Below are positions 1 through 64,000 of a DNA stretch of 64,000 nt, one piece after another. Each line of letters begins with the position of its first letter. Position 1 is the first letter of the stretch. Source of the stretch: Arthrobacter jinronghuae (GTDB taxonomy: Bacteria; Actinomycetota; Actinomycetes; Actinomycetales; Micrococcaceae); NCBI RefSeq assembly GCF_025244825.1, contig NZ_CP104263.1, forward strand, positions 2,418,001-2,482,000, in the 5' to 3' direction. The position numbers and the translations under genes were made by a program. The notes beneath the pieces are model-generated. The model made no database searches and had not been told where the DNA came from. It saw nothing but the letters and a program-made list of their open reading frames with translations.

Positions 1-51
1 ATTTGCCTTCGAGGCCATCAGCGAAGGGCTGATTGGCGATCCCTTACTCAT
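1..51 (-). CDS. ilvB: Acetolactate synthase large subunit, N-terminal 17 codons (partial)
   Basis: Only the first 17 codons lie in the window; the gene runs off the left edge. They read MSKGSPISPSLMASKAN, which resembles the short N-terminal extension I associate with Arthrobacter acetolactate synthase large subunits. AAAGGAAG sits about 7 nt before the ATG as ribosome binding site. The assignment rests mainly on context: a Val/Ile/Leu-rich leader peptide and an intrinsic terminator lie immediately upstream on the same strand, and ilvD is the next gene. The enzyme would make acetolactate and acetohydroxybutyrate, the first common step of Val/Leu/Ile synthesis. The catalytic region is not visible, so identity is strong but indirect. 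Confidence 0.8.
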   Translation of the reverse strand, partial: MSKGSPISPSLMASKAN

Positions 52-165
52 CGGAACTTCCTTTGCGGATGCTAATCCATGGTCAATGCGGTCATGCGAC
101 GGCCGTCCCGGGTTGTGCCCGGTACGGCTTCTGTGTTCAGCGAAGCCAAAACTGGCGATGCCAAT

Positions 166-202
166 AAAAAAACCCCTCGTGCCTGTTGGCTCCGTAGGGG
201 TT
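166..202 (-). terminator. Intrinsic terminator of the ilvB leader (attenuator)
   Basis: On the minus strand AACCCCT pairs with AGGGGTT across an 18-nt loop and is followed directly by seven T residues. It lies between the leader-peptide stop and the ilvB start, so it must act inside the ilvB leader. A second possible stem, GCGCGTG in the last leader codons pairing with CACGCGC at 204-210, abuts the terminator 5' arm. That is the kind of competing fold expected in transcription attenuation. I could not identify a clear antiterminator by eye. Confidence 0.85.
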
Positions 203-232
203 CGCGCGTGACGTCTTAGACAAGTCGGGCTG

Positions 233-274
233 TTACGCCACGCGCTTGATAAGGACGACGGGTACGATCTGCAT
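233..274 (-). CDS. ilvB leader peptide, 13 aa
   Basis: A 13-codon open frame encodes MQIVPVVLIKRVA followed by TAA. Seven of thirteen residues are Val (4), Ile (2) or Leu (1), the products of the downstream pathway. That is the signature of a ribosome-mediated attenuation leader. No Shine-Dalgarno sequence precedes it; instead a -10-like AAGACT lies exactly 7 nt upstream of the ATG, so the mRNA probably starts at the A of the ATG. Stalling at scarce charged Val/Ile/Leu tRNA would alter folding ahead of the terminator 31 nt downstream. An ilvB attenuator is known in Corynebacterium glutamicum; its presence here is my inference from sequence. Confidence 0.85.
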   Translation of the reverse strand: MQIVPVVLIKRVA

Positions 275-281
275 ACCGTTC

Positions 282-310
282 AGTCTTGCGTTCCCCTACG
301 GGGGTGTCAA
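282..310 (-). promoter_or_regulatory. Promoter of the ilvB leader
   Basis: A perfect -35 TTGACA (305-310) is separated by 17 nt from AAGACT (282-287), read on the minus strand. The leader-peptide ATG begins 7 nt beyond the -10. The spacer holds a GC-rich palindrome, CCCCCGTAGGGG. Spacing and the consensus -35 make this one of the best promoter matches in the window, though the first base of the -10 departs from the usual T. Confidence 0.75.
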
Positions 311-315
311 TCATA

Positions 316-338
316 TGAGACGTCCGTCTCACTATCTG
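316..338 (-). promoter_or_regulatory. Candidate operator upstream of the ilvB promoter
   Basis: A perfect inverted repeat, TGAGACG-TC-CGTCTCA (316-331), lies 5 bp upstream of the -35. Overlapping it on the minus strand is CAGATAGTGAGA (327-338). This matches, at 11 of 12 positions, the site I recall for the IclR-type regulator LtbR of Corynebacterium glutamicum (CAyATAGTGrGA), which controls leucine and tryptophan genes. The position just upstream of the -35 would suit an activator or a modulating repressor. No binding data are available here; the motif comparison is from memory. Confidence 0.5.
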
Positions 339-347
339 GACCTAGCG

Positions 348-389
348 TGCCCCAAGCGGAAGGCACTCCGATGCCTTCCGCTTGGGGCA
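348..389 (-). terminator. Strong hairpin at the 3' end of ilvD
   Basis: Two perfectly complementary 18-nt arms (348-365 and 372-389) flank a 6-nt loop, starting 5 bp beyond the ilvD stop codon. There is no U-tract, so it fits the tail-less hairpins common at actinobacterial gene ends. It separates ilvD transcripts from the ilvB leader promoter. Confidence 0.75.
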
Positions 390-394
390 GGGTT

Positions 395-2098
395 TCAACC
401 GCAGTAGGCCCCCGTGGACGCGGAGTTCACCATCTTGGCGTACTTGGCCAGGACACCCTTGGTGAACTTCCCGGGCAGCGGCTGCCAGCCGACCTTGCGG
501 GCTTCGAGCTCGTCCGGGTCCACCAGCAGGTCGAAGCTGCGGGCAGCAATGTCCACCCGGATCCGGTCGCCGTCCTTCACGAAGGCGATGGGGCCGCCGT
601 CGACCGCTTCGGGTGCCACATGGCCGATGCACAGGCCCGTGGTGCCGCCGGAGAAGCGGCCGTCGGTCAGCAGCAGGACATCCTTGCCCAGGCCCGCACC
701 CTTGATGGCGCCGGTGATGGCGAGCATTTCGCGCATGCCCGGTCCGCCCTTGGGGCCCTCGTAGCGGATGACGACGACGTCGCCGGCGTGGATTTCTCCG
801 GCATTCAAGGCGTCAAGGGCACCCTGTTCACGCTCGAAGACGCGTGCGGTGCCTTCGAACACGTCGGCGTCGAACCCTGCGCTCTTGACCACGGCGCCTT
901 CCGGAGCCATGGACCCCTTCAGGACGGTGATGCCGCCGGTCTTGTGGATGGGGTTGTCCATGGCTCGCAGGACTTTCCCGTCCGGATCCGGCGGGTTTAT
1001 GGCCGCGAGGTTCTCCGCGACGGTCTTGCCCGTGACCGTGAGGCAGTCGCCGTGGATCAGGCCGGCGTCGAGCAGTGCCTTCATGATCACGGGCACGCCG
1101 CCGATCTTGTCGACGTCGAACATGACGTACCGGCCGAACGGCTTCAGGTCGCCCAGGTGCGGAATGGTGTCGCCGATCCGGTTGAAGTCCTCGAGGGTGA
1201 GGTCCACTTCCGCTTCGCGGGCGATGGCCAGCAGGTGCAGCACGGCGTTGGTCGAGCCGCCGAAGGCCATGGTGACGGCGATGGCGTTTTCGAAGGCTTT
1301 CTTGGTCATGATGTCGCGGGCGGTGATGCCCTTGCGCAGCAGGTTGACCACTGCTTCGCCGGACTTGCGGGCAAACTCGTCGCGGCGCCGGTCCGCGGAG
1401 GGCGGCGCGGCCGAACCGGGAAGGGACATGCCCAGTGCCTCGCCGATGCAGGCCATGGTGTTGGCGGTGTACATCCCGCCGCAGGCACCTTCACCGGGAC
1501 AGATGGCCCGTTCAATGGAGTCGAGGTCCTTCAGGCTCATCTTGCCTGCGGCGCAGGCACCCACTGCTTCGAAGGCGTCAATCAGGGTGACTTCCCGCTC
1601 GCTGCCGTCCTCCATCTTGGCGAAGCCGGGCATGATCGAGCCGGCGTAGAGGAAGACGCTGGAAAGGTCCAGCCGTGCTGCGGCCATCAGCATGCCGGGC
1701 AGGGACTTGTCGCAGCCGGCAAGCAGCACGGAGCCGTCCAGGCGTTCGGCCATCATCACCGTTTCCACCGAGTCCGCTATGACCTCGCGGGACACCAGGG
1801 AGAAGTGCATGCCTTCGTGGCCCATGGAAATACCGTCCGAGACGGAAATGGTGCCGAACTGCATGGGAAAGCCGCCGCCCGCATGGATGCCTTCCTTGGC
1901 GCCGGTGGCGAGGCGGTTCAGGGAAAGGTTGCAGGGAGTGATCTCGTTCCAGGAACTGGCGACGCCGATCTGCGGCTTGGCGAAGTCGTCGTCGCCCATG
2001 CCTATGGCACGGAACATACCGCGGGCAGGTGCCGCGTGTATGCCGTCCGTAACGACTCGGCTGCGGGGTTTGATGTCCGGTGTGTTGTCCACGCTCAT
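395..2098 (-). CDS. ilvD: Dihydroxy-acid dehydratase
   Basis: This 567-aa protein belongs to the IlvD/Edd family. It dehydrates 2,3-dihydroxy-isovalerate and -methylvalerate to the keto acids that precede Val/Leu and Ile, in the cytoplasm. The expected Fe-S ligand cysteines are visible at C56 (TPCNLSL), C129 (AGCDKSLPG) and C206 ([13 protein letters not shown]), and length is normal for the short bacterial form. The ATG is preceded by a -10-like TACGAT ending 6 nt upstream and no Shine-Dalgarno sequence, so translation is probably leaderless. It is read toward ilvB but separated from it by a strong hairpin and a new promoter, so the two are co-located rather than co-transcribed. Confidence 0.96.
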
Positions 2099-2248
2099 GG
2101 GTAGATCGTAGGACCTAAGCCCGCCGGGGTGGGCTCTGTGACGGACATTGGCAACTGTTGTTACGGCCTGTGAACGGCAGATGAAGATCAGAGGCAGGGG
2201 CCCGTACGGGCTTCCCGAATAGGGGGACGGTGTTCATAGACTGGGGGT

Positions 2249-2734
2249 ATGACATCGGATACAGGGTCCACGGATCCGGGCGTACATACTGCAGACACGG
2301 ATACTGCAGACCCAGGAACCCCCGCCAGTGACCAGCTGAAGCGGGTGCTGCGCCGGGTCTTCGAATCCCAGATTCCCAATTACGGTGACTACAACCTGGT
2401 GCTGGCCACGCCGGGGCTCGACGGAGAAACGGGTTTTTATGTGCTGGGCTACCGGTGGCGTCCGGCGGAGGTTGTGTTCGCTCCGTTCGACGTCGATACC
2501 CTCGCCGGGCTGGAAGCGCCCACTTCGGTGAACACCACCAATCTCAGCCACACCGACGAGCTGGACACGGACGCGTACGAGGTGGGCACGAGCACCGGGC
2601 GGGTCTTCCAGTTTGCCGTGGAAGCGCAGGCTGCTCTGCCGGCCACGGCTTCAGCGGGCGAGCGCCTGCTGGAGCAGTCCGCCGACTGGGAAGATTTCCG
2701 CTCCTTCGTGGACTCCTACCTGGAACTGGCCTGA
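2249..2734 (+). CDS. Conserved hypothetical protein, 161 aa
   Basis: I do not recognise a named family. The first about 27 residues are Asp/Thr/Pro/Gly-rich and probably disordered. The remainder (residues 28-161) looks like a compact alpha/beta domain with aromatic-rich strands such as GFYVLGYRWRPAEVVFAPFD, and it ends in an acidic helix (WEDFRSFVDSYLELA). There is no signal peptide, membrane segment or catalytic motif. The ATG follows TAGACT by 6 nt, consistent with a leaderless mRNA. It is divergent from ilvD and convergent with the dehydrogenase downstream, so it is probably a single-gene unit. Confidence 0.75.
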   Translation: MTSDTGSTDPGVHTADTDTADPGTPASDQLKRVLRRVFESQIPNYGDYNLVLATPGLDGETGFYVLGYRWRPAEVVFAPFDVDTLAGLEAPTSVNTTNLSHTDELDTDAYEVGTSTGRVFQFAVEAQAALPATASAGERLLEQSADWEDFRSFVDSYLELA

Positions 2735-2745
2735 CACAGGTCCGC

Positions 2746-3711
2746 CTACCCCCACGGGCCGGGGCGGACGAGGTTCAGCGGTTCCTTTCCTGCTGCCAGC
2801 CGCTGCACCTGCTTGCGCAGCAGGGCCTTGATCCGGGGCTCGAACGCGGCGGTGTTTCCGCCCCAGTGAGGAGTGATGATTGCCCCCGGCGCCTGCCGCA
2901 GCGGATGCTCCGCCGGCAGGGGTTCCGGGTCGAAGACGTCAAGAGCGGCCCGCAGCCGGCCGGACACCACTTCCTTGGTGAGGGCCTCACTGTCCACCAC
3001 GGCACCGCGGGCAACATTGACTACCAGCGCCCCGTCCGGCAGGGCAGCGAGCACGCGGGCGTCGATGAGGTGGCGGGTCTGCTCGTTCAGCGGCGTGATG
3101 ACCACCAGGATCTCGGCCGTGGCCGCCAGTTCGGCCAGCTCGTCCGTACCGTGCACGGCGCCGTCGTCATCCGTCCGGGCGGTGCTGCCCACCCGGGTGA
3201 GTTCGACGTCGAACGGGTGTAGCCGTGCGGCAATCTCCCGGCCGATGCCGCCGACCCCCACGAGGAGCACGCGGCGGTCCGCCAGCCCCGGATACCGGAT
3301 CGATTCCCACCGGCCCTCATGCTGGGCGCTGAGCGCGGTATCGATCCCCCGCTGCGCGGACAGGATCAGGGTAAGGGCCATCTCGGCCGTCGCGGCAGCA
3401 TGGACGCCCGCGGCGCTGGCGATGGCTGTCCCCTCGCCGACCAGATCGGGCAGTCCGTCGTAGCCCGTCGACTGCGCCTGCAGGAGCAGCAGGTCAGGCA
3501 CCCGGTCCAGCGCGTCTGCGTAGTCGGATCCGTTGGCGTAGGGAAGCACCACCGCATCGATCTCTCCGTACGCCACCCCCTCGGGCTCACCGACCAGGTC
3601 CCAGACGGCGGCCTTCATGCCGTCGGGCAGCGGCTGCAGGGCTTCGAGAAGTTCGGGCGTGGGCACGGTCAGGGTGCGCACCGGGACATTGCGGGATTCA
3701 GTGTCGGCCAT
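2746..3711 (-). CDS. D-isomer-specific 2-hydroxyacid dehydrogenase (NAD-dependent)
   Basis: This 321-aa protein has the two-domain arrangement of the family. A Rossmann NAD-binding motif GVGGIGREIAARL lies at residues 152-164, followed by the catalytic set R235 (NVARGAVVD), E263 (DPEPLP) and H282 (PHWGG). It should oxidise a D-2-hydroxyacid or reduce the matching 2-ketoacid; the substrate cannot be read from sequence. Phosphoglycerate-type regulatory domains are absent. I chose the ATG of MADTES because TACGCT, a -10-like hexamer, ends 7 nt upstream; the open frame continues further 5' but with poor coding character. It is convergent with the preceding hypothetical gene, and the two stop codons are about 11 bp apart. 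Confidence 0.88.
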   Translation of the reverse strand: MADTESRNVPVRTLTVPTPELLEALQPLPDGMKAAVWDLVGEPEGVAYGEIDAVVLPYANGSDYADALDRVPDLLLLQAQSTGYDGLPDLVGEGTAIASAAGVHAAATAEMALTLILSAQRGIDTALSAQHEGRWESIRYPGLADRRVLLVGVGGIGREIAARLHPFDVELTRVGSTARTDDDGAVHGTDELAELAATAEILVVITPLNEQTRHLIDARVLAALPDGALVVNVARGAVVDSEALTKEVVSGRLRAALDVFDPEPLPAEHPLRQAPGAIITPHWGGNTAAFEPRIKALLRKQVQRLAAGKEPLNLVRPGPWG

Positions 3712-3835
3712 GCCAGCCAGCGTAACGGGTGTCACTGCGGGAGCGGGACGGTGGCCGGGGTCCTTCGCTATGGACAGCGGCAGGTGCCGGCCGTAACGTG
3801 AAAAACGTGCCTTCCGACGATCAAAGGAGGCCGTT

Positions 3836-4159
3836 GTGGCCCGGAAATCTTTTCTCTTCACAGCCCTCGGGGTTGGGTCCGTCGCGGCTGCCTGGGCCGC
3901 CTGGACGGTGGATCGGATGCTGGTCCACGGTGCGGTGAGGACCGCTGCGGGTATCGACACCGCCGGCGTGCCGGACCCGGACCTGCCGGTTACTCCGGTT
4001 CCCGGCGATGCCGTTACTACAGTGACCACCGGGGACCCGGCGTCGAACCTGCCCGCCCGGACGTGGGTGGTGGACAGCAGCGGTGCCTGGGACGGGAATC
4101 CGGGCGAATTGGTGGTCCTCCCCCATCCAGGCGGGACGCCGGAGCGGAACGCAACGTGA
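3836..4159 (+). CDS. Small membrane-anchored hypothetical protein, 107 aa
   Basis: A GTG start with a good AAAGGAGG ribosome binding site opens a 107-aa frame. Residues 5-25 (SFLFTALGVGSVAAAWAAWTV) form one N-terminal membrane segment or uncleaved signal anchor. The rest is Pro/Thr/Asp-rich, with a short WVVDSSGAWDGNPGEL stretch that looks folded. There are no recognisable catalytic residues. Its transcript heads toward the tRNA-Lys pair, which has its own promoter. Function unknown. Confidence 0.6.
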   Translation: MARKSFLFTALGVGSVAAAWAAWTVDRMLVHGAVRTAAGIDTAGVPDPDLPVTPVPGDAVTTVTTGDPASNLPARTWVVDSSGAWDGNPGELVVLPHPGGTPERNAT

Positions 4160-4276
4160 GAAGGGGCACAAAAGCCGCCGGGATTTCGTTCTCCGGCGGA
4201 ACTGCTGGTAGTGTTTCATGTCGTTGCTGATGCGGACTGCGGAAGAAATGCCGCCGGTTTCCATCACCTCGAATAC

Positions 4277-4352
4277 GCACCTCTAGCTCAATTGGCAGAG
4301 CAATTGACTCTTAATCAATGGGTTCCGGGTTCAAGTCCCGGGGGGTGCACCA
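4277..4352 (+). tRNA. tRNA-Lys (anticodon CTT), copy 1
   Basis: A complete 76-nt cloverleaf with encoded CCA. The acceptor stem is GCACCTC with GGGGTGC, the anticodon loop is CTCTTAA giving CTT (reads AAG), and the T-loop is GGTTCAAGTCC. It is identical in sequence to the second copy 254 bp downstream. Confidence 0.97.
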
Positions 4353-4355
4353 ACT

Positions 4356-4399
4356 ACCCCGTCCGATCAGGCTCCACGCCTGGCCGGGCGGGGTTTTTT
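4356..4399 (+). terminator. Intrinsic terminator after tRNA-Lys copy 1
   Basis: A GC-rich interrupted hairpin with arms ACCCCGTCC and GGGCGGGGT, plus an inner CAGGC/GCCTG stem, is followed by six T residues. It should end the transcript before the second promoter, making the two tRNA genes independent units. Confidence 0.8.
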
Positions 4400-4530
4400 G
4401 TTGCCCGGGGCCGGCCGGGACAGCCCTGCAGGCCGGATTTCACGGACACTGTTCCCACGTGGTAATGTTTCATGTCGTTGCGGAGAACGAACCGCGCCTC
4501 ACGGCGAAGGTCTTCCTTCCAACAAAGTGC

Positions 4531-4606
4531 GCACCTCTAGCTCAATTGGCAGAGCAATTGACTCTTAATCAATGGGTTCCGGGTTCAAGTCCCGGGGGGT
4601 GCACCA
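4531..4606 (+). tRNA. tRNA-Lys (anticodon CTT), copy 2
   Basis: Same 76-nt sequence as copy 1, with encoded CCA, CTT anticodon and the same 70-bp distance to its upstream promoter block. AAG is the dominant lysine codon in this GC-rich genome, so a doubled gene dose is plausible. Confidence 0.97.
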
Positions 4607-4610
4607 ACGA

Positions 4611-4660
4611 AAACCCCGTCTGACCAGGCATTGCGCCTGGCGGACGGGGTTTTTCTTTTT
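4611..4660 (+). terminator. Intrinsic terminator after tRNA-Lys copy 2
   Basis: ACCCCGTC pairs with GACGGGGT, with an inner CCAGGC/GCCTGG stem, followed by a T-rich tract (TTTTCTTTTT). It is related to the terminator behind copy 1, as expected from duplication. Confidence 0.85.
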
Positions 4661-4801
4661 GCCTTCGGGAATCTCCAACCGGCCCGCACACCGTCAATGT
4701 CGGCGAACAGCTGTTACGGATCGTCAACAATATTGGTACCGTGCGGCCCGTGGCAGCGTTGCCACGGTCTTGGGGGAGGCCTCTACGTCAAAGGAGACCT
4801 G

Positions 4802-6649
4802 ATGCACCGATCCGGATCCACCACTCACTCGCTTTTCCTTTCCCCGCAGCACCCTCACTCCGAACGTACGAAGCGGCGGCCGGGGCTTAGCGCCTTCCTG
4901 TGCTTCCTGGCCGTGCTTGCGGTGTCCCTCTCCCCCGTGCCGGGCGCCGCGGCTGACCACCGCAGGCCCGCACCTCCGCCAGCCGTCACAGCGGAAGGGC
5001 TCCGGGTGCTGCCGGCGGTCGCGCCCGTCATGTCCTGCGGCGACGTTACCGGAGTGGACCTGCGCCGTGCGGCCGGAGCAGAAGTGACCATCACCTCCGC
5101 CGTCGTCGTCAGCGAAAACACTCCGAACCCCTACTGCGAGGTCCGGGGCACCATCGCGCCGGCCAACACGATAGTGGTCCAGCTGCCGCTGGAGGGATGG
5201 ACCCAGCGCTACCTGCAGACCGGCTGCGGCGGTCTCTGTGGCAACGCCAGCATCAACTACGGCCAGGCGGCGGAATGCCCGGTGGTGGAGGACGGCACCG
5301 TTGCCAGCGCCACCACCGACATGGGACACCAAGGGCAGAATGACGGGTCCTGGGCGGCAGGCAATCCACAGGCGCAGATCGACTTCGCCTACCGCGGTGT
5401 ACACGTCACCGCCCTGACGGCGAAGGCGCTGATCACGAAGTTCTACGGCCGCTCCCCCGCCTACTCCTATTTCACGGGATGCTCGGACGGCGGACGGGAG
5501 GCACTGATGGAGGCGCAGCGCTTCCCGGACGACTTCGACGGGATTGCAGCCGGCGCCCCGGCGAACAATATGGCCGTGCAGAACACCTATCACCACGCCT
5601 GGAATGTCCTCGCCAACAAGGACGCCGACGGCAACGACATCCTGCTCGCCGGGAAACTGCCGCTGATCCACGACGCGGTCCTGACGGCCTGCGATACGTT
5701 GGACGGTCTGGCCGACGGCGTCCTCGACGACCCGCGCGCCTGCGGCTTCGACCCGGCGTCGCTCATCTGCGCAGCCGGACAGGATCCCGCAGCCTGCCTG
5801 TCCGCTGCCGAGGCCGATGTGGTCCGGAAGCTGCATGACGGGGCCGTAGACGACAAGGGCAGGCGGTTGGAACCGGAAATCTCGCACGAGTGGGGCTCGG
5901 AACTGGCGTGGACGCTCTTTGTTCCCGTGGCTCAGGGCGATCCGGTGTCCAGTGAGCAATTCGCCCTGTCTTACCTGCGCTATCTGGCCGATCCGAACAA
6001 CCCCCGGCCGGACTTCGAGCTGACTGATCTCGAATTCACCAAGGAGGCCTTCTGGGAAACCATGCAGTCCTCCAGCTACATGTCCGCCATGGATCCGGAC
6101 CTCGGAGCGTTCAAGCGGAGCGGCGGCAAACTGCTGCTGTGGCACGGCTGGAATGACCACCACATTTCGCCGCAGTCCACGTTGGCCTACTACGACGCCG
6201 TCCGCGGGACCATGGGCAAACATGCCGTCAACGACTTCGCCAGGCTCTTTATGTTCCCCGGCGTCGAACACTGCAGCGGCGGCGAGGGACCGGACAGCTT
6301 TGACGTCCTGACCCCGGTGATGGCCTGGGTGGAAAGCGGCCGGGCGCCGGCGTCGATTATCGCTTCGAAAATCGAAACTGCCGACGACGGCGCGGAGACG
6401 GTTTCGCGCACCCGGCCCGTCTACCCGTATCCCGCCGTGGCCCGCTATGACGGTTCGGGCAGTACCGACGACGCCGCGAACTTCGCTTCCTACACGCCGA
6501 AACGGGAGATCGGGCCGGACTACAAGTGGCTGGGGTCGCGGCTGTATTCCTCGGACTACCAGACGTGGTGCCGGGCCGAGGGAACGGAACTCGTCTGCGG
6601 TCAGCACCGCGGCGGCCGCAACTGGCTTTCCCGGGAGGCCGGCCGGTAG
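4802..6649 (+). CDS. Secreted tannase/feruloyl esterase family protein
   Basis: This 615-aa protein begins with a basic N-region and a hydrophobic segment around residues 30-47, ending in AAA, consistent with Sec export. The mature part carries the tannase-family nucleophile motif GCSDGGRE (Ser228), with D452 (HGWNDHH) and H490 (GVEHCSGG) completing a likely triad. Paired cysteines fit an extracellular disulfide-bonded esterase. It should cleave ester bonds of gallate- or hydroxycinnamate-type plant phenolics; the exact substrate is unknown. The ATG is chosen for its AAAGGAG site about 7 nt upstream; an in-frame extension reaches back to 4631 over the tRNA terminator and is unlikely. No co-oriented catabolic genes follow. 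Confidence 0.9.
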   Translation: MHRSGSTTHSLFLSPQHPHSERTKRRPGLSAFLCFLAVLAVSLSPVPGAAADHRRPAPPPAVTAEGLRVLPAVAPVMSCGDVTGVDLRRAAGAEVTITSAVVVSENTPNPYCEVRGTIAPANTIVVQLPLEGWTQRYLQTGCGGLCGNASINYGQAAECPVVEDGTVASATTDMGHQGQNDGSWAAGNPQAQIDFAYRGVHVTALTAKALITKFYGRSPAYSYFTGCSDGGREALMEAQRFPDDFDGIAAGAPANNMAVQNTYHHAWNVLANKDADGNDILLAGKLPLIHDAVLTACDTLDGLADGVLDDPRACGFDPASLICAAGQDPAACLSAAEADVVRKLHDGAVDDKGRRLEPEISHEWGSELAWTLFVPVAQGDPVSSEQFALSYLRYLADPNNPRPDFELTDLEFTKEAFWETMQSSSYMSAMDPDLGAFKRSGGKLLLWHGWNDHHISPQSTLAYYDAVRGTMGKHAVNDFARLFMFPGVEHCSGGEGPDSFDVLTPVMAWVESGRAPASIIASKIETADDGAETVSRTRPVYPYPAVARYDGSGSTDDAANFASYTPKREIGPDYKWLGSRLYSSDYQTWCRAEGTELVCGQHRGGRNWLSREAGR

Positions 6650-6676
6650 TAGCGGCCAGCGCTCCGGCTCCTGCAG

Positions 6677-7471
6677 CTACGCCGCCGCACTCCAGAGATA
6701 GGGGGTTGTGGAGGACACCTTCAGGAAGCCGGAGCGTTCCAGGATCGGGCGGGAGTACTCGGTGGAATCGCTGTGGATCAGTGTTTTGCCCGCTGCCAGC
6801 GCGGAGCGGGCGCGGGCTGCAGTGAGGGCGCGGTAGATGCCCCGGCCCCGCCAGGGTGCCAGCGTTGCGCCGCCCCAGATACCTGCGAAGTCCGTACCCG
6901 GAACCGGCTCCAGCCGGCCGGCGCTGATGATCGTGCCGCCGCTTTCAGCCACCCAGAGTTCCATCCCGTCGCCGCGGGACAACCGCCGCAGGAGGGAGTC
7001 CGCCGTCGCTATGGAGACCGGATCGCCGAATACCCCGTCCGCCATGGCACTCATGGCGCGGACGTCTTCCTCTTCCGTGACGCGGCGGAGGGCAACCCCT
7101 TCGGGCAGCGGGACATCAACCGCCAGGTCTGCCGCGCGGCCGAGCATGATGGATTCGGGTTCCTCCGGTTCGAAGCCGTGGTGCAGCAGCGCTTCGTGGA
7201 GTCCGGGGGCCCGGTCGTGGCCCCGGGTTTTCCACTCCACTTTCCGGATCTGCGGGTCGCTCCGGTAGTGCGTGAGGGCACCGGCCACCCAGCCGGCAAT
7301 GGTCGCGGCGTCCGCCCCGTCCAGGCCGGCATAGGTGATGAAGCCCCGGCCGCCGTCGAACGTCACCAGGCGCAGCGGCCCCAGCCGTTCGACGGCGACT
7401 GCACCGGGGGTTTCCGCGTCGGTGCGCAGCTGCCGGTCGTAGGCGGCAAGGAGCTCTGTGGGTGTGGTCAT
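6677..7471 (-). CDS. GNAT family N-acetyltransferase
   Basis: This 264-aa protein has its acetyl-CoA-binding motif in the C-terminal half (GGATLAPWRGRGIYRALTAAR, near residues 205-225), preceded by a strand rich in SGGTIISAGRLEPV. The N-terminal about 120 residues look like a degenerate second GNAT-like half, a common layout in actinobacteria. The acceptor substrate is unknown. A -10-like TAGGGT ends 8 nt before the ATG and there is no Shine-Dalgarno sequence. It lies just downstream of rtcB on the same strand with only 33 bp between, but the leaderless-type promoter overlaps that gap. Confidence 0.85.
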   Translation of the reverse strand: MTTPTELLAAYDRQLRTDAETPGAVAVERLGPLRLVTFDGGRGFITYAGLDGADAATIAGWVAGALTHYRSDPQIRKVEWKTRGHDRAPGLHEALLHHGFEPEEPESIMLGRAADLAVDVPLPEGVALRRVTEEEDVRAMSAMADGVFGDPVSIATADSLLRRLSRGDGMELWVAESGGTIISAGRLEPVPGTDFAGIWGGATLAPWRGRGIYRALTAARARSALAAGKTLIHSDSTEYSRPILERSGFLKVSSTTPYLWSAAA

Positions 7472-7504
7472 GGGTCCATACCCTACCTTCGCTGGCGCCC
7501 GTGC

Positions 7505-8677
7505 TTAGTTTCCCTTCACATTCACGATCTGCCGCAGTACGTGCTTCACCGTGACCAGGTCCTTCGCGTCCGCCATCACGGCGTCGATGTCCTTGTACGC
7601 TGCCGGGATCTCATCAATGAATGCGGGGGTGTCGCGGAACTCAATCCCCTTCATTGCCTTCCGCAGCTGCTCCTGGCTGAAGGTCTTGCGCGCCCTGGTC
7701 CTGGAATACTCCCGCCCGGCGCCGTGCGGTGCGGAGTTCAGCGACGGCGCGTAACCCTTGCCTTCCACCACGTACGACGCCGTACCCATGGATCCCGGGA
7801 TCAGTCCCGGACGCCCCGGCGACGCGTCAATGGCACCCTTCCGCGAGAGCCAGACATCCCTGCCGTAGTGGTGCTCAACCTCGGTGTAGTTGTGGTGGCA
7901 GTTGATCCGTTCCCGCTCCTGCACGGCCTCCCCAGCCCAGGCACTGAAACATCCCACGACCCGGTCCATCATTTCCTCGCGGTTGAGCAGGGCGAATTTC
8001 TGCGCCCACATCAGTTCGGCAATGTACCGGTCGAACTCCTCTGTCCCCTCTTCGAGGTAGGCCAAGTCCCTGTCCGGCAGGTCGATGGACCGCTTCCCGC
8101 AGTAGTTCTGGGCTGCCCAGATGTGCTGCTGGGCGATCTTGTTCCCGACGCCGCGCGAGCCTGAATGCAGGAACAGCCAGACGGCGTCCTCTTCGTCCAG
8201 CGACACTTCGATGAAGTGGTTCCCCGACCCCAGCGTGCCCAGCTGGAGGCGCCAGCCCTTGAGGTACGAGGCGGGGTCAAAGCCGGCGGCAGCGGCGTCG
8301 TCGGCCAGTTCCTCCACCCGGAGACGTGCCGAGTCTGTGAGGCTGCGGTTGTTATTGCCGGCCGAAAGCGGAATGGCATGTTCTATCGATTCACGCAGGA
8401 TCCGGCGGTTTCGGCCGGCAATATCCGAGGCGAAAAGCTGGGTCCGGACGGCGATCATGCCGCAGCCGATATCGACGCCCACCGCCGCGGGGATGATTGC
8501 CCCCAGCGTGGGAATCACGGATCCGACAGCTGCGCCCTTCCCCAGATGCGCGTCCGGCATGGAAGCCAGGTGCGGATAGATGAACGGCATCCTGGATGTC
8601 TTGACGTTCTGCTCCAGGGTGACGTCGTCAATGACGCTCGCGAAGTTGAGGTATTTGTCGTTGACCTGCTGTTCCAC
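7505..8677 (-). CDS. rtcB: RNA-splicing ligase RtcB family protein
   Basis: The protein (390 aa from the GTG chosen) matches RtcB, which joins 2',3'-cyclic phosphate or 3'-phosphate RNA ends to 5'-OH ends using GTP and Mn2+. Visible motifs are PDAHLGKG (41-48), GVDIGCGM around C72, GSGNHFIEV, HSGSRGVG and the HHNYTEVEHHYG region that carries metal ligands. The GTG at 8677 follows AAAGGG by 7 nt and gives the usual about 390-aa length. An upstream ATG in the same frame would overlap the MarR terminator and gene. No RtcA, archease or CARF-type regulator is adjacent. Confidence 0.92.
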   Translation of the reverse strand: MEQQVNDKYLNFASVIDDVTLEQNVKTSRMPFIYPHLASMPDAHLGKGAAVGSVIPTLGAIIPAAVGVDIGCGMIAVRTQLFASDIAGRNRRILRESIEHAIPLSAGNNNRSLTDSARLRVEELADDAAAAGFDPASYLKGWRLQLGTLGSGNHFIEVSLDEEDAVWLFLHSGSRGVGNKIAQQHIWAAQNYCGKRSIDLPDRDLAYLEEGTEEFDRYIAELMWAQKFALLNREEMMDRVVGCFSAWAGEAVQERERINCHHNYTEVEHHYGRDVWLSRKGAIDASPGRPGLIPGSMGTASYVVEGKGYAPSLNSAPHGAGREYSRTRARKTFSQEQLRKAMKGIEFRDTPAFIDEIPAAYKDIDAVMADAKDLVTVKHVLRQIVNVKGN

Positions 8678-8726
8678 GGCCGCCCTTTCGTCAGTGTGCT
8701 TACCATCGAGGCTAACGGCCAAACGA

Positions 8727-8761
8727 AAGAAGAGGCACATCCGGCGGATGTGCCTCTTCTT
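8727..8761 (-). terminator. Hairpin between the MarR gene and rtcB
   Basis: A 17-nt perfect inverted repeat (AAGAAGAGGCACATCCG and its complement) is separated by one base. On the minus strand it follows the MarR stop and lies 50 bp upstream of the rtcB start. A/T runs at both ends make it potentially bidirectional. Confidence 0.8.
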
Positions 8762-8786
8762 ACATATTCGGCTGCCGCTCCGGCGG

Positions 8787-9329
8787 TCAGCGGCTGTCGG
8801 CCTGGGCTTCCGCGGCTTCCGCAGTCTCCATGGCTTCCGCACTCTCCGGCAGCATCACCAACCCGCTCTCGGGCGGGACCGGAAGTCCGGGGACGTCGAC
8901 GGCGACCTGCCACCGCGGGCTTCCCAACTCGCTGATGACCTTACGCAGCTGGCTGCGCAGCGCCTCGGACAGCAAGTCACCACCGTCAAGGAGCGTGCGC
9001 TCGATGTTCTGAGCTTCGTGGAGCGCTTCCTTGCCCTGCTCGGTGATAGTCACCATGTGGCTGCGCTTGTCGAGGTCATTGCGCACACGGCTCACGTGTC
9101 CGTGGGTCTCCAGGCGGGCCAGGGTCTTACCCATCGTCTGCGCCTGCACACGTACCAGCTGCGCCAGGCGTGCCTGCGTCATTGGTCCCTGCGAGTCAAG
9201 AACACCCAAGGCGATGACGCCTGCGTGGGTCAGGCCAATGCTGACCAACCGCTCGTTCCAGGCATGCTCTACAAGGCGTGCAGCTGTAGACAACAGGCGC
9301 CCGGTGGGCCAGCGCTCCATATCCGGCAT
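8787..9329 (-). CDS. MarR family transcriptional regulator
   Basis: This 180-aa protein has the MarR winged helix. Residues about 50-75 (MTQARLAQLVRVQAQTMGKTLARLETHG) form the recognition region, and RNDLDKRSHMVTITEQGKEAL is the beta-wing with its conserved D-x-R. The C-terminal about 45 residues (Pro- then Ala/Glu-rich, ending AEAAEAQADSR) extend beyond the usual about 140-150-aa family length. The regulated genes are not evident: rtcB follows after a terminator and bcp is divergent. The divergent gap of about 150 bp could hold an operator, but I saw no clean palindrome. Confidence 0.88.
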   Translation of the reverse strand: MPDMERWPTGRLLSTAARLVEHAWNERLVSIGLTHAGVIALGVLDSQGPMTQARLAQLVRVQAQTMGKTLARLETHGHVSRVRNDLDKRSHMVTITEQGKEALHEAQNIERTLLDGGDLLSEALRSQLRKVISELGSPRWQVAVDVPGLPVPPESGLVMLPESAEAMETAEAAEAQADSR

Positions 9330-9478
9330 AAAATAAAACTCTTCCTCTCGGCGACGGATCCGCCCGCACAGACAGTTTGCTGATTACGTCCCGATCCACA
9401 GTCTAGGATAGCCACCGCACGCTGGAAATGTCGCGTTTTGGCGCACCAGCGACGAAATCGACACCAAGGAGAGACCTA

Positions 9479-9946
9479 ATGCCCCGTCTGAGCCCGGACG
9501 AAACCGCACCGGAATTCGCGCTTCCCGCCGCCGATGGGACAACCGTGTCACTGGCGGACCTGCACGGCAGCAGCACCATCGTCTACTTTTATCCGGCCGC
9601 GGCCACACCCGGCTGCACGAAGGAGGCCTGCGACTTCCGTGACAACCTGAACAGCCTCAAGGGCGCCGGTTACACCGTTCTGGGCATCTCCCCCGATCCG
9701 GTGGAGAAGCTGGAGAAGTTCGCGGCCTCCGAGAACCTGAACTTCCCGCTGCTCTCCGACGCCGACCACGCCGTGGCCGAGGCCTATGGCGCATGGGGCG
9801 AGAAGAAGAACTACGGCCGCACCTACGAGGGGCTGATCAGGTCCACCGTGGTGGTGAACCCCGAAGGCAAGGTTGCCCTCGCCCAGTACAACGTGAAGGC
9901 CACCGGGCATGTTGCCAAGCTCCGGCGTGATCTGGGGCTCGACTAA
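9479..9946 (+). CDS. bcp: Thioredoxin-dependent thiol peroxidase (Bcp/PrxQ type)
   Basis: This 155-aa peroxiredoxin has the peroxidatic motif FYPAAATPGCTKEACDF, with Cys45 as the peroxidatic and Cys50 as the resolving residue, the CxxxxC spacing of the alpha-type Bcp/PrxQ group. It reduces H2O2 and organic hydroperoxides at the expense of thioredoxin in the cytoplasm. The ATG is chosen for AAGGAGAG about 6 nt upstream; a 17-residue in-frame extension lacks such a site. It is divergent from the MarR gene, which raises the possibility of oxidant-linked control, but nothing in the sequence proves this. Confidence 0.93.
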   Translation: MPRLSPDETAPEFALPAADGTTVSLADLHGSSTIVYFYPAAATPGCTKEACDFRDNLNSLKGAGYTVLGISPDPVEKLEKFAASENLNFPLLSDADHAVAEAYGAWGEKKNYGRTYEGLIRSTVVVNPEGKVALAQYNVKATGHVAKLRRDLGLD

Positions 9947-10004
9947 CCTCGGGTAGACTAAAACCGGTTTCCCGGCTGCGCAGTAGAGCCGGCAGGGGAA
10001 ATCG

Positions 10005-10089
<85 letters not shown>

Positions 10090-10095
10090 AACACT

Positions 10096-10126
10096 AAAGC
10101 CCCGGTCTTCGGACCGGGGCTTTTTC
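10096..10126 (+). terminator. Intrinsic terminator after tRNA-Leu
   Basis: AAAGCCCCGGTC and GACCGGGGCTTT form a perfect 12-bp stem with a TTCG tetraloop, followed by a T-run. It lies 6 bp beyond the tRNA CCA end. Confidence 0.95.
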
Positions 10127-10324
10127 CGTGCCCGGAGCCATCTCCTCCCGCCCTGGCGTTGCCGAATCGTGACCACGCCGACGGTGACGAATGTCACGTA
10201 ACAGAAACACTTCCGCATTAGGCTCTGTCCATACGTGTGCGTCCAAAGGACGCATCCGGGCTGGTTTTCCGGCCGCAGGCAGCACTCGCACAGTGTTCAT
10301 CCGCCCTTGAGGAGTACCCAAAAC

Positions 10325-12019
10325 ATGTTTTCAGCAGACAGCGTCCGGAAGGGCCGGGCCGCCAAGAAGCGCGCGTCCGCCCTTACCGCCGGCCTTGCCC
10401 TGAGCGCGCTTGTGCTTTCGGGCTGCGCCCAAAGCAACCGCGAGGAAGGGGCCGACGGCGGCTCCAGTGAGGTGGACGGCACGTTCGTTTTTGCCGCTTC
10501 ATCCGATCCCAAGTCCCTGGACCCCGCCTTCGCCTCCGACGGCGAGTCCTTCCGCGTCAGCCGCCAGATCTTCGAAGGCCTTGTCGGCGTCGAACCCGGC
10601 ACCGCAGACCCGGCACCGCTGCTGGCGAAGTCGTGGGAAGCTTCGGAAGACGGCATGACCTACACCTTCACCCTCGAAGAAGGCGTCAAGTTCCACGACG
10701 GCACCGATTTCAATGCCGAAGCGGTCTGCGCCAACTTTGACCGCTGGTACAACTTCACCGGCATCCAGCAGGCCGAAAGCCAGGCCTACTACTACGGCAT
10801 GTTGTTCAAGGGCTTCTCGGATACACCCGAAGAGGCAACCTACAAGTCCTGCGAAGCGTCCTCGGATGCCGAAGCCGTGATCACGCTGAACAAGCCCTTC
10901 GCCGGTTTCGTTGCGGCGCTCTCGCTGCCCGCCTTCAGCATGCAGAGCCCGTCCGCGCTGGAGGAGTTCGGCGCCAACAACTCCTCCGGAACGGCCGAAG
11001 CTCCCGAACTGACCGAATACGCCAAGGAACACCCCACCGGCACCGGTCCCTACAAGTTCGACGGCTGGGACGTGGGTAACCAGCTCACCCTGTCCCTGAA
11101 CGAGGATTACTGGGGCGGCGACGACGCGCAGGTCACCGACATCATCTTCCGCGTCATCGACGATCCGCAGGCCCGCCGCCAGTCGCTGGAGTCCGGCGAC
11201 ATTGACGGCTACGACCTCGTGGCCCCTGCCGACACCGAGGCACTGGCCGAGGCCGGATTCAACGTGGTCCAGCGCGATCCCTTCACCATCCTGTACCTGG
11301 GCATCAACCAGCAGGTGCCCGAGCTGTCCGACCCCAAGGTCCGCCAGGCTATTGCGCACGCCATCGACAAGGAAGCACTGGTCAGCCAGACCCTGCCCGA
11401 GGGCACCAAGGTTGCCACCCAGTTCATCCCCGACGTCGTCAACGGCTACAACGAAGACGTCACCACGTACGAATACGACCCCGAGAAGGCCAAGTCCCTG
11501 CTGGCCGAAGCCGGCTACCCGGACGGCTTCACTGTGCAGTTCAACTACCCCACCGGCGTTTCCCGGCCGTACATGCCCACGCCTGAGCAGGTCTTTACCA
11601 ACCTGAGCGCGCAGCTGGCCGAAGTCGGCATCACGGTCACCCCTCAGTCGGACAAGTGGTCCCCGGACTACCTCGACCGCGTGCAGGCAGGCTCCGACCA
11701 CGGCCTGCACCTGCTGGGCTGGACCGGCGACTACAACGACACGGACAACTTCGTAGGCGTGTTCTTCGGCCAGGAGAAGCCCGAGTTCGGTTTCAACAAC
11801 CCGGAGATCTTCAACGCCCTGGAAGAAGCACGCCAGGTGTCCACCCTCGACGAGCAGACTCCGCTCTACGAGCAGATCAATGAGGATATCGCCCAGTTCG
11901 TGCCGGCCATCCCGCTGGCCCACCCGGCGCCGTCGCTCGCGTTCTCCGAGCGGGTGGAGTCCTACCCGGCCAGCCCGGTGAACGACGAAGTCTTCAGCGA
12001 GATCAAGCTCACCAAGTAA
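10325..12019 (+). CDS. ABC transporter substrate-binding lipoprotein (family 5, peptide/nickel type)
   Basis: This 564-aa protein carries a Sec-type lipoprotein signal with lipobox LSGC (Cys34). The mature domain is a cluster-C binding protein of the DppA/OppA type (FVFAASSDPKSLDPAFASDGESFRVSRQIFEGLVG and GTGPYKFDGWD are characteristic). It should capture oligopeptides or similar solutes for the permeases encoded immediately downstream. The ATG follows GAGGAG by about 9 nt. A strong hairpin separates it from the permease genes, probably allowing higher expression of the binding protein. A 579-aa paralogue lies about 4.5 kb downstream. Confidence 0.93.
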   Translation: MFSADSVRKGRAAKKRASALTAGLALSALVLSGCAQSNREEGADGGSSEVDGTFVFAASSDPKSLDPAFASDGESFRVSRQIFEGLVGVEPGTADPAPLLAKSWEASEDGMTYTFTLEEGVKFHDGTDFNAEAVCANFDRWYNFTGIQQAESQAYYYGMLFKGFSDTPEEATYKSCEASSDAEAVITLNKPFAGFVAALSLPAFSMQSPSALEEFGANNSSGTAEAPELTEYAKEHPTGTGPYKFDGWDVGNQLTLSLNEDYWGGDDAQVTDIIFRVIDDPQARRQSLESGDIDGYDLVAPADTEALAEAGFNVVQRDPFTILYLGINQQVPELSDPKVRQAIAHAIDKEALVSQTLPEGTKVATQFIPDVVNGYNEDVTTYEYDPEKAKSLLAEAGYPDGFTVQFNYPTGVSRPYMPTPEQVFTNLSAQLAEVGITVTPQSDKWSPDYLDRVQAGSDHGLHLLGWTGDYNDTDNFVGVFFGQEKPEFGFNNPEIFNALEEARQVSTLDEQTPLYEQINEDIAQFVPAIPLAHPAPSLAFSERVESYPASPVNDEVFSEIKLTK

Positions 12020-12027
12020 CATCCCGC

Positions 12028-12060
12028 GGAGGCCGGGGACCCTCAGGGTCCCCGGCCTCC
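12028..12060 (+). terminator. Intercistronic hairpin between binding protein and permease genes
   Basis: A perfect 15-bp stem with a 3-nt loop (arms GGAGGCCGGGGACCC and complement) starts 9 bp after the stop codon, without a T-run. It is better placed to stabilise the 3' end of the binding-protein mRNA, or partially attenuate, than to terminate completely. Confidence 0.7.
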
Positions 12061-12119
12061 TACGCGCCTCGCCTTTTCCTCCCCAGATCCTCCAGCCCCA
12101 CGGCTGGGAAAGGACACTC

Positions 12120-13124
12120 GTGCTACGAGTCATCGGCAAACGCCTTCTTATGCTGATCCCCACCCTGATCGGCCTTTCGATCCTGCTGTTCCTGTGGGTC
12201 CGCAACCTGCCCGGCGGTCCGGCCACCGCGCTGCTCGGTGACAAGGCCTCCCCCGAAGCCATCGCCAACATCAACAAGGCCTACGGCTTTGACCGCCCGC
12301 TGATCGAGCAGTACTTCACCTACGTCGGCAAGCTCCTTAAGGGCGACTTCGGCACCTCAATCGTCACCGGGCGCCCGGTGCTGGAGGAATTCGCCACCCG
12401 TTTTCCCGCCACCGTGGAGCTGGCGGTCGTGGCGCTTGTCTTCGCGATCGGCATCGGCATCCCGCTGGGTTACCTGGCCGCCCGCCACTACGGACGTTTC
12501 TGGGACCACTCCTCGGTGGTCCTGTCCCTGATCGGCATCACCGTCCCGGTGTTCTTCCTGGCCTTCATCCTCAAGTGGGTGCTGGCTATCCAGCTCGGCT
12601 GGTTCCCCACAGACGGACGCCAGGATCCACGCATCGATGCCACGCATGTCACTGACTTCTACGTTTTGGACGGCCTGCTCACCCGGGAATGGGATGCGTC
12701 CTGGGACGCCGTTATGCACCTGGTGCTACCCGCCATCGCACTCGGGACCATTCCGCTGGCGATCATCGTACGCATTACCAGGGCATCGGTCCTGGAGGTC
12801 CAGGGTGCCGACTATGTCCGCACGGCCCGCGCCAAAGGATTGATGGAGAAGACCATCCGCGGCCGTTTTGTGCTGCGCAACGCCATGCTGCCGGTAACCA
12901 CCACCATCGGCCTGCAGACCGGCCTTCTGATTTCCGGCGCCGTCCTGACCGAGACGGTCTTCGCGTTCAGCGGTATCGGCAGGTTCCTGAGGGACGCGAT
13001 CTTCGCCCTCGACTATCCCGTCCTGCAGGGCTTCATTGTCTTCATAGCCGTGGCGTATTCACTGATCAACCTGCTGGTTGACGTGTCCTACGGCTTCATC
13101 GATCCAAGGGTGCGTGTCCAGTGA
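12120..13124 (+). CDS. ABC transporter permease (DppB/OppB type)
   Basis: This 334-aa inner-membrane protein starts with the typical MLRVIGKRLLMLIPTLIGLSILLFLWVR segment. It contains the cytoplasmic EAA-type loop (VRTARAKGLMEKTIRGRFVLRNAMLPV), where the ATPase docks. About six membrane segments are apparent. A GTG start follows AAAGGA. It pairs with the next gene, whose GTG overlaps its stop codon by 4 bp (GTGA), so the two are translationally coupled. Confidence 0.93.
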   Translation: MLRVIGKRLLMLIPTLIGLSILLFLWVRNLPGGPATALLGDKASPEAIANINKAYGFDRPLIEQYFTYVGKLLKGDFGTSIVTGRPVLEEFATRFPATVELAVVALVFAIGIGIPLGYLAARHYGRFWDHSSVVLSLIGITVPVFFLAFILKWVLAIQLGWFPTDGRQDPRIDATHVTDFYVLDGLLTREWDASWDAVMHLVLPAIALGTIPLAIIVRITRASVLEVQGADYVRTARAKGLMEKTIRGRFVLRNAMLPVTTTIGLQTGLLISGAVLTETVFAFSGIGRFLRDAIFALDYPVLQGFIVFIAVAYSLINLLVDVSYGFIDPRVRVQ

Positions 13125-14065
13125 GTACTACTCTGCCTCCCGCAGCCGGCGGGTCCATCCTTCCCGAAGGTGCTCCCACCGCCAAGCCCGTCACCGGAAG
13201 CGGGATGTGGAAAGACGCTTTCCGCCGCCTGCGCCGCAACCCGGCCGCCGTCGCCGGCGCCGTCATCGTGGGGCTGTTCATATTGGTGGCCATCCTCGCC
13301 CCGCTGCTTGCCCCCTTTGGCGGCGACGACCTCCCCGGCCGTACGGAGATCACCCCCACCAACATCCCCGGTCCGGGAGACATTGACGGTTATCCCCTGG
13401 GCCTGGACCGTTTCGGCGGCGATGTCCTCTCCAAGCTGATCTGGGGCGCCCGGGCGTCACTGATCATCGGCGTAGTGTCCACGGCGCTGGGCCTGGCCGG
13501 CGGAGTGCTGCTCGGCGTGATTGCCGGCGGCCTGGGCGGCTGGGTGGACAGCGTGATCATGCGCTTCGTCGACATCCTGCTCTCCGTGCCGAACCTGCTG
13601 CTCGCCGTGAGCATTGCCGCCCTCCTGGGCCAGAGTTCCCTGGCAATCATGATTGCCATCGGTGTCTCCCAGGTGCCTATCTTCGCCCGGCTCCTGCGTT
13701 CGTCAATGATCTCCCAGCGCAGCGCCGACTACATCCTGTCTGCGCAGACCCTGGGGCTCAGCCGGCGGACCATCACCATGAGCCACCTGCTGCCCAACAG
13801 CATGGGTCCGCTGATCGTGCAGGCCACCCTCACCCTGGCGACAGCGGTCATCGACGCCGCCGCGCTGGCCTTCCTGGGCCTCGGCGGCGGCCTGCCGCAG
13901 ACCGCCGAGTGGGGCCGGATGCTTACCTACGCGCAGGCCGAACTGGCCGTGGCACCGCAGCTGGCCTTCCTGCCGGGTATCTGCATTGCCATCACCGCGC
14001 TTGGCTTCACCCTGCTGGGCGAGTCACTGCGTGAGGCGCTGGATCCCAAGACGCGGCGAAAGTAA
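13121..14065 (+). CDS. ABC transporter permease (DppC/OppC type)
   Basis: This 314-aa permease has a cytoplasmic N-terminal tail (about 35 residues), then WKDAFRRLRRNPAAVAGAVIVGLFILVAILAPLLAPFG, the hallmark start of DppC-type subunits. The EAA loop (YILSAQTLGLSRRTITMSHLLPNSMGPL) is also present. Five to six membrane segments are visible. It forms the transmembrane channel with the preceding permease. The 4-bp overlap with that gene indicates one operon, which ends in a strong terminator right after this gene; the ATPase is encoded on the opposite strand nearby. Confidence 0.93.
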   Translation: MSTTLPPAAGGSILPEGAPTAKPVTGSGMWKDAFRRLRRNPAAVAGAVIVGLFILVAILAPLLAPFGGDDLPGRTEITPTNIPGPGDIDGYPLGLDRFGGDVLSKLIWGARASLIIGVVSTALGLAGGVLLGVIAGGLGGWVDSVIMRFVDILLSVPNLLLAVSIAALLGQSSLAIMIAIGVSQVPIFARLLRSSMISQRSADYILSAQTLGLSRRTITMSHLLPNSMGPLIVQATLTLATAVIDAAALAFLGLGGGLPQTAEWGRMLTYAQAELAVAPQLAFLPGICIAITALGFTLLGESLREALDPKTRRK

Positions 14066-14091
14066 CCGTCGCGGACGGCAATGCCTCCGTC

Positions 14092-14131
14092 AACAAAGAA
14101 GGGCCCTCCCAATGGAGGGCCCTTCTTCGTT
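14092..14131 (+). terminator. Bidirectional terminator between the convergent permease and TPR genes
   Basis: AACAAAGAAGGGCCCTCC pairs with GGAGGGCCCTTCTTCGTT (one mismatch) around a short loop. A- and T-rich flanks on both sides suit termination of both the permease operon and the opposing ATPase-TPR transcript. Confidence 0.85.
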
Positions 14132-14173
14132 GTCCGGCTTTGGTGTCCGGTACCTTTTGGTGTCCGGTACGGG

Positions 14174-14710
14174 TCAGGCGCGGTGGCTGTCCCCGGCGTC
14201 GAGCGATGCGAGGTAAGCGGCGTTGCCGTGCAGCGCCGGGAGATACCGCTCCAGGTCCTCCGACGACACATTCTCCGCAAGCAGGACCAGAAGACCGGCT
14301 AGCGCCGCGTTCACCTTGCCCGCCGCATGCAGGGTCAGTGCCTCGAAGACCCCAAGCGACACTGATGCGGGAAAGCTTTGCCGGGCGCGGGCAAAGAGCG
14401 CCAGCGATTCCTCCGAGCGGCCGAGCAGCCGGAGGGTGCTGCCGTACTGCAGGTAGCAGCGCCGCAGTGCGTCTCCCTCCAGCCCCAGGGCCAGGGCCCG
14501 CTCGTAGAATCCGGCGGCCGTTGCCTCTTCACCTGCCGTGTCATAGGCGCCGCCGACTTCATAGAGGACGCGGGCATTGTCCGGATAGCGCTCAAGGACG
14601 TCCAGCATCGCCGCGATGGTGGGGGCCATGTCCTCCCGGTTCCGGGCCGCGAGCAGCTGCTCCAGTTCTGCGTCCAGGTCCGCTGCGGAACCCTTCTGCG
14701 TGTCTGCCAT
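14174..14710 (-). CDS. Tetratricopeptide-repeat protein
   Basis: This 178-aa soluble protein is made almost wholly of helical TPR-like units (ARVLYEVGGAYDTAGEEATAAGFYERALALG near 60-90, then YLQYGSTLRLLGRSEESLALFARARQSFP). It is probably a protein-interaction scaffold; no catalytic motif is visible. The ATG lies 2 bp beyond the stop codon of the ABC ATPase gene, so it is the second gene of that operon and likely translationally coupled. What it binds is not evident. The start is chosen to avoid a long overlap with the ATPase frame. Confidence 0.85.
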   Translation of the reverse strand: MADTQKGSAADLDAELEQLLAARNREDMAPTIAAMLDVLERYPDNARVLYEVGGAYDTAGEEATAAGFYERALALGLEGDALRRCYLQYGSTLRLLGRSEESLALFARARQSFPASVSLGVFEALTLHAAGKVNAALAGLLVLLAENVSSEDLERYLPALHGNAAYLASLDAGDSHRA

Positions 14711-14712
14711 GG

Positions 14713-16434
<1,722 letters not shown>

Positions 16435-16559
16435 TTCCCCATCCTGCCCCACTCTCGCCCCTTGTGACGCGTGTCTCACAGCTGTTTACCGGTTTTTAAT
16501 CATTTAGAATGAAGAATCACTAAAAAATGAGGGATGGAGCGTCCCGGAGGAGTATCACC

Positions 16560-18299
16560 GTGACCAAATCCGGCACCGTTAAATCCGGCACCGCAAAATC
16601 CGGCACCGCGAAAGATCCAGACACCGGATCCGGCGCTCCCGCCCTTTCCCGCCGCTCCGTCATCCGTGCAGGTGCGGTGGCTGCGGCCTTCATGCTCGCC
16701 GGCTGCACAGCCGAAGCGGATTCGCCTTCCCCTTCCCTCACTCCCACGGCAACCGGCCCGGCCGGCCCCAGCGAGCGGTTCACCTTCGCGACGGCGGCCC
16801 GCCCGGTCACCCTGGACCCCGCCCTTGCCGCGGACACCGAGTCCTACCGGGTCACCCGGCAGGTTCTGGAAGGCCTGGTGGGTGTGGACGCCCTGACCTC
16901 GGCCCCGACACCCCTGCTGGCAAAGAGCTGGACCAGGTCCGAGGACCGCCGGACCTACACGTTTGAGCTGCGGCGTGACGTCACCTTCCACGACGGGGAA
17001 CCCTTCAACGCAGAAGCCGTACGACGGAACTTCGAGCGCTGGTACACCCTGCCGGAATCCGTGCGCAACGATTCCCTCATGTATCGATCCGTCTTCCGAG
17101 GGTTCTCGGACTCCCCGAAGACCGCGGTCTACCGCGAATGCGTGGTGGAGGACGAGTACACGGTGCGGGTGGAGCTTACCGAGCCGCTCGACAGCTTCAT
17201 TTCCGCCCTGGCCGCTCCGGCGTTCGCCATGTCCTCTCCGAAGGCCCTGGCTGACGCCTCGGCCGATGACCTCACCCAGGAACGCAACGGCCGGAATATC
17301 TCGGCCTACGGCGCTCATCCGGTGGGTACCGGGCCGTTCCGTTTCGTCAGCTGGAACGAGGACGTCGTGGAGCTGGCAGCGTACCCGGAGTACTGGGGCG
17401 AAGCCGGACAGATCGGCACGGTTGTCTTCAAGACCGTTTCCAGCCCCGAGGGCCGGCTGCGGGCCCTGAAGAAGGGCGAGGTGGACGGCTATGACCTGGT
17501 GACCGTCAACGACGTCGGCGATCTGGCCCGCAACGGCCTGCAGATCCAGCAGCGGGACCCCTATTCCATCCTCTATCTGGGCATCAACTCCAATTTCCCC
17601 GGGATGGACAATGTACTGATCCGCCGGGCGGTGGCCTATGCCATCGACAAGCCCGCCGTATTGGACGGCCTGTTCCTCAACGGCACCAAGCCCGCAAACC
17701 AGTTCCTTCCGCAGAAGCTGGGTCTGACCTCGGACACCGTCACCGGCTACGGGTACGACGTCGACAAGGCCCGTGAGCTGCTCACGGAAGCCGGCTATGA
17801 CGGCCGCGAACTGCCCTTCTACTACCCCCGCCGCGTCACCCGCAGCTACCTGCCCGCCCCGGAAAGGGTCTACGCCAGGCTCAGCAGCCAGCTCACCGCG
17901 GCCGGGTTCAACATCCGGCCGGTCCCGGTGGACTGGTCCGAGGGCTACCTCGACAAGGTCCAGGGCAAGGAGGACCGGGCCTTCCACCTGCTGGGACTTG
18001 CCGGGACCTATGAGGCCGGGGACAACTTTGTCGGGACCCTGTTTGGCCGGTATACCGACGAGTTTTCCTATAACGATCCCGAGGTTTTCAGCGGCATCGA
18101 CAAAGCGCGGGGCCTCGTGGAAGGCCAGGAACAGACCGACGCCTACCGGGCCATTACCGACCGGATTTCCGAACGCGTGCCGGCGGTGCCCCTCGCCTTC
18201 CCCATTTCGGCCCTCGCATTGTCCCCCCGCGTGGCCGGCTATCCCACCAGCCCTGTCCTGCACGAAGTATTCAACCGGATAACGCTGGCGGATCGCTGA
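16560..18299 (+). CDS. ABC substrate-binding lipoprotein with Tat-type signal (family 5)
   Basis: This 579-aa protein is a paralogue of the binding protein encoded at 10.3 kb, sharing the LDPALA..ESYRVTRQVLEGLVG region. Its signal differs: a long N-region leads into SRRSVIRAGAVAAAFMLAGC, a twin-arginine motif (R31-R32) followed by a lipobox (Cys49), suggesting export folded through Tat and lipidation. The N-region contains KSGT(V/A) three times, encoded by exact 15-bp direct repeats. The GTG is preceded by GGAGGAG. It shares a divergent promoter region with the dual ATPase, so it may serve the same transporter with a different ligand range. Confidence 0.9.
   Translation: MTKSGTVKSGTAKSGTAKDPDTGSGAPALSRRSVIRAGAVAAAFMLAGCTAEADSPSPSLTPTATGPAGPSERFTFATAARPVTLDPALAADTESYRVTRQVLEGLVGVDALTSAPTPLLAKSWTRSEDRRTYTFELRRDVTFHDGEPFNAEAVRRNFERWYTLPESVRNDSLMYRSVFRGFSDSPKTAVYRECVVEDEYTVRVELTEPLDSFISALAAPAFAMSSPKALADASADDLTQERNGRNISAYGAHPVGTGPFRFVSWNEDVVELAAYPEYWGEAGQIGTVVFKTVSSPEGRLRALKKGEVDGYDLVTVNDVGDLARNGLQIQQRDPYSILYLGINSNFPGMDNVLIRRAVAYAIDKPAVLDGLFLNGTKPANQFLPQKLGLTSDTVTGYGYDVDKARELLTEAGYDGRELPFYYPRRVTRSYLPAPERVYARLSSQLTAAGFNIRPVPVDWSEGYLDKVQGKEDRAFHLLGLAGTYEAGDNFVGTLFGRYTDEFSYNDPEVFSGIDKARGLVEGQEQTDAYRAITDRISERVPAVPLAFPISALALSPRVAGYPTSPVLHEVFNRITLADR
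16566..16610 (+). repeat. Three 15-bp direct repeats in the lipoprotein N-region
   Basis: AAATCCGGCACCG followed by TT, CA or CG occurs three times back to back, encoding KSGTV-KSGTA-KSGTA. Because the unit is in frame, slippage would lengthen or shorten the signal-peptide N-region without breaking the gene. Confidence 0.9.
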
Positions 18300-18300
18300 G

Positions 18301-18326
18301 TTAGCCCCCTCCCGTCCAAGGGCTAA
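18301..18326 (+). terminator. Weak hairpin after the second binding-protein gene
   Basis: TTAGCCC and GGGCTAA form a 7-bp stem with a 12-nt loop directly after the stop codon. There is no T-run nearby, so termination efficiency is uncertain. Confidence 0.45.
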
Positions 18327-18403
18327 GTGCAGCGATAATTTTAGGAAGACATGTGGTCGGGGATACGCTTCTAGGGCTAGCGCCCACGCGACTGGAGAAC
18401 AAG

Positions 18404-19894
18404 TTGACTGCTAATAGCCCGGCGGATAATTCCGCAACGAAAACTGATGTACTGCTGATCGGCGGCGGCATCATGAGCGCCACCCTTGGTGCGTTCCTGA
18501 AGCAACTCCAGCCAGATTGGGACATTTCCCTCTACGAGCGCCTTGACCGGGCGGGGCTGGAAAGCTCCGATCCCTGGAACAACGCGGGAACCGGCCATGC
18601 CGCGCTCTGCGAACTGAACTACAGCCCGGCCGCTGCCGACGGCTCCGTTGACCCGGCGAAGGCGGTGGGCATCAACGAGCAGTTCCAGGTTTCCCGGCAG
18701 TTCTGGTCGCATCTGGTCTCTGCAGGCCACATCTCCAACAACTTCATCAACCCGCTGCCGCACATGAGCTTCGTCTGGGGTGACGCGCATTCCGAGTACC
18801 TGCGCCGCCGCTACGAGTCGCTGAGCGCGCAGCCCCTGTTCAAGACCATGGAGTTCTCCGAGGATCCGGCCAAGCTGGCTGAATGGGCACCGCTGATCAT
18901 GGAAGGCCGCGACCCGTCACAGCGCGTTGCCGCCTCCCGCGTCGCCGGTGGCACCGACGTCGATTTCGGTGCGCTGACCCGTGAACTGACCAACTACCTG
19001 GGCGCCAACGGCGTAAACCTGCACTTCGGCCACGAAGTCGGCAACGTGTCCCGGTCTTCCACCGGCGGCTGGGATGTCAAGGTCAAGGACCGTGCCAGCG
19101 GCACCACCCGCACCGTCTCGGCCCGCTTCGTCTTCATCGGCGGCGGCGGAGGTGCCCTGCACCTGCTTCAGGCATCCGGCATCCCCGAGGGCAAGGGCTT
19201 CGGCGGCTTCCCCGTCTCCGGCCAGTTCCTGCGCTCCACGGACGAATCCATCATTTCGCGGCACAATGCCAAGGTGTACGGCCAGGCCTCGGTCGGCGCT
19301 CCGCCCATGTCGGTCCCGCACCTGGACACCCGTTTCGTCAACGGGAAGCGTTCGCTGCTGTTCGGGCCGTACGGCGGCTTCTCGCCCAAGTTCCTGAAGA
19401 CCGGCTCCTACCTGGACCTGCCCCTTTCGGTCCGTCCGTCCAACCTGGTGCCCATGCTGGGCGTAGCCAAGGACAACATGAGCCTGGTCAAGTACCTCGT
19501 CACCGAGGTAATGAAGACCCGCGAAGGCAAGACCCAGGCCCTCCAGGAATTCATGCCCTCCGCGAAGACCGAGGGCTGGGACCTCATCACCGCAGGCCAG
19601 CGCGTGCAGGTGATCAAGAAGGATCCGAAGAAGGGCGGTGTGCTGCAGTTCGGCACCGAACTCATCACCGCTGCCGATGGTTCCATCGGCGCCCTGCTCG
19701 GTGCCTCCCCCGGTGCTTCCACGGCACCGCCCATCATGATCAACCTGCTCAAGCGCGCCTTCCCCCGCCAGTTCGACGGCTGGGAGCCGAAGATCAAGGA
19801 AATGATCCCGGGCTACGGCGTCAAGCTCAACGAGAACGAGCAGCTGGCGGCAGAGATCGAAGCCGACACCAATAAGGTCCTGGGACTTTCCTAG
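18404..19894 (+). CDS. mqo: Malate:quinone oxidoreductase
   Basis: This 496-aa FAD-dependent peripheral membrane enzyme oxidises L-malate to oxaloacetate and passes electrons to quinone. It replaces or supplements malate dehydrogenase in the TCA cycle, as is common in actinobacteria. The FAD-binding [10 protein letters not shown] motif lies near the N-terminus, and [19 protein letters not shown] and [14 protein letters not shown] are family blocks. I chose the TTG start because GGAG lies 6 nt upstream; a GTG 51 bp earlier extends the frame but lacks a site. It appears monocistronic, with its own terminator. Confidence 0.94.
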
Positions 19895-19908
19895 CACCTG
19901 CAGTATCC

Positions 19909-19945
19909 GCGGCGCAGGTTCCCCTTCGGGGCGGACCTGCGCCGC
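19909..19945 (+). terminator. Terminator after mqo
   Basis: GCGGCGCAGGT pairs with ACCTGCGCCGC, and the loop itself holds a CCCC-TTCG-GGGG stem. It starts 15 bp after the stop codon and has no T-run. Confidence 0.75.
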
Positions 19946-20013
19946 ACAGCGATTCACGACGTCGGCACGGGCCGCGTCGCCCAACTCCAGTTCGCCCTTC
20001 CTAAGGCAGGATC

Positions 20014-23000
20014 ATGGACCGTTTGGCCAAGCTGTCCCTCTCCAACAGGGCGCTCATTGCCCTGATCACGGTTTTTGTGGCTGTTTTCGGAGTCATCTCC
20101 ATGGGCTCCCTGAAACAGGAACTGATCCCGTCGCTGGAGTTCCCGCAGATCAGCGTGATCACCGCCTTGCCGGGCGCTTCCCCCGATGTGGTTGATGCCC
20201 AGGTCAGCGAGCCGCTGGAAGGTGCGCTTACCGCCGTCGAAGGCCTCGAGTCTTCCTCGGCTACGTCCCGGTCGGGGATTTCCACGATCAGCCTGACCTT
20301 CGCCTACGGAACCGATCTGGACCGGGCACGCGGCCAGGTGGACCGGGCCATTTCCAATTCCCGCCAGCTGCTTCCCGACGATGCCAATCCGCAGTCGCTG
20401 GCCGGAAGCATCAGCGATTTCCCGATTGTCTACCTTGCGGTGTCCTCGGATGAACCGCTGGCCGAGCTCAATGCAGACCTGCAGCGACTGACCGTTCCCC
20501 GCCTGCAGAAGATCGAGGGCGTACGCACCGCAGAGGTCACCGGCGGCGCCACCCGCCACGTGGCCATCCTGCCCGACGACGCCGCGCTGGCCGCCTCCGG
20601 GGTCACCCCCTCGGCCATCGTCGATGCACTGGAAAACAGCGGTGCCCTCCTGCCGGCCGGAACGGTCCAGGAAGAGGGACGGACACTGTCGATCCAGGTC
20701 GGCGCTCCGCTGGACAGCCTCGAGAAGATTTCCGGCCTGCCGGTCGAGTCCTCGGGTTCGTCACCGGGCAGCACGCCGGTCACCATCGGTGACGTGGCCT
20801 CGGTGGATGTCACTGAGGATGAAGCCAGCTCCATCACCCGGACGAACGGTGAGGCCACCTTGGCCGTGTCCATCACCAAGACCCCGGCCGGGGACACCGT
20901 GGGCATTTCCCACGAAGTCATGGACCTGCTGCCCTCGCTCCAGGACGAACTGGGCAACGGCGCAGTCTTCACGGTGATCTTCGACCAGGCCCCGTTCATC
21001 GAAAAGTCCATTTCCGATCTCACTACAGAGGGATTGCTCGGCCTCGGCTTCGCCGTGCTGGTGATCCTGGTCTTCCTGCTCTCCCTGCGTTCCACGCTGG
21101 TCACGGCCGTGTCCATTCCACTGTCGCTGCTGGTGACCTTCATTGGGCTGCTGGCGTTCGGGTACTCGCTGAACATCCTCACCCTCGGTGCGCTGACCAT
21201 CGCGATCGGCCGCGTCGTGGATGACTCCATTGTGGTGATCGAGAACATCAAACGGCATCTGGGCTACGGCGAGGACAAACGCAGTGCCATCCTCACTGCC
21301 GTCCGCGAAGTTGCCGGCGCCGTGACGGCGTCGACCCTCACCACTGTGGCGGTGTTCGCGCCCATCGCCTTTGTCGGCGGCCTGGCGGGCGAGCTGTTCC
21401 GTCCCTTCGCGGTGACCACGACGCTCGCGCTGCTGGCCTCGCTGCTGGTGTCCCTGACGATTGTGCCCGTCCTGGCCTATTGGTTCCTGAAGTCCTCCCC
21501 TCCGGTTGCCGATCCGGCCGCCTATCGTGCCGAGGCCGAAGAACGCGAGTCGCGCACCCTCCTGCAGCGCGGCTACCTGCCGATCCTGCGCACTACCCAG
21601 CGCCACCCCGTCTACACGGTTACCGCCGGGCTGATCATCCTGGTGGCTACGGCGGCCCTGACTCCGCTGCTGCCCACCAACCTTCTGGGCGACACGGGAC
21701 AGAACACCTTCAGCGTGCGGCAGGAGCTGCCGGCCGGCACCTCCCTCGAACGGACTTCCGAGGCCGCTGCCGACGTTGAGGACATCCTGGGCGGGATCGA
21801 GGGTGTCAGAGACGTCCAGGTCACCATGGGCACCTCCACCTCCGGGCTTGCGGCGTTTACCAGCGGCGGCTCCTCGGTTGCGAACTTCACCGTCATCACC
21901 GAGGAAGGTGTGGACCAGGTGGCCCTGCGGGATACCGTGCGGTCTGCGCTCGAGGACGTGGACGACGCCGGCGAGGTCACCCTGGGCAGTACCGGCGGCG
22001 GTTTCGGCACGTCCAACACGGTGGATATTTCCCTGTCCGCCGGGGACCCGTCGGAACTGCAGCCGGCCAGCGATGCCATCGTCGAGGCGATGTCCGACCT
22101 GCCCGGCGTAGCCGAGGCGAGCAGCAACCTTTCTTCCTCCCAGCCGGTGGTTCAGATCAGCATCGACCGGGGCAAAGCTGTTGCTGCCGGCCTGAACGAG
22201 CAGCAGATCGCCGGGCTGGTCGCTTCCACCATCAGCCCGCTTCCGGCGGGAACGGTCCGTCTGGGTACCGATGACCTGCCCGTGCTCATTGGTGAAGGAA
22301 CTCCCATCACCTCATTGGAGCAGTTGAACGGCATTTCCGTGCCGGCCGGATCCGGCTCCGTGCCGTTGAGCACGCTGGCCACGGTGGAAGAGGTGGAGGT
22401 GCCGACGTCGGTCTCCTCCTCCGGCGGCGAACGCACTGCCGTTGTCTCCGTTTCTCCCGACGGCGACAACCTTGGTGCCACCATCACCGAAGTCCAGTCA
22501 CGGCTTGCGGAAGTCGACCTTCCGACCAGCGTTACCGCCGAGCTCAGCGGTGCTGCCACCCAGCAGAACGAATCCTTTACGCAGCTCGGCCTGGCTCTGC
22601 TTGCAGCCATTGCCATTGTCTACGTGATCATGGTGGCGACGTTCAAGTCCCTGCTGCAGCCGCTGATCCTGCTCGTCTCCATTCCGTTCGCTGCCACCGG
22701 TGCCGTCCTGCTGCTGCTCTTGACCGGCGTTCCGCTGGGACTTCCGTCTCTGGTGGGCATGCTGATGCTTGTGGGCATTGTGGTGACCAATGCGATTGTG
22801 TTGATGGACCTGATCAACCAGTACCGGCAGCCTCGGGGCAACGAACCCGGCATGAACGTGGAGGATGCCATCTTCCGCGGCGCCCGCCAGCGTCTGCGTC
22901 CGATCCTCATGACCGCTCTGGCCACCGTCTTTGCGCTCACTCCTATGGCTCTGGGCGTCACGGGCGAGGGCGGCTTCATTTCCCGCCCGCTGGCCATTGT

Positions 23001-23148
23001 GGTGATCGGCGGGCTCATCTCCTCTACCGCCCTGACTCTGATTCTGGTGCCGGTCCTCTACCGATTGGTGGAAGGGTCTCGCGAGAGGCGGCAGCAGCGG
23101 AAGGAGCAGAAGCTGGTGCAGGTGAGCGAGGCAGAGTCTCGCGCCTAG
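20014..23148 (+). CDS. RND-family efflux permease (HAE1/SwrC-like)
   Basis: This 1044-aa protein has the RND layout: TM1 at residues 13-32, a large extracytoplasmic loop, and a TM2-TM6 block around residues 335-490 with the proton-relay motif GRVVDDSIVVIENI. A second loop and TM7-TM12 follow (about 530-1020; SLVGMLMLVGIVVTNAIVLMDLINQYR). It should expel hydrophobic compounds by proton antiport. No membrane-fusion or outer-membrane partner gene is adjacent, consistent with single-component Gram-positive RND pumps such as Bacillus SwrC. AAGG lies 8 nt before the ATG. It converges on the DUF222-HNH gene. Confidence 0.92.
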   Translation: MDRLAKLSLSNRALIALITVFVAVFGVISMGSLKQELIPSLEFPQISVITALPGASPDVVDAQVSEPLEGALTAVEGLESSSATSRSGISTISLTFAYGTDLDRARGQVDRAISNSRQLLPDDANPQSLAGSISDFPIVYLAVSSDEPLAELNADLQRLTVPRLQKIEGVRTAEVTGGATRHVAILPDDAALAASGVTPSAIVDALENSGALLPAGTVQEEGRTLSIQVGAPLDSLEKISGLPVESSGSSPGSTPVTIGDVASVDVTEDEASSITRTNGEATLAVSITKTPAGDTVGISHEVMDLLPSLQDELGNGAVFTVIFDQAPFIEKSISDLTTEGLLGLGFAVLVILVFLLSLRSTLVTAVSIPLSLLVTFIGLLAFGYSLNILTLGALTIAIGRVVDDSIVVIENIKRHLGYGEDKRSAILTAVREVAGAVTASTLTTVAVFAPIAFVGGLAGELFRPFAVTTTLALLASLLVSLTIVPVLAYWFLKSSPPVADPAAYRAEAEERESRTLLQRGYLPILRTTQRHPVYTVTAGLIILVATAALTPLLPTNLLGDTGQNTFSVRQELPAGTSLERTSEAAADVEDILGGIEGVRDVQVTMGTSTSGLAAFTSGGSSVANFTVITEEGVDQVALRDTVRSALEDVDDAGEVTLGSTGGGFGTSNTVDISLSAGDPSELQPASDAIVEAMSDLPGVAEASSNLSSSQPVVQISIDRGKAVAAGLNEQQIAGLVASTISPLPAGTVRLGTDDLPVLIGEGTPITSLEQLNGISVPAGSGSVPLSTLATVEEVEVPTSVSSSGGERTAVVSVSPDGDNLGATITEVQSRLAEVDLPTSVTAELSGAATQQNESFTQLGLALLAAIAIVYVIMVATFKSLLQPLILLVSIPFAATGAVLLLLLTGVPLGLPSLVGMLMLVGIVVTNAIVLMDLINQYRQPRGNEPGMNVEDAIFRGARQRLRPILMTALATVFALTPMALGVTGEGGFISRPLAIVVIGGLISSTALTLILVPVLYRLVEGSRERRQQRKEQKLVQVSEAESRA

Positions 23149-23201
23149 CCGGGATTAGCCCCGTCTGGACGCCGATGCAGGCGCAGCCGTGCGGGGCGGG
23201 C

Positions 23202-25037
23202 TCAGAACGGCGGCACCATCTCCGATTCCTGCCGCGGAACCATGGTCTGGTCTACGGCCGCTTGCGGTGGTCCGAGTTCCAGGAACGGCTCGGTCCGGTA
23301 GACGCGTCCGGTCGGCGAAGTCCACTCGATCACCCCGGGTTCGGGCTGGCACGCTTTCCAGAAACCCAGGGTCTTGAACCTGTGGTGACGACGGCACAGA
23401 TGTTCCAGGTTTCCCTGGTCCGTGGGGCCACCTTTCGCCCAATCGATGGTGTGGTCGATATCCGAGTTTGCGGTGCTGACCCGGCAGCCGGGGAACCGAC
23501 AAGTTCCATCCCTTGCGCGGAGCCACCGGCGGAGCCCGGCCGGGACTTTTCGGCGTCGTCCTACCCCGAGTATTTCTCCGGTCTGCGGGTTTTGGGCGAG
23601 TCCGGTCCATCCGGTCGCGTTGCGGGCGAGCCTGCGGGCTTCTTCGGCGCTGATGGGTCCGTAACCGTGCAGCTCGGCGGGTTGGTCGTCGGCACCGAAG
23701 AGGGTCTCTGCGTTGATCAACACCATGATTTCCGCGCGGGGAACGATTCCCTCGTCCGGTCCTACGCCATCTCTACCGGTTCCGCGCGCACCTGTTGCTG
23801 CACCGCCGCCGGTTCCGCGCGTACCTGATGCCGCACCGCCGCCGGTTCCGCTCTCACCGACTGCCGCGCTGGCATCCGTGACACGGGTTGAGCCAAGGCT
23901 GCCCATCAGCAGCTGCGCCAGAATGTCCGCACGCAGCTGATCCGTGGAACGGGAATCTCCGGCGGACTGCTCTCCCCGGGCCGCATTGCTGAGCGTTGTG
24001 TAGATCTGCTGGGCTTCTTCTGCCCGCAGGTGCGCGGAGAGACAGGACATGCCGTCCTCTTCCCGATCCAGAGTGACTTTGCGCTGCTCGAACGCGGTCA
24101 GGTGCCGTTTGCTGACAGTTTCGGGAAACTTCCTCTCGCGCAGCCGTCGTGCCTTGGCGGAGAACTGCGCCCGGGTCTGACCCTCCGCAGCGGCCAGCAA
24201 GTCTGCTTCAAACTCAGGAAGCTTGGAGGCGGGAACATTCTGGCACTGGTCCAAGACCACCTGCGCATGCTGGTACGAGAACCGTCCCTCTTCCAGCCCG
24301 GCCAAGGTCGCCGTATGGGTGCCGCACAGCTGCCCGGCCTCACTGAGGAGCCGCTGACCGGTCACCTGCGGAACGTTCAAAATGGCGGCGCATTCGGACG
24401 CTGCCAGGCTGAACGCCATCCCGGGTTCGAGCCTCCCCGACGCAGCAAAAAGGCTGTCCCGGAAGATTTCGTCCATCCGGTTCACCAGACGCGCCTCCTG
24501 TGCCTGCACCCAGGACATCAGATGCGCCATCCGGGACAGGGCATCGCCCACCATCTGCTCGTCAAAGGCTTCAAGGTTCTGCAGCGCCAACGTCCCGGTA
24601 AACCCATCCGGGTAGGCCTCAGCAGGACTCCCCTGAGAACCGGCAGTGGCGGCCCCGGAACACTCCGGGTCGGCTTCGCAATCGGCGGTGGCAGGAGCCC
24701 CTGATTCGGCGGCGGGAATTCCGGGATCGGCTGGCTCAGCGCCGGATGGCTCGGGAAGGTCGGGCCCGGCATCAGGAACAGGGTTGTCGGCTGACCGGGC
24801 GTCACCTTCGGCGTCAGCCTCGGCGTCAGCCTCGGCGGTGGCAGCAGAAGCAGGGGTACCCGCGGCAGCGGCCCCCGCAGGGGCGGCAGGGCCGGCAGGC
24901 TCGACAGCAAGTTCCGCGCGATACACCGCCAGAGTGACGGGAGCGCAGGGCGCCTCCGTGTCGCCGGCCTGCCCTTCCGGCGCCTGGTTCCTGCCTGGTT
25001 CTTCAGTTTTAGGTTCGGTATTCCCGAGCTGATCCAT
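23202..25037 (-). CDS. DUF222 and HNH endonuclease domain protein
   Basis: This 611-aa protein starts with about 140 residues of low-complexity Ala/Glu/Pro/Asp sequence, then has a DUF222 helical domain (about 150-430). It ends in an HNH nuclease fold (CRFPGC, DIDHTIDWAKGG, GNLEHLCRRHHRFKT, about 515-565). It belongs to the group related to the mycobacterial 13E12 repeat proteins, often present in several copies in actinobacteria and of unknown biological role. Between the domains is a Gly/Thr/Ala-rich stretch with two near-identical 11-residue repeats encoded by a 33-bp DNA repeat (about 23776-23850). No mobile-element ends are visible around it. Confidence 0.88.
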   Translation of the reverse strand: MDQLGNTEPKTEEPGRNQAPEGQAGDTEAPCAPVTLAVYRAELAVEPAGPAAPAGAAAAGTPASAATAEADAEADAEGDARSADNPVPDAGPDLPEPSGAEPADPGIPAAESGAPATADCEADPECSGAATAGSQGSPAEAYPDGFTGTLALQNLEAFDEQMVGDALSRMAHLMSWVQAQEARLVNRMDEIFRDSLFAASGRLEPGMAFSLAASECAAILNVPQVTGQRLLSEAGQLCGTHTATLAGLEEGRFSYQHAQVVLDQCQNVPASKLPEFEADLLAAAEGQTRAQFSAKARRLRERKFPETVSKRHLTAFEQRKVTLDREEDGMSCLSAHLRAEEAQQIYTTLSNAARGEQSAGDSRSTDQLRADILAQLLMGSLGSTRVTDASAAVGESGTGGGAASGTRGTGGGAATGARGTGRDGVGPDEGIVPRAEIMVLINAETLFGADDQPAELHGYGPISAEEARRLARNATGWTGLAQNPQTGEILGVGRRRKVPAGLRRWLRARDGTCRFPGCRVSTANSDIDHTIDWAKGGPTDQGNLEHLCRRHHRFKTLGFWKACQPEPGVIEWTSPTGRVYRTEPFLELGPPQAAVDQTMVPRQESEMVPPF

Positions 25038-25389
25038 ACCTCAGGATTTCATCCGGCACTGACATTCCAAGGCCGAAAACAGGCGCAAAACGGCCTCTCC
25101 TAAAAACCCGATTACCCGTCTTTTCGCGCGGACTACCTACCCTGAAAACCGGCCCAGTCGAGGAGTTGGCCGAGTCCAGCGGCACCAATCGAACCGCCAC
25201 ACCGGCGTCGTTCCCACCGGCGTTGCACCCACCTGCCGCGACCCTCCCCCGCAACGTGACCGAGCCGGCTTCCGGCCGCACCCCAACCGCACCCGACACT
25301 GCAAGCAACCCAACCAAACCCAACCCCGCCAGCAACGCCGCGGAACCGACTCCGAACCTCCCGGAACCGGACCCCGGGAATGAACCGCA

Positions 25390-25409
25390 CCCACCCCGCA
25401 CCCGCACCC
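25390..25409 (-). other. Potential G-quadruplex motif
   Basis: On the minus strand four G-tracts (GGG, GGG, GGGG, GGG) are spaced by 3, 3 and 1 nt, which satisfies the usual G3+N1-7 rule. It lies about 118 bp upstream of the monooxygenase start, on the template strand for that gene. Confidence 0.6.
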
Positions 25410-25478
25410 ACCGAACCGGAGCCCGAATCGGAGCCCGGACCGGGAATGAACCGAATCCCGTAACGGTTAGGTGAGATG

Positions 25479-25496
25479 TATGCATATGCATATACT
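25479..25496 (+). promoter_or_regulatory. Palindrome overlapping a -10 element upstream of the LLM monooxygenase
   Basis: TATGCATATGCATA is a perfect 14-bp palindrome at 25479-25492, and its last two bases begin TATACT (25491-25496), a good -10 hexamer. A MarR-type regulator is encoded directly behind the monooxygenase, so an autorepression site is a reasonable guess. A weak -35 lies in the TTAGGT region 18 bp upstream. Confidence 0.55.
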
Positions 25497-25526
25497 TTAG
25501 AAACACCCGAACTTCCGGAGGCAACC

Positions 25527-26651
25527 ATGCAGATCGGCGTCTTCAGCGTCAGCGACATCACCCGAGATCCCGTCACCGGACGAATCCCGACGGAGGCGGA
25601 GCGCATCAAGGCCGCCGTGGCCATTGCCCGCAAGGTCGAAGAAATCGGCATGGATGTCTACGCCACCGGCGAGCACCACAATCCGCCGTTCTATGCCAGC
25701 TCCCCCACCACTCTGCTGGGCTACATTGCCGCACAGACGGAGCGGATCATCCTCTCCACCACCACCACGCTGATCACCACCAATGACCCGGTGAAGATCG
25801 CGGAAGACTTCGCGATGCTCCAGCACCTCGCGGACGGCCGGGTGGACCTGGTTCTGGGCCGCGGCAACACCGCGCCTGTCTACCCCTGGTTCGGCAAGGA
25901 TCCGCAGGACTCGGTGGAACTGACCGTAGAGAACTACAACCTGCTGCGCCAGCTGTGGGACAACGAAACCGTGAACTGGCAGGGCAAGTTCCGCACCCCG
26001 CTGCACAACTTTACGGCCATACCTCGCCCGCTCGACGACGTCGCCCCCTTCGTCTGGCACGGCTCCATCCGCACACCGCAGGTCGCCGAAATCGCCGCCT
26101 ACTTCGGAGACGGATTCTTCGCCAACAACATCTTCTGGCCGAAGGAGCATTACATGCAGCTGATCGGCCTGTACCGCGAGCGCTACGAACACTACGGCCA
26201 CGGCCGCGCCGATCAGGCCGTTGTGGGACTCGGCGGACAGTTCTTCATGCGGAAGAACTCCCAGGACGCCGTAAACGAGTTCCGCCCGTACTTCGACAAC
26301 GCCCCGGTGTACGGCCATGGGCCAAGCATGGAGGACTTCACTGCACAGACCCCACTGACAGTCGGCAGCCCGCAGGAGGTACTGGAGAAGACGCTGAGCT
26401 TCCAGGAGTACTTCGGCGACTACCAGCGCCAGCTGTTCCTGATCGACCATGCAGGACTGCCCCTCAAGACGGTGCTGGAGCAGCTGGACCTCTTCGGCGA
26501 ATACGTACTGCCGGAACTCCGGAGGGAATTCGATTCCCGCCGTCCGGACGACGTTCCCGAAGGACCTACCCACGCCGCACGGGTGGCAGCACGGAAGGCG
26601 GATGTGAAGCCTGCCTCGTCATCTGCATCGCCGTCTCCTGCGGTTCAGTAG
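25527..26651 (+). CDS. LLM-class flavin-dependent oxidoreductase
   Basis: This 374-aa protein of the bacterial luciferase-like superfamily is expected to use FMNH2 (or F420, less likely here) as a TIM-barrel monooxygenase or reductase. Recognisable blocks are DVYATGEHHNPPFYASSPTTLLGYIAAQT and GRVDLVLGRGNTAPVYPWFG. The substrate is unknown. I chose the ATG at MQIGVF because TCCGGAGG stands 5-9 nt upstream; the ATG at 25476 lies inside the palindrome and before the -10 element. The MarR gene follows 9 bp after the stop, so the two are probably regulated together. Confidence 0.9.
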   Translation: MQIGVFSVSDITRDPVTGRIPTEAERIKAAVAIARKVEEIGMDVYATGEHHNPPFYASSPTTLLGYIAAQTERIILSTTTTLITTNDPVKIAEDFAMLQHLADGRVDLVLGRGNTAPVYPWFGKDPQDSVELTVENYNLLRQLWDNETVNWQGKFRTPLHNFTAIPRPLDDVAPFVWHGSIRTPQVAEIAAYFGDGFFANNIFWPKEHYMQLIGLYRERYEHYGHGRADQAVVGLGGQFFMRKNSQDAVNEFRPYFDNAPVYGHGPSMEDFTAQTPLTVGSPQEVLEKTLSFQEYFGDYQRQLFLIDHAGLPLKTVLEQLDLFGEYVLPELRREFDSRRPDDVPEGPTHAARVAARKADVKPASSSASPSPAVQ

Positions 26652-26660
26652 GCTGGGACA

Positions 26661-27116
26661 ATGCACTCAACAAACGACGTCACGGCGAAACAGGCAGCCG
26701 AAGCGTGGGAATCCTTGTTCCGGGTCCAGGTCGGCGTCATGCGGCGGCTGCAGCGGGATCCGGAATTCCGGGAGCTCACCATGCGGGAGTACGACGTCCT
26801 GTTCAACCTGACGCGTTGCCCCGGCGGCTGGATACGGCTCAACGAGCTCAACGAGCACCTGCTCATCAGCCAGCCCAGCCTGAGCCGGATGGTGGACCGC
26901 CTTGAAGCCCGGGGCCTGGTGCAGCGCCGGCCGGCACAACAGGACCAGCGAGGCGTGGAGCTCTCGCTGACCGATGAGGGGCGGGCCGTCCAACGGCGCC
27001 TGGGCCGCATCCACGTACGCGGAATCCACGAACTGCTGACGCCGGCCCTGGACAACGCTGAGCTGGCACGCCTGAAGGAACTGACGGACAAGGTCCTGGC
27101 CAGCCTGACGGACTAG
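26661..27116 (+). CDS. MarR family transcriptional regulator
   Basis: A 151-aa MarR protein of normal size. The helix-turn-helix is around residues 55-80 (IRLNELNEHLLISQPSLSRMVDRLEARGLV) and the wing is QQDQRGVELSLTDEGRAV. TAGGCT, a -10-like hexamer overlapping the preceding gene's stop, ends 6 nt before the ATG, so it can be made from its own leaderless mRNA as well as by readthrough. It probably controls the monooxygenase and possibly the convergent exporter, with which it overlaps by 4 bp at the 3' ends. The effector is unknown. Confidence 0.9.
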   Translation: MHSTNDVTAKQAAEAWESLFRVQVGVMRRLQRDPEFRELTMREYDVLFNLTRCPGGWIRLNELNEHLLISQPSLSRMVDRLEARGLVQRRPAQQDQRGVELSLTDEGRAVQRRLGRIHVRGIHELLTPALDNAELARLKELTDKVLASLTD

Positions 27117-28576
27117 GCGGCCGCCTCCGTCAGCGGCGGATCGGCGAATGCCAGCCGGGGCACCAGCAGCAGGAGGGCCGCGGCAATAAACGCAGTCACT
27201 GAACACACTGCCCAGACCGTCAGGTAGCCCTGCAGCGGTGCCACCGTCCCGGCGTCGGCGGCTGAACTCGAGAGAGCGTCCGCAGCTGCGCCGGCCAGCG
27301 CAATTCCGAAGACCGCCGAAGCGAAGGACCCGCCGATGGTCTTGGTGGTGTTGGTCAGCCCGGTTGCCATCCCGGTTCTGTTCAGCGGCGCCGCCGCGGC
27401 AGCAGCCGAGGGAAGCGCAGCCACCAACGCCCCGGAACCCAGCCCGGCGACCACCATGTTCATCAGCGCCTGCGGCAGGGTGTCATGGAAGGGCAGGAAG
27501 AGCCCGTAACCGACACCGACCAGGAGCGACGCACCTACCAAGGTGTTCCTCGGGGTGGTCCTCCGGGCTGTCAGGGGGAAGAGCAGCGCGCCTGCGAGCA
27601 GGGCGAAGACGTAGGTGCCGATGATGATGGACACCTGCGACGCCGCCAGTCCCAGGCCGTAGCCGTGCAGTCCGGGATCGGTGCGGGCGAACGTGGACAT
27701 GGGTGCCTGGGCGCCAAGCACCGAAATGCCGAACAGCCCCGCAGTCAGCTGGACCGGCCACATGGACGGGCTGCGCAGCATCCGGAAGTCCACCAGCGGA
27801 TCCTTCTGCCCGAGCTCGTAACGGACAAAGGGAATGAACGCGGCGGCACCGGCTGCAAGGACGGCCCACACCCACCAGGTATCCGGACCGTTGATCCGCA
27901 GGAAGGTCAGTCCGGAGGTAAGCAGCAGCAGCCCGACCGCCAGCAGGACGAAACCGGTGCGGTCCACGGTCCCGCCGTCCAGGGAGCTGGATTCCGGCAC
28001 TCCGAAGTGCACGGCGAAAATGCACAGCGTCACCGCGGCGGCGGGCACGCACAGCGTGAGCCAGAGCGGGAGGTGCTCCACCAGCACGCCGCCCAGCAGG
28101 GCTCCGCCGATCACGCCCAGCTCGAGTGCGCCGACCAGCAGGCCTGCCGCCTTGCGGGTCAGCACGGCCCGGTTGGGGGTGTGGCGCACCCGGCTGAAGA
28201 TCAGGGCGATTTCCATCGGCAACCAGACCACATAGAATCCCTGGAGCGACCACGCGGCCAGGAACGTCCAGAAGTCCGGTGCCACGGCAACTCCCCAGGA
28301 AGCCGCCGCCGTCAGGACCGTGGAGACCAGCAGGATGCGCTTGTGCCCGTAGATGTCCCCCAGCTTCGCCAGGATGGGCACGGCCAGGGCGCTGAGCATC
28401 AGCTGGGCGGATTCAAACCAGTTGACGTCGCCGTCGTCGATCCCCAAATTGCGGGCAATGTCAGTGAGCAGCGGCGTGTAGTAGCCCTGCAGGATGCCGC
28501 TGGTGATTTCCACCAGCACCAGGAACCCCACGAGGGGGCCGATCATGCGCAGCCCGGGCAGGGACGGCGCGGACAT
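27113..28576 (-). CDS. MFS transporter (14-TM, DHA2-like)
   Basis: This 487-aa integral membrane protein has about 14 hydrophobic segments. Its motif-A loop (AKLGDIYGHKRILLV) between TM2 and TM3 is typical of drug:H+ antiporters of the DHA2 group. Late motifs (GTYVFALLAGALLFPLTARR, NRTGMATGLTNTTKTIGGSF) agree. It probably exports a drug or metabolite. Its start codon overlaps the stop of the M20 peptidase gene by one base, so the two form an operon. Its 3' end overlaps the convergent MarR gene by 4 bp, which leaves no room for a terminator. Confidence 0.9.
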   Translation of the reverse strand: MSAPSLPGLRMIGPLVGFLVLVEITSGILQGYYTPLLTDIARNLGIDDGDVNWFESAQLMLSALAVPILAKLGDIYGHKRILLVSTVLTAAASWGVAVAPDFWTFLAAWSLQGFYVVWLPMEIALIFSRVRHTPNRAVLTRKAAGLLVGALELGVIGGALLGGVLVEHLPLWLTLCVPAAAVTLCIFAVHFGVPESSSLDGGTVDRTGFVLLAVGLLLLTSGLTFLRINGPDTWWVWAVLAAGAAAFIPFVRYELGQKDPLVDFRMLRSPSMWPVQLTAGLFGISVLGAQAPMSTFARTDPGLHGYGLGLAASQVSIIIGTYVFALLAGALLFPLTARRTTPRNTLVGASLLVGVGYGLFLPFHDTLPQALMNMVVAGLGSGALVAALPSAAAAAAPLNRTGMATGLTNTTKTIGGSFASAVFGIALAGAAADALSSSAADAGTVAPLQGYLTVWAVCSVTAFIAAALLLLVPRLAFADPPLTEAAA

Positions 28577-29976
28577 CAGAGCGCACCCATCAGGGCCTTG
28601 TAGAACGCGATGCCCTCACCGAACGTTTCAATGCCCAGCCGTTCGTTGTCGGCGTGGATGCTGGCCCGGTCCGCAGCACTCATCCGGAAGGGGGCGAAAC
28701 GGTACACCGCATCGCAGATGGAGGTGAAGCGCCGCGCATCGGTTCCGCCCAGCATGATGTACGGCACCGGGACGGCATCCGGGAAGCAGGTCCGGATGGT
28801 GTCCTCCAGCAGGGCGAACTGGGCGTTGTCCGTTGCGGAAACCGGCGAGGGCTCATTGCCCTCCACCACGCGCAGGCTCACCTGGGGGTCCCGGATGATC
28901 GACCGCAGCCGCGACACCGTAGAGGCCACCGTCTCACCCACGGCCACCCGGATATTGGCATTGGCCGTAGCGCGCGTGGCCAGGACATTGGATCCCTTGC
29001 TTCCCCGCAGCTGGGTCACGGCCACCGTGGTGCGGGTCATGGCGTTGGGCTCCCCGCCGAGCAGGCCGAACACCCGGGTGAGCGCGCCGCGCAGGTGGGC
29101 GGCGTTGCCCAACACCAGGCGGAGCGGCAGCGGCGCCGAGCCGGACAGCCGCTGGACCATTTCCACGCTTACGTCCGGAAGGGACGCCGGGAAAGGACGG
29201 CGGTCCAGGCGGACGACGGCGCGGGCCAGCCGAGCGGTTGCGCCCATCCGGTTTGGCGTGGACGCATGCCCGCCGGCGTCCTCGACCGCCAGTTCGACGT
29301 CGAGGATGCCCTTTTCGGAGACGCCGACGACGGCGAGCGGCGCAGACACGAACGGGAAGGCACCCGAGGCGACCGCTCCCCCTTCATCCAGCACCAGCCA
29401 GGGACGGATGCCGCGTTCCGCGAGCAGGGCAGCGGCAGCAGCAGCCGTATCGCCGGCTGTTTCCTCGTTGTTGCCGAACGAGAAGTAGATGTCCCCTGCG
29501 GGTGCGAACCCCTCGGCGAGCAGCTGTTCAGCCGCTTCGAGGACGGCAGCCAGTGCACCCTTGTCATCGAGGGCGCCGCGGCCTTCGATGGAGGTTTCCG
29601 TGACCGTGCCGGCGAACGGCGGGTAGTCCCAGCGAGACGGGTCCTCCACAGGGACCACGTCATAGTGGGCCATCAGCACCGCGGGACCCCTGCCGTCCGC
29701 CGGATCCCCCGCCGCAGCTTCCGGTGAGGCCTCCGGTGACGCCGTCCCGGGCCAGCGGTACAGCAGCCCGAATCCGTTGACCCGTTCCAGCTGCAGGGCG
29801 GCGGAAACCAGGGGGAAGAGTTCCGGAAGCGCTGCAATAAAGGCTTCGAACTGGTCCGGCTCCATTTCCTCGGGCACCCGCGAGGAAACGGTGCGGTACG
29901 TCAGGAGCCGGGCAAGCTTCGGGGCGGCCGCGCGGCCGAGTGCAGCGGCGGATAGCGCCGTGGGAGAGCTGAGCAT
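28576..29976 (-). CDS. M20 family zinc peptidase
   Basis: This 466-aa protein has the M20 metal and catalytic blocks in order: LMAHYDVVPV, GRGALDDKGALAA, FGNNEETAGD and DEGGAV, with IMLGGTDARRF near the C-terminus. The insertion of a dimerisation domain between about 220 and 345 fits the carboxypeptidase S/PM20D1-like branch, which acts on peptides or N-acyl amino acids. A -10-like TACACT ends 6 nt upstream of the ATG, with no Shine-Dalgarno, so the operon with the MFS exporter probably begins leaderless. Confidence 0.9.
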   Translation of the reverse strand: MLSSPTALSAAALGRAAAPKLARLLTYRTVSSRVPEEMEPDQFEAFIAALPELFPLVSAALQLERVNGFGLLYRWPGTASPEASPEAAAGDPADGRGPAVLMAHYDVVPVEDPSRWDYPPFAGTVTETSIEGRGALDDKGALAAVLEAAEQLLAEGFAPAGDIYFSFGNNEETAGDTAAAAAALLAERGIRPWLVLDEGGAVASGAFPFVSAPLAVVGVSEKGILDVELAVEDAGGHASTPNRMGATARLARAVVRLDRRPFPASLPDVSVEMVQRLSGSAPLPLRLVLGNAAHLRGALTRVFGLLGGEPNAMTRTTVAVTQLRGSKGSNVLATRATANANIRVAVGETVASTVSRLRSIIRDPQVSLRVVEGNEPSPVSATDNAQFALLEDTIRTCFPDAVPVPYIMLGGTDARRFTSICDAVYRFAPFRMSAADRASIHADNERLGIETFGEGIAFYKALMGAL

Positions 29977-30011
29977 GGGGCGAGTGTAACGGCTGTGCGG
30001 TGCATCACAGC

Positions 30012-30488
30012 TTAGGCTTCCGGTGTTGCTGCGGCATTCAGCAGGGGCAGCATCCGCCCCTGGAAGTGCGTGTTCAGCACAATCACCGAGGAGGTCCGCA
30101 GGACGGTGTTCGTGGCGACAATCGCGTCAATCACCCGTTGCAGGTCAGAATTGGACCGCGCCGCCACGCGCGCCAGCAGGTCGCTCTCCCCCGAGACGGT
30201 ATGCACCTCCTGGATTTCCGGAATCCTGGACAGCGCCGCGACCACTGCGTCGTGGCCGGTGTCCTGGCGGATGGTGAGCGAGCAGTAGGCGACGACGTCG
30301 TACCCCAGGGCTTCGGCGTCGATCCGCGGACCCCACCCGGCAATTACGCCGGTCTCCTGCATCCGGTCCAGGCGTGCCTGCACGGTGGCCCGGGCAACGG
30401 CGAGCCGGCGCGAGGCTTCGAGCACCGACATACGCGGGTTGTCGGTAAACAGGGTGACGATACGGGCGTCCAGCGCGTCGGTGGGCAT
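30012..30488 (-). CDS. Lrp/AsnC family transcriptional regulator
   Basis: A 158-aa protein with an N-terminal helix-turn-helix (MSVLEASRRLAVARATVQARLDRMQETGVI, residues about 20-48) and a C-terminal RAM/AsnC effector-binding domain (VVAYCSLTIR, EVHTVSGESDLLARVAARS). The ATG has AAAGGA about 7 nt upstream. It is divergent from an amino-acid permease gene and close to a branched-chain dehydrogenase operon, which suggests control of amino-acid uptake and breakdown. A TGTACAAAT motif in its own upstream region recurs before that operon. Confidence 0.92.
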   Translation of the reverse strand: MPTDALDARIVTLFTDNPRMSVLEASRRLAVARATVQARLDRMQETGVIAGWGPRIDAEALGYDVVAYCSLTIRQDTGHDAVVAALSRIPEIQEVHTVSGESDLLARVAARSNSDLQRVIDAIVATNTVLRTSSVIVLNTHFQGRMLPLLNAAATPEA

Positions 30489-30518
30489 GGGGTCCTTTCC
30501 GGGACTAAGCACAGGCAG

Positions 30519-30532
30519 TGTACAAATTGTAA
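30519..30532. promoter_or_regulatory. Candidate Lrp-type operator, copy 1
   Basis: TGTACAAATTGTAA lies 31 bp upstream of the Lrp/AsnC gene start and about 60 bp before the -10 of the permease. The core TGTACAAAT recurs as its exact reverse complement before the E1-alpha gene. Imperfect symmetry around AATT fits a dimeric Lrp-like site. Confidence 0.5.
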
Positions 30533-30592
30533 AGGCAGCACGGCCGACTGCCGGAACAGAGGACACACAAACCGGCCTTAAGATGGAATCCG

Positions 30593-32110
30593 GTGTACAG
30601 ACCCGCGGCAGCATCCCTGCCGGCCGGCGCCCGCACCGGCAGCCCATCCGTTCGTTCTAAGGCCTCCCCTGTTATGCCCAGTTCCGCCCGCCCGTCCAGC
30701 ACTGATACTGCACTTCCGGCCGGGGAACCGTCCGGAGCGAAGAAGATGCAGCCGAGGCACCTTGTCCTGATGAGCCTCGGCAGTGCCATCGGCACCGGCC
30801 TCTTTGTAGGGTCCGGCGAAGGTATTGCAGCGGCCGGTCCCGCAGTGCTGATCTCCTTCCTGATTGCCGGAACCATGGTGATTCTCATCATGCGCATGAT
30901 GGGTGAGATGGCGGCGGCAGATCCCAGCAGCGGTGCGTTTTCCGTGTATGCCGAGAAAGCCCTGGGGCGCACGGCGGGCACCACGGTCGGGTGGATGTGG
31001 TGGTTCCAGATCGTGATCGTCATAGCCGCGGAGGCCACGGCCGCCGCGGCCATCGTCGCTTCCCTGATCCCCGGCGTCGAGCAGTGGATGCTGGCGCTGG
31101 CGTTCATCATCGTGTTTACCGCCGTCAACCTGGCCGGGGCTGCCAGTCTGGGTGAATTCGAGTACTGGTTTGCCATCCTGAAGGTTGCGGCCATCATCAT
31201 CTTCCTGGCGGTCGGCGCCGCCTTTGTGGCCGGACTGCTTCCGGGCGTCCCGTCGCCGGGCACCTCCAACCTCTTCGACAACGGCGGCTTTATGCCCAAC
31301 GGGCTGACCGGGGTGGCCTCGGGACTGCTGCTGGTGGTTTTCGCTTTCGGCGGCACCGAGATCATCACCATCGCGGCGGCGGACACCGAAGAGCCGTCCA
31401 AGAACATTGCCGGAGCCATCAACTCGGTGATCTGGCGGATCCTGGTCTTCTACATCGGTTCGGTGCTGGTGATGGTCACCGTGCTGCCCTGGGACAGTGA
31501 AGCGCTGAGCACCGGGCCGTTCGTAGCCGTCCTGCACGCAGCGAAGGTGCCCGGCGCGGACACGGTCATGGCCGTCGTCATCGTCATTGCACTGCTGTCC
31601 GCCATGAACGCGAACCTGTACGGCGCGTCCCGGATGATCTACTCCCTGGGCGAGCGCGGCCGGGCTCCGGCCGCCCTGGGCCGCCTTGGCTCCGGCGGAG
31701 TGCCCCGCCGGGCCGTGCTGGCGTCCGTGGTCTTCGGCTTCATCGCCGTGGTGCTGAACTACCTCTACCCCGACACGGTACTGATGATCCTGCTCAACAC
31801 CGTCGGTTCCACCTGCCTGGTGGTCTGGGGCATCTCCATCGTTTCGCAGATCATCCTGCGGCGGCGGGCGGAAGCGGCCGGCGTCGAACTCACGTTCAAG
31901 ATGTGGGCCTTCCCCTGGCTCTCCTACTTCGCGCTGGCACTGCTCGCAGGAATCGTGGTCCTGGGCTTCTTCGACCCCGATGTGCGGATCCAACTGCTGG
32001 CGACGGCGGCCCTCAGCACCGTGCTGGTACTGCTGGCCTGGTCCTTCGAGCGGCGCAGCGCCGCCAAGGCCCGCACCGCACCCGCGGACCGAGGCAACCA
32101 GGCCGGATAG
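30593..32110 (+). CDS. Amino-acid permease (APC superfamily)
   Basis: This 505-aa membrane protein has about 12 TM segments and the AAT-family consensus near TM1 (HLVLMSLGSAIGTGLFVGSGEGI) and before TM8 (ADTEEPSKNIAGAINSVIWRI). It imports an amino acid by cation symport; the specificity is not readable. The GTG start follows TAAGAT by 8 nt, consistent with leaderless translation. An alternative ATG at 30674 gives a 478-aa product with a weak AAGG site, and I cannot decide firmly between them. Divergence from the Lrp/AsnC gene suggests it is that regulator's target. Confidence 0.87.
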   Translation: MYRPAAASLPAGARTGSPSVRSKASPVMPSSARPSSTDTALPAGEPSGAKKMQPRHLVLMSLGSAIGTGLFVGSGEGIAAAGPAVLISFLIAGTMVILIMRMMGEMAAADPSSGAFSVYAEKALGRTAGTTVGWMWWFQIVIVIAAEATAAAAIVASLIPGVEQWMLALAFIIVFTAVNLAGAASLGEFEYWFAILKVAAIIIFLAVGAAFVAGLLPGVPSPGTSNLFDNGGFMPNGLTGVASGLLLVVFAFGGTEIITIAAADTEEPSKNIAGAINSVIWRILVFYIGSVLVMVTVLPWDSEALSTGPFVAVLHAAKVPGADTVMAVVIVIALLSAMNANLYGASRMIYSLGERGRAPAALGRLGSGGVPRRAVLASVVFGFIAVVLNYLYPDTVLMILLNTVGSTCLVVWGISIVSQIILRRRAEAAGVELTFKMWAFPWLSYFALALLAGIVVLGFFDPDVRIQLLATAALSTVLVLLAWSFERRSAAKARTAPADRGNQAG

Positions 32111-32146
32111 GCAAACTGCCAAGCACAGGCGACTGCCGAATGCCAC

Positions 32147-32155
32147 ATTTGTACA
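32147..32155. promoter_or_regulatory. Candidate Lrp-type operator, copy 2
   Basis: ATTTGTACA is the exact reverse complement of the core upstream of the Lrp/AsnC gene. It lies 26 bp upstream of the -35 of the E1-alpha promoter. Flanking bases are also similar in the two places (TGCC before, CTG after), which strengthens the case for one regulator. Confidence 0.5.
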
Positions 32156-32180
32156 GACTGTGTCATGTTCGGGGCGCTGT

Positions 32181-32209
32181 TTGCTCACTGTGGCGTGAAC
32201 CACTAAATT
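32181..32209 (+). promoter_or_regulatory. Promoter of the 2-oxoacid dehydrogenase operon
   Basis: TTGCTC (32181-32186) and TAAATT (32204-32209) are 17 bp apart, and the E1-alpha ATG starts 7 nt after the -10. There is no ribosome binding site, so a leaderless mRNA is expected. Confidence 0.65.
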
Positions 32210-32216
32210 GCGGACT

Positions 32217-33236
32217 ATGGACAATAATCTGCAACCTGCGGCCCTGTCGGCGGAGGAACTCCGGGAGCTGTACCGCCTGGTCACCGCCGTCCGGCAGCTG
32301 GACCTCGCCGCGATCGCCTGGCAGCGCCAGGGCATCATCCCCGGGTATGCCCCGGAGCTGGGCCAGGAAGCCGCCCAGGTGGGCAGCGCCTTCGCCATGG
32401 ACCCCGAGCATGACTTCGTTTTCCCCACCTACCGGGAAATGGGGGTGGCGCTGACCATGGGCGTGGACATGACCGCCTACATGTCCACCCACAAGGCCAG
32501 CTGGCACGGCGGCCTCTACAACCCGGTGCAGACCCGGCTCGCCCCGATCCAGGCAGTGGTCGGCGGATCAGTGCTGCACGCCGTGGGCTGGGCCCACGGG
32601 CAGACCCTCGCCGGGAACCCCGGTGTTGCCCTGACCTACTTCGGCGACGGCGCCAGCTCCCAGGGCGACGTCCATGAAGCAATGAACTTCGCCGGCGTCC
32701 TGAAGGCGCCGGTCATTTTCTTCGTCCAGAACAACGGCTGGGCCATTTCGCTGCCCACCGAGGCCCAGGTGGCCGGCGGAACCGTCGCCGCCCGTGCCGC
32801 CGGGTACGGCATGAAGGCCATCACCGTGGACGGCAACGACGCCGCCGCCGTCGTCCTCGCCACGCGCGAGGCCGCCGCTCACGCCAGGGCCGGACACGGG
32901 CCGGTACTGATCGAGGCCATGACCTACCGCCGCGGCCCGCACTCCACCAGCGACGATCCCGGCCGGTACCGGAGCCTGGCGGAGGAACGGCGCGACGAAG
33001 GCGCGGATCCGGTCCAGCTGCTGGCAGACCGGTTGCTCGCCGACGGGATAGCCGACGACGCGTTCCTGGACACCGCGCTGCAGGATGCCAAGACCAACGC
33101 GGACGCCGTCCGCGAAGGTGTCATGGCGCTCGGCCCGCGTCCCGGACGGGAAATGTTCGACTTTGTTTTCGCCGAGCCCACCGAAGCACTCAAAGCCCAG
33201 GCCCGCGCCTGGCGGGAGGAATCCGAACATGTCTGA
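32217..33236 (+). CDS. 2-oxoacid dehydrogenase E1 component, alpha subunit
   Basis: This 339-aa TPP-dependent E1-alpha has the thiamine-binding motif GDGASSQGDVHEAMNFAGVLKAPVIFFVQNNGWAIS and the segment RGPHSTSDDPGRYR. That segment matches the phosphorylation-loop STSDD style of branched-chain rather than acetoin or pyruvate enzymes. With E1-beta it decarboxylates a 2-oxoacid and passes the acyl group to a lipoyl domain. It is first in a four-gene operon behind a leaderless-type promoter; a TTG three codons upstream is less likely as a start. Its stop overlaps the E1-beta start by 8 bp. Confidence 0.92.
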   Translation: MDNNLQPAALSAEELRELYRLVTAVRQLDLAAIAWQRQGIIPGYAPELGQEAAQVGSAFAMDPEHDFVFPTYREMGVALTMGVDMTAYMSTHKASWHGGLYNPVQTRLAPIQAVVGGSVLHAVGWAHGQTLAGNPGVALTYFGDGASSQGDVHEAMNFAGVLKAPVIFFVQNNGWAISLPTEAQVAGGTVAARAAGYGMKAITVDGNDAAAVVLATREAAAHARAGHGPVLIEAMTYRRGPHSTSDDPGRYRSLAEERRDEGADPVQLLADRLLADGIADDAFLDTALQDAKTNADAVREGVMALGPRPGREMFDFVFAEPTEALKAQARAWREESEHV

Positions 33237-34335
33237 GCAGCTAAGCGACGCCGTGGCGTCCTCCGACCTGGAAGCCGCTGCCCGGAACACGGAGCAGACC
33301 GCCGCGCAGGAGCAGTCCCCCCTGGCCCCGTCCCCGGAGGACGGCGACGGCCGGGTGGAAAACCTCTCGATGCAGGCGGCCCTCAACCGTGCCCTGGCCG
33401 AAACACTGGCCGAGGATCCTCGGGCCGTTGTCCTGGGCGAAGATGTGGGACGGCTCGGCGGTGTCTTCCGCATCACCGACGGCCTGCAGCAGCGCTTCGG
33501 CGCCGACCGCGTTTTCGATACCCCGCTGGCGGAGTCGGGCATCCTCGGCATGTCCGTGGGGCTGGCCATGGCCGGTTTCCATCCGATCCCGGAGGTGCAG
33601 TTTGACGGTTTCGCATATCCGGCGGTGAACCAGATAGTCACCCAGCTGGCCCGGATGAACTACCGCAGCCGGGGCACCATGCCCATGCCGGTGACCCTGC
33701 GGGTACCCAGCTTCGGCGGCATCCGCGCCCCCGAGCACCACGGCGAGTCGCTGGAGGCGCTCTTCGCCCACGTTCCGGGATTGAAGGTGGTTTCCCCGTC
33801 CAGCCCGCACGAGGCCTACCATCTGCTGAAGCATGCCGCAGCCGTTCCGGACCCGGTGATCTTCATGGAACCGAAGTCCCGCTACTGGCAGAAGGGCGAC
33901 GTGTTCCTGGACGACGCCGGCCCTATGGAGGGTGCCAAGGTGGTCCGTCCGGGCAAGCACGTCACGCTGGTGGCATGGGGTGCCATGGTGGCCCGCTGCC
34001 TCTCCGTGGCCGAGCTGGCCGCCGAGGACGGCATCGAGGTGGAGGTCCTGGACCTGCGGTGGCTCAAGCCGATCGACGCCGAGGGGCTGGCCGCCTCCGT
34101 CGCCCGGACCCGGCGCGCCGTCGTCGTCCACGAAGCGCCGCTGACCTCCGGTCTCGGCGCCGAAGTGGCCGCCCTGATCACGGAACGCTGCTTCGATACC
34201 CTGCGCGCTCCGGTTGGGCGGGTCACGGGATTCGACGTACCGTATCCCTCAGGCGATCTTGAAGACGAATACATCCCGAACATCGACCGCATCCTGTTCG
34301 GGATCCAGCGAGTATTGGAGTACCGGCGTGGCTGA
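33229..34335 (+). CDS. 2-oxoacid dehydrogenase E1 component, beta subunit
   Basis: This 368-aa transketolase-like beta subunit begins with about 45 disordered acidic residues, then MQAALNRALAETLAEDPRAVVLGEDVGRLGGVFRITDGL. FDGFAYPAVNQIVTQLARMNYRSRG and PEHHGESLEALFAHVPGLKVVSPS are strong family blocks. It forms the alpha2beta2 E1 with the preceding protein. GGGAGGA lies 9 nt before its ATG, which sits inside the end of the alpha gene. The next gene's GTG overlaps its end by 8 bp. Confidence 0.93.
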   Translation: MSEQLSDAVASSDLEAAARNTEQTAAQEQSPLAPSPEDGDGRVENLSMQAALNRALAETLAEDPRAVVLGEDVGRLGGVFRITDGLQQRFGADRVFDTPLAESGILGMSVGLAMAGFHPIPEVQFDGFAYPAVNQIVTQLARMNYRSRGTMPMPVTLRVPSFGGIRAPEHHGESLEALFAHVPGLKVVSPSSPHEAYHLLKHAAAVPDPVIFMEPKSRYWQKGDVFLDDAGPMEGAKVVRPGKHVTLVAWGAMVARCLSVAELAAEDGIEVEVLDLRWLKPIDAEGLAASVARTRRAVVVHEAPLTSGLGAEVAALITERCFDTLRAPVGRVTGFDVPYPSGDLEDEYIPNIDRILFGIQRVLEYRRG

Positions 34336-34657
34336 AATCCCCTTCCCCCTTCCCGACCTCGGCGAAGGCCTGATCGAGGCCACCGTGCTGGAATGGCTGG
34401 TGTCCGTGGGTGATCAGGTGGAACGCAACCAGCCGCTGGTCGAGGTGGAAACCACCAAATCCGCGGTGGAGCTGCCTTCCCCGCAGGCCGGCCGCGTTGC
34501 ACGCACCTACGGCGAGCCCGGGGAAACGATCAACGTGGGCGAACCGCTTATCGTCTTCGAGGTTCCGGACAACACCGCCGGCATCGTAGGCACCGTGCCG
34601 CAGGAAGCTCCGGCACGCCGCCGGGTCCGGCTGACCGCCGCACTGGACGAGGACTAG
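34328..34657 (+). CDS. Stand-alone lipoyl-domain protein (E2 N-terminal domain only)
   Basis: The 109-aa product is a single lipoyl domain (residues 3-80) with the modified lysine at K44 (EVETTKSAVELPSP), plus a short basic linker (RRRVRLTA) like that found after lipoyl domains in branched-chain E2. The peripheral-subunit-binding domain and the acyltransferase core of a normal E2 (about 400-450 aa) are absent. The frame ends in TAG and, two codons later, continues in the same frame into the alpha/beta hydrolase gene. It can still accept acyl groups from E1, but where the acyl group goes next is unclear. GTG start, overlapping E1-beta. Confidence 0.88.
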   Translation: MAEIPFPLPDLGEGLIEATVLEWLVSVGDQVERNQPLVEVETTKSAVELPSPQAGRVARTYGEPGETINVGEPLIVFEVPDNTAGIVGTVPQEAPARRRVRLTAALDED

Positions 34658-34660
34658 GCA

Positions 34661-35473
34661 GTGGCCGACTACGGCTCCCTGGTGGAAGGCACCGATCCCC
34701 GCCTTTCGGTGGAGATTATCGACCCTGCCGGCGGTGCTGCGGGCACGACGGCGCTGCGTCCCGTCCTCCTGCTGCACGGCTTCGCCTCCAGTGCGCAGTT
34801 GAACTGGCACGACTCTGGATGGATCACCGCACTGACCGCCGCGGGGCGCCGGATCATTACCGTGGACCTGCCCGGCCACGGCGGCAGTGCAGCACCGGAG
34901 GACCTCGATTCCTACCGCCCCAGCCGCATCCGCGCGGACCTGCTGCAGGTTCTTCAGGACGCCGGCGTGTCTCCGCTGGCCGACGACGACCCGGCCAGCG
35001 GCCTGGACGTGGTGGGCTATTCCCTCGGTTCCCGCCTCGCCTGGGAGTTCGGTGCGACCCAGCCCGAACTCGTGCACCGCATGGTGCTCGGAGGGCCGGG
35101 AAGCGGAGACCCGCTGGCGGACTTCGATCTCGATGCCGCCCGTGAAGCAGCGGCGGGCGGGGCGCCGGTGGCGGATCCCCGCACCGCCGAACTGCTGCGC
35201 ATGGCCCAGCTGGTTCCGCAGAATAACCTGGCCGCCCTGTTCCGGATGATCGAAGCCATCAAGGAGGAACCCTTCTCCCCCGCAGCGGCGGTTCCTTCCA
35301 TGCCGCTGCTCCTGGTTGCCGGAGAACGCGACGACCTCGCGGCGACAGCGCCCAAGCTGGCCGCCCTGAGCGGACAGGCCGAGCTGGTATCGCTTCCCGC
35401 CCGCACCCACACGAACGCCATAACCTCCCGGGCGTTCAAAAACGCTGCAGTGGAGTTCTTGGCCGGCGAATAA
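34661..35473 (+). CDS. Alpha/beta hydrolase in the 2-oxoacid dehydrogenase operon
   Basis: A 270-aa alpha/beta hydrolase with oxyanion-hole HGF (39-41), nucleophile elbow GYSLGS (Ser121), acid D224 (GERDD) and H250 (ARTHTN), so the triad appears intact. It begins 3 bp after the TAG of the lipoyl-domain gene and in the same reading frame, with GAGGA about 8 nt before the GTG. In some acetoin dehydrogenase E2 proteins (AcoC type) a lipoyl domain is fused to this fold; here the two parts are separate. It may release acyl groups from the lipoyl domain or a CoA/ester product, but this is inference. Confidence 0.88.
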   Translation: MADYGSLVEGTDPRLSVEIIDPAGGAAGTTALRPVLLLHGFASSAQLNWHDSGWITALTAAGRRIITVDLPGHGGSAAPEDLDSYRPSRIRADLLQVLQDAGVSPLADDDPASGLDVVGYSLGSRLAWEFGATQPELVHRMVLGGPGSGDPLADFDLDAAREAAAGGAPVADPRTAELLRMAQLVPQNNLAALFRMIEAIKEEPFSPAAAVPSMPLLLVAGERDDLAATAPKLAALSGQAELVSLPARTHTNAITSRAFKNAAVEFLAGE

Positions 35474-35552
35474 CAGCTTGGTTACGGCGGCGGGTTATTC
35501 CGCCAGCATTTCCGGGTGCACGCTAAGATGAAAAGGCTAGGGGGCTAGCCGG

Positions 35553-35578
35553 ACATTGATCAGCCTACTGATTAATGT
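35553..35578. promoter_or_regulatory. Inverted repeat upstream of the protein kinase gene
   Basis: ACATTGATCAG and CTGATTAATGT form 11-bp arms with one mismatch and a 4-nt loop, 48 bp before the kinase start. A second small palindrome, GGCTAG-GGGG-CTAGCC, lies just upstream. They could be operator sites or 5'-leader hairpins. Confidence 0.45.
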
Positions 35579-35625
35579 TCCGCGAGATTCCCTGCTTCAT
35601 CTTTGACCCTCAAGGGAGGACACCC

Positions 35626-36591
35626 GTGGATGTACTCCTGGGGCACCGGTACCGCACCACCGAACTCATAGGGTCCGGTGGTGCTGCTGCCGTCTACCGT
35701 GCAGTCGACGAGAACCTTGGGCGGGAAGTAGCCGTCAAGCTTTTCAACGCCGGGTTCCGAGAGGATGACGAAACCCGCCGCCAGCAGATCGAAATGCAGC
35801 TGCTGGCAACCCTGAACCATCCGGGATTGGTCACCCTGCTGGACGCCGGCGTCAACGTTGATGACGAGGGCCGCAGCTCCAGCTTCCTCGTGATGGAGCT
35901 GGTGGACGGACCGGACCTGCGCGGCACGCTCAAGGAAGGCCCCCTCTCCTCCTCGGCAACGGCGGCGCTGGGCGCCGATCTGGCCGACGCGCTGAACTAC
36001 GTGCACAGCAACGGCGTGATCCACCGCGACGTAAAGCCTGCGAACATCCTGCTTTTCCCGCAGGAAGACATGGACACCCGCCTGTACCCGCGGCTCACCG
36101 ACTTCGGGATCGCCAGGATGGTCGAGGCCACCGTAGCCACCGCCAACGGCGCGACCATCGGAACCGCGAACTACCTGAGCCCGGAACAGGCGCAGGGGGC
36201 TGCCGTGGATCCGCGGACCGACGTCTACTCACTGGGCCTGGTGCTCCTGGAATGCCTTACCGGGGAAAAGGCATTCCCCGGCCCGATTGTGGAAGCAGCC
36301 GTGGCACGCCTGCTCCGTGACCCCGAGATTCCCGAGTGGGTGGGACCGGATTGGACCGGCATCCTTCGGGCCATGACATCCCGCCTTGTGGACGCACGCC
36401 CCGAGGCACACGAAGTGGCAGTGGCGCTTCGTTCCCTGGCTTCCGAAGCCATGGTGCTGGACGGACCTGTCCCGTCGCCGGGCAGCTCCGCGTTCGGCGA
36501 TCCGGACACCGGAGAATCCGCAACGGGCGGCGCTACCACGGGCAACATCTATATTCCGGCCCCGCCGCAGCACGCCCCCAGTCTGGGCTAG
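35626..36591 (+). CDS. Serine/threonine protein kinase (PknB-type, soluble)
   Basis: This 321-aa Hanks-type kinase has all key residues: glycine loop GSGGAAAVY (17-25), K38 (VAVKLF), HRDVKPAN with catalytic D135, DFG at 159-161 and activation-loop end YLSPEQA. The arginine before D135 marks it as activated by activation-loop phosphorylation. There is no transmembrane segment or PASTA domain; the C-terminal about 45 residues are Gly/Thr/Pro-rich and end in PPQHAPSLG. The GTG was chosen because GGGAGGA lies 6-8 nt upstream. Its substrates are unknown and no phosphatase or FHA gene is adjacent. Confidence 0.92.
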   Translation: MDVLLGHRYRTTELIGSGGAAAVYRAVDENLGREVAVKLFNAGFREDDETRRQQIEMQLLATLNHPGLVTLLDAGVNVDDEGRSSSFLVMELVDGPDLRGTLKEGPLSSSATAALGADLADALNYVHSNGVIHRDVKPANILLFPQEDMDTRLYPRLTDFGIARMVEATVATANGATIGTANYLSPEQAQGAAVDPRTDVYSLGLVLLECLTGEKAFPGPIVEAAVARLLRDPEIPEWVGPDWTGILRAMTSRLVDARPEAHEVAVALRSLASEAMVLDGPVPSPGSSAFGDPDTGESATGGATTGNIYIPAPPQHAPSLG

Positions 36592-36613
36592 GCCGGGCTA
36601 TCCTGGAGAGGCA

Positions 36614-36652
36614 CAAAAACGGATCGGTCCCGAGGGACCGATCCGTTTTTTA
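36614..36652. terminator. Bidirectional terminator between the kinase and small acidic-protein genes
   Basis: AAAAACGGATCGGTCCC pairs perfectly with GGGACCGATCCGTTTTT around a 3-nt loop (GAG, allowing for overlap). A- and T-runs at the two ends suit termination from both sides. Confidence 0.92.
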
Positions 36653-36664
36653 TAAGTCAGAAGG

Positions 36665-36835
36665 CTACTTGCCGTCGTCGGCCGCTTCATCCTCTTCGGG
36701 CTCAAAGTTCGAGGCTTCTTCGGTGCTCGCGGCAGCGATCCCGTCCTCGCTCTGGGGGATGGTGCCTTCGGGGCCGCCCTGCGAACCCGTCTTCGACTGA
36801 TCCCCCTGGCCGGCTTCCTTTTCGGTATTTCCCAT
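36665..36835 (-). CDS. Small acidic, disordered protein, 56 aa
   Basis: A 57-codon frame begins with ATG after an excellent AAAGGAG site 7 nt upstream. It encodes MGNTEKEAGQGDQSKTGSQG, followed by a Glu/Asp/Ala/Ser-rich tail ending DEAADDGK. The predicted product is strongly acidic and almost free of hydrophobic residues, so disordered. It sits between a clean bidirectional terminator and an upstream TAGTAT -10-like element, so it looks like a real monocistronic gene. I recognise no family; small acidic proteins of this kind occur in stress-related settings, but that is only suggestive. Confidence 0.75.
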   Translation of the reverse strand: MGNTEKEAGQGDQSKTGSQGGPEGTIPQSEDGIAAASTEEASNFEPEEDEAADDGK

Positions 36836-36933
36836 GGTGTTTCTCCTTTGTGGTGCTCGCTGGCCTACTTATTCGATACTAGGCCAACTGTGGCCCGGCC
36901 AACACCTGCCGATGGGTTCGGCAGCCGCCCTGT

Positions 36934-38268
36934 TCAGGCCGCAGAACGTTTGCGGGCTGCGCGGACAGCGACCAGGCTCAGCAGCAGCAGGGCTGCCGCT
37001 GAAGCAGTCGGAACGATGAAGGCGTGGCTGTGGCCGAAGGAATCCGCCAGTCCGCCAGCCACGGAGGAACCCAGCGCCTGGCCGGTGACGACGCCGCTGG
37101 CCAGCAGGGTCATTACGGTACCCATCAGCTCGCGCGGGGCCACGATGGCGCCGATGCCGAAGATGCTGACCATGGTCGGCCCCACGGGGAGACCCAGAAT
37201 CAGCAGCACAACAACCATGGTGCCGATGCTCGAGGGCAGGAACAGGAGCAGGGTGAACGCCAGCATCGCCGCGGCGCACAGGACCCAGCGGCCTGCAGTG
37301 CCGAACCGCTCAGGCCAGAAGGCCACGGACAGGGCAGCAACGGCGGAACTCAAAGCCATGGCCGCGTAGATCAGGCCTGCGGAAGTGGCCATGCCGAAGC
37401 TGCCGGCGAACGCCGTGAGGCTGGTCTGGGTGGAACCGAAGAACGACCCCATGGCGACCATGCCGAGTACCGGAACCATGATCAGCAGCCACTGCGGACG
37501 TTCCCGCGGGGCCGGCGCTTCCGGATCCGGCACGCCCGGCGCTGCTCCCTTGCGGGCGATCTTCGGGCGGCGCGAGGTGGGGACAACGTGTTCCACGGTG
37601 TGGTGTACGGCAAAGGCGGTCACCATGGTGATCGTCAGCACTGCCGCCAGCACAAGCGGCAGCCAGGGGGCGACGGCGGCGGCGAGCAGGCCCACGAGGG
37701 CCGGACCGAGCACGAAGGTCAGTTCGTCAGCGGTTCCTTCGTAGGCGAGGGCGGTGTCCATCTCGCGGCCCTGCGGACGGCGGGCGGTCATTGCCATCCA
37801 GCGGACGCGTGCCATGGGCCCCACCTGGGGGCAGGAAGCACCCATAAACAATGCGGCCGCCAGCATCCAGAACGGCGCGTCGGCCGGATCCAGGAGCGCA
37901 GCGGATAGGAGGAACAAGCCGATGGCCACGGGGTTCAGGACGGCGGTGCCCAGGAGGACGGGGCGCTGTCCGATCCGGTCCGCGAGGTACCCCAGCAGCG
38001 GGGCACCCACCGCGGAGCCGACGCCGACGCCGCCTGCGGCGAGGCCGCCGAGCGCGTACGAGTCGGAAACCTCGGTAATGAGGGTAAGTGCACCGACGGT
38101 GAGCATGGCCAGGGGAAGCCGTGCAAGGAAGGCGATGGGGAAGAATGACTTGCCGGCCAGGGCGAAGATGGCCTGGTAGCGGCCGCCGGCGGACGGAGTC
38201 TTCGCCGGGTCGGCAGGCATGGAGTCAGGGCTTGGTGCCTGAGTGGGGGTGGAGGTGTCTTGGGTCAT
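36934..38268 (-). CDS. MFS transporter (12-TM)
   Basis: This 444-aa protein has a cytoplasmic Pro/Thr-rich N-terminus (about 35 residues) and about 12 hydrophobic segments. A central cytoplasmic loop (RRPKIARKGAAPGVPDPEAPAPRERP) separates two six-helix halves. The motif-A region is LGYLADRIGQRPVLLG. Substrate unknown. I chose the ATG of MTQDTS, which removes an 18-residue arginine-rich extension; no good ribosome binding site is visible. It faces the small acidic protein gene in the same direction but with about 98 bp between. Confidence 0.87.
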   Translation of the reverse strand: MTQDTSTPTQAPSPDSMPADPAKTPSAGGRYQAIFALAGKSFFPIAFLARLPLAMLTVGALTLITEVSDSYALGGLAAGGVGVGSAVGAPLLGYLADRIGQRPVLLGTAVLNPVAIGLFLLSAALLDPADAPFWMLAAALFMGASCPQVGPMARVRWMAMTARRPQGREMDTALAYEGTADELTFVLGPALVGLLAAAVAPWLPLVLAAVLTITMVTAFAVHHTVEHVVPTSRRPKIARKGAAPGVPDPEAPAPRERPQWLLIMVPVLGMVAMGSFFGSTQTSLTAFAGSFGMATSAGLIYAAMALSSAVAALSVAFWPERFGTAGRWVLCAAAMLAFTLLLFLPSSIGTMVVVLLILGLPVGPTMVSIFGIGAIVAPRELMGTVMTLLASGVVTGQALGSSVAGGLADSFGHSHAFIVPTASAAALLLLSLVAVRAARKRSAA

Positions 38269-38366
38269 GGTGCGGTATCCAGATACGTCGAACCGCGCAC
38301 CGTCCCCCCTCCCGGTGCGCACAACCCTTGTAACCCGTCGATTTTACCCATGCCGGGCCGGTGAAC

Positions 38367-41300
38367 CTAACCGGGAACGCCGGCGCTGTAACGGACCGAG
38401 GAACCGTTGCGGCCTTTGAGGATCTGGAGCTGCGCCGGGATCCGTTGTTTCATTTCCGCCACATGGCTGACGAGCCCGACCACGCGGCCGCCGTCGCGCA
38501 GTCCTTCCAGCGCGTCCATGACCTGTTCCAGGGACTGCTCGTCGAGGCTGCCGAACCCTTCATCCACGAACAGGGTTTCAATGTTCACCCCTCCCGCTTC
38601 CTGCTGGACCACGTCGGCCAGCCCCAGGGCCAGGGCCAGGGAGGCCATGAAGCTTTCGCCGCCGGAGAGGGTGGAAGTATCCCGGTGCTGTCCGGTCCAC
38701 TCGTCAGTGACGTGCAGGCCCAGGCCTGCCTTGCGGTTTCCGGACTTGGAATCGTTGTGTACCAGCGCGTACCGGCCTCCGGTCATAGCCGCCAGCCGTT
38801 CCGTGGCAGCCGCTGCCACCTGCTCCAACCGCGCTGCCAGGACGTAGGTACTCAACGTCATCTTGTATTGGTTTTCGCCACCGCCCCGGGCAGTGTCTGC
38901 CACCGACTGCAGCAGGTCCCGCCGGGCGCGAAGGGGCGCGGTGCGCTTAAGCGCCGCCTCCAGCTCGGCAGAGTATTCCGCGAGCCGCACCGCCGAGCCT
39001 TCCAGCAGTCGGACGAGCAGGGCGGCCTCTTCCTGTTCCTTCCGTGCAGCCGCGGCCGCGTCTGCCGCCTCCGCCACGTCTTCCTCGTCCGGCACGGCCA
39101 GCGGCTCCCCCGCGGCGTCGTCCGGGCCGGCCGCTGCCTGGGATTCCCGCCGCAGCAGCAGCCTGCGGCCCTGCTCTTCCCAGTCCGAAACAGCCGAGGC
39201 ATAGGCGTCTGCGGTGGCGGCGTCGAGCAATGCAGCCGTAACCTCGGCCGCCGAGGCAAAGGTCGTTCCAGCCAGGGCTGCATCCAGTTCAGCGCTGACC
39301 CGGTCCAGCTCCTCTTCGGCCGCGGCGAGCGCGCCGGCTGCCTCGCGCGCGGCGGCGGCGAGCTTCGCGAACAGAGCCAGGGACTGGACCCGTTCGCTGA
39401 TGCTCGGGAAGCCCTGGAGCGCCTCCCGTAGGCGCTCCGACAGTTCCGCCGCCTGTTCGCGGGCCGCCGCGGCACGGGAATCCGCCTGTGCCGCGGAAAT
39501 GAGCGCCTCGGACCGGGCAGCCTCGGCGGCCGCGAGTTCAACAGCGATTGCGGTGAGCCGGCGGTCTGCTTCGGCCAGCGCCCGGACGGCCCCGCGGGCA
39601 TCCTCCAACTCTGCGCGGGCCGCATCGAGCTGGTCCTGTGCGGAGGCGGCATCCCCTGCACCCCCGCGGGCACGAAGGGCTGCAGCCTCCTCGGCAGCGG
39701 TACCGGCCAAACGCCGGGCTTCTTCGTAGGCCGCTTCGGCCTTGCCCGCGCGTGCCTTGGCTGCCTGTTCGGCTTCGCGGGTGACCGGAGCCTCCCCGTC
39801 CGGCAGCTCTGCCGGACGCGGGTGCTCGAGTCCCCCGCACACCGGGCACGGCGTGCCGTCTGCAAGTTCCTGTGCCAGTTCCGCAGCTGCCTGGTCCAGG
39901 CGTGACTGCAGCAGATCCTGCCACCGCTGCCGCAGATCCTGATACTCCTGGCGGGCGTCGGCAGCCGCCTTCTCCGTCACCGCTGCACGCTCGTTTGCCG
40001 CGGCATAACTGCTGATGGTCGCGACCAGTTCTTCGGCGGCGGCCAGGGCTGCTTCGGCCCGCGCTTCGCCTTCCGCCAGCCGTCCCAGCGCGGCGGCTTC
40101 GCCGGCCAGCTCCGCCTCTTCCGCCCGCAGGGAGTCCAGCGATGCGTCGGCGTCGACGGCCTGTACCCGGAATGCTTCGGCAGCGTCCGTCTCCGCTCCG
40201 GCGCGGGCGAGCAGGGCTTCGGTGCGTTCTTCGTCTTCTCTCGCAGCACGCGCAGCTGCGAGATCCGCGCTGACGCGGGCCTCCAAACCGTCCGGCAGCG
40301 GTGTCTCTGCGGCCGACGACACGGTGTAGGACGCCACAGCGTAGGCAGGGGCCAGCACATGGTCGGCCAGCGCCTGCAGGGTCACTGCGGCTTCGGTGCG
40401 GCGGTTTTCCGCCCGCCCGGCGGCGGCTTCCTGAGCCCGTACGCTGCCTGCCAGCAGGGAAGCGGCAGCGTGGGTCGCAAGCGCGGCCCGCTGGGGCTCA
40501 ATCTCCGCTTCGGACGCGGCATGTTCTGCTTCGTCCCGGATCAGCTGCTGCAGGGCCACGCCGCGGGCACGGCGGTGCTCGAATTCCTGCAGGTGCTTCT
40601 CGGCGCTTTCCCGCGCCGTCATCAGCTCCGCGAGTTCCTTGCGGGCGGCGGCGGTCCGGGAGTCGAGCTCCGCCTGGAACTGTTCGAGCTCCGTTTCCCC
40701 GCCCTCGGCCTCACCGCCGTCATCCGGCCCGCTGCCGTCTGCCGTTTCGCCGCGGTAGCGCCGGATTTCGTCACGTGCACGACGCAGCACATGCTCGGAC
40801 TGCTCCTGCGCCGTCTCAAAGCGGTCGGTGGCTTCGACAAGCTCGGCCTTAAGGCGACGTTCAATGTCTTCAAACCGGGAGGTGCCGAAGAGCTGCTGCA
40901 GCAGCTGCTCGCGCGAGGCCGCATCGGCGCGCAGGAAGGCCGCAAAATCCCCCTGCGGCAGCATCACCACGCGGGTGAACTGGTCCCGGTTCATCCCGAG
41001 CAGCTCGGTGATCTCCGCAGACGCTTCGTCGTTGCGGGATGACTTCTGGACCCAGGCGCCGTCAACAAACTCGCGCAGCAGCGTCTTGGCCTGCTCGGTG
41101 ACCGTGCCCTTCCCGCCCGCGCGCTTGGCCGGACGTTCCCACTGAGGGCTCCGGACAACTTCGAAACGACGGACCCCGGAACTGAACTCGCAGACCACTT
41201 CGGGCGGGGTGTCCTGGGCAGCGTGGTCGCTGCGCAGCCGGCGTCCCTGCTGGCGGGCACCGGGGACGGTGCCGTAGAGGCCGAAGCAGATGGCGTCCAG

Positions 41301-41432
41301 CACGCTGGTCTTCCCCGCCCCCGTAGGTCCGTTCAACAGGAAGAGCCCGTGGGCGCCCAGCTCATCGAAGTCGATAGCCTGCCGGTCTGCGAACGGACCG
41401 AAGGCCTGCATTTCCAAGCGGTGGATTCTCAC
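38367..41432 (-). CDS. sbcC: SbcC-type SMC-like ATPase of the SbcCD nuclease
   Basis: This 1021-aa Rad50-like protein has Walker A GPTGAGKTS near the N-terminus, long Ala/Glu-rich coiled coils, and a zinc-hook CPVC motif at C529-C532. The C-terminal half of the ATPase has signature LSGGESFMASLALALGLADV and Walker B LFVDEGFGSLD. With SbcD it cleaves hairpins and blocked DNA ends. The GTG start overlaps the sbcD stop by 4 bp (GTGA), so the pair is translationally coupled in the usual D-then-C order. Confidence 0.96.
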   Translation of the reverse strand: MRIHRLEMQAFGPFADRQAIDFDELGAHGLFLLNGPTGAGKTSVLDAICFGLYGTVPGARQQGRRLRSDHAAQDTPPEVVCEFSSGVRRFEVVRSPQWERPAKRAGGKGTVTEQAKTLLREFVDGAWVQKSSRNDEASAEITELLGMNRDQFTRVVMLPQGDFAAFLRADAASREQLLQQLFGTSRFEDIERRLKAELVEATDRFETAQEQSEHVLRRARDEIRRYRGETADGSGPDDGGEAEGGETELEQFQAELDSRTAAARKELAELMTARESAEKHLQEFEHRRARGVALQQLIRDEAEHAASEAEIEPQRAALATHAAASLLAGSVRAQEAAAGRAENRRTEAAVTLQALADHVLAPAYAVASYTVSSAAETPLPDGLEARVSADLAAARAAREDEERTEALLARAGAETDAAEAFRVQAVDADASLDSLRAEEAELAGEAAALGRLAEGEARAEAALAAAEELVATISSYAAANERAAVTEKAAADARQEYQDLRQRWQDLLQSRLDQAAAELAQELADGTPCPVCGGLEHPRPAELPDGEAPVTREAEQAAKARAGKAEAAYEEARRLAGTAAEEAAALRARGGAGDAASAQDQLDAARAELEDARGAVRALAEADRRLTAIAVELAAAEAARSEALISAAQADSRAAAAREQAAELSERLREALQGFPSISERVQSLALFAKLAAAAREAAGALAAAEEELDRVSAELDAALAGTTFASAAEVTAALLDAATADAYASAVSDWEEQGRRLLLRRESQAAAGPDDAAGEPLAVPDEEDVAEAADAAAAARKEQEEAALLVRLLEGSAVRLAEYSAELEAALKRTAPLRARRDLLQSVADTARGGGENQYKMTLSTYVLAARLEQVAAAATERLAAMTGGRYALVHNDSKSGNRKAGLGLHVTDEWTGQHRDTSTLSGGESFMASLALALGLADVVQQEAGGVNIETLFVDEGFGSLDEQSLEQVMDALEGLRDGGRVVGLVSHVAEMKQRIPAQLQILKGRNGSSVRYSAGVPG

Positions 41433-42592
41433 TGTGCAGCCTCTGCTTCGCGGACCTTGTTCAGGATTTCGATGAACAGGTCCTTTTCCTCATCCGCTGC
41501 ACTGCGCGAGCGGACATGCTCAAGGAAGCCGCAGCAGATGTCGAGATCGTCGGTGGCCTTTGCCAGCCGCTGGCTGTATGTCTGGGCCGGTCCCCGGGCG
41601 CCGCCCTCCGGGTCAAAAGCCAGAACCAGGGTGTCGGGGAACCGCGTGCGGAGCAGCTCCATGGCCTTGGCCGGCCGCTGGCTGTCCGTCAGGGTGACCT
41701 GGCAGTAGGCTTCCTCGGCCTCCGCAAGGTCCGGGTCCGCCAGCAGGTCCTCGAGCTTGCCGCGCAGCACCGCCAGCCGGCGCCGGGCCGGCCAGGTGAC
41801 CGCCTCCACGGAAGCGAGGCCGCCGCCGTCGAACTCCAACAGCCATCCGCCCTTGGCCTGCCGTGCCTCGGAGAAGGAATACGGGATCGGTGAGCCGCTG
41901 TAGCGGACCGTGGGGCTGAGCTGCTGGCGGCCGTGCAGGTGTCCCAGGGCTGTGTAGGAGAACTCTTCGAAGAGGTCCAGGGGGACGGCCCCAAGGCCGC
42001 CCACTGCCAGGTCTCGTTCGCTGTCGCTGCTGATGCCGCCGCTGGCGAACGTATGGGCCGTAACCACGGAAGCGACGGGTTCGCCCGCACGTTCACGGGC
42101 AAGGATGTCTTCGCGGATCCGCTGTACGGCCGCCGCGGTGACGGAGAAGTGGTTCGGGACCTCAACCCCCAGCTCCCCGGCGGCGAGGCGGGGCTCGAGG
42201 TACGGGATGCCGTAGATGGCCACCGGCCTGCCCTCGGCGGGCAGGATCACGGGCCGGGCAATGTCCTCATACCGCGTGCGCAGGTGCACGCCGGCCCGCT
42301 CGAAAAGTGCGCTGCCAAATCCCAGCCGGGCGGCGGAATCATGGTTGCCGCTGGACAGCACCACCACCGCGCCGGCCCCGGTGATGCGTTCCAGTGCCGA
42401 ATCCAGCAGGCGCACGGTGTCCACCGCCGGAAGCGCACGGTCATACACGTCCCCTGCAATCAGCACGGCATCCACGCGCTCTTCCCGGACAGTGTCCACC
42501 AGGGCGTCAATGAAGTCCGCCTGGGCGTCGAGCATCCCCACGCCGTGGAAGGAACGGCCCAGGTGCCAGTCTGAAGTGTGCAGTAAACGCAT
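41429..42592 (-). CDS. sbcD: SbcD-type Mre11-like nuclease of SbcCD
   Basis: This 387-aa calcineurin-like phosphoesterase has the metal motifs HTSDWHLGRSF (residues 5-15), GDVYDRALP, SGNHDSAARL and, later, the GHLHGRQ block. It is the Mn2+-dependent nuclease subunit that works with SbcC in processing DNA ends and palindromes. The ATG is preceded by TAGTTT ending 7 nt upstream, without a Shine-Dalgarno sequence, so the operon probably starts leaderless. Confidence 0.96.
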   Translation of the reverse strand: MRLLHTSDWHLGRSFHGVGMLDAQADFIDALVDTVREERVDAVLIAGDVYDRALPAVDTVRLLDSALERITGAGAVVVLSSGNHDSAARLGFGSALFERAGVHLRTRYEDIARPVILPAEGRPVAIYGIPYLEPRLAAGELGVEVPNHFSVTAAAVQRIREDILARERAGEPVASVVTAHTFASGGISSDSERDLAVGGLGAVPLDLFEEFSYTALGHLHGRQQLSPTVRYSGSPIPYSFSEARQAKGGWLLEFDGGGLASVEAVTWPARRRLAVLRGKLEDLLADPDLAEAEEAYCQVTLTDSQRPAKAMELLRTRFPDTLVLAFDPEGGARGPAQTYSQRLAKATDDLDICCGFLEHVRSRSAADEEKDLFIEILNKVREAEAAQ

Positions 42593-42632
42593 GTCTTAAA
42601 AACTACAGCCCGGCTCCGACAGTTAACGGATC

Positions 42633-42660
42633 GGGGGCAGCGGCGCGTGCCGCTGCCCCC
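42633..42660 (-). terminator. Hairpin after the aquaporin gene
   Basis: GGGGGCAGCGGC and GCCGCTGCCCCC form a perfect 12-bp stem with a 4-nt loop, 30 bp beyond the aquaporin stop codon on the minus strand and without a T-run. Confidence 0.75.
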
Positions 42661-42690
42661 GGGGGGTCCTGCTGTTTAGTGCTTAAGCTC

Positions 42691-43695
42691 CTAGGCGCGG
42701 TTGCCCGGCGTGCCGTCCTCCGGACGGGTTGTGCCGGTGCCGTCTGCGGGCTTGTCGAAGAAGCCTCGGGCTTCCTCGTCCACAACCGGCGTCGTGCTCC
42801 CGGCATCGGATGCCGGCTTGGTGGCAACGGGCTTCACGGTGTCGGTGTCGTCCGCATCCTCGTCCAGGGCGGCGGCAGCATTGTTGCTGTGTGCGTCAAT
42901 GGTCATGTCGACGCTGCGGAAGATGAGGCCGGCAATCACTGCGCCGAGCAGCGGTGCAACCCAGAACAGCCACAGCTGCTCCAGTGCCCAGCCTTCGGAG
43001 AAGATGGCGACGGCGGTGGAACGGGCCGGGTTGATGCCGCCGTTGGTGACGGGAACAAGGACGGTCAGCAGGACGGCGTAGGTCACGCCGACGGCGAATG
43101 CGCCGGAAACGGCGAGGGACTTGCGGGAGCCCGTGCCTGCCTTGCGGGATGCTGCGCCGAGGAAGACGGCGGTCAGCAGGGCCGCGCCAACGACCTCCAT
43201 GAGCAGCGCGCTCGGAAGCGGGAAGAGATTTGTCGAGTGCTCCCCGTAACCGTTGGCCGTGCCGGTCAGGAACTGGCGGGCCTGCTCACCGATCTGGTCA
43301 TGGCCGGTGATGACCACCCAAAGGATTGCAACACCGAGTACGGCGCCCACCAGCTGGGCCAGGATGTACGGCAGGACGAACTTCCACGCCGTGCGTCCGG
43401 CCACTGCACTGCCGAGGGTGATCGCGGGGTTGAAGTGGCCGCCGGAAATGAAGCCGAAAGCCGCCATGGCACCTGCAAGGGCCAGGCCGAAGGCCAGCGG
43501 CGAGCCGATGCCGCCGCCGGCGGTGTTGCCGAAGATGGCAATCCCGATGCCGACGAAGAGAAGCAGGAACGAACCAATAGCCTCGGCTACCGTCCGTCCG
43601 ACAAACCCGTAGTTGTAGCCACCGTTCGCAGGCGCTGCATCGCGGGCGGGCACAACGGCTCGGGCTCCGCTGAGTGGTAAGGACTCAGATGACAT
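42691..43695 (-). CDS. MIP-family channel (aquaporin/glycerol facilitator)
   Basis: This 334-aa channel has six membrane helices and both pore motifs: FNPAIT (N89) and a second INPARS (N222), typical of water-selective AqpZ-like members rather than GlpF (which usually has a longer Asp-containing second motif). A disordered acidic and Thr-rich cytoplasmic tail (about residues 265-334, NAAAALDEDADDTDT..) extends beyond the usual about 230-270-aa size. AGGAA lies about 9 nt before the ATG. Upstream lies the repeat-rich block, so its promoter is probably in 43700-43870. Confidence 0.92.
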   Translation of the reverse strand: MSSESLPLSGARAVVPARDAAPANGGYNYGFVGRTVAEAIGSFLLLFVGIGIAIFGNTAGGGIGSPLAFGLALAGAMAAFGFISGGHFNPAITLGSAVAGRTAWKFVLPYILAQLVGAVLGVAILWVVITGHDQIGEQARQFLTGTANGYGEHSTNLFPLPSALLMEVVGAALLTAVFLGAASRKAGTGSRKSLAVSGAFAVGVTYAVLLTVLVPVTNGGINPARSTAVAIFSEGWALEQLWLFWVAPLLGAVIAGLIFRSVDMTIDAHSNNAAAALDEDADDTDTVKPVATKPASDAGSTTPVVDEEARGFFDKPADGTGTTRPEDGTPGNRA

Positions 43696-43880
43696 GGAAG
43701 AAGGATTCCTAACGTGTGGGTGGCGACGCCGGATTCACGGCCGCCGGTATAAGAACAGAAGTGGTACTGCGACATGGCCTGCACCGAACGGTGCGGAAGC
43801 GGACATGCGCGAACTCACTACAAACTACCCCACCGTGTCAGCGCAGGCTGTGAACTTCCTGAATTTGCCCTGTTTACGCC

Positions 43881-43911
43881 AGGGACACAGGGGCCCACCC
43901 GGTGATACTGC
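43881..43911 (+). repeat. Partial copy of the end of the 102-bp unit
   Basis: AGGGACACAGG..CCCACCCGGTGAT matches the last third of the 102-bp unit (compare 44134-44157 and 44234-44259). It lies left of the 19-bp repeats, showing that the 102-bp family once extended further and was interrupted. Confidence 0.7.
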
Positions 43912-43979
43912 AGCATGTCCGGATCCCCGCAGATTGTCCCCGCAGTGTGTCCGAATCCCCGCAGTATGTCCGGATCCCC
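43910..43979 (+). repeat. 19-bp tandem repeats
   Basis: Three 19-bp copies of the form GCAGTATGTCCGGATCCCC occur at 43910, 43942 and 43961 (differences at one to three bases). A 13-bp shortened copy lies at 43929. They are head-to-tail with no spacer. Confidence 0.9.
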
Positions 43980-44055
43980 GCACCGCGCGGCGCAGGAATT
44001 GTCACAAACCGCTGGGATCGCGACAAACCGAAGGGCTTTTTCCGACCGAGGCGCT

Positions 44056-44412
44056 CTGCTGTTGCCAGTGGGACCACCCGAGAGCACTCCAGCCCCACAT
44101 GCTGGGACGCTGTGCTGCCTGGACCCGGCCTCGAACACAGGGTCCCACCCGGTGGTTCTGCTGTTGCCAGTGGGACCCCAGGTGAGCACTCCAGCCCCAC
44201 ATGCTGGGACGCTGTGCTGCCTGGACCTATCCCCGGACACAGGATCCCACCCGATGGTGCTGCTGTTGCCGGTGGGAGCATACCAGGGCACTTGGTCCCC
44301 ACATGCTGGGACGCTGTGCTGTCTGGACCATGCCAGCCCCCGTCCCTGCCCCAGCCCCACATGCTGGGACGCTGTGCTGCCTGGACTATGCCAGCCCCAC
44401 ACCCGGCCCCAG
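44056..44412 (+). repeat. 102-bp and 58-bp tandem repeats sharing a 32-bp core
   Basis: A 32-bp core (starting CCCCACATGCTGGGACGCTG) occurs at 44093, 44195, 44297 and 44355 with at most one change. The first copies are spaced 102 bp apart as part of 102-bp units starting at 44056, 44158 and 44260 (CTGCTGTTGCC..). The last two belong to a 58-bp unit (44297-44354 and 44355-44412). Within the 102-bp units GGTCCCAC (44141) can pair with GTGGGACC of the next unit (44170), giving a hairpin with a 21-nt loop. The equivalent pairing in the following unit is kept despite base changes. Confidence 0.92.
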
Positions 44413-44467
44413 CCCAGGGAACCGCAGCCCGACGGACCGCTCCGGACCCAGCGCCTATGCTGGAGGA

Positions 44468-45508
44468 GTGATCCCCGAACCCGATTCCGCCCCTGTTTTC
44501 CTCTCCTCCGCTGCCCTGTCGGCAAAGATCCGCGGCTGCCTGCTCGGCGGCGCACTGGGCGATGCGGCAGCCGCAGCCTCCGGCCCCGCATCCGCTTCCA
44601 GCACGTCGATCACCGCGGACACCCAGCTGGCCCTGTATTCCCTCGACGGGCTGCTTGAAGCCATTGAATGGGCAAATCAGGGAGTAGGAGCGGACGAGAC
44701 GGCATGCATCTGGCTGGCCTATCTCCGCTGGATGCGAGGCCGGGGCCTGCCGCTCCCCGAGAACGGTCCGTCACCGCTGCCCCGCCCCATTGATGCGGAG
44801 CCGCTGCTGCAGCCGGCCGGAACCGAGGGGGACGCAGACCTGGATCCCGACGTCCTGCAGGCGCTCTCCACGGGGGAAATGGGTACCCGCCAGCGCCCGC
44901 TCAACACCGGAGTCAACACTCCTGCCGCACTGGTGCGCTCGGCTCCGTTCGGGCTGCTCCCCTACGTCGAGACGGAAACCGTCTACAAGCTGGCCCTTGA
45001 CGCTGCCTCGCTGACGCACGGACATCCTTCGGCTAGGCACAGCGCCGCGGTCTTCGCTTCGATGGTCCACGGCCTGCTGGCACCGGGGGCAAAGCTCCGC
45101 AGCGCGGCAACGGAGGCACTGGCGCAGGCCCGGGCCAACGGAGTTCCGGAGCTCGCGGACCGGCTGCAGGCGGTACTGGACGACGACGGCGGTGCGGGCG
45201 CAGCAGCGGCCGGCACCTCGGGCGGAACACCCACATCGGAAGAAGCCCTGGCGATCGGGCTGCACGCCGCACAGGCCGTGGAAGACGCAGCGGACGCAGC
45301 TGCGGGAGACGGGAACCTCAGTGCCGCAACAGGAGCTGCCATCCGGGACGCCGCAACGGCGGGCGGCACACCGGCCGCCGTCGTGACGGGAAGCCTGCTG
45401 GGGACCCGGTACGGCACCCTTCCGGAGACCGACCTTGAGACGCTGCGGGAACGCGGCGTCATTGAAAAACTGGCCTCGGGGTTCGTTGCCGCCACGGTCG
45501 CGCCCTAG
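44468..45508 (+). CDS. ADP-ribosylglycohydrolase-like protein, probably inactive
   Basis: This 346-aa protein follows the ADP-ribosylglycohydrolase (DraG/ARH) fold from GCLLGGALGDA (24-33) to the C-terminal VVTGSLLGTRYG. Active members bind two Mg2+ through a T-D-D-T motif near the N-terminus and a GGDxDT motif near the C-terminus. Here the first reads TADT (49-52) and the second GG-TPAA (299-304), so several metal-binding aspartates are missing. A Gly/Ala/Thr-rich insert lies around 240-260. The GTG is preceded by TATGCT ending 6 nt upstream, suggesting leaderless translation directly behind the repeat block. Confidence 0.82.
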   Translation: MIPEPDSAPVFLSSAALSAKIRGCLLGGALGDAAAAASGPASASSTSITADTQLALYSLDGLLEAIEWANQGVGADETACIWLAYLRWMRGRGLPLPENGPSPLPRPIDAEPLLQPAGTEGDADLDPDVLQALSTGEMGTRQRPLNTGVNTPAALVRSAPFGLLPYVETETVYKLALDAASLTHGHPSARHSAAVFASMVHGLLAPGAKLRSAATEALAQARANGVPELADRLQAVLDDDGGAGAAAAGTSGGTPTSEEALAIGLHAAQAVEDAADAAAGDGNLSAATGAAIRDAATAGGTPAAVVTGSLLGTRYGTLPETDLETLRERGVIEKLASGFVAATVAP

Positions 45509-45534
45509 GAGACCCCTAGGAGACCCCTAGGAGA
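45503..45534 (+). repeat. Three 11-bp direct repeats carrying stop codons in all frames
   Basis: CCCTAGGAGAC is repeated three times (the last copy one base short), beginning within the last codons of the ADP-ribosylglycohydrolase-like gene and including its TAG. Because 11 is not a multiple of three, the TAG triplets at 45506, 45517 and 45528 fall in three different frames. Confidence 0.9.
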
Positions 45535-45544
45535 ATTACTGCCG

Positions 45545-46561
45545 CTACTGTGATGCCCGCGGCCAGATGCCGCCGAGGGTCTGCAGGAATTCGGCTTCGG
45601 ACAGGACTTCAATGCGCTGGCCGCGCTCGTGCAGGTCCAGTACCCGCCGTGCCTTGCCGGTCAGGCGTCCGCTGCGCAGGTCCCCGGGCTCGAAACCGTC
45701 GCCGACCACCAGCACACTGGTGGCGCGGGTGACGTTGCTGGCAGTGCGGGCGCCGACCTCTGCGGCCCGGTCCTTGGCGGTCTGCCGGGCCATGCCCAGG
45801 TTGCCGGTGAACACAACAGTCTGGCCGAACAGCGGATGCGCCGGGTCCGCCAGCGGATTAGGCGGCGGATTCTCGCCTTCCGAAGGCCAGCCCTGCCAGA
45901 CGCCGCCTGCCGCAGCCGGCGTACCGGTACCACGCGCCAGTGCGTCCCGGGTGGCTTTGGAAAGCGGATGCTGCCCCGGCACGTAGGCCGGGAGGTGGGA
46001 CGCCGGCCGGCCGTCGCGCAGGAAAAACTCCGGCATGGACTGTGCTCCGCTGCGCCGGGCAATATCCACCATGATCCCGGCACAGGCGCGTGCGTCCTCG
46101 GTGGCGTCGTGGTGGTTCAGCAGGGGCACTCCGGCCGCTTCCGCGGCGAAAGGCAGCGAATGCGAAGGCAGCTGGTAAGTACGCCGTGAATGGACCACTG
46201 TGCAGGTGTAGTCATACGCCGGTCCGGCCAGCTCGGAAACCTCAAGCGCGGAACGGATAACGCCCAGGTCAAAAGCGGCATTGTGCGCCACGAGCAGGTC
46301 ATCGCCGATGAAGGCGCCGATCTCCGGAAAGAGTTCACCGAAGCGCGGAGCCCCCGCCACCATTTCGGGTTCAATGCCGTGGATCCGCACGTTGCGCGGG
46401 TCAAAGTAGTCGTGCCCCTCCGGAGGCCGCATCAGCCAGGACGCTTCCTCGACAACCTGGCCGCCCCGGACCTTTACAAGCCCAACGGAACAGGGCGAAC
46501 CCCGGAAACCGTTGGCTGTTTCAAAATCTATTGCGGTGAAACAGAGCCCTGCCTCAGGCAT
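45545..46561 (-). CDS. DnaQ-like 3'-5' exonuclease with C-terminal BRCT domain
   Basis: This 338-aa protein has an epsilon-type exonuclease at residues 6-175 with all DEDD-h residues: D12 and E14 (AIDFETAN), D98 (HNAAFDL), H151 and D156 (HHDATED). A BRCT domain lies at about 257-338 (PLFGQTVVFTGNLGMARQTAKDRAAEVGARTASNVTRATSVLVVGDG). The two are joined by a Pro/Gly linker. It is an auxiliary proofreading or repair exonuclease, with BRCT probably mediating DNA-end or protein binding. Its start overlaps the DedA gene by 8 bp, so they are co-transcribed. The start at MPEAGL fits the family N-terminus. Confidence 0.88.
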   Translation of the reverse strand: MPEAGLCFTAIDFETANGFRGSPCSVGLVKVRGGQVVEEASWLMRPPEGHDYFDPRNVRIHGIEPEMVAGAPRFGELFPEIGAFIGDDLLVAHNAAFDLGVIRSALEVSELAGPAYDYTCTVVHSRRTYQLPSHSLPFAAEAAGVPLLNHHDATEDARACAGIMVDIARRSGAQSMPEFFLRDGRPASHLPAYVPGQHPLSKATRDALARGTGTPAAAGGVWQGWPSEGENPPPNPLADPAHPLFGQTVVFTGNLGMARQTAKDRAAEVGARTASNVTRATSVLVVGDGFEPGDLRSGRLTGKARRVLDLHERGQRIEVLSEAEFLQTLGGIWPRASQ

Positions 46562-47252
46562 TGCCGCGGGCCGCCTGCTTCCGCCTCGAGCTACGCACCT
46601 TGGAAACCACGAACCATACAGCCGCAGCAATTACCGCCACGATAACGATCTTCTGGAAAACGCCGGCGTACTGTTCCACGATGTGCCAGCTTTCGCCCAG
46701 GTAATAACCGGCCGCGATGAAGATTGCGTTCCAGATCAGGCTGCCCGCAGTGGTAAGTGCCGTGAAGGTCAGCAGGTGCATCCGTTCGATGCCGGCAGGA
46801 ATCGAAATAAGGCTGCGGAACAGCGGGATCATCCGGCCGAAGAACACCGCCTTGTTCCCGTGCCGCCCGAACCAGGCCTCCACTTTGTCCACGTCCTCCA
46901 GGTCCACCAGCGGCACCTTCGCGACCAGCCGGCGCATCCGGTTCCGGCCCAACCATGCGCCGAGGCCGTAGAGTGCCAGGGCGCCGACGACGGAGCCCAG
47001 CGTGGTCCAGAAGAGCGCGGCGGCAATGGAGAAGTTGCCCTGGCTGGCGGTGAAGCCGGCCAGCGGCAGGATGATTTCGCTCGGCAGCGGGGGGAAAAGG
47101 TTTTCCAGGGCAATGGCCAGCCCTGCGCCGGGAGCGCCGATGCTTTCCATCATGCCGACCGCCCAGTCCGCCACACCCCCAAGGGCTGAGGGGTCGCCTG
47201 AGGCTTCGGCGAGGACGGAGGTGGCTGGGGTAACGGCTTGTGTAATAGTCAT
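46554..47252 (-). CDS. DedA family membrane protein
   Basis: This 232-aa protein has the DedA/SNARE-associated domain: ENLFPPLPSEIILPLAGF near residue 50, the basic FGRMIPLFRSLISIPAG block near 140, and 4-5 hydrophobic segments. DedA proteins are now linked to lipid (polyprenyl phosphate/phospholipid) translocation and membrane homeostasis. The C-terminus is basic (KVRSSRRKQAARGNA). It heads a two-gene unit with the exonuclease-BRCT gene. Confidence 0.92.
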   Translation of the reverse strand: MTITQAVTPATSVLAEASGDPSALGGVADWAVGMMESIGAPGAGLAIALENLFPPLPSEIILPLAGFTASQGNFSIAAALFWTTLGSVVGALALYGLGAWLGRNRMRRLVAKVPLVDLEDVDKVEAWFGRHGNKAVFFGRMIPLFRSLISIPAGIERMHLLTFTALTTAGSLIWNAIFIAAGYYLGESWHIVEQYAGVFQKIVIVAVIAAAVWFVVSKVRSSRRKQAARGNA

Positions 47253-47347
47253 CTCGCGCTCAATTCTGCCCTAGGCCCCCCGGCGGGGAAGAATCGGAGC
47301 TGCCTTGCCCGGCGTGTTTGGGACACATCACACAACCCGGCCGCGGG

Positions 47348-47992
47348 TCAGGAAACGTGCGAAGTCCCCTCTGCCAGCGCGAGGACGATGGCAGGCAGCA
47401 GGGCGCGGAAGGCCTGGCCGCGGTGGCTGATTGCGTTCTTTTCCGTACTGCTCAGTTCCGCGCACGTGCGGTCCAGTCCGGACGGCTGCAGGATCGGATC
47501 GTAACCGAAGCCGCCCGCTCCCCGCGGCGCTTCCTGCAGTGTTCCGCGCAGCTCGCCGCGTTCCACGGTCTCGCCGCCGTCGGGCAGGGCCAGGGCAGCA
47601 GCGCAGACGAAGGCCGCTCCGCGGTGCTCGGCGGGAATGTCACTCAGCTGGGCCAGGAGCAGTTCGAGGTTCGCGGCGTCGTCGCCGTGCCGGCCGGCCC
47701 AGCGTGCCGAAAAGATCCCGGGCGCTCCCCCCAGGACGTCAACGGCCAGCCCGGAATCGTCCGCAACGGCGGGCAGGCCGGTGGCTGCGGCTACCGCATG
47801 GGCCTTGAGCAGGGCGTTCTGTTCAAAGGTCACGCCGGTTTCGGCGACGTCGGGGACACCGGCCGCGGCGGCGTCGATCACCTGCGTGTCAACGTCGAGG
47901 CCGGGCACCTGCCCGCGGAGCAGTTCCCGCAGTTCGCGCAGCTTGCCCGGGTTGCGGGTGGCCAGGACCAGACGCGCTGTTGGCTGCGGCAT
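47348..47992 (-). CDS. rdgB: XTP/dITP pyrophosphatase (RdgB/HAM1)
   Basis: This 214-aa house-cleaning NTPase begins with LVLATRNPGKLRELRELL (phosphate-binding SxNxxK-type loop, here TRNPGK). It has the FEQNALLKAHAVAAATGLPAVADDSGLAVDVLGGAPGIFSARWAG core, and ends with AISHRGQAFRALL. It removes inosine- and xanthosine-type nucleotides. Its ATG abuts the rph stop codon, so the two genes are coupled, the usual actinobacterial order. Confidence 0.95.
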   Translation of the reverse strand: MPQPTARLVLATRNPGKLRELRELLRGQVPGLDVDTQVIDAAAAGVPDVAETGVTFEQNALLKAHAVAAATGLPAVADDSGLAVDVLGGAPGIFSARWAGRHGDDAANLELLLAQLSDIPAEHRGAAFVCAAALALPDGGETVERGELRGTLQEAPRGAGGFGYDPILQPSGLDRTCAELSSTEKNAISHRGQAFRALLPAIVLALAEGTSHVS

Positions 47993-48766
47993 TTAGGCCA
48001 GGCCCAGGGTCTGCCGCTGGATGACGGCCAGTTCTGCGGTACCCGCCAGGGCCAGGTCGAGGAGGGCGTCGAGCTCGGCGCGGTCGAACGGAGCGCCTTC
48101 CGCGGTGCCCTGGACCTCGACGAATTTGCCCGAACCGGTAACCACCACGTTCATATCGGTTTCGGCCCGGACGTCTTCCACGTACGGCAGGTCCAGCATC
48201 GGCACCCCGTCGATGATGCCCACGCTGATCGCCGCTACGGTGTCCAGCAGCGGGTTGGCGTTGCGGGCAATGAGCTTGTTTTCCTTGGCCCACGCCACGG
48301 CGTCGGCGAGGGCCACATAGGCGCCCGTGATGGCGGCGGTACGGGTGCCGCCGTCGGCCTGCAGGACGTCGCAGTCAAGGACAATCGTGTTCTCGCCCAG
48401 GGCCTTGGTGTCGATGATGGAACGCAGCGAGCGGCCGATCAGCCGGGAGATCTCGTGCGTGCGCCCGCCCAGCTTGCCCTTGACCGATTCGCGGTCGTTG
48501 CGGGTGTTGGTGGCGCGCGGGAGCATGGCGTATTCGGCGGTGACCCAGCCCTTGCCCTCGCCCTTGAGCCAGCGCGGCACGCCGGGAGTCAGCGACGCGG
48601 TGCACAGCACCCGGGTGTTGCCGAACTCGATCAGTGCCGAACCTTCGGCCTGCTTCGACCAGCCGCGGGTAATGGTGATGCTCCGCAGCTGGTCGGGGGT
48701 ACGGCCGTCGGAGCGGACGGCTGCAGAGGGTGAAGTGGAAACAGGGCTGTTTGCGGCGGTTGTCAT
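47993..48766 (-). CDS. rph: Ribonuclease PH
   Basis: This 257-aa phosphorolytic exoribonuclease trims tRNA 3' ends. Family blocks are [30 protein letters not shown] near the N-terminus, [27 protein letters not shown] with phosphate-binding arginines, and [28 protein letters not shown] ends 6 nt before the ATG with no Shine-Dalgarno sequence, suggesting a leaderless rph-rdgB mRNA. It normally lies just downstream of the murI-MBL pair; here a divergent hydrolase gene lies between. Confidence 0.95.
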
Positions 48767-48921
48767 GGGCCCAGTCTATCGGCCGGACAGTTCGCGGCCG
48801 GCGGGCGGGCGCCGACGATAATGCGCTTCCACCCTTCCCTGTCCGCTGCGCGGCTCCTAGGGTGGCGCCGTACCGTCAGACCCAGACCTCCTGCAATGAC
48901 GCAGAAAGGATCGGCACACAC

Positions 48922-50328
48922 ATGCGCAGACTTTCATCTTTGGGGGTTGCCGTTTCGCTGGCCCTGGCAACGGCCCCGGCAACGGCAACAGCGGCGGAGC
49001 CTGACGTCACGGAGCTCGGGGGGACACTTCCCGGCGGGGCAACGTGGGCAGCACAAATGCCGGAGGACTGGAACGGCAAGCTGGTGCTCTACAGCCACGG
49101 CTTCCGGCCCGGACCCGACAACCCGGCGGAGGACCCGGGCTTCGAATCCACCGCGCAGGCGCTGACTGCCCGGGGATTCGCGGTCGCATCCTCGTCCTAT
49201 GCATCCGCCGGCTGGGCACTCGGCACAGCGGTCGAGGACCAATTGGGCACCTTGGCCGCCTTCTCGGCCGCGGCGGGCGAGCCGGTCCGGACCATCGCCT
49301 TCGGCACCTCGATGGGCGGCCTGGTCAGCAGCCTCATCGCCGAAACCCCGGACAGCGGCGTGGACGGTGCGGTGAGCACCTGCGGGCTGCTCGGCGGCGG
49401 AATCAACCTGAACAATTACCAGTTGGACGGCATCCACGCGCTCGCCGAACTGCTCCTGCCCGGAACGGACCTGCAGTTGACGGGATTCCGCACCGCCGAG
49501 GAAGCGGGCGTCACCATCGATGCCCTGATGGGTGCGGTACAGCAGGCACAGGCGACGCCGGAGGGCCGGGCCCGGCTGGCACTGGCGGCGGCCCTGATGA
49601 ACACACCAACCTGGTTCAGCGGAGACATGGAACCGGATCGGAAGGACTTCGCCGCACAGCAGGAGGCGCAGTACAACTGGCTGCTGCAGACCATCCCGTT
49701 TGTGGTCGGCTCGCGTGCCTCGATTGTCAACGCCGCAGACGGTGACAGCGGCTGGAACGAAGGGGTGGATTACCGTTCCCTGCTGCGGGACTCGGCGCAG
49801 CGGCAGCAGGTCAAGGCGCTGTACCGCAGTGCCGGCCTGGATCTGCGCCGGGACCTGCATACCCTCACCTCCACCGCGGACATTGCGCCGGATCCGGAAG
49901 CCCTGGACTGGATGGACCGCACCTCGACCCCGCACGGAGACCTCCTGATGCCGGTGCTGACCATGCATACCCTGGCCGACATCCTGGCGCCGGTTCAGTA
50001 CATGGAGGAGTACGCGGAGACGGTTCGGGACGCCGGGGCCGGTGCGCTGCTGCGCCAGTCCTACGTCGAACGGACCGGGCACTGCACCTTCACCGACGCG
50101 GAGCGGGTCGGCGCCGTGCTGGCCATGGACGAACGCCTTGACACCGGACGCTGGGGAAACCTGGCCGAGCCCCGGCAGCTTGACCGGGCAGCCGAATCAC
50201 TGGGACTGGGCGAAGCGGACTTCATCAGGTACCGTCCCGAAGAATTCGTCAACGACCGGAGCTACCCGCAGGATCCCGGCTCCGGCCACGGACATGGACA
50301 CGGGCACGGACATGGAAAGGGCCGCTGA
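48922..50328 (+). CDS. Secreted alpha/beta hydrolase with Gly-His C-terminal tail
   Basis: This 468-aa protein has a Sec signal peptide (MRRLSSLGVAVSLALATAPATATAAEP, cleavage near residue 25). The nucleophile elbow FGTSMGGLVSS lies near residue 131, and the likely catalytic His is in ERTGHCTFTD. The overall style resembles secreted actinobacterial lipases or tannase-like hydrolases acting on short esters, but the substrate is unknown. The C-terminus is a (GH)5-type tail, GHGHGHGHGHGKGR, potentially metal-binding. It lies on the opposite strand between rph and the MBL gene, interrupting a commonly conserved gene order. AAAGGA is about 11 nt upstream of the ATG. Confidence 0.85.
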   Translation: MRRLSSLGVAVSLALATAPATATAAEPDVTELGGTLPGGATWAAQMPEDWNGKLVLYSHGFRPGPDNPAEDPGFESTAQALTARGFAVASSSYASAGWALGTAVEDQLGTLAAFSAAAGEPVRTIAFGTSMGGLVSSLIAETPDSGVDGAVSTCGLLGGGINLNNYQLDGIHALAELLLPGTDLQLTGFRTAEEAGVTIDALMGAVQQAQATPEGRARLALAAALMNTPTWFSGDMEPDRKDFAAQQEAQYNWLLQTIPFVVGSRASIVNAADGDSGWNEGVDYRSLLRDSAQRQQVKALYRSAGLDLRRDLHTLTSTADIAPDPEALDWMDRTSTPHGDLLMPVLTMHTLADILAPVQYMEEYAETVRDAGAGALLRQSYVERTGHCTFTDAERVGAVLAMDERLDTGRWGNLAEPRQLDRAAESLGLGEADFIRYRPEEFVNDRSYPQDPGSGHGHGHGHGHGKGR

Positions 50329-50336
50329 CGGCAGGC

Positions 50337-51188
50337 CTATCCCGCTTCCCTCGCCCCGCCCTGCACGGCGAGCGGCGCGGTGAAGGGGCTGCCGACGTCG
50401 TAGGAGACACCGGCCACGGCGACGGCGAGGTCCCCGCTGTAGGTTCCGCGCGCTTCCGAGACGCTGACGCTGGCGTCGTTCCAGACCGGCAGGTGCGTGA
50501 GGAGCAGCCGCCGGGCCTGCGCTGCGGTGGCTGCTTCTCCGGCGCGGCGGCCGGTCAGGTGCACGCCTTCGATGGCGTCGTCGCGGCCCTCATGGAACGC
50601 AGCTTCACAGAGGAAAACGTCGGTGTCTCGGGCAGCATCTTCCAGCCCGGGGCAGGAATCCGTATCTCCGGAATAGGCCAGGGTCCGGAGTACGGGTTCG
50701 CCGTCGGCGTCCACGGTGCGGGCCTCCACGCGCAGGGCGTAGGCCTCTTCGGCCGGGTGCCGCACCGGATAGGGGGTCACGGTGAACGGCCCGATCTGCA
50801 CTGCACTGCCGGCGGTCCAGTTGGAGAACTCGAAATCCTCGTGCATGCCCGGATCCAGCTCCAGCCCGTAGGCCGTTGCCATCCGGTCCGCCGTTGCCGC
50901 CGGGCCCCAGACCTTGATCCGGTCCCGGTTCCAGCCGGAGGGATCCCAGTGCACGGCTACGTGGAGGCCGCACAAATCCATGCAGTGGTCCGGATGCAGG
51001 TGGGTCAGCAGGACGGCGTCGATGTCCCGCAGGTCCATGTAGCGCTGCAGCGCACCCAGCGAACCGTTGCCGAGGTCCAGCAGGATCCGCCAGTCGCGGA
51101 CGCCGTCGTTGGCGGTCACGAGGTAGCACGACGCCGGCGAGGCCGGGCCGGGGAAGGATCCGCTGCAGCCCACAATGGTCAGTTTCAT
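50337..51188 (-). CDS. MBL-fold metal-dependent hydrolase
   Basis: This 283-aa metallo-beta-lactamase-fold protein has the zinc motif [11 protein letters not shown] (residues about 62-72), a later H at [15 protein letters not shown], and [11 protein letters not shown] for the bridging aspartate. It resembles the RNase Z/cyclic-nucleotide phosphodiesterase branch that typically sits next to murI in actinobacteria. The true substrate is unknown. Its start overlaps the murI stop by 4 bp (ATGA), so it is translationally coupled to murI. Confidence 0.9.
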
Positions 51189-52186
51189 ACCGTGCCGTTC
51201 CAGGAAGCGCCGCTGTGCGCCTCCGTGCGTTCAGGGGCATCAGCCCGGGCTGCGGCAATCATCTGCGGGGTTACCCGCGCCATGCTGCCTGTGGGGTAAT
51301 GCGCGGCCACATGTTCCACCTGCTGGACGCTGAGCACCTCGGGACCCAGGAAACGCCGGGCAAGCAGTTCGAAGGAGGCGGAGTCACCGGTGGCAACAAA
51401 GGTATGCTGCGGCGCGGTCTGCGAGCGCCGTTCAATCCCGTGCGAGATCAGGGCGCGGTAGACATCCTTCGCGGTTTCCTCGGCACTGGACACGAGCGTG
51501 ACGCCGTCGCCCATGACATAGGAAATGACGCCGGTGAGCAGCGGGTAGTGCGTGCAGCCAAGGACCAGGGTGTCCACGTCCCGGTCTTTCAGCGGAGCCA
51601 GGTATTCCTCCGCCGTGGCCAGCACATCGGGACCGGACGTGATGCCGGCTTCGACAAACTCCACGAACGCCGGGCAGGCCACCGAAGACACCTGCAGGTG
51701 CGGGGCCGCGGCAAAGGTGTCGTCGTAGGCCCGCGAACCAACGGTGGCAGCCGTTCCGATGACGCCGATCCGTCCGGTCCGGGTAGCAGCCACCGCGCGG
51801 CGGACGGCCGGCTGGATGACCTCGATGACGGGGATGCCGTATCGGTGCGTGTAGCGCTCACGGGCGTCGCGCAGGACGGCTGCGGAGGCGGAGTTGCACG
51901 CAATCACCAGGAGCTTGACGCCGGAATCCACCAGTTCGTCCATCACACCCAGCGCTTTGGCCCGTACTTCGGCGATCGGCAGGGGGCCGTAGGGTCCGTT
52001 GGCGGTATCCCCCACGTACATGACGGCTTCGTTGGGCAGCTGGTCAAGGACCGCGCGTGCCACTGTCAGCCCGCCGACACCGGAGTCAAAGATGCCGATC
52101 GGGGCGTCCGGGTCCTTGACCCGGACTGTTTCGTGCACAGACGTGCCCAGTGGATGGGTGGAGGGGCTGGCCGGGTTCGAACTCAT
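51185..52186 (-). CDS. murI: Glutamate racemase
   Basis: This 333-aa cytoplasmic enzyme makes D-glutamate for peptidoglycan. The two catalytic cysteines are present at C97 (VIACNSASA) and C211 (LGCTHYPLL), and [14 protein letters not shown] is the N-terminal block. There is an N-terminal extension of about 28 residues (Ser/Pro/Thr-rich). The ATG of MSSNPA was chosen; TATGGT ends 9 nt upstream, so the 5' leader may be only a base or two. A longer GTG-start form adds 13 residues and is possible. Confidence 0.94.
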
Positions 52187-52280
52187 AATGTAACGACCAT
52201 AGTCCTCCCCCGCGCGCGGGCACATTCACCGCCCCGTGCCGTTGCTCACATAGTCGGCTGCCGGTGCCATGGAGTCCTAG

Positions 52281-52838
52281 TCAGTTCAGGGAGCCGAGCA
52301 GCGCCTGCATCAGTGTCTCCTGCAGCCATGTGACGAAGTTGTACACGAGTGCAAGGTAGCCGTCCAGGTCCTCCGCCTTGGACGGATCGGTGATGTCGTG
52401 CAGCCGCTCGGCGTCTTCATCATTTTCCAGGCCCAGGCGGTCGGCCAGCACCAGCCGGACATCGTTCAAGGCGCGGGCAAAGAGCTGCGCCTGCTCGGTG
52501 TCCAGTCGAAGCGGTGCCGTCTCCAGCTGCAGCGCGGCGGCGCGCAGGGCGGCTTGTTTTGATTCGCGCAGCGTCCGTTCCGTGAACCGCCGGAACTCCA
52601 GGGCGTCGTCGTCGTTCCCCGTGGTGCCGTTGGGGAGGAGCCTCAGCAGGGCGGAGTCATCCGGAACGGCCGCCGACGGGTCGATGCCGACCATGGCCGC
52701 GAGGGGATCGGCATCCGCGGCAGTGTCGGGTTCCAGCAAGGACTGCACATCGGAGAAGAGCTTGCGGAGCAGGTCCCGCTCCCCCGGTTCCAGGTTGGCG
52801 GTAATGCCCTTACGGGTGAGCTTGAAGCCGGTGGCCAC
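52281..52838 (-). CDS. DUF2017 family protein
   Basis: A 185-aa, mostly helical acidic protein of the actinobacterial DUF2017 family (KLTRKGITANLEPGERDLLRKLFSDVQSLL start; DVRLVLADRLGLENDEDAERLHDI; C-terminal YLALVYNFVTWLQETLMQALL). Function is unknown, but it is nearly always adjacent to clpS, as here (48 bp gap), and may work with the Clp adaptor system. GTG start; no strong ribosome binding site is visible. Confidence 0.88.
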   Translation of the reverse strand: MATGFKLTRKGITANLEPGERDLLRKLFSDVQSLLEPDTAADADPLAAMVGIDPSAAVPDDSALLRLLPNGTTGNDDDALEFRRFTERTLRESKQAALRAAALQLETAPLRLDTEQAQLFARALNDVRLVLADRLGLENDEDAERLHDITDPSKAEDLDGYLALVYNFVTWLQETLMQALLGSLN

Positions 52839-52886
52839 GAATATCCGTTTCTGTTCTGTGTTCAGGGTCGGGCGGTGCAGGCGGCG

Positions 52887-53195
52887 CTAGGCCGCGTCCG
52901 CCTTCTGGAAGGTAGCCCACAGTCCGTAGGAATGCATGGCGACGGTATCGCGTTCCGCGGATTCCCGGGATCCGGTGGCCACTACGGACTTCCCGGCCTG
53001 GTGGACCTCCAGCATGAGCCTGTGGGATTTGGACTCCGAATAGCCGAAATAACTCTGGAAGACGTAACTGACATAGCTCATGAGATTAACCGGGTCGTTC
53101 CAGACAATCACGACCCAGGGAACGTCCGAAGACGTGAGGGTATCCGTCTCCTCACGTGTCAGGGTGTCGGTTCCGGGCGCGGTGCTGGTAGCCAT
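52887..53195 (-). CDS. clpS: ATP-dependent Clp protease adaptor ClpS
   Basis: A 102-aa N-degron adaptor that delivers substrates with destabilising N-termini to ClpC/ClpA-ClpP. The core shows VVIVWNDPVNLMSYVSYVFQSYFGYSESKSHRLMLEVHQAGKSVV, including the N-D-P segment and the hydrophobic pocket Met. The N-terminal about 25 residues are Thr/Glu-rich and flexible. The promoter is very clear: TACAAT ends 7 nt before the ATG with no Shine-Dalgarno, so it is leaderless and divergent from pncB. Confidence 0.95.
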   Translation of the reverse strand: MATSTAPGTDTLTREETDTLTSSDVPWVVIVWNDPVNLMSYVSYVFQSYFGYSESKSHRLMLEVHQAGKSVVATGSRESAERDTVAMHSYGLWATFQKADAA

Positions 53196-53202
53196 GGGTC
53201 CA

Positions 53203-53275
53203 ATTGTAGTGAGGAATCGGTTTGCGATCCTCCACCGTGCAGCCTTCTACTCAATGGGGATCCGCGGGTTAGAGT
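53203..53275. promoter_or_regulatory. Back-to-back leaderless promoters of clpS and pncB
   Basis: On the minus strand TACAAT (53203-53208) serves clpS; on the plus strand TAGAGT (53270-53275) serves pncB. Each lies exactly 7 nt from its start codon, so both mRNAs probably begin at the start codon. The -35 regions are weak in both directions. Confidence 0.65.
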
Positions 53276-53282
53276 TTTGCCT

Positions 53283-54608
53283 GTGAACAGTCCCGCCGTC
53301 CGGCACACCCCGAATTCAGCCCTTTATACGGACCACTACGAGCTCACCATGCTCCAGGCCGCCCTCCACTCGGGTACGGCTTCCCGCCGGTCCGTGTTCG
53401 AAGTCTTTGCCCGGCGGCTGCCGGAAGGCCGCCGCTACGGCATCGCGGCCGGAACGGGCCGCATTCTTGAAGCCCTGGAGAATTTCCGCTTCGAACAACC
53501 GCAGCTGGACTTCCTGGCCAGGACCAACGTGGTGGACGAACGCACGCTTGAGTGGCTCGCGGACTTCCGCTTCTCCGGCAACATCTACGGCTACGCCGAG
53601 GGTGAGGCGTACTTCCCGCAGTCCCCCCTGCTGATCGTTGAATCCACCTTCGGCGAAGCCTGCATCCTCGAAACCATGATCCTGTCCATGCTCAACCACG
53701 ACAGTGCCATTGCCTCCGCAGCATCCCGCATGACCTCTGCAGCCGACGGACGTCCCTGCATCGAGATGGGTTCGCGCCGCACCCATGAGGAAGCCGCCGT
53801 GGCCGCGGCCCGCGCGGCTGTGATCGCCGGCTTCGACAGCACGTCCAACCTCGAGGCAGGCCTGCGCTACGGCTTGAAAACCGTGGGCACGGCCGCGCAT
53901 TCCTTCACCCTGCTGCACGATTCCGAGAAGGAAGCCTTCACCGCGCAGACGGCGTCGCTGGGCTTTGGCACCTCCCTCCTGGTGGACACGTACGACGTCG
54001 AGCAGGGGGTCCGCACCGCGGTGGAAGTGGCCGGACCGGCGCTGGGCGGCGTGCGGCTGGATTCCGGCGACCTTGTGGCGCAGGCCCGCTGGGTCCGCGA
54101 CCTGCTCAACGAGCTGGGCAACACCAAAACGCGCATCATGGTCACGTCCGACCTCGATGAGTTTGCGATAGCGGCCCTGGCCTCGGCTCCCGTGGATGCC
54201 TACGGCGTCGGCACCTCCCTGGTCACCGGCTCCGGGGCGCCCACCGCAGGCATGGTCTACAAACTGGTCAGCCGCGAGGGAGAGGACCACGAGTTCGTCT
54301 CCGTGGCCAAGGCCGCGAAAAACAAGGTCTCGCTCGGCGGGCGCAAGTACGCACTGCGCCGGCTGGACGAACACGGCACGGCAACCGCCGAGGTGATCGG
54401 CATCGGCCACGCGCCGGCGGACGACGGCAACGACCGTACGCTGCTGCACCAGTTCGTGGCCGACGGCGAAGTCCTGCCCGGCTGGACGGGACCGGAGGCC
54501 GTGACGCGTGCTGCCCAGCGGCACGCGGCGTCCCTTGCCGAACTGCCAACCTCGGTGAACCGCCTGCAGCGCGGCGAGCCGGCCATCCCCACCGAATACG
54601 AGGAGTAA
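53283..54608 (+). CDS. pncB: Nicotinate phosphoribosyltransferase
   Basis: This 441-aa enzyme converts nicotinate and PRPP to nicotinate mononucleotide in the Preiss-Handler NAD salvage route. Family blocks are LYTDHYELTMLQAAL, GSRRTHEEAAVAAARAAVIAGFDSTSNLEAG and DTYDVEQGVRTAV, then VRLDSGDLVAQARWVR and GVGTSLVTG for phosphate binding. The GTG is chosen from the leaderless promoter 7 nt upstream; the open frame extends further 5' over clpS but that part is not coding. The pncA ATG is 3 bp after its stop. Confidence 0.95.
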   Translation: MNSPAVRHTPNSALYTDHYELTMLQAALHSGTASRRSVFEVFARRLPEGRRYGIAAGTGRILEALENFRFEQPQLDFLARTNVVDERTLEWLADFRFSGNIYGYAEGEAYFPQSPLLIVESTFGEACILETMILSMLNHDSAIASAASRMTSAADGRPCIEMGSRRTHEEAAVAAARAAVIAGFDSTSNLEAGLRYGLKTVGTAAHSFTLLHDSEKEAFTAQTASLGFGTSLLVDTYDVEQGVRTAVEVAGPALGGVRLDSGDLVAQARWVRDLLNELGNTKTRIMVTSDLDEFAIAALASAPVDAYGVGTSLVTGSGAPTAGMVYKLVSREGEDHEFVSVAKAAKNKVSLGGRKYALRRLDEHGTATAEVIGIGHAPADDGNDRTLLHQFVADGEVLPGWTGPEAVTRAAQRHAASLAELPTSVNRLQRGEPAIPTEYEE

Positions 54609-54611
54609 GCA

Positions 54612-55229
54612 ATGGCCCGCGCCCTGATAATTGTCGACGTGCAGAACGACTTCTGCGAAGGCGGCTCGCTGGCTGTGGCCGGCGGGGCGGACCTCGCGGG
54701 GGAAATCACCGACTACGTGGAAACCTCCGCCGGCCGGTACGATCTGGTCGCCGCCACCCAGGACTGGCACATCGATCCCGGTGCGCATTTCTCTGAAATG
54801 CCGGACTTCGTGGACTCCTGGCCGAGGCACTGCGTGGCCGGCACCCCCGGCGCCCAGCCGCACCCGGACCTGGACACCGAACTGGTGGATGCCTTCTTCC
54901 GCAAGGGCCAGTACGAAGCCGCGTATTCCGGTTTTGAGGGCGTCCTGGCGCCGGATGTTGAGGTGCCCCTCGGGGAGCCGGAAGCCGAGCCGGAGACAGA
55001 CGCCGAGACATTGAGCCTGGACGACTGGCTGCGGGACAACGACGTGGACGAGGTGGTGGTGCTGGGCCTTGCCGCTGACTACTGCGTACGCGCCACCGCC
55101 TTGGACGCCATCGCTGCCGGGTACACCACCGCGGTGATCCCGGAGCTGTGCCGCGGCATCAAGCGCGAGACCACGCTCGCGGCCTGGGCCGAACTCGAAG
55201 ACGCCGGCGTGGAGATCATCGACCTGTAG
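54612..55229 (+). CDS. pncA: Nicotinamidase/pyrazinamidase
   Basis: This 205-aa isochorismatase-fold amidase hydrolyses nicotinamide to nicotinate, feeding the preceding phosphoribosyltransferase. The triad D9, K98 and C158 (GLAADYCVRAT) is present, as are the metal ligands in QDWHIDPGAHF (D51, H53, H59). An acidic insert (PLGEPEAEPETDAETL, about 119-134) before the last strand is longer than in short family members. It forms a two-gene NAD-salvage operon with pncB. Confidence 0.95.
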   Translation: MARALIIVDVQNDFCEGGSLAVAGGADLAGEITDYVETSAGRYDLVAATQDWHIDPGAHFSEMPDFVDSWPRHCVAGTPGAQPHPDLDTELVDAFFRKGQYEAAYSGFEGVLAPDVEVPLGEPEAEPETDAETLSLDDWLRDNDVDEVVVLGLAADYCVRATALDAIAAGYTTAVIPELCRGIKRETTLAAWAELEDAGVEIIDL

Positions 55230-55244
55230 CAAGGGCGCAAAGCG

Positions 55245-55272
55245 AGGGCCGGCCGCTGCTGCGGCCGGCCCT
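55245..55272 (+). terminator. Hairpin after pncBA
   Basis: AGGGCCGGCCGC and GCGGCCGGCCCT form a perfect 12-bp stem with a TGCT loop, 15 bp after the pncA stop; no T-run. It also faces the convergent helicase gene. Confidence 0.8.
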
Positions 55273-55307
55273 CTGCTGTTCCCTGTTGCTGTTCCCTACT
55301 GCCGGAG

Positions 55308-57104
55308 CTACTTCCGGCCGATGAACCAGTCCTGCAGCTTCTTCAGCCGCTTATTGAGCTGTTCCTCGTTGGCCTGGGCCACGGGCGGTCCGCCGCAGAT
55401 CCGGCGCAGCTCGCTGTGCACCACGCCGTGCGGCATGCCGGAGCGGGCGGACCAGGCGGAAACGTTCTTCGCCAACTCACCCCGCAGTTCGGTCAGCCGG
55501 CGGTGGTCCACCACTTCCGGGGCTTCCGCGGGGGCTGCCTCAGCGGCGGCACCGGAACGGCGGCCCCTGCGGGAAAGCTGCTCATGCTGGCGCTGGCGCA
55601 GCAGCGTACTCATCTGGTCCGCGTCCAGCAGACCGGGGATGCCGATGAAATCCTGCTCTTCCTCGCTGCCCAGCGCACCCCCGGTGCCGAACTCGCCGCC
55701 GTCGAACAGTACGCGGTCGAAGGACGCCTGGGATTCCAGGGCCTCGAACTTCTGCTTGGTCAGCTCGCCGGAGGCCTTTTCCTCCCGGTTGGCCGCCTCC
55801 ATCAGGCTGTCCTCGAGGCCGAAGCCTTCCTCCTCCAGATGGTTGTCCGGGCGGTCCAGCGCGTGGTCGCGTTCGACTTCCATCTGGTTGGCCAGCGCCA
55901 TCAGGTTCGGCACGGAGGGCAGGAACACCGACGCCGTCTCGCCGCGCTTGCGGGCACGCACAAAACGCCCCACGGCCTGTGCGAAGAACAGCGGGGTGGC
56001 CGTGGAGGTGGCATACACGCCGACGGCGAGGCGCGGCACGTCCACGCCTTCGGACACCATCCGCACGGCTACCATCCAGCGCTGGGTGCCGGCGGAGAAT
56101 TCCTCGATCTTTTCCGAGGCCTTGGCATCGTCGGACAGGATGACCGTGGGTGATTCGCCCATGATCTTCTTCAGCCAGCCGGCGTAGGCACGGGCGTCGT
56201 CGTGGTCCGTTGCGATCACGAGCCCGCCGGCGTCGGGCACGGACCGGCGGACCTCGGTGAGGCGGCGGTCCGCTGCGGCCAACACTGCGGGGATCCACTC
56301 TCCGGTGGGGTTCAGGGCGGTGCGCCAGGCCTGCGCCGTGATGTCCTTGGTCACCGCGGCTTCGCCCAGCGACGCAGCCATTTCGTCACCGGCGCTGGTC
56401 CGCCAGCGCATCTGCCCGGAATAGGCCATAAACATCACCGGGCGGACCACGTGGTCCTTCAGCGCCTGCCCGTAGCCGTAGGTGTAGTCCGCCTTGGACC
56501 GGCGGATGCCGTCCCGGTCCTCGACGTACTCCACGAACGGAATGGCGGCGGTGTCCGAGCGGAACGGCGTACCGGTCAGGGAAAGCCGCTTGACGGCCGG
56601 CTCAAACGCTTCGCGGATGCCGTCACCCCAGGACAGGGCGTCACCGCCGTGGTGGATCTCGTCCAGGATCACCAGGGTGCGGGCTGCCTCGGTCTTGGCA
56701 CGGTGCAGCATGGGCTTGGACGCCACCTGCGCGTAGGTGACGGCCACGCCGATGAAGCCGTGCCCGTGCCGTCCGTCGGCGTTCTTGAAGTTCGGGTCGA
56801 TGGCCAGGCCAACCTTCGCGGCGGCGTCGGCCCACTGCCTTTTCAGGTGGTCCGTGGGGGCGACAACGGTGATGCGGTTGACGATTCCACGCTCCACCAG
56901 CTCGTTGGCCACACGCAGGGCGAAGGTGGTTTTACCGGCGCCGGGGGTGGCGACGGCGAGGAAGTCGCTGGCATTGGATGCGAAGTACTTCTCCAGCGCC
57001 TCCGCCTGCCACTGACGGAGCTTCGGGGCGGTGCCCCAGGCGGCGCGCTCGGGGTAGGCGGGCGGCAGGGACGCACCGGCGCCGAACAGGGTTTCGGAAC
57101 TCAC
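55308..57104 (-). CDS. DEAD/DEAH-box SF2 helicase
   Basis: This 598-aa protein has the SF2 motifs: Walker A ATPGAGKTT (K58), DEIHH (D148-E149) with following GGDA, LTGTPFRSD (motif III), and QAVGRFVRARKRG (motif VI). It resembles the XPB/type III restriction-like helicases found singly in actinobacteria. The C-terminal about 170 residues (LEEEGFGLEDSL.. to KRLKKLQDWFIGRK) look like an added helical region. It is likely an ATP-dependent DNA translocase or helicase; the role is unknown. GTG start; no strong ribosome binding site close by. The DUF3039 gene lies upstream on the same strand. Confidence 0.88.
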   Translation of the reverse strand: MSSETLFGAGASLPPAYPERAAWGTAPKLRQWQAEALEKYFASNASDFLAVATPGAGKTTFALRVANELVERGIVNRITVVAPTDHLKRQWADAAAKVGLAIDPNFKNADGRHGHGFIGVAVTYAQVASKPMLHRAKTEAARTLVILDEIHHGGDALSWGDGIREAFEPAVKRLSLTGTPFRSDTAAIPFVEYVEDRDGIRRSKADYTYGYGQALKDHVVRPVMFMAYSGQMRWRTSAGDEMAASLGEAAVTKDITAQAWRTALNPTGEWIPAVLAAADRRLTEVRRSVPDAGGLVIATDHDDARAYAGWLKKIMGESPTVILSDDAKASEKIEEFSAGTQRWMVAVRMVSEGVDVPRLAVGVYATSTATPLFFAQAVGRFVRARKRGETASVFLPSVPNLMALANQMEVERDHALDRPDNHLEEEGFGLEDSLMEAANREEKASGELTKQKFEALESQASFDRVLFDGGEFGTGGALGSEEEQDFIGIPGLLDADQMSTLLRQRQHEQLSRRGRRSGAAAEAAPAEAPEVVDHRRLTELRGELAKNVSAWSARSGMPHGVVHSELRRICGGPPVAQANEEQLNKRLKKLQDWFIGRK

Positions 57105-57270
57105 GCGGGGAACGCAACCTTTCTCATTTCTCGATTGGTTGTTGCCGTGCGGGCACCGGACGGGCGCAGCGCTGAGCGACTGCGCACGGGCGCAGGCGTA
57201 AACACATAGGTCATGCAGGCATCAGGACTAACTGCCTTCACACAGGAAGGCTGGGAAACGGAGCGACGAA

Positions 57271-57579
57271 CTACTTCTTGCCCTTGGGGTTGTCGCCTTC
57301 GGGACGCAGGCCCTCGTAGATTTCCTTGCAGGTGGGGCAGACGGGGAACTTCTGGGGATCCCGGCCTGGTGTCCAGACCTTGCCGCACAGGGCAATAACC
57401 GGTTCGCCCGAAAGCGCCGATTCCATGATCTTTTCCTTGCGCACATAGTGGGCAAAGCGTTCGCTGTCGCCGGGTTCCAGCTCTTCGCGCAGTTCTTCGC
57501 GCTCGATGGTGGCCGTGGACGTACCGTTGTCATCCAGGCGGCGGGGATCGTTTTCGAAAGGATCGGGAGGCAGGCTCAT
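57271..57579 (-). CDS. DUF3039 family protein
   Basis: A 102-aa acidic protein of the actinobacterial DUF3039 family. The region ALCGKVWTPGRDPQKFPVCPTCKEIYEGL contains one lone Cys and a CPTC pair, a plausible partial zinc ribbon. The C-terminus is Lys/Gly-rich. The ATG of MSLPPD was chosen because TAAGAT ends exactly 7 nt upstream; the ATG three codons earlier overlaps that -10. It lies about 166 bp upstream of the helicase gene in the same direction, a linkage I recall as common in Micrococcales. Confidence 0.88.
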   Translation of the reverse strand: MSLPPDPFENDPRRLDDNGTSTATIEREELREELEPGDSERFAHYVRKEKIMESALSGEPVIALCGKVWTPGRDPQKFPVCPTCKEIYEGLRPEGDNPKGKK

Positions 57580-57603
57580 GCGTTCCATCTTAGTACCCGC
57601 CGA

Positions 57604-59178
57604 CTACTTGTTGATGGAGACCTGCTGCAGCAGTTCCGGCCCGCGCGCGTCCAGCCACCGTCCGCCCAGCCGGATCCCGAGGATCAGCACCGCCGCACCC
57701 AGCAGCAGTCCCGCGAGCAGTGTCACAACTCCCCACAGAGTGCTTTCCAGCACGACGGCGAGCACTCCCGGAACGAGCACAGGGACCAGCAACGCAAAGG
57801 TCACGAGGCTGAAGGCACCCTGCACCAGCAGGGCCCGGCCGGTGGAACCGGGCGGGGTCTTGAATGCGTTTTCCCCCGGCAGCGGCACGTTGTAGGTGTA
57901 GCGCGCAGACACTGCGCTGGAGACCCCCAGCCCGATCATCAGGGCCGCCAGGGAAACCCCCAGGACGGGGGCTATGAGGTCAGCGTGCCCGGTCAGGGCC
58001 GCCGGCAGGACGGCTGCGGCAAGCACGGCCGGCACGCTCAGCACTGCGCAGGCGAGTGCCCGGCCCGCGCGGTCCGCCCGTCCGGACACGCCGGTGGCCA
58101 GATGCAGCGCGAACGCCGTGCTGTCATAGGAAACGTCCGCGCTGATGGAGAAGCCCAGCATAAAAGCCACGAGCGGGCCCAACGCCAGCGGCACCATCAG
58201 GCCCGCCTCCGCGCCGGCGTTGTTGCCCGCGAACAGCAGGACCACAACGAGCAGCGGGAGGATCAGCAGCGAAGCACTGTAGCGCGGGTCCCGCAGCCAG
58301 TAAATCAGCGACCGGGCGGCCACGGCACCGGTGGGAGTTGCCGGGAAACGGGCGAGCAGCCCCAGGCCTGCAGCCTTGCGCCCGGCCCCGGCCTGCGGCG
58401 GGCGGACCAGGGCCCTCAGCAGCAGGGTTTTCCAAGCCAGCACCAGCAGTGCCAGGAAGGCCGCGCTGATAAGGGTCTTCGCCGCAGCAGCACCGTAGTG
58501 GCCAATGGCAATGTCTCCGGGGACCGCCCACACCGCGCCCAGCGGCGTCCAGGACAGCACCTCGGCGAGGCCTGGAAGGAACTCTGCGCCGGCCCGGATC
58601 CCGTCGGCAACACCGGCAATGATGGGCCCCAGCAGAACAAGCGGAATGATCATCAGCAGTCCGGTGAATTCGCGGAACCTGCGGGAGCCGGTCAGGGAGA
58701 CGGCTGCTGCCACGGCCACCCGGGCGGCGATAAGACACGTGAAGACTGCAACGGCCGAGAGTACAAGCGCTGCGGCCAGCGCAGCCGGCGAGCGGTACCA
58801 GCTTGCGGCCTGCGCCAGCACGGCAAGCAGCGTGACGGCGCCCGGAATGCCGATGAGCCCGCCCGCGGCCAGACCCGCGAGCAGCTGCGGCACCGGGACG
58901 GCATAGGTGGTGAAGCGCGCCGGGTCCAGGGTCAGGTCCAGTCCCGACGATGCCACGGGAATCACTGCCCAGGCAACCACGGCTGTGCTCCCTGCCAGGA
59001 TCACCGCAGTCCGGGCAAGGGCCGGATCGGCTCCGAAAACGAACAGGGCTCCCGCCAGGACAACCAGCAGGGACAGCGCATACAGGCCGCCGAGTATGAT
59101 CCCCACCAACTGCCAGGGACTGCGCTTCAAAGAGTTGCGCAGCAGCAGCAGCTTCAGCCTTAGAAGGTGCGCAACCAT
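57604..59178 (-). CDS. ABC exporter permease, large multi-TM protein
   Basis: This 524-aa integral membrane protein has about 12 hydrophobic segments, beginning MVAHLLRLKLLLLRNSLKRSPWQLVGIILGGLY. A central break around residues 240-275 (RPPQAGAGRKAAGLGLLARFPATPTGAV) separates two halves, as in ABC-2-type exporters of this size. The start was chosen 19 bp inside the end of the ATPase gene; a longer frame adds 45 arginine- and glycine-rich residues and is unlikely. It forms a transporter with the ATPase encoded just upstream; the substrate is unknown. Confidence 0.87.
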   Translation of the reverse strand: MVAHLLRLKLLLLRNSLKRSPWQLVGIILGGLYALSLLVVLAGALFVFGADPALARTAVILAGSTAVVAWAVIPVASSGLDLTLDPARFTTYAVPVPQLLAGLAAGGLIGIPGAVTLLAVLAQAASWYRSPAALAAALVLSAVAVFTCLIAARVAVAAAVSLTGSRRFREFTGLLMIIPLVLLGPIIAGVADGIRAGAEFLPGLAEVLSWTPLGAVWAVPGDIAIGHYGAAAAKTLISAAFLALLVLAWKTLLLRALVRPPQAGAGRKAAGLGLLARFPATPTGAVAARSLIYWLRDPRYSASLLILPLLVVVLLFAGNNAGAEAGLMVPLALGPLVAFMLGFSISADVSYDSTAFALHLATGVSGRADRAGRALACAVLSVPAVLAAAVLPAALTGHADLIAPVLGVSLAALMIGLGVSSAVSARYTYNVPLPGENAFKTPPGSTGRALLVQGAFSLVTFALLVPVLVPGVLAVVLESTLWGVVTLLAGLLLGAAVLILGIRLGGRWLDARGPELLQQVSINK

Positions 59179-59933
59179 TCCAGCCCCTCCGCGCGGGTGC
59201 GCCCGCCGACCAGTGAAACGAAGCGGTCCTCCAGGCTGGTGTCGCCGCGGACCTCGTCCAGCGTTCCCGCGGCCAGCAGGTTTCCGCCGGCCACTACGGC
59301 CACGTGGTCGCACATCCGCTGGACCAGGTCCATAACGTGGCTGGAAACAATCACCGTGCCGCCGGCGGCGACATAGTCGGAGAGGATGTCGCGGATGTTG
59401 GCGGCCGAGACGGGATCCACTGCTTCGAACGGTTCGTCCAGCACCAGCAGGCGGGGAGCGTGGATCAGGGCCGAGGCCAGGGCCACCTTTTTGGTCATGC
59501 CGGCGGAGTAGTCCACCACAAGGGTGCCTGCATCGGCAGCAAGATCCATGGCGGCCAGCAGGTCCTTCGTGCGGGAATGCGCCGTTTCCCGGTCCATCCC
59601 GCGAAGCAGGCCGGCGTACGTCACCAATTGTTCGCCGGTCAGCCGGTCAAAGAGCCGGACACCGTCCGGCAGTATTCCCATCAACCGCTTGGCCTCCAAG
59701 GGACGGGCCCACACATCGGTGCCGTGTACCCAGGCGGAGCCCGCGTCCGGACGCAGCAGCCCGGTGGCCAGCGACAACAGGGTGGTCTTGCCGGCTCCGT
59801 TGGGGCCGACCAGCCCGTAGAACGAGCCCTGCGGCACTTCGAGGCTGATGCCGTTGACGGCAGTCTTCCGGCCGAACTGCTTGGCTAGTCCCCGGACGGC
59901 GAGAGCCGGGACGGGATCCGGTGTCGATGTCAT
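59160..59933 (-). CDS. ABC transporter ATPase (ABC-2 exporter type)
   Basis: This 257-aa ATPase has Walker A VGPNGAGKTT (42-51), a diverged signature YSAGMTKKVALASALI and Walker B LLVLDEPFEAVDP with the following D-loop. The A-G-M form of the signature is common in ABC-2 exporters. TAGGCT ends 6 nt upstream of the second ATG (MTSTPD), with no Shine-Dalgarno, so I take that as the start rather than the ATG two codons earlier. It overlaps the permease gene, so the two form one operon. Confidence 0.92.
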   Translation of the reverse strand: MTSTPDPVPALAVRGLAKQFGRKTAVNGISLEVPQGSFYGLVGPNGAGKTTLLSLATGLLRPDAGSAWVHGTDVWARPLEAKRLMGILPDGVRLFDRLTGEQLVTYAGLLRGMDRETAHSRTKDLLAAMDLAADAGTLVVDYSAGMTKKVALASALIHAPRLLVLDEPFEAVDPVSAANIRDILSDYVAAGGTVIVSSHVMDLVQRMCDHVAVVAGGNLLAAGTLDEVRGDTSLEDRFVSLVGGRTRAEGLEWLRTF

Positions 59934-59961
59934 GGCCATAGCCTAGCCACCGCCGTACCGG

Positions 59962-61065
59962 CTAGAACATGCCGCGACGTGCGGCCCGCTCGTACTGCGG
60001 CACCCAGGGCAGCTTGGCGTCCAGCTCCGCCGCTGCGCGCATCCACCAGTGCGGATCCCGCAGCGCGGCACGGGCAATGAGGACCGCGTCCGCGGCACCG
60101 GCCTGCAGGATCGCCTCCGCCTGCGTACCGGAATCGATGAGTCCGACGGCGGCGGTAGGCACTCCCGCGCCGTGCCGGACCGCTTCGGCATACTCCACCT
60201 GGTAATTCGGTCCGACGGGGATCGTGGCCCCGGGAACGGCTCCGCCGGTGGAAACATCCACCAGATCCACTCCGTGTTCCCGCGCTGCCCGCGCCAGGAC
60301 GACCGAGGACTGGGCGTCCACTCCCCCGGGCATCCAGTCCGTGGCGGAGATCCGCAGCAGCAGCGGCATGGAATCGGGAATCACAGCCCGTACCGCGTCG
60401 ACGACCTCGAGGGTCAGCCGGTTCCTCCCCGCCTCGTCCCCGCCCCACGCATCGGTGCGGGTATTGACCAGCGGGCTGAGGAACTGGTGCAGCAGGTAGC
60501 CGTGCGCGCCGTGGATTTCGATGGCGTCGAAGCCCGCGTCGACCGAGCGGACAGCCGCATCGGCGAAGTCGCGGATTATCTGCCGGATACCCGCTTCATC
60601 CAGGGCGGCGGGAGCCGCGTAGTTGCCGAACGGGCCCGCCGTCGGGCCGACGGTCTGCCAGCCGCCGTCGGACAGCGGCACGCTGCCGGTGCCGGCAGCG
60701 AACGGAGCATAGGTGGAGGCCTTGCGCCCGGCGTGGGCCAGCTGGATGCCGATGCGCGCCTGGACGGCGCCGTGCCGGTGCACGAAATCCGTGATGCGCT
60801 GCCAGGCCGCGGCCTGCGCCTCGTTCCAGATCCCGGCGTCCTGCGGGCTGATCCGTCCTTCCGGCTGGACCGCAGCGGCCTCGGTGATGATCAGGGCGGC
60901 CCCGCCGGCGGCGAAGGAGCCCAGATGCATCAGGTGCCAGTCATTGGGTACGCCGGGCGCATGGGCGGCGTCCGCGGAATACTGGCACATGGCGGCCACC
61001 CATCCGCGGTGGGCCAGCTCCATTCCGCGCAGGGTGACGGGGTCAAAAAGCGATGACGTATCCAA
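59962..61065 (-). CDS. NADH:flavin oxidoreductase, old yellow enzyme family
   Basis: This 367-aa FMN-dependent TIM-barrel ene-reductase is of the YqjM-like branch: LFDPVTLRGMELAHRGWVAAMCQYSADAAHAPGVPNDWHLMHLGSFAAGG carries the Cys near FMN typical of thermophilic-type OYEs. QLAHAGRKAST and IHGAHGYLLHQFLSPLVNTRTDAWGG hold the substrate-binding residues, with ADAVLIARAALRDPHW at the phosphate site. It reduces activated C=C bonds. The start is uncertain: a TTG at 61065 is the only reasonable codon between the upstream gene's stop and the conserved N-terminus. Confidence 0.88.
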   Translation of the reverse strand: MDTSSLFDPVTLRGMELAHRGWVAAMCQYSADAAHAPGVPNDWHLMHLGSFAAGGAALIITEAAAVQPEGRISPQDAGIWNEAQAAAWQRITDFVHRHGAVQARIGIQLAHAGRKASTYAPFAAGTGSVPLSDGGWQTVGPTAGPFGNYAAPAALDEAGIRQIIRDFADAAVRSVDAGFDAIEIHGAHGYLLHQFLSPLVNTRTDAWGGDEAGRNRLTLEVVDAVRAVIPDSMPLLLRISATDWMPGGVDAQSSVVLARAAREHGVDLVDVSTGGAVPGATIPVGPNYQVEYAEAVRHGAGVPTAAVGLIDSGTQAEAILQAGAADAVLIARAALRDPHWWMRAAAELDAKLPWVPQYERAARRGMF

Positions 61066-61081
61066 GGAAAGGCCCCGCAGC

Positions 61082-62044
61082 CTAGAACAGTGCCCGGGCG
61101 AGGGCGGAACGGGCCTTGGTGACCCGTGGATCGGCGATGCCCACCACTTCGAAGAGGTCAAGCAGCCGCAGCCGGGCTGTTTCACGGTCTTCGCCGTGCA
61201 CCCTGCCGATCAGGCCGGTGATCCGGCGGAAGGCGTCCTCGACGTGCCCGCCGGCAATGTCCAGGTCCGCGACGGCAAGCTGCGCCTGCACATTGTCAGG
61301 CTCCTCGGCGCCCGCCCGGCGGACGGCCTCCGCGTCAGCGTCGCGAAGCCGGGCCATGAGTTCCACCTGCGCCAGGCCGGCCTTGGCCTCCGCGTCGGCA
61401 GGCTGCTCGGCAAGTGCCCGGCGGTAGGCCGCAGCCGCGGCGTCGTAGTCCTCGGCGTTGATGGCGTCGAAGGCTTCCTGGTGGAGCGGGGGCAGCGGCG
61501 CTTCCGGCGCCTCTTCCGGGGTACCGCCTTCAAGGGACCCGTTGACACCGTTGGCGGCGGCCACCTGCATCAGCTCGCCGACCAGGGCACGGATCTGTTC
61601 CTCCGGCATCGGCCGGTCCAGGAGCGGCACCGGCTGGCCCTTGATCACTGCGGCCACGGTGGGAACGGTGACGGCGGAGAAGGCCTGTGCAATCTGCGGG
61701 TAAGCTTCCGCGTCCACCCGTGCCAGCAGCATCCGGCCGTTCTGTTCCACGGCGATGGACGCCAGGATTGCGGAGACCTGCTGCGAGTCGGGGCTCGCAT
61801 CGGAATACAGGTCAATGACCACCGGAACTTCGGCGGAAAGCTGGACAATCTGGGGGAAGGTTTGTTCCGAGACCTGCACCACGAACGGTGACGGCGCGGG
61901 AGCGGCTCCGGGGGCAGCTCCGCCCGGGGCTGCGGGGGCCGCCGGGGCCGTGGAACGTGCCTTGAGGGCGGAGAGGTCAACTGCACCCCGCAGGTTCATG
62001 GAGGAGGGGGCTGCCGGTGACGGGCGATGGTTCGGTGTGCTCAT
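61082..62044 (-). CDS. Thioredoxin-like/TPR co-chaperone (CnoX/YbbN type) without redox cysteines
   Basis: This 320-aa protein has an Ala/Pro-rich N-terminus (about 50 residues), a thioredoxin fold (about 54-165) and TPR-like helices (about 185-320). In place of a CxxC active site the sequence reads LYSDASPDSQQV (79-90), so it cannot catalyse thiol exchange. The layout matches CnoX/YbbN, which holds unfolded proteins and passes them to chaperonin or DnaK. ATG start with AAGGTG about 5 nt upstream. The OYE gene follows after 16 bp and is probably co-transcribed. Confidence 0.88.
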   Translation of the reverse strand: MSTPNHRPSPAAPSSMNLRGAVDLSALKARSTAPAAPAAPGGAAPGAAPAPSPFVVQVSEQTFPQIVQLSAEVPVVIDLYSDASPDSQQVSAILASIAVEQNGRMLLARVDAEAYPQIAQAFSAVTVPTVAAVIKGQPVPLLDRPMPEEQIRALVGELMQVAAANGVNGSLEGGTPEEAPEAPLPPLHQEAFDAINAEDYDAAAAAYRRALAEQPADAEAKAGLAQVELMARLRDADAEAVRRAGAEEPDNVQAQLAVADLDIAGGHVEDAFRRITGLIGRVHGEDRETARLRLLDLFEVVGIADPRVTKARSALARALF

Positions 62045-62096
62045 TTCTTCACCTTATTACGCCTCGCCCGTCCACCGGCAAGCCCAACGCTTCCTC

Positions 62097-63791
62097 CTAC
62101 AAAAGGTTCGCGGACAGCAGTTCCTGCGCTGCACCCACTACCAAGGCCTGGCTGGTGCCGCCGGAAGCCGGAACGTAAAGCATTACGGCTTCGCCGTGGG
62201 TGACGTCGATGCCCTTGTCGGTGTTCGTCTCGCCGGTCAATGCCTGGTAGACGGTGCCTTCAAGGTTGACCGAGTCGCCGGCTTCCTTGGGTGTGCTGGA
62301 GAACGTGTTGGACAGGTAGCCGAACACGATGGCCCCGCCGTCCTCGGTCCGCAGTGCGTACGTTTCCTTCGGATCGGCGGCATGCTGGAACGTGTTGGTG
62401 GCGAACTCATTCTTCGGGTCGCTCTGCACCTGCTGCTGGAACTTGACCACGTCCTCGCTGAACCGGTTGGCGCCGAAGGTGTCCTTGTTCTCGCCCTCCG
62501 GATTGGTCAGGGAGTCTGCCAGCGCAGCGACGGCGTCCTGCGGCGACATGGCCAGTCCGTTGTCCGAGTCTGCGGGAATCTGGGCCGAGCCTTCGGTGGC
62601 AGCGGGCGGCTGCGGGAAGGTGCTGGCAGGCAGCATCTGGACAGCGGAAACGAGCTTGTAATTGTCCCTGGCCGAGTCCTGGACCAGCAGCAGCGCCTGG
62701 GGCACCGGGTTTTCCTCGCCCTGGGTCACAGCGACGACGGTGCGCGGCCAGTCGGCGGCGGTGCCGATCGACTGGGTCCGCAGCGTTTCCGCGGCCACCG
62801 GCACTGGGGCTTCATGGTCGGCGGACTTCGCGGCCACGGCGTAGTTCGCAGCACGCATGGCGTAGGCGGCCCCGCCGACGCGCGGCTTCAGCATCGACGC
62901 ATCCTTGGCCGCGTCGCCCGCCTCGACCGTGCCGGCCACGGAATCCAGGATGCGGGTCAGCTGGGAATCCACAATTACCGGCTGGCTCCCGGCGGCGGAC
63001 TCGTCGGCAGCCAGCGCCGCTGCGGGGGCAGAGCCCGCTGCCAGAACGGCGGCGGCGGCAGCGGCCAGGAAGGCCGGACGACGGCGGTTCGGGGCCGCGG
63101 CGGTGAAGGCCGACGTCGTTCCCGAGACGCTGGGCTGCTTGTCAGCAGGCCCGGTCTCCGGACCGGCGCTGCGGCGGCTGCTGCGTCGCGGACCGTCGGA
63201 GCCGCTGCGCAGGAAGGCGAGGGCCAGGCCCAGGACGGCCAGCAGGGCACCGATGACAATCAGCGGCACGGCGAACGGACGGGTGGCGTCATTCTCCCAG
63301 GTCAGGGTCACGTCGGTGGGGGCGGCAGCGGTGCCGTCCGTGGCGAGCAGCATCCGCCAGTCGCCCTCGCCCGGCGCCTCCCAGTCGTAGGACAGTTCGC
63401 CTTCACCGGACTCTTCAATGACCCAGAGGTCAGAACCGGCAGGATTCGGAGCGGTCTTGCCGGTCTTGTCGGTGCCGACGGTTAGGTCCGAGTTGCCGTC
63501 TCCCGGACTAAGCCGGGTGGCGGCGGCGTCGGCCACCCATGCCTGGACATCGTTGGCCCGGCCAACCGCCAGCGTGAAGGGAGCATCCGAACGGACGGTG
63601 ATGTCCACGCCGTCGGAGTATTCGGCCAGCAGTTCCGGTTCCAGTACGGTGACCACGGCACCCGCGGTGCCCTCGGCTTCCATGGAAACCGACTGTGTCT
63701 CGGGTGGCGCCCAGAACGTGCGCTGGCCAATGCCTATCAGCATCAGCAGCACCCCGAGGACGATCAGCGGAACCGCAAATTTGTTTCGCAC
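62097..63791 (-). CDS. Large membrane/exported protein of unknown function, 564 aa
   Basis: I do not recognise a named family. Residues 5-23 form a first membrane segment, followed by an extracytoplasmic beta-rich domain (about 28-165). A second membrane segment follows at about 174-191, then a charged, Ser/Arg-rich cytoplasmic stretch with RRSSRRSAGPE. A third hydrophobic Ala-rich segment (FLAAAAAAVLAAGSAPAAALAADES, about 241-265) looks like a signal peptide, leading to a C-terminal extracytoplasmic domain (about 270-564). Such an internal signal-like segment suggests an ancient fusion of two exported proteins. GTG start with AGG 6 nt upstream. There is no gene in the about 200 bp to its right within the window. 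Confidence 0.75.
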   Translation of the reverse strand: MRNKFAVPLIVLGVLLMLIGIGQRTFWAPPETQSVSMEAEGTAGAVVTVLEPELLAEYSDGVDITVRSDAPFTLAVGRANDVQAWVADAAATRLSPGDGNSDLTVGTDKTGKTAPNPAGSDLWVIEESGEGELSYDWEAPGEGDWRMLLATDGTAAAPTDVTLTWENDATRPFAVPLIVIGALLAVLGLALAFLRSGSDGPRRSSRRSAGPETGPADKQPSVSGTTSAFTAAAPNRRRPAFLAAAAAAVLAAGSAPAAALAADESAAGSQPVIVDSQLTRILDSVAGTVEAGDAAKDASMLKPRVGGAAYAMRAANYAVAAKSADHEAPVPVAAETLRTQSIGTAADWPRTVVAVTQGEENPVPQALLLVQDSARDNYKLVSAVQMLPASTFPQPPAATEGSAQIPADSDNGLAMSPQDAVAALADSLTNPEGENKDTFGANRFSEDVVKFQQQVQSDPKNEFATNTFQHAADPKETYALRTEDGGAIVFGYLSNTFSSTPKEAGDSVNLEGTVYQALTGETNTDKGIDVTHGEAVMLYVPASGGTSQALVVGAAQELLSANLL

Positions 63792-64000
63792 AACTTACCT
63801 ATCTTCAGTCTGGGCAAATGACATGGCAGGGCGGCGGATTTTCCGAACCGGCAGGCCCGAACGCGGGCGCCGGAATGCGGCGGCTAATTCGCAGCTGGTC
63901 ATTGATGTCCTGGCACTTGGTAACCCAATGGTAACGAAATCCCTCCAGAGCACCCATTCGGGTGATGAACCGGCGCGGTTACCGCCGGATGCGCGTAAGC

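Follow-up and report, generated by a model that had tools for sequence, protein, structure and literature searches.

A predicted leaderless attenuator of the ilvBNC operon in Arthrobacter jinronghuae, with a leader-codon hairpin flush on its terminator

In Escherichia coli, the ivbL and ilvL leaders combine a branched-chain amino acid leader peptide (32 codons) with a terminator ahead of acetohydroxy acid synthase genes. These leaders are longer than the one described here and use ordinary initiation, and their antiterminators work by strand exchange.

Among Actinomycetes, ilvB leaders have been reported in Corynebacterium, Mycobacterium and Streptomyces (the literature covered includes PMC5784534, PMC3890552 and PMC4833913), and attenuation has been published for C. 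glutamicum and M. tuberculosis. The C. glutamicum ilvB leader is described as leaderless, with transcription starting one nucleotide upstream of the start codon, and the C. diphtheriae leader is likewise described as leaderless. The C. glutamicum ilvBNC attenuator and the ilvB-II motif (PMC11857589, PMC10272879) share with the present locus a branched-chain amino acid leader, a three-hairpin logic and a terminator before ilvB. As far as the published descriptions by which we know them go, they differ in that the reported Corynebacterium antiterminator overlaps the terminator, whereas hairpins of the A. jinronghuae type stand side by side with no more than one base in common. For M. tuberculosis ilvB1NC, compared here by its text alone, control codons are also described, together with a ribosome stall that frees an antiterminator otherwise covered by the ribosome at the stop codon, and replacement of these codons abolishes induction (PMC13236596). 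Changes of the control codons also abolish regulation in C. glutamicum, where partial removal of the terminator hairpin is reported to have little effect (PMC11857589). For S. coelicolor, replacement of the possible control codons is reported to be without effect in a paper that calls the mode of regulation of ilvB leaders not clear (PMC1262725).

The closest described relative is the S. lividans ilvBHC leader IlvL, MRTRILVLGKRVG, a 13-codon leader ending in Lys-Arg-Val-Gly that was found to be leaderless by RNA-seq and is followed by a terminator with a U-tract before ilvB (PMC8079986). The A. jinronghuae leader belongs to another organism and encodes another peptide, and its transcription start is inferred, whereas that of IlvL was mapped. 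In the literature covered, where older work is represented through later papers, we found neither a paper on an Arthrobacter ilvB leader peptide or attenuator nor a description of a conserved leader-codon hairpin flush on a terminator.

Locus, promoter and leader peptide

The stretch of A. jinronghuae DNA that was analysed (the window) is 64,000 nt long, and the element lies at its left edge on the minus strand. The upstream gene is ilvD (2098-395, minus strand). Downstream, ilvB starts at window position 51, so that 51 nt of it (1..51, minus strand) fall within the window; the gene runs on beyond the edge and is followed by ilvN and ilvC (all names from NCBIfam). The best named match of IlvB is to Arthrobacter luteolus (90%). 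In the direction of transcription, ilvD is followed by a hairpin at about 389-348, a palindrome at 341-325, the promoter, the leader, a hairpin here called P1, the terminator and ilvB, and the attenuator thus stands directly upstream of ilvB. The long, near-perfect hairpin at 348-389 lies between ilvD and the ilvB promoter and has no U-tract; the stretch 400-340 that holds it is predicted to fold at -40.9 kcal/mol (z -6.5), and it may mark the end of the ilvD transcript.

The promoter consists of a -35 hexamer TTGACA (305..310, minus strand), a 17-nt spacer (304-288) and a -10 hexamer AAGACT (282..287, minus strand), separated by the 7 nt GAACGGT (281-275) from the leader ATG (274-272). The 13-codon leader ORF, MQIVPVVLIKRVA followed by the stop codon TAA (235-233), occupies 233..274 on the minus strand, with a putative transcription start at 274. 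This short frame carries a run of Ile, Leu and Val codons, namely Ile3, Val4, Val6, Val7, Leu8 and Ile9, with Pro5 among them (248..268, minus strand). The arrangement put forward by the sequence-only reading, TTGACA-N17-AAGACT, 7 nt, ATG, hairpin, T7 and ilvB, was thus confirmed in the details checked, all on the minus strand.

Related loci were collected as 80 named ilvB loci, 29 genomes of the genus, 158 of the family and 148 of the class. From the family set came 30 loci, of which 8 duplicated earlier entries, and 70 further upstream regions, and 69 regions of the class set were examined. Leaders were sought as short ORFs rich in Ile, Leu and Val, with a preference among candidates for a T-run and a C-terminal Arg; the Ile/Leu/Val-rich stretch is therefore a criterion of the scan itself. 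Candidates were found in 160 of the 201 ilvB upstream regions of the first three sets, including 29/29 of the genus, although some of the weakest among the 160 are probably false. The earlier proposal of a Val/Ile/Leu leader peptide and attenuator before ilvB is supported, and the check for absence from related genomes did not refute it. For promoter and Shine-Dalgarno (SD) counts, 145 leaders were retained after candidates with a T-run under 4 or a peptide over 23 had been dropped.

As the leader scan ignored the promoter, promoter geometry provides an independent test in the first three sets; in the class set, where start codons were ranked by promoter match, it does not count as evidence. 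Of 133 distinct leaders, 111 carry TTGAC 35-37 nt upstream of the start codon; elsewhere within 120 nt it was found only 10 times, and a -10 element of the form xAnnnT ended 6-7 nt upstream of the start in 111/114 (spacers of 16-19 nt allowed, 17 first). At a control position, 35 nt before the start of ilvB itself, TTGAC was present in 9/73 loci, and a consensus promoter scan gave no match. SD-like motifs preceded 12 of the 145 leaders, compared with 72 of 73 ilvB starts. The fixed distance between TTGAC and the start codon, together with the rarity of SD motifs, makes it very likely that the leader is leaderless, with transcription beginning at or next to its start codon, as had been suggested for this ATG. 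The further claim that translation of such a peptide from a leaderless mRNA is out of the ordinary does not hold for this class, since leaderless ilvB leaders have been published for C. glutamicum, C. diphtheriae and S. lividans. The Arthrobacter ilvB leader would join this known family of leaderless branched-chain amino acid attenuators as a new member.

Just upstream of the -35 hexamer lies an operator-like imperfect palindrome, GTCCAGATAGTGAGACG (325..341, minus strand), and its exact sequence occurs nowhere else in the genome. With 2 mismatches allowed, the genome holds three matches, against seven for a reversed control pattern, so that the other two can be attributed to chance. Palindromes of the type GTCCANATANTGAGAC precede 101 of the 145 leaders, against 0 of 145 control windows that contain one (9/59 leaders in the class set), and in 96 of the 101 the right half begins 55-58 nt before the leader start. 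The left half resembles in sequence the motif published for NdgR of S. coelicolor, [GT]T[CT]CAC...GGAC (PMC4340878).

The P1 hairpin and the terminator

A predicted intrinsic terminator lies between the leader and ilvB, with a stem-loop at 170..203 (minus strand; -18.7 kcal/mol) and a U7 tract at 166..172 (minus strand), 114 nt from ilvB. Directly before it, the end of the leader pairs with pre-terminator bases to form P1, a predicted helix of 11 bp (245-235 with 214-204). Its 5' arm (235..245, minus strand) comprises the Arg-Val-Ala codons and one base on either side, the third of the Lys codon and the first of the stop codon, and its 3' arm (204..214, minus strand) abuts the terminator stem. 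The sequence-only reading had noticed part of this pairing, GCGCGTG (245-239) with CACGCGC (210-204), and had taken it to suggest that terminator folding depends directly on where the ribosome stands. The pairing is confirmed and belongs to the full 11-bp helix, but the terminator stem takes no part in it: P1 is a separate, flush hairpin, so that the pairing by itself does not show a direct change of terminator folding. P1 and the terminator together (245-167) fold at -39.9 kcal/mol, compared with -22.9 +/- 3.2 for shuffled sequences (z -5.3, 0/200 as good). When the leader is included, the excess shrinks to z -2.8 for 274-167 (1/200 as good) and z -2.0 for 274-160 (8/200). In the predicted fold of the naked RNA, P1 and the terminator coexist, with P1 stacked directly on the terminator.

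For comparison across relatives, leaders with a T-run of at least 5 were used (138 with a terminator, 116 unique), and U-run lengths were compared in 115 of these. A flush P1 was defined as a stem that joins the leader end to pre-terminator bases and stops no more than 4 nt from the first terminator G-C pair. Of 115 distinct leader RNAs, 79 have such a stem with 8 bp or more, compared with 4.4% of shuffles, and typical arms are GCGCGUGGC with GUCACGCGC. The 115 RNAs were reduced to 97 with P1 within 4 nt of the terminator, and to 79 by keeping one per peptide. An initial count of stems of at least 5 bp, present in 115/116, was dropped as evidence for P1, since 515 of 580 shuffled regions also have one; the case for P1 rests on the long flush stems and on covariation.

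In 76 of the 97 sequences, P1 runs right up to the outermost pair that the terminator could form, and in 10 more the two share one base; among the 54 class-set sequences chosen by the same 4-nt limit, it is flush in 28 and shares one base in 15. What separates P1 from the first G-C pair is chiefly A or G, an A-tract able to pair with the U-tract. The S. lividans peptide MRTRILVLGKRVG occurs exactly in eight class-set genomes and MRTRILVLGQRVG in two, and in all ten the gap between P1 and the terminator is 0.

A P1 of 7 bp or more is also kept where the stop codon precedes the 5' arm (9 sequences of the order set and 8 of the class set), for example in leaders encoding MARILVLP, MSKTLLVVI and MRFGILVLH, in which the arm lies at or after the stop codon. 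This persistence argues that the arm is conserved as RNA and not as peptide, the Lys-Arg-Val-Ala end of the leader being a reading of the arm; the C-terminal codons of a leader peptide would thus owe their conservation, as judged by comparison, to an RNA structure.

Covariation gave different answers at two scales. Among 23 Micrococcaceae sequences, the family in which it had been suggested to look for covariation of leader and stem, no two-sided changes in P1 were found; the helix is 99% paired and hardly varies. Class-wide, the inner P1 pairs co-vary: they score 4.03 of 5 paired, where none of 2000 shuffles exceeded 3.33 (139 non-redundant sequences, kinship ignored), and the changes include U-A with C-G, and G-C with C-G and A-U. 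In this wide test the arms were anchored on the outer four bases and the inner pairs were tested (anchoring failed for 9 of 173 sequences, which were omitted); pairs 8 and 10 alone were not above shuffles. Arm anchoring replaced a consensus fold of 53 whole leaders aligned with MAFFT, which recovered only a 4-bp helix because the variable parts were misaligned.

Ribosome position, the predicted switch and its alternatives

The position of the ribosome relative to P1 was modelled on the assumption that its footprint extends 15 nt, counted from where the P-site codon begins. A ribosome whose A site holds the first control codon leaves the P1 5' arm uncovered on average; at the last control codon it covers about half of the arm, and at the stop codon 90% or more in 93/97 sequences. 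For RNA ending before the terminator (97 sequences), the modelled probability of P1 was 0.50 without a ribosome, 0.94 with a stall at the first control codon and 0.00 at the stop codon. The mean of 0.19 at the last control codon is a counterpoint to a switch based on P1, as a stall there would cover the hairpin. Without a ribosome, P1 fell below 0.5 in 50 of the 97 sequences, where other folds win. It was at least 0.5 in the other 47, including that of A. jinronghuae, so that on this model its untranslated RNA would also form P1 and be read through. In three sequences, P1 was modelled at zero even in the stalled state.

These features are best explained by a ribosome-controlled transcription attenuator of ilvBNC in which P1 is the antiterminator, a reading to which we assign a probability of roughly 85%. 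If transcription starts at the leader ATG, the ribosome would load on the very 5' end of the RNA. With ample Ile, Leu and Val it would reach the stop codon and cover the P1 5' arm; P1 would then be blocked, the terminator would fold and transcription would end before ilvB. When Val or Ile is scarce, the ribosome would stall on the first control codons, leaving P1 free to form, and the polymerase would read through. If regulation runs in the usual direction, P1 must be the structure that goes with read-through. As far as tested, P1 is separate from the terminator stem and does not swap strands with it, which leaves a physical route. During termination the base of the terminator hairpin is expected to lie at the RNA exit channel of the polymerase, and a second helix joined without a linker would have to fit there too; P1 may therefore act by crowding the exit channel, not by strand exchange. 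The wider proposal is of an Actinomycetes-wide attenuator without strand exchange, in which a ribosome-gated leader-codon hairpin flush on the terminator (86/97 and 43/54) crowds the exit channel while the two hairpins remain compatible in naked RNA. This we offer tentatively, and as somewhat doubtful. If the flush hairpin is indeed the antiterminator, an intrinsic terminator would be switched without competing base pairs, and such a switch could explain the printed remark on the unclear regulation of ilvB leaders (PMC1262725).

A classical attenuator would require an antiterminator sharing bases with a terminator arm, and such pairing was sought by comparing duplex energies with those of shuffled sequences. 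On average, upstream transcript segments showed no excess complementarity to the terminator arms in 79 and 42 sequences: the mean z was +0.45 for the 5' arm plus loop and about +0.12 for the 3' arm in the 79, and, for the 42 class-set sequences, +0.37 and +0.05. Seven E. coli attenuators with terminators cut likewise had a mean 5'-arm z of -2.7 (thr -4.2, phe -4.8, his -3.7, ilvG -2.0, ivbL -1.6, leu -1.3, trp -1.0). Both terminator boundaries, the outermost pair and the first G-C pair, were run on both sets and gave -2.6 and -2.7 for E. coli and +0.38 and +0.45 for the relatives. P1 itself, as a positive control, scored z -3.5 in sequences that had been preselected for it. The test is not fully sensitive, as the E. 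coli trp, leu and ivbL attenuators score only -0.9 to -1.6 (ivbL -1.3 to -1.6, compared with -2.0 for ilvL), and 6-12 of the 79 relatives reach -0.85 on one arm. An antiterminator sharing bases with a terminator arm was thus not found in these sequences by a test in which three E. coli controls are weak. Pairing of the control codons with the P1 loop, in a hairpin that would cross P1, was above chance in 17-25% of sequences; here its signal is weak (z -0.94). It is also on record that the C. glutamicum model has its H2 overlapping H3 (PMC11857589), and an overlapping antiterminator missed by the test might use sequence upstream of the assumed start. The promoter spacer CCGTAGGGGAACGC (302-289) is complementary at almost every base to the terminator 5' arm GCGAACCCCTACGG (206-193), and such complementarity exceeds chance (z below -2, mononucleotide shuffles) in 22% of the 79 spacers, compared with 1-5% in three control windows. 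With dinucleotide shuffles, however, the effect is small (mean z -0.36), the G-run before the -10 hexamer may be a promoter feature, and the spacer would be absent from a leaderless RNA; a bypass for transcripts coming from upstream was considered. On balance, we regard a missed classical antiterminator as unlikely.

Similarly low is the chance we give to the opposite role of P1, in which it aids termination, as a pause hairpin or as a stacked support, until a stalled ribosome displaces it and read-through follows. The direct stacking of P1 on the terminator in the predicted fold and the coverage of about half of its 5' arm by stalls at the last control codon are in line with such a role, as are hairpin clusters, which have been proposed to favour termination, that is, more of it and not less (PMC8355165). 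The modelled footprints argue the other way: P1 stays wholly free when the ribosome stalls at the first control codon, and in 93/97 at least 90% of the arm is covered once the ribosome is at the stop codon, the opposite of what this role needs. Improbable, in our view, is a conserved leader with a constitutive terminator in which ilvBNC is controlled mainly by a repressor or activator of the IclR type, like NdgR, acting at the upstream palindrome. Such control would fit the operator-like site before 101/145 leaders, the reported binding of NdgR to ilvB in S. coelicolor (PMC4340878) and the codon replacement without effect in that species (PMC1262725), but it would give the control codons, the stop-codon geometry and the co-varying hairpin little reason to persist, and in C. 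glutamicum and M. tuberculosis regulation is lost when the codons are changed. Attenuation with P1 as antiterminator and control at the palindrome may also act together.

Distribution among Actinomycetes

In the class set, a leader candidate was found in 59 of the 69 regions; 57 of these regions, with a terminator, were analysed and 12 lacked a leader or were dropped. Together with the Arthrobacter group, these many class lineages (57/69 class-set regions) would form one family of leaderless branched-chain amino acid attenuators.

The first scan gave no leader candidate in 41 of the 201 regions. A second scan recovered seven of them (L010, L026, L062, L068, L072, L146 and L180, with L026 and L146 doubtful), and in two others (L043 and L057) the sequence was too short for a leader scan. 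The 32 regions in which neither scan found a leader ORF include 15 that, by name, we take to be Microbacteriaceae and 10 from the own family of A. jinronghuae, which suggests loss of the leader or another mode of control. Regions without a leader in the two scans include L028, L032, L036, L040, L042, L047, L050, L074 and L080, as well as the runs L158-L162 and L169-L172.

A covariance model of P1 and the terminator, built from 23 sequences including that of A. jinronghuae, has a single match in the A. jinronghuae genome, at the ilvB leader. In 149 genomes of the order it matched in 59, once in 58 of them, and under stricter filters there was no match in the other 90. Nine matches were compared with ilvB coordinates, and all lie directly upstream of ilvB. 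A search with Rfam (4227 models, gathering score) found nothing in seven related loci, and at window positions 1-1500 it gave sub-threshold, chance-like matches only (E 1.9 or worse). Its only matches above the gathering score in the window were three tRNAs. Tandem tRNA-Lys(CTT) genes with equal Rfam scores lie at window positions 4277-4352 and 4531-4606.
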